Made by a program: the position numbers and the translations under genes | Assembly: GCA_035528375.1 (NCBI GenBank) | Contig: DATKYS010000119.1 | Location: 1 to 7,898 of the forward strand | Direction of reading: 5' to 3' | DNA: 7,898 nt | From: a bacterium | Lineage (GTDB): Bacteria; RBG-13-66-14 | Notes under the pieces: model-generated | Databases searched by the model: none | What the model saw: the letters and a program-made list of their open reading frames with translations, nothing else | What the model was told of the DNA's origin: nothing | Shown: positions 1-7,898 of the stretch, piece by piece | Numbering within the stretch: position 1 is the first letter of the stretch | Layout: each line of letters opens with the position of its first letter

Positions 1-14
1 TTTTACGACACCCT

Positions 15-70
15 CGTAGGGGCCGACCTTTAGGTCGGCCCGCGGGCGGGTCAGGAGCCCCGCCCCTACG
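15..70. repeat. Composite palindromic repeat, copy R1 (two hairpins between inverted ends)
   Basis: The ends are CGTAGGGGC (15-23) and GCCCCTACG (62-70), inverted relative to each other. Inside are two hairpins. The first pairs 20-29 with 32-41 around a TT loop. The second pairs GGGCGGG (44-50) with CCCGCCC (59-65) around an imperfect 8-nt loop. The same ends and hairpin modules recur at 2422, 6256, 6328, 7783 and 7871, so this is a dispersed family and not a one-off structure. No coding capacity is seen. Function is unknown; a REP/MITE-like element is the best description. Confidence 0.8.
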
Positions 71-98
71 TCCTCGCAGCCGGGTGTGACGACGTTCG

Positions 99-127
99 AA
101 AAAAGGCGGGGTACCCAAACCTCCGCC
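99..127 (-). terminator. Probable intrinsic terminator downstream of asnS
   Basis: Read on the minus strand, GGCGG (127-123) pairs with CCGCC (109-105), and the stem is followed at once by six T residues (104-99). It lies about 84 nt past the asnS stop, in the right orientation to end that transcript. The stem is short and the 13-nt loop contains an inner GGTACC palindrome, so strength is uncertain. Confidence 0.5.
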
Positions 128-139
128 CTGCGTCGCCCC

Positions 140-181
140 CCTCCCCGACCCTCCCCTCAAAGGGGGGAGGGGGTAGGGCAG
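140..181. repeat. CCCTCCCC/GGGGAGGG inverted repeat
   Basis: A pyrimidine-rich arm (CCCTCCCC, 149-156) faces a purine-rich arm (GGGGAGGG, 164-171) across a short A-containing loop, and further C and G tracts flank both arms. A related hairpin occurs at 7740-7766. It is a different family from the CGTAGGGGC repeats but shares their intergenic location. Confidence 0.6.
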
Positions 182-210
182 CCCCCGCCCTGCGAATATA
201 ACGACCGACC

Positions 211-1569
211 CTACGGCTCCAGGCGCTTTATCGTCCGGGGGAAGGGGATGACCTCGCGGATGTGGTGCACGCCGCCGAGCCACTGAACGAAACGCTCCAG
301 CCCCAGGCCGAAGCCGCCGTGCGGCACCGCCCCGTACCGCCGCACGTCCAGATACCAGCCGAAGGCCGCGCGGTCCAGGCCGTGCTCCGCGATTCTTCTC
401 TCCAAAAGCTCCGGGTCGTGGGCGCGGATGCTGCCGCCGATGAGCTCCCCGAAGCCGCCCGAGGCGATGAGGTCGTCGCACTGGACGTATTTGTCGTCCT
501 CGGGGTCGGGCTCCATGTAAAACGCCTTGGCCTTGGCGGGCCAGCGCTCGATGAAGACGGGCACGTCGTAGAGGCCGCCCAGGGCCGTCTCGTGGGGCGC
601 CCCGAAGTCGTCCCCCCACTCCAGCGGCTCCCCGGCCTCGGACAATTTCTCCAGCGCCGCGTCGTAGGTCAGCCGCGCGAACGGCTCGTCCCGCGCCGCC
701 TCGAGACGAGCGATGACCTGCTCCGCCGTCTCCTCCCGTTCCACGTGGTCCAGTTGCCGGGGGTCGTGGATTTTCTCGATCAAATCGGCGCTCTCCTCCA
801 ACACCCGCCGCGTCACGTGCCGGACCATCCGCTCCTGCAGGGCGATGTTCTGTTCGTGGGTCAGAAACGCCGCCTCGGGCTCCAGCATCCAGAACTCGGT
901 GAGGTGCTTGCGTCCGAAGGACCTCTCGGCGCGGAAGGTGGGGCCGAAGCAGTACACCCGCCCCAGCGACTGGCAGGTCGCCTCCGAGTAGAGCTGCCCC
1001 GACTGCGACATGTACGCCGGTCGGTCGAAGTACTCCAGTTTGAACAGGGTGCTGGTCCCCTCGCAGGCGTTGGCGGTGAGAATCGGCGAGTCCGCGCAGA
1101 CGAAGCCCTCGGCGTCGAGAAACAAGCGCAGGTGGAGTATCGCCCGGTCGCGCAGGCGCAGGATGGCCCACTGGCGCTCGGTGCGCAGCCAGAGGTGGCG
1201 GTGCTCGAGGAGGTAGTCCACGCCGTGGGCCTCCTCGCCGCGGCCCTTGGGCTGGATGGGGTAGTCGGGCGTGCTCGGGCCGATGACCGCGAAGCCGGTG
1301 ACGGTGAGCTCGTAGCCGCCGGGGGCCCTTTTATCCTCCCGGACCGTCCCGGTGACGGCGCAGGAGGACTCCAGGTCGGCACCCGTCGCCGCCGTGTAAT
1401 CCTCCTGCGGCAGGTCGTCCGCCGAGGCGACCGCCTGGATGCGCCCCGAGCCGTCGCGCAGCAGCAGGAATAAAAGCTTCTTCCCGCTCTCGCGTTTTCC
1501 ACAGACCCAGCCGCGCAGGGTCACGGCCTCGCCCACGTGCCCGGAAATTTCGGAAATTCTCACGTTCAT
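211..1569 (-). CDS. asnS: Asparaginyl-tRNA synthetase (class II, archaeal/eukaryotic-like C-terminus)
   Basis: This enzyme charges tRNA-Asn with asparagine using ATP in the cytoplasm. Numbered from an upstream ATG at 1578, the protein has an N-terminal OB-fold anticodon-binding domain (about 1-115), motif 1 (about 145-170), motif 2 with the FRAERS core (215-220) and motif 3, GGFGLGLERF (421-430). The ending REVIPFPRT favours AsnRS over AspRS. The YGAVPHGGFGLGLERF stretch resembles archaeal and eukaryotic AsnRS. Length is normal (452-455 aa). Start choice: a GAGGG ribosome binding site directly abuts the ATG at 1578 with no spacing, but sits 9 nt before the in-frame ATG at 1569, so 1569 is preferred. 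The phosphatase-like gene ends 61 nt upstream, so the two are probably co-transcribed. The TAG stop lies in a CCGTAGGG sequence that resembles a repeat end. Confidence 0.93.
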   Translation of the reverse strand: MNVRISEISGHVGEAVTLRGWVCGKRESGKKLLFLLLRDGSGRIQAVASADDLPQEDYTAATGADLESSCAVTGTVREDKRAPGGYELTVTGFAVIGPSTPDYPIQPKGRGEEAHGVDYLLEHRHLWLRTERQWAILRLRDRAILHLRLFLDAEGFVCADSPILTANACEGTSTLFKLEYFDRPAYMSQSGQLYSEATCQSLGRVYCFGPTFRAERSFGRKHLTEFWMLEPEAAFLTHEQNIALQERMVRHVTRRVLEESADLIEKIHDPRQLDHVEREETAEQVIARLEAARDEPFARLTYDAALEKLSEAGEPLEWGDDFGAPHETALGGLYDVPVFIERWPAKAKAFYMEPDPEDDKYVQCDDLIASGGFGELIGGSIRAHDPELLERRIAEHGLDRAAFGWYLDVRRYGAVPHGGFGLGLERFVQWLGGVHHIREVIPFPRTIKRLEP

Positions 1570-1630
1570 GGGGCTCATCCCTCGCGTTGAAAAAAACCGG
1601 GCCGGATTCTACAGGCGCCGCGGGCCGGGG

Positions 1631-2149
1631 TCAACCGGGTATCTCCCGAATCATCTCGGCCAGGGCGCTGCGGCTGGACGATTCCAGCGGCAGGTCCAGC
1701 AGCCGCTCGACCCGCCGGGCCAGGCTGTCCCGAACCTGCTGGAAGGCCTTGAGCCTGCGGCCGTGCTCGTAGGGGACCCGCGCCGGGTCCTCGTAGTACC
1801 ACGGCACCGTCGGCGAGCCGGCCCAGTCCGGGCTCCGGCTCCAGGTCTCCCGGCAGAGGACGATGACCACGTCGAAGCCGATGCCGGCCACGGCGGTGGT
1901 GGGCTTGGGCGTGTGGGCGGCCATGGAGATGCCCAGCTCGCCCATCACGGCGTGGGTGAGGGGGTCGAGGCCGGAGGCGGGGTCCAGGCCGGCGGAGTTG
2001 GCGCCCACGGACCCCGCGCTCATCTCGCGCAACAGCGCCGCCGCCATCGGCCCCCGCGCCGCGTCGCGGCAGGAGAGGAAGAGAATCCGCCGCGTGCACC
2101 GATCGCCCTGCCGGGAATCGTCGAACCTGGGCCAGTGGACGCCTTTCAC
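1631..2149 (-). CDS. Low-molecular-weight protein-tyrosine phosphatase / arsenate reductase (ArsC)-like protein with altered P-loop
   Basis: Family members use a Cys-x5-Arg P-loop near the N-terminus to remove phosphate from phosphotyrosine or to reduce arsenate, and an Asp-Pro loop supplies the general acid. Here the N-terminal strand RRILFLS is followed by CRDAARGPMAAALL, which aligns with the family's P-loop and helix. The Asp-Pro appears in WYYEDPARV (about residue 121), followed by the usual charged helix LKAFQQVRDSLARRVERLL. The layout and the length (172 aa) fit the family. Oddities: the Cys-to-Arg spacing is four residues instead of five, and the Ser/Thr normally after the Arg is Gly, so activity is uncertain. 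Start: the first in-frame GTG is at 2164, but a GAGAGGG-type binding site at 2159-2153 lies just before the GTG at 2149, which I prefer. The spacing is short, so this is moderate evidence. asnS lies 61 nt downstream on the same strand. Confidence 0.75.
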   Translation of the reverse strand: MKGVHWPRFDDSRQGDRCTRRILFLSCRDAARGPMAAALLREMSAGSVGANSAGLDPASGLDPLTHAVMGELGISMAAHTPKPTTAVAGIGFDVVIVLCRETWSRSPDWAGSPTVPWYYEDPARVPYEHGRRLKAFQQVRDSLARRVERLLDLPLESSSRSALAEMIREIPG

Positions 2150-2181
2150 GGTCCCTCTCTTCACAAAACGGCCTGGAATTG

Positions 2182-2215
2182 TTTATATTGTAGCTGGTTT
2201 TGACCCTTCGCGCAC
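2182..2215 (-). promoter_or_regulatory. Candidate promoter for the phosphatase-asnS unit
   Basis: This is the only AT-rich patch in the divergent gap. On the minus strand it reads TACAAT (2192-2187), a 5/6 match to the -10 consensus, placed about 38 nt before the preferred GTG start. No good -35 box is visible 16-18 nt upstream. The plus strand also reads TATATT (2184-2189), so the patch could serve either direction. Confidence 0.3.
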
Positions 2216-2272
2216 CATCCCCGCCGGGTCGGTGCGACCGACGGGAGCGCGGCGCGAAACCGAAAGGGCGAC

Positions 2273-2419
2273 ATGGCCGACTGGACCAACGAGCTCTTTT
2301 TCGGGGACAACCTGGACATCCTGCGGCGGCACATCGGCGACGAGTCGGTGGACCTGGTGTACCTCGGCCCGCCGTTCAACTCCAAAATCCTTTGTCGGGA
2401 AGTAGTCATGAGTGCGTGA
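2273..2419 (+). pseudogene. N-terminal remnant of an adenine/cytosine-N4 DNA methyltransferase (motif IV mutated)
   Basis: A 48-codon frame runs from ATG 2273 to TGA 2417-2419, with an AAAGGG binding site just upstream. Its product begins MADWTNELFFGDNLDILRRH and continues IGDESVDLVYLGPPFNSK. This matches the start of modification methylases that carry motif IV (DPPF/DPPY) near the N-terminus, as in beta-class or Type III Mod-like enzymes. Homology stops after the Asn-Ser-Lys, and about ten unrelated residues follow before the stop. A full enzyme would be several hundred residues, so this is a stub lacking the target-recognition and AdoMet-binding regions. The catalytic Asp of DPPF is Gly (GGC instead of GAC), so it could not methylate DNA. 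A palindromic repeat starts 2 nt after the stop. The intact start and binding site mean a short peptide may still be made. Confidence 0.75.
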
Positions 2420-2421
2420 AA

Positions 2422-2453
2422 CGTAGGGGCCGACCTGAAGGTCGGCCCCTACG
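2422..2453. repeat. Minimal palindromic repeat, copy R2
   Basis: This is a perfect inverted repeat: 15 nt (2422-2436) pair with 15 nt (2439-2453) around a 2-nt GA loop. The ends are CGTAGGGGC and GCCCCTACG and the core is a CGACCT/AGGTCG stem. It is the cleanest single-hairpin member of the family seen at 15, 6256, 6328 and 7783. It sits between the methyltransferase stub and murA. Confidence 0.9.
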
Positions 2454-2535
2454 GGGGCGTATGTGTGACCTCCTGCGCCACGCGGGGAAAATCGAAAAAT
2501 CGGGCGGGCGGCTCAAGCTGGAATAAGGGGGCTCT

Positions 2536-3813
2536 TTGGACAAGTACGTGATTCACGGCGGGAAGCGGCTGGAGGGCGAAATCGCCGTCTCCGGCTCCAA
2601 GAACGCCTCACTGCCCATGTACCCCGCGGCCATCCTGGCGAGCGAGGGGAAGCTCGTCCTCACCAACATCCCCCGGCTGGACGACGTCTTCACCATGCTC
2701 GAGGTCCTGGGGGTCCTCGGCGTGAAGTCGGAGTGGACCGGCGAGCACGCGTTGTCGCTGGACGCCGCGGGCGCGTTGTCGGCGCTGGCGCCCTACGAGC
2801 TGGTGCGGAAGATGCGGGCCAGCGTGAACGTGCTGGGTCCGCTCCTGGCACGGCTGGGCGAGGCGAGGGTCTCGCTGCCCGGGGGGTGCGCCATCGGCAC
2901 CCGGCCGGTGGACCTGCACCTCAAGGGGCTGGCGGCGCTGGGCGCGGAGCTCGCCATCGAAAACGGCTACATAGTCGGGAAGGCGAAACGGCTCGCCGGT
3001 TGCAGGATCAACCTCTCCGGCGCGCACGGCCCGTCGCGGGGCGCCACGGCCAACGTGCTCATGGCCGCGGTGCTGGCGCGGGGGACGACGGTCATCGAGG
3101 GCGCCGCCCGGGAGCCGGAGACCTCCGACCTCTGCCGCCTGCTGGCGGCGATGGGGGCGAAAATTTCCGGCGTCGGCACCCCGACCCTGGAAATCGAGGG
3201 CGTGGATTCGCTCCACGGCTGCGAGTTCGCCGTGATGGGCGACATCATCGAGGCGGGGACGTACATGGTCGCGGCGGGGATAACGCGCTCGCGCTTCACT
3301 CTCGCCGGCTGCCCGCTGGAATCCATGACTCCCGTCGCGGAAAAGCTGGCGGAGGCCGGAGTGGAGTGCGCCGGTGAGGGCGGCCGGGTGGTGGTTGACG
3401 GGCGCGGCGGCAAGCGGCCCATCGAAATCCGCACCGGCCCCTGGCCCGAGTTCCCCACCGACATGCAGGCCCAGATGATGGCCCTGGCCACCCTCGCGCC
3501 GGGCATCAGCGTCTTCACCGAGACCATCTACCCCGACCGCTTCATGCACGTGCCGGAGCTGGTGCGCCTGGGCGCGACCATCAGCCGGGAGGGCGCCACG
3601 GCGGTGGTCCACGGCATGACGGCCCTGGCCGGGGCGCACGTGATGGCGACGGACCTGCGGGCGTCGGCGGCGCTTGTCCTGGCCGGGCTGGCCGCGAAGG
3701 GCGAGACCCACGTCCACCGCGTCTACCACCTGGACCGGGGCTACGAGGGGATGGAGAAAAAGCTCGCCGCCCTGGGCGCCGACGTCGCCCGGGTGCCCGA
3801 CGAGGACGCCTGA
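2536..3813 (+). CDS. murA: UDP-N-acetylglucosamine 1-carboxyvinyltransferase (MurA)
   Basis: MurA transfers enolpyruvate from PEP to UDP-GlcNAc, the first committed step of peptidoglycan synthesis, in the cytoplasm. The 425-aa product is full length for the family. Diagnostic residues are present: SGSKNAS with the catalytic Lys22-Asn23, the active-site loop PGGCAIGTRPVD with Cys118 (the equivalent of Cys115 in E. coli, the fosfomycin target), PTDMQAQ with Asp309, and the closing DLRASAALVLAGL and DRGYE motifs. The usual ENRFMH reads PDRFMH here. The start is TTG at 2536: an in-frame TAA ends at 2526, AAGGGGG (2525-2531) is a good binding site, and MDKYVIHGG matches the conserved N-terminus. 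The MBOAT gene begins 19 nt after the stop, so the two are probably co-transcribed. Confidence 0.97.
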   Translation: MDKYVIHGGKRLEGEIAVSGSKNASLPMYPAAILASEGKLVLTNIPRLDDVFTMLEVLGVLGVKSEWTGEHALSLDAAGALSALAPYELVRKMRASVNVLGPLLARLGEARVSLPGGCAIGTRPVDLHLKGLAALGAELAIENGYIVGKAKRLAGCRINLSGAHGPSRGATANVLMAAVLARGTTVIEGAAREPETSDLCRLLAAMGAKISGVGTPTLEIEGVDSLHGCEFAVMGDIIEAGTYMVAAGITRSRFTLAGCPLESMTPVAEKLAEAGVECAGEGGRVVVDGRGGKRPIEIRTGPWPEFPTDMQAQMMALATLAPGISVFTETIYPDRFMHVPELVRLGATISREGATAVVHGMTALAGAHVMATDLRASAALVLAGLAAKGETHVHRVYHLDRGYEGMEKKLAALGADVARVPDEDA

Positions 3814-3832
3814 ACACCCGCGCGGGAGCCCC

Positions 3833-5269
3833 ATGCTCTTCAACTCCATCACCTTCGCCGTCTTCCTCCCGATCGTCTTCGCCCTCTACTGGTCGCTCAA
3901 CCGGGCCCCCCTGAAGCTGCAGAACCTCCTCGTCATCGTCGCCAGCTACGTCTTCTACGGCTGGTGGGACTGGCGTTTCCTGGCGCTCATCTTCGTCAGC
4001 TCCCTGACCGACTACCTGGTGGGCCGCGGCCTGGCCCGGACGGACGACCCCCGGGGGCGCAGGGCCCTGCTCGTGGTCAGCCTCGTCGTGAACTTCGCCC
4101 TCCTGGGCTTTTTCAAGTACTTCGATTTCTTCGCCGACTCCTTCGCCGCCCTTCTGACCGTCCTGGGCCTGCGGGTCAACCCGTCGTCGCTGGCCGTGAT
4201 TCTCCCCGTGGGAATCAGCTTCTACACCTTCCAGACGCTGTCTTACACCGTGGACGTCTACCGACGGAAGATCGAGCCGACGCGGGACCCCATCGCCTTC
4301 TTCGCCTTCGTGAGCTTCTTCCCGCAGCTCGTGGCCGGTCCCATCGAGCGGGCGCGCAACCTGCTGCCCCAGTTCACCCGACGAAGGGAGTTCGACCTCG
4401 GGCGGGCCAAAGACGGGATGCGGCAGATTCTCGGCGGGCTGTTCAAGAAAATCTGCATCGCCGACTTCGTCGCCCACACCGTGGACACCATCTTCACCAA
4501 CTACGCCCGCCAGGACGGGCTGGTCCTCTTCGTCGGGGTCTTTTTGTTCGCCGTCCAAATCTACTGCGACTTCGCCGGCTACTCGGACATCGCCATAGGC
4601 ACGGCGCGGCTCTTCGGCTTCGACCTGATGCGCAACTTCGCCTACCCCTACTTCTCCCGGGACATCGCCGAGTTCTGGCGGCGGTGGCACATCTCCCTCT
4701 CGAGCTGGTTCCGCGATTACGTGTACTACCCCCTGGGCGGGCCCTTCGGCTCCAAGGCCAGGCAGGTTTTCGGCATCGTCGTCACCTTCACCCTGAGCGG
4801 GCTGTGGCACGGGGCCGACTGGACCTTCGTCTTCTGGGGCTTTCTGAACGGCTGCTACTACATCCCGCTGCTCCTGAAAAAAAACCCGCCGCACCACAAG
4901 GGTGTGGTGGCCAAGGGGCACCGGCTCCCGACACCCAGGGAATTTTTTCAGATGCTGGGCACCTTCGGCCTGGTGCTACTGGGGTGGGTCTTCTTCCGCT
5001 CCGAGACGTTCGCCGACGCCCTGGCCTATCTGGGGCGGATGTTCAGCGCGCCGTACGTGTCCGGGGTGTGGCACGGGGCGCTCTTCCAGCCCGTGGCGGT
5101 GTCGGCGGCCTTCTTCATCGCCGAGTGGCTCCAGCGCCGCCGGGCGCACGTGATGGACCTCGGGCGGACGCCCCGGCCGCTGCGATGGGCGATCTATTAC
5201 GCCATCTTCCTGGTCGTGGCGCTCTTCGGCACCTTCGGGGGCCAGGAGTTCATCTACTTCCAGTTCTAA
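3833..5269 (+). CDS. MBOAT family O-acyltransferase (AlgI/DltB/PatA-like)
   Basis: This polytopic inner-membrane protein of 478 aa belongs to the membrane-bound O-acyltransferase family. Members such as AlgI, PatA and DltB pass acyl groups, often acetyl, across the membrane for O-acylation of an extracytoplasmic polymer. Hydrophobic helices are spread over the whole length, including about 8-20, 30-45, 78-95, 228-245, 312-322, 373-388, 418-432 and 452-468. The family signatures are present: PVGISFYTFQTLSYTVDVYR, an IYCDFAGYSDIAIG stretch, FWRRWHISLS with His286, and SGLWHGADWTFVFWG with the essential invariant His326. Binding site GGGAG (3824-3828) lies 4 nt before the ATG. It lies 19 nt after murA and 4 nt before the SGNH-like gene. 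The acyl group and acceptor cannot be told from the sequence. Confidence 0.93.
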   Translation: MLFNSITFAVFLPIVFALYWSLNRAPLKLQNLLVIVASYVFYGWWDWRFLALIFVSSLTDYLVGRGLARTDDPRGRRALLVVSLVVNFALLGFFKYFDFFADSFAALLTVLGLRVNPSSLAVILPVGISFYTFQTLSYTVDVYRRKIEPTRDPIAFFAFVSFFPQLVAGPIERARNLLPQFTRRREFDLGRAKDGMRQILGGLFKKICIADFVAHTVDTIFTNYARQDGLVLFVGVFLFAVQIYCDFAGYSDIAIGTARLFGFDLMRNFAYPYFSRDIAEFWRRWHISLSSWFRDYVYYPLGGPFGSKARQVFGIVVTFTLSGLWHGADWTFVFWGFLNGCYYIPLLLKKNPPHHKGVVAKGHRLPTPREFFQMLGTFGLVLLGWVFFRSETFADALAYLGRMFSAPYVSGVWHGALFQPVAVSAAFFIAEWLQRRRAHVMDLGRTPRPLRWAIYYAIFLVVALFGTFGGQEFIYFQF

Positions 5270-5273
5270 AAAC

Positions 5274-6260
5274 ATGCGGACCTTCGTAAAGCTGACGTTC
5301 ATCTTCCTGCTGCCGGTGGCGGTGCTCTTCGCGCTGCAGTACCTGGTGGACCCTTTCGATCGGTACCCGCTCCAGCTCCTGCCGCCCGTAGATCTGCCCT
5401 CGCGGGAGGAGAAGGTCCACGGCTACCTTCACTGCACCGACCGCGACTTCGACGCCATCATCCTGGGCTCGAGCCGGGTGATGCGCCTGGACGCGGAGTA
5501 CGTTGACAGCTACGGGTACCGGTGCTACAACTTCGGCGTGGCCAACTGCCGGGCGGAGGACCTATACGCCCTGTTGGCGATGATTCTCGATAAAAGCCCG
5601 CGGCCCCCGCGCCTGGTCATCCTCGGCATGGACCCCGAGCTCTTCCACCCGTACCGGGAGACGCGGGGTGAGCTCCTGATGCTTCCCGAGCTGGCCCGGT
5701 ACCTCCAGCCGTGGATGATCATCCCCCTCTCCGGAGACGGGCCGATACTGATGAAGTTGTCCGAATCGTTGCGGATGAGCTTCGTCTCGGTGTGGCGGTG
5801 GATCACCGGCCAGGGTCCGAACCGCCTGAACCGCATCCTCCCCGAGAACGGGAATTTCGCCTCCACCCCCCTCCCGCCGCGGAAGGCCGATGGGGTAAAC
5901 CTGGGGATCAACCTCCGCTACGAGGATGTCTTCAACACCTACGACCGGCTGAGCGAAACGCGCCGCGCCACCTTCGAGGCCTTTCTGGCGCTCGCCGCCG
6001 GGCACGGCGTCGAGGTCCGCGCCTTCATCACCTGCGTTTCCCCGCAGATGACCGATTACATCTCCCGGTACACCCCCTTCGAAGCGCGGATGGAGGACCT
6101 GAGGTCGTACCTCGACGGCCTGGATTACCCGGGCTTCACCTGGCGCGATTTTTCCAGGCCGGAGAACTTCGGGGGGTTGGAGTCGGATTTCCTCGACCCG
6201 ATGCACGTGGGGTCGGCGAACGCGGCCGAGATAGTGGACCGGTTGCTGGGGGAGCCGTAG
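5274..6260 (+). CDS. Membrane-anchored SGNH-hydrolase-like protein, probable partner of the MBOAT acyltransferase
   Basis: This is a 328-aa protein with a single N-terminal hydrophobic segment (about 5-24), which suggests a membrane anchor or uncleaved signal with the rest outside the cytoplasm. The core looks like a diverged SGNH/GDSL fold: IILGSSRVMRL places a candidate nucleophile Ser66 in block I, YNFGVANCRAEDLY (85-98) fits the Gly/Asn region, and DFLDPMHVG supplies an Asp308-x-x-His311 pair like block V. Such proteins (AlgX/AlgJ, PatB, DltD in related systems) receive the acyl group delivered by the MBOAT partner and place it on a polysaccharide. The gene starts 4 nt after the MBOAT stop and has no clear binding site of its own, so translational coupling is likely. 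The TAG stop is embedded in the CGTAG that begins repeat R3. Family placement is by motif and context only. Confidence 0.75.
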   Translation: MRTFVKLTFIFLLPVAVLFALQYLVDPFDRYPLQLLPPVDLPSREEKVHGYLHCTDRDFDAIILGSSRVMRLDAEYVDSYGYRCYNFGVANCRAEDLYALLAMILDKSPRPPRLVILGMDPELFHPYRETRGELLMLPELARYLQPWMIIPLSGDGPILMKLSESLRMSFVSVWRWITGQGPNRLNRILPENGNFASTPLPPRKADGVNLGINLRYEDVFNTYDRLSETRRATFEAFLALAAGHGVEVRAFITCVSPQMTDYISRYTPFEARMEDLRSYLDGLDYPGFTWRDFSRPENFGGLESDFLDPMHVGSANAAEIVDRLLGEP

Positions 6261-6311
6261 GCGCCGACCTTCAGGTCGGCCAGCGGGCGACCGTGGACGG
6301 TCGCCCCTACG
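6256..6311. repeat. Composite palindromic repeat, copy R3
   Basis: This has the same architecture as R1: CGTAGGCGC (a one-base variant of the left end) at 6256, a hairpin 6263-6270/6273-6280 with a TC loop, a second hairpin 6285-6294/6297-6306 with a GG loop, and GCCCCTACG at the right end. A 30-nt stretch (6283-6312) is identical to 7824-7853. The left end overlaps the last two codons of the SGNH-like gene and contains its stop. Confidence 0.85.
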
Positions 6312-6327
6312 GACGGTTTCGCAGTGG

Positions 6328-6360
6328 GACGTAGGGACGGGTGTCCACACCCGCCCGTTT
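6328..6360 (+). repeat. Palindromic repeat, copy R4, possible terminator of the murA unit
   Basis: Positions 6328-6360 match 7781-7813 with a single mismatch over 33 nt. The hairpin pairs CGGGTGT (6338-6344) with ACACCCG (6347-6353). The GGG/CCC pairs outside it are interrupted by an A at 6337 where the other copy has G. A GTTT run follows the stem, so it could work as a weak terminator for transcripts leaving the SGNH-like gene. Confidence 0.75.
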
Positions 6361-6400
6361 CATACGGCAGCCCTCTAACTGGTCTGCGCCGGTAATCCGC

Positions 6401-6449
6401 TAGCGTATATTTGAAAAAAGTGCCAATTACCGTTGACCTGTGTTAAAAT
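6401..6449 (+). promoter_or_regulatory. Candidate promoter region for the selenoprotein gene
   Basis: An AT-rich island sits in an otherwise GC-rich gap. It holds two -10-like hexamers, TATATT (6406-6411) and TAAAAT (6444-6449), each 5/6 to consensus. Neither has a convincing -35 box at the usual distance; TTGACC occurs at 6433-6438 but too close to the second hexamer. Transcription probably starts here, but the exact promoter is not resolved. Confidence 0.3.
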
Positions 6450-6481
6450 TCTTTCCGGTATCAACCCCTATGTCGAATCAG

Positions 6482-6511
6482 GGGTGGGGAGGATTTGTCT
6501 TTTCCCCGCCC
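6482..6511 (+). other. Leader hairpin upstream of the selenoprotein gene
   Basis: In the presumed 5' untranslated region, 6482-6490 can pair with 6503-6511 over 9 bp (one U-G pair) around a 12-nt loop. It ends 20 nt before the ribosome binding site. No T-run follows and no known riboswitch is recognised. Confidence 0.35.
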
Positions 6512-6547
6512 GCGAGGCAAATTTACCGACGAAAGGGAGGTTAGTTG

Positions 6548-7687
6548 ATGAAAACTCTGCAAACGGTTCTGCTGCTGGTCCTCGCCGTGGGGGCCCTGGC
6601 GGCGGAAAAGACCGTCTTCCTCGAAGACTTCGACGCCTCGTGGTGAGGCTACTGCCCTCGGATGCGTGAAGCTTTCACGCATCTCCGCGAGGATTATACC
6701 GAGGATGACCTAACGGTGGTCTCCAACCACAGCGGCGACAGCTACGCCAACTCCTACACCAACTACCGCAATAGCTACTGCTACATTACCGGCGTCCCCA
6801 CCGCCCTGGTGGACTACATCTACAAGCAGGTCGGCACCTACTCCACCTGGCAGGACAACTACAACCACCTCAAGGCCTGGATAGACAGTCAGCTCACCAA
6901 GGAGTCCGAGGCCACCCTGGACCTCGACTGCTTCGCCATCGGCGACGACATCTATCTGGAGACCACGGTGAACCTGGAGCAGGACATCACCAACGAGTGG
7001 TGGGTGTGGATGCTCGTGTACCAGGAAATGTGGGACACGTACCCGCTGGTGGTCCGCGGCGGTGACTACACCCCGACGGTGCTCCAGATTGCCGGGGCCG
7101 GCGAGAGCGACAGCTACTGCTGGAGCTTCGACCCCACCGGCTGGGACACCGAACACCTGGTAGGCGTCTGCTTCCTGGAGAAGAACCACGGGGATAAAGA
7201 GATCGTGCAGTCCCTGATGCTCCACCTGGACCTGGAGAGCCTGCTCGATACCCACGAGCCCCTCGTGGAGGACATAGACCCCGAGGACGGCGAGGACGAC
7301 GTGGCGATTGACTCGACCATCGAGTTCACCCTGCGCGACGACTCGGGGATTGACCTGGACACGCTGAACTTCACCGTGACGGACGACACGCTTTCCAGCG
7401 GCCGGGCGCTCACCCCCGGCGGCCGCGCCCTCTCCGTCGGCTTCACCCGCACCGGTGAAATCTCCGGCGAGCTGGACATAGACGACTCCGACCCCCAGTC
7501 CGTGGTCTGCACCTTCACGCCGGACGACGAGTTCGGCTACGAGGCGACCATCACCTGCACCATCGCGGCGGGGCTGGAGGACGGCCTGGGCACCCCCACC
7601 AGCGAGGACTTCGTCTGGAGCTTCATCACCGAGGAGTGGGTCCAGGTTCTGGAGACTTCCTGGGGCGCCATCAAGGCCCAGTTCTAA
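6548..7687 (+). CDS. Secreted Omp28/thioredoxin-like selenoprotein with UGYC active site and C-terminal Ig-like domain
   Basis: Read with TGA 6644-6646 as selenocysteine, the gene encodes 379 aa. It has a Sec signal peptide (MKTLQTVLLLVLAVGALAA, about 1-19), then KTVFLEDFDASW-Sec33-GYCPRMREAF, which matches the WCxYCP active site of Omp28-like thioredoxin-fold proteins with Sec replacing the first Cys. GVPTALVD (about 82-89) supplies the cis-Pro84 loop of a thioredoxin fold. A beta-rich middle region follows, then an Ig-like Big_5-type domain (about 236-340), and the protein ends in SWGAIKAQF. The likely role is thiol/selenol redox chemistry outside the cytoplasm; the partner is unknown. Start: AAAGGGAGG (6532-6540), the strongest binding site in the window, lies 7 nt before ATG 6548. 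The alternative ATG at 6662 has no binding site, lies inside the hairpin and would drop the signal peptide and active site. A stop mutation in a decaying gene is the main alternative. A terminator follows. Confidence 0.75.
6644..6646 (+). other. In-frame UGA, proposed selenocysteine codon
   Basis: This TGA occupies the place of the first cysteine in a Cys-Gly-Tyr-Cys thioredoxin motif and is flanked by conserved Trp before and Gly-Tyr-Cys-Pro after. TGA is an ordinary stop elsewhere in the window (murA at 3811-3813, the phosphatase-like gene, the methyltransferase stub), so context-specific recoding is required and a genome-wide code change is not. Confidence 0.75.
6656..6692 (+). promoter_or_regulatory. 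Candidate bacterial SECIS element
   Basis: A perfect 10-bp stem pairs 6661-6670 with 6674-6683 around a GCU apical loop (6671-6673). It begins 14 nt after the UGA, and its loop lies 24 nt after it. CCTCG (6656-6660) can further pair with CGAGG (6688-6692), leaving a 4-nt bulge at 6684-6687. Bacterial SECIS hairpins lie directly 3' of UGA inside the coding region and carry G near the start of the apical loop, about 16-37 nt after the UGA; this fits. Codons in the stem (CGT, GAA, GCT) depart from the local preference for C/G endings, suggesting selection on the RNA. The family role is to bind SelB carrying Sec-tRNA. Confidence 0.72.
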
Positions 7688-7705
7688 GAGGGCGTCGAGA
7701 TTCTT

Positions 7706-7733
7706 AGGGGCGGGTTTCGGACCCGCCCTTTTT
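7706..7733 (+). terminator. Intrinsic terminator of the selenoprotein gene (repeat-family member R5)
   Basis: GGGCGGGT (7708-7715) pairs with ACCCGCCC (7721-7728) around a TTCGG loop, followed by TTTTT (7729-7733). It starts 19 nt after the stop codon. Its left side, TAGGGGCGGGT, matches the dispersed repeat family, so a repeat copy appears to serve as the terminator. Confidence 0.85.
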
Positions 7734-7739
7734 CACAAT

Positions 7740-7766
7740 CCCCCTCGCCCCCCTGGGGAGAGGGGG
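7740..7766. repeat. Pyrimidine/purine inverted repeat
   Basis: CCCCCTC (7740-7746) pairs with GAGGGGG (7760-7766), and CCCC (7748-7751) with GGGG (7755-7758) inside it. It resembles the hairpin at 140-181 and belongs to a family distinct from the CGTAGGGGC repeats. Confidence 0.6.
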
Positions 7767-7782
7767 TGGTGGTGTGTGGTGA

Positions 7783-7852
7783 CGTAGGGGCGGGTGTCCA
7801 CACCCGCCCGTTTTTCTAATGCCGCGGGCGACCGTGGACGGTCGCCCCTACG
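7783..7852. repeat. Composite palindromic repeat, copy R6
   Basis: Inverted ends CGTAGGGGC (7783-7791) and GCCCCTACG (7844-7852) enclose two hairpins. The first, 7788-7797/7800-7809 with a CC loop, is followed by G and five T residues and could terminate plus-strand transcription. The second, 7826-7835/7838-7847 with a GG loop, lies in a 30-nt stretch identical to part of R3. Between the hairpins is an AT-rich spacer (about 7811-7823). Confidence 0.85.
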
Positions 7853-7870
7853 GGATTTATTCGTGGATGA

Positions 7871-7898
7871 CGTAGGGGCCGACCGACGGCGCGCCGTT
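7871..7898. repeat. Partial palindromic repeat, copy R7, cut by the window end
   Basis: It begins with the family end CGTAGGGGCCGACC, then diverges into GACGGCGCGCCGTT, which has its own palindrome (ACGGCGCGCCGT). The rest lies beyond the window. Confidence 0.55.

Follow-up and report, generated by a model that had tools for sequence, protein, structure and literature searches.

A putative exported, Omp28-related selenoprotein with a Sec-Gly-Tyr-Cys active site encoded by a Coatesbacteria genome

Does the single TGA that interrupts a long, otherwise open reading frame in a Coatesbacteria contig terminate translation, or is it decoded as selenocysteine (Sec)? The stretch of DNA analysed, referred to as the window, has a length of 7,898 nucleotides and represents the entire contig C119; the genome bin to which it belongs has a size of 2.63 Mb and a listed completeness of 100%. 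As detailed below, the frame at 6548–7687 is very probably a genuine selenoprotein gene, judging from comparative sequence data.

The reading frame and its genomic surroundings

The open frame on the plus strand contains its sole in-frame TGA at codon 33; with Sec at this position, the predicted product starts with MKTLQTVLLLVLAVGALAAEKTVFLEDFDASW-U-GYCPRM and ends with TSWGAIKAQF. Its layout, from the N- to the C-terminus, comprises a signal-peptide-like start, a thioredoxin/Omp28-like part, a Big_5 domain, and a short tail (Table 1). An earlier note on this DNA had placed a ribosome-binding site, an ATG, a signal peptide, and the TGA in one frame staying open to 7687, and re-reading of the coordinates reproduced all of these elements. 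The GVPTALVD motif likewise is present, its proline being invariant in the aligned family, and the proposed C-terminal Ig-like domain was recovered as a match to PF13205. The standard ORF begins at ATG 6662 and codes for 341 amino acids; it lacks the 38 N-terminal residues including both active-site positions, which is the loss the note had predicted for automated gene calling.

Table 1. Features of the selenoprotein locus and related tail loci
Feature	Position	Strand	Basis or remark
Ribosome-binding site AAAGGGAGG	6532–6540	+	7 nt upstream of ATG 6548; sequence
Complete putative selenoprotein gene, 379 aa, U33, TAA stop at 7685–7687	6548–7687	+	Orthologs L045/L068, L046, L047
Predicted signal peptide MKTLQTVLLLVLAVGALAA	6548–6604	+	By-eye judgement; like leaders in aligned family members
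In-frame TGA probably read as Sec, codon 33, position 1 of UGYC (W-U-G-Y-C-P)	6644–6646	+	Homolog comparison
Putative resolving Cys36 (TGC) of UGYC	6653–6655	+	Invariant in alignments A1/A2
bSECIS-type hairpin, 10–11 bp, loop GCU	6660–6684	+	TGA-to-loop distance 24 nt
Pro84 in G-V-P-T-A, expected cis-Pro of thioredoxin fold	6797–6799	+	Invariant in alignment A1; cis form presumed
Big_5 bacterial Ig-like domain PF13205, residues 234–361	7247–7630	+	E 3.1e-7, above gathering cut-off
C-terminal tail WGAIKAQF	7661–7684	+	Recurs in exported proteins of these genomes that are otherwise unrelated
WGxIKA-tail loci L162–L179	G000 (window's genome), contigs C4, C27, C31, C38, C39, C48, C51, C62, C100, C115, C124, C130, C137		

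Neighboring genes in the window code for a class II (D/K/N-type) aminoacyl-tRNA synthetase, a low-molecular-weight phosphatase, an MBOAT protein, an EPSP-synthase-type enzyme (probably murA), and a protein with a weak DUF1574 match. None of these window neighbors suggested a partner for the selenoprotein, the gene of which stands alone. Near-identical palindromic repeats (GTAGGGGCGGGTGTCCACACCCGCCCG) occur on both sides of the gene at 6331–6357 and 7784–7810, where none would be expected by chance, and a similar repeat is located upstream of the ortholog at locus L068; these palindromes are REP-like elements.

Decoding of the in-frame TGA

The TGA is retained at the same codon in three orthologs, which share 84% (G002), 78% (G001), and 42% (G006) identity with the window protein; neither the frame nor the TGA is thus a product of chance. 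The closest of them belongs to the nearest named relative, Candidatus Coatesbacteria bacterium RBG_13_66_14 (MFAF01000048.1). Leaders like that of the window protein occur in the aligned family members; homologs with a late start and no signal peptide, which the earlier note had named as counter-evidence, are not what was observed. If the TGA were a true stop, either the gene would have decayed, or it would encode a short exported peptide ahead of an independent ORF from ATG 6662. An ordinary ORF from 6662 does exist, but it has neither a signal peptide nor an active site. Moreover, the sequence on either side of the TGA is conserved and the codon itself is kept across four Coatesbacteria genomes, and five of the six codons that differ between the window and G002 upstream of the TGA carry synonymous changes, so that this stretch looks coding. 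Termination at this codon is highly improbable also because the TGA falls on the same cysteine position throughout the family. Using a profile built from the N-terminal part, relatives were found in 70 of 290 genomes. Of the homologs whose loci were read out, 32 distinct ones have an active-site TGA, which in every case replaces the first Cys codon of CxxC and is the sole TGA of the matched stretch, and 21 further homologs have Cys at this position. Both kinds of homolog named in the earlier note as support, Cys-containing and TGA-containing, thus exist and align at the first Cys. Two of the Cys forms contain TGAs more than 200 codons downstream, which are probably their own ends.

A sequencing or assembly error of a TGC or TGT codon would have to have recurred in the orthologs of independent genomes and likewise in the 32 homologs, and its probability is negligible. 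Reassignment or readthrough of TGA as Trp, Gly, or another standard residue is compatible with the frame, which stays open whatever residue the codon encodes. It is scarcely credible, however, as the alternative residue of the homologs is Cys, and as the genome holds a full Sec system while TGA terminates murA (end at 3813) and the phosphatase gene (at 1631), both in the window, indicating that the codon is still a stop here; several genes with the WGxIKA tail described below also terminate in TGA. A true stop, an assembly error, and a reassigned TGA were therefore rejected on the combined evidence of the conserved TGA, the Cys homologs, the Sec system, and the TGA stops nearby.

The earlier note had tied its selenoprotein proposal to selA, selB, selC, and selD, all of which were located in the genome of the window. 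A profile search detected selB on contig C36 (647 amino acids; 291 bits, above the cut-off), directly followed by the tRNA-Sec gene selC with the anticodon UCA (75 bits); selA (375 bits) and selD (328 bits; L140, G000:C21:21228-22139) are in the same genome bin. Rfam tRNA-Sec matches at 40–48 bits were discounted as other tRNAs, since every control genome gives such scores. The selD gene has an in-frame TGA of its own (VRCSGUAGKL). SelD is known to occur in a Sec form, and selD likely represents a second selenoprotein gene of this genome.

In bacteria, bSECIS elements have been defined by a loop of 3–9 nt with a G within the first two loop positions, a distance of 16–37 nt from the TGA, and a minimum free energy of at most –7.5 kcal/mol (PMC13188914). 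The hairpin directly downstream of the window TGA conforms to these rules in a simple scan (loop GCU, 24 nt, –14.7 kcal/mol) and is more stable than expected from dinucleotide shuffles (p 0.005). Among four orthologs, few sequences as these are, four of the ten pairs show paired changes on both arms, compared to none or one when the partner was slid. The best rule-conforming hairpins of 27 TGA genes average –7.3 kcal/mol vs –1.8 kcal/mol for shuffles; for nine Cys genes the mean is –2.2 kcal/mol, against –1.8 kcal/mol for shuffles. In the simple scan, –7.5 kcal/mol was reached by 10 of the 27 TGA homologs; little or no hairpin was detected in the TGA genes L062, L145, and L146, and the Cys gene L155 has a good one.

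We propose that the UGA at 6644–6646 is decoded as Sec by SelB and tRNA-Sec, and that the hairpin would direct this decoding. The signal peptide, predicted to be cleaved, would mediate export, and the exported protein would fold into a thioredoxin/Omp28-type domain, its active site being Sec-Gly-Tyr-Cys, with the Ig-like domain and the tail C-terminal to it. Outside the cytoplasm, the UGYC pair may serve in selenol/thiol-disulfide exchange; the window protein is probably an exported selenol/thiol-disulfide oxidoreductase of periplasmic or surface location.

Distribution and exchange of Sec and Cys forms

UxxC/CxxC and Pro84 are invariant in the aligned members (alignment A1). On a maximum-likelihood tree of the family, at least eight Sec/Cys changes were counted, at least three of which are forced by well-supported branches. 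A sister gene within the same genus (L142, at G000:C38:4083-4814; L144, L145, L146) has TGC in the window's genome and in G003, and TGA in G001 and G002, and its Sec and Cys orthologs share 81.5–86.7% protein identity. Going by these sequences, the TGA/TGC difference is a recent Sec/Cys exchange. With such close swaps between sister orthologs of a single genus, the benefit of Sec to an exported oxidoreductase can be compared in a natural setting.

Genomes with the TGA form, 31 in number, nearly all have selA, which scored over the cut-off in 30 of them; the remaining one (G001) has a tRNA-Sec along with a selA fragment located at a contig end. In the 22 family genomes without a TGA form, selA was over the cut-off in 11 and not in the other 11, one of which (G005) is only 70% complete. 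The association is significant in Fisher's test (p 8e-5), which ignores relatedness, with the TGA position read directly at part of the loci and not in every genome of the count. G001 aside, the absence of TGA forms from genomes without selA agrees with the expectation that a TGA form does not occur where selA is missing.

Tandem family genes, both containing TGA, are present at G011:C90:3926-5568 and G013:C1:362036-363669; with the motifs WUGYCP and PUGYCH / PUSYCH, they appear as adjoining selenoprotein genes. In one family member (L160, G007:C18:50294-50980), the first active-site Cys/Sec is replaced by Gly (AVWGPHCP).

Relation to known families and a C-terminal tail

The best NCBIfam match of the window protein is NF045500, 'Omp28-related selenoprotein', with 39.8 bits compared to a cut-off of 200 and residues 17–150 aligned. 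The accession is entered as 'Hypothetical protein GOS_C' with the motif UxxC in Table 1 of a 2026 review (PMC13188914), and the 2008 GOS paper gives 74 Sec and 312 Cys sequences for GOS_C, which it describes as a selenoprotein with a Trx fold and UxxC (PMC2398784); NF045500 apparently corresponds to the GOS_C of 2008. The supposition that Omp28-like selenoproteins had not been described therefore fails. Among the papers searched, none paired Omp28 with selenoprotein, or Coatesbacteria with selenocysteine, which carries little weight since papers use the name GOS_C. The proposal of a secreted, thioredoxin/Omp28-like selenoprotein stands as far as the selenoprotein nature, the likeness to Omp28, and the predicted export are concerned, all supported by sequence, and falls as to the novelty of its kind.

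Whether the window protein is simply an ordinary NF045500 member with nothing new about it deserves consideration, as this model is its best NCBIfam match, is matched by all 14 aligned members, and shares the Omp28/thioredoxin-like domain with UxxC. We consider this rather unlikely, because the score is far below the cut-off, which no match in the 290 genomes reaches, and because Big_5 and the WGxIKA tail follow the matched part. On the same two counts, the score and the unreached cut-off, the window protein was not filed as an NF045500 member and is, as its sequence suggests, a divergent new branch beside the known Omp28-related selenoproteins. The exported Omp28-type selenoproteins thus would gain a branch missed by the current annotation model. 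Many of the 290 genomes carry clear TGA forms, all scoring below the existing NF045500 cut-off, so public annotation probably truncates such genes at the active site.

NF033782 is matched by 14 of 14 members (window protein 37.5 vs cut-off 150) and PF11551 by 8 of 14 (best E 7e-9), the window protein giving no PF11551 match at E<=1; this Omp28 family is named for outer membrane lipoproteins. The score for thioredoxin (PF00085), 21.3 bits, is just under the cut-off of 23.5. A structure model computed from two sequences had a pLDDT of 29 and was not used. The best PDB match, limited to the N-terminal part, is 2axo (Atu2684; E 1.6e-7), which we take to be a DUF1223 protein. DUF1223 (PF06764) is matched by 10 of the 14 members, but the window protein itself gave no match to this profile.

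A further profile match (E 6e-6) was to PDB 5y1a, the Porphyromonas protein HBP35. HBP35 is described as exported and as containing a thioredoxin motif, and its C-terminal domain has been proposed to attach it to the surface (PMC2907840); this domain is of the Por-secretion type (PMC3120885). Like HBP35, the window protein has a thioredoxin-type motif and an extra C-terminal domain, and it is predicted to be exported; HBP35 differs in its Por-secretion-type domain, in hemin binding, and in having no reported Sec. By analogy, HBP35 may be regarded as the best functional counterpart of the window protein.

In the window's genome, 17 sites match the C-terminal pattern W-G-x-I-K-A-x(1-5)-stop, compared to 0 in a reversed control. 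All seven genomes of this Coatesbacteria family contain about 16–24 matches each, and 91 other genomes 0–5 each. The fuller pattern is [TS]xWGxIKA x(1-5) stop, with the window copy at 7661–7687. Its bearers are otherwise mostly unrelated proteins, most of them beginning with a signal peptide or a leader resembling that of lipoproteins, and the tail is a candidate tag for sorting or anchoring. More speculatively, and unlikely on present evidence, an undescribed sorting system of this Coatesbacteria family could recognise WGxIKA and display the window protein at the cell surface as a selenoenzyme, within a multi-gene set trading Sec and Cys; if true, selenium chemistry would be placed outside the cell. 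In the related family f3, the tail position is occupied by LGRVKALF(N).
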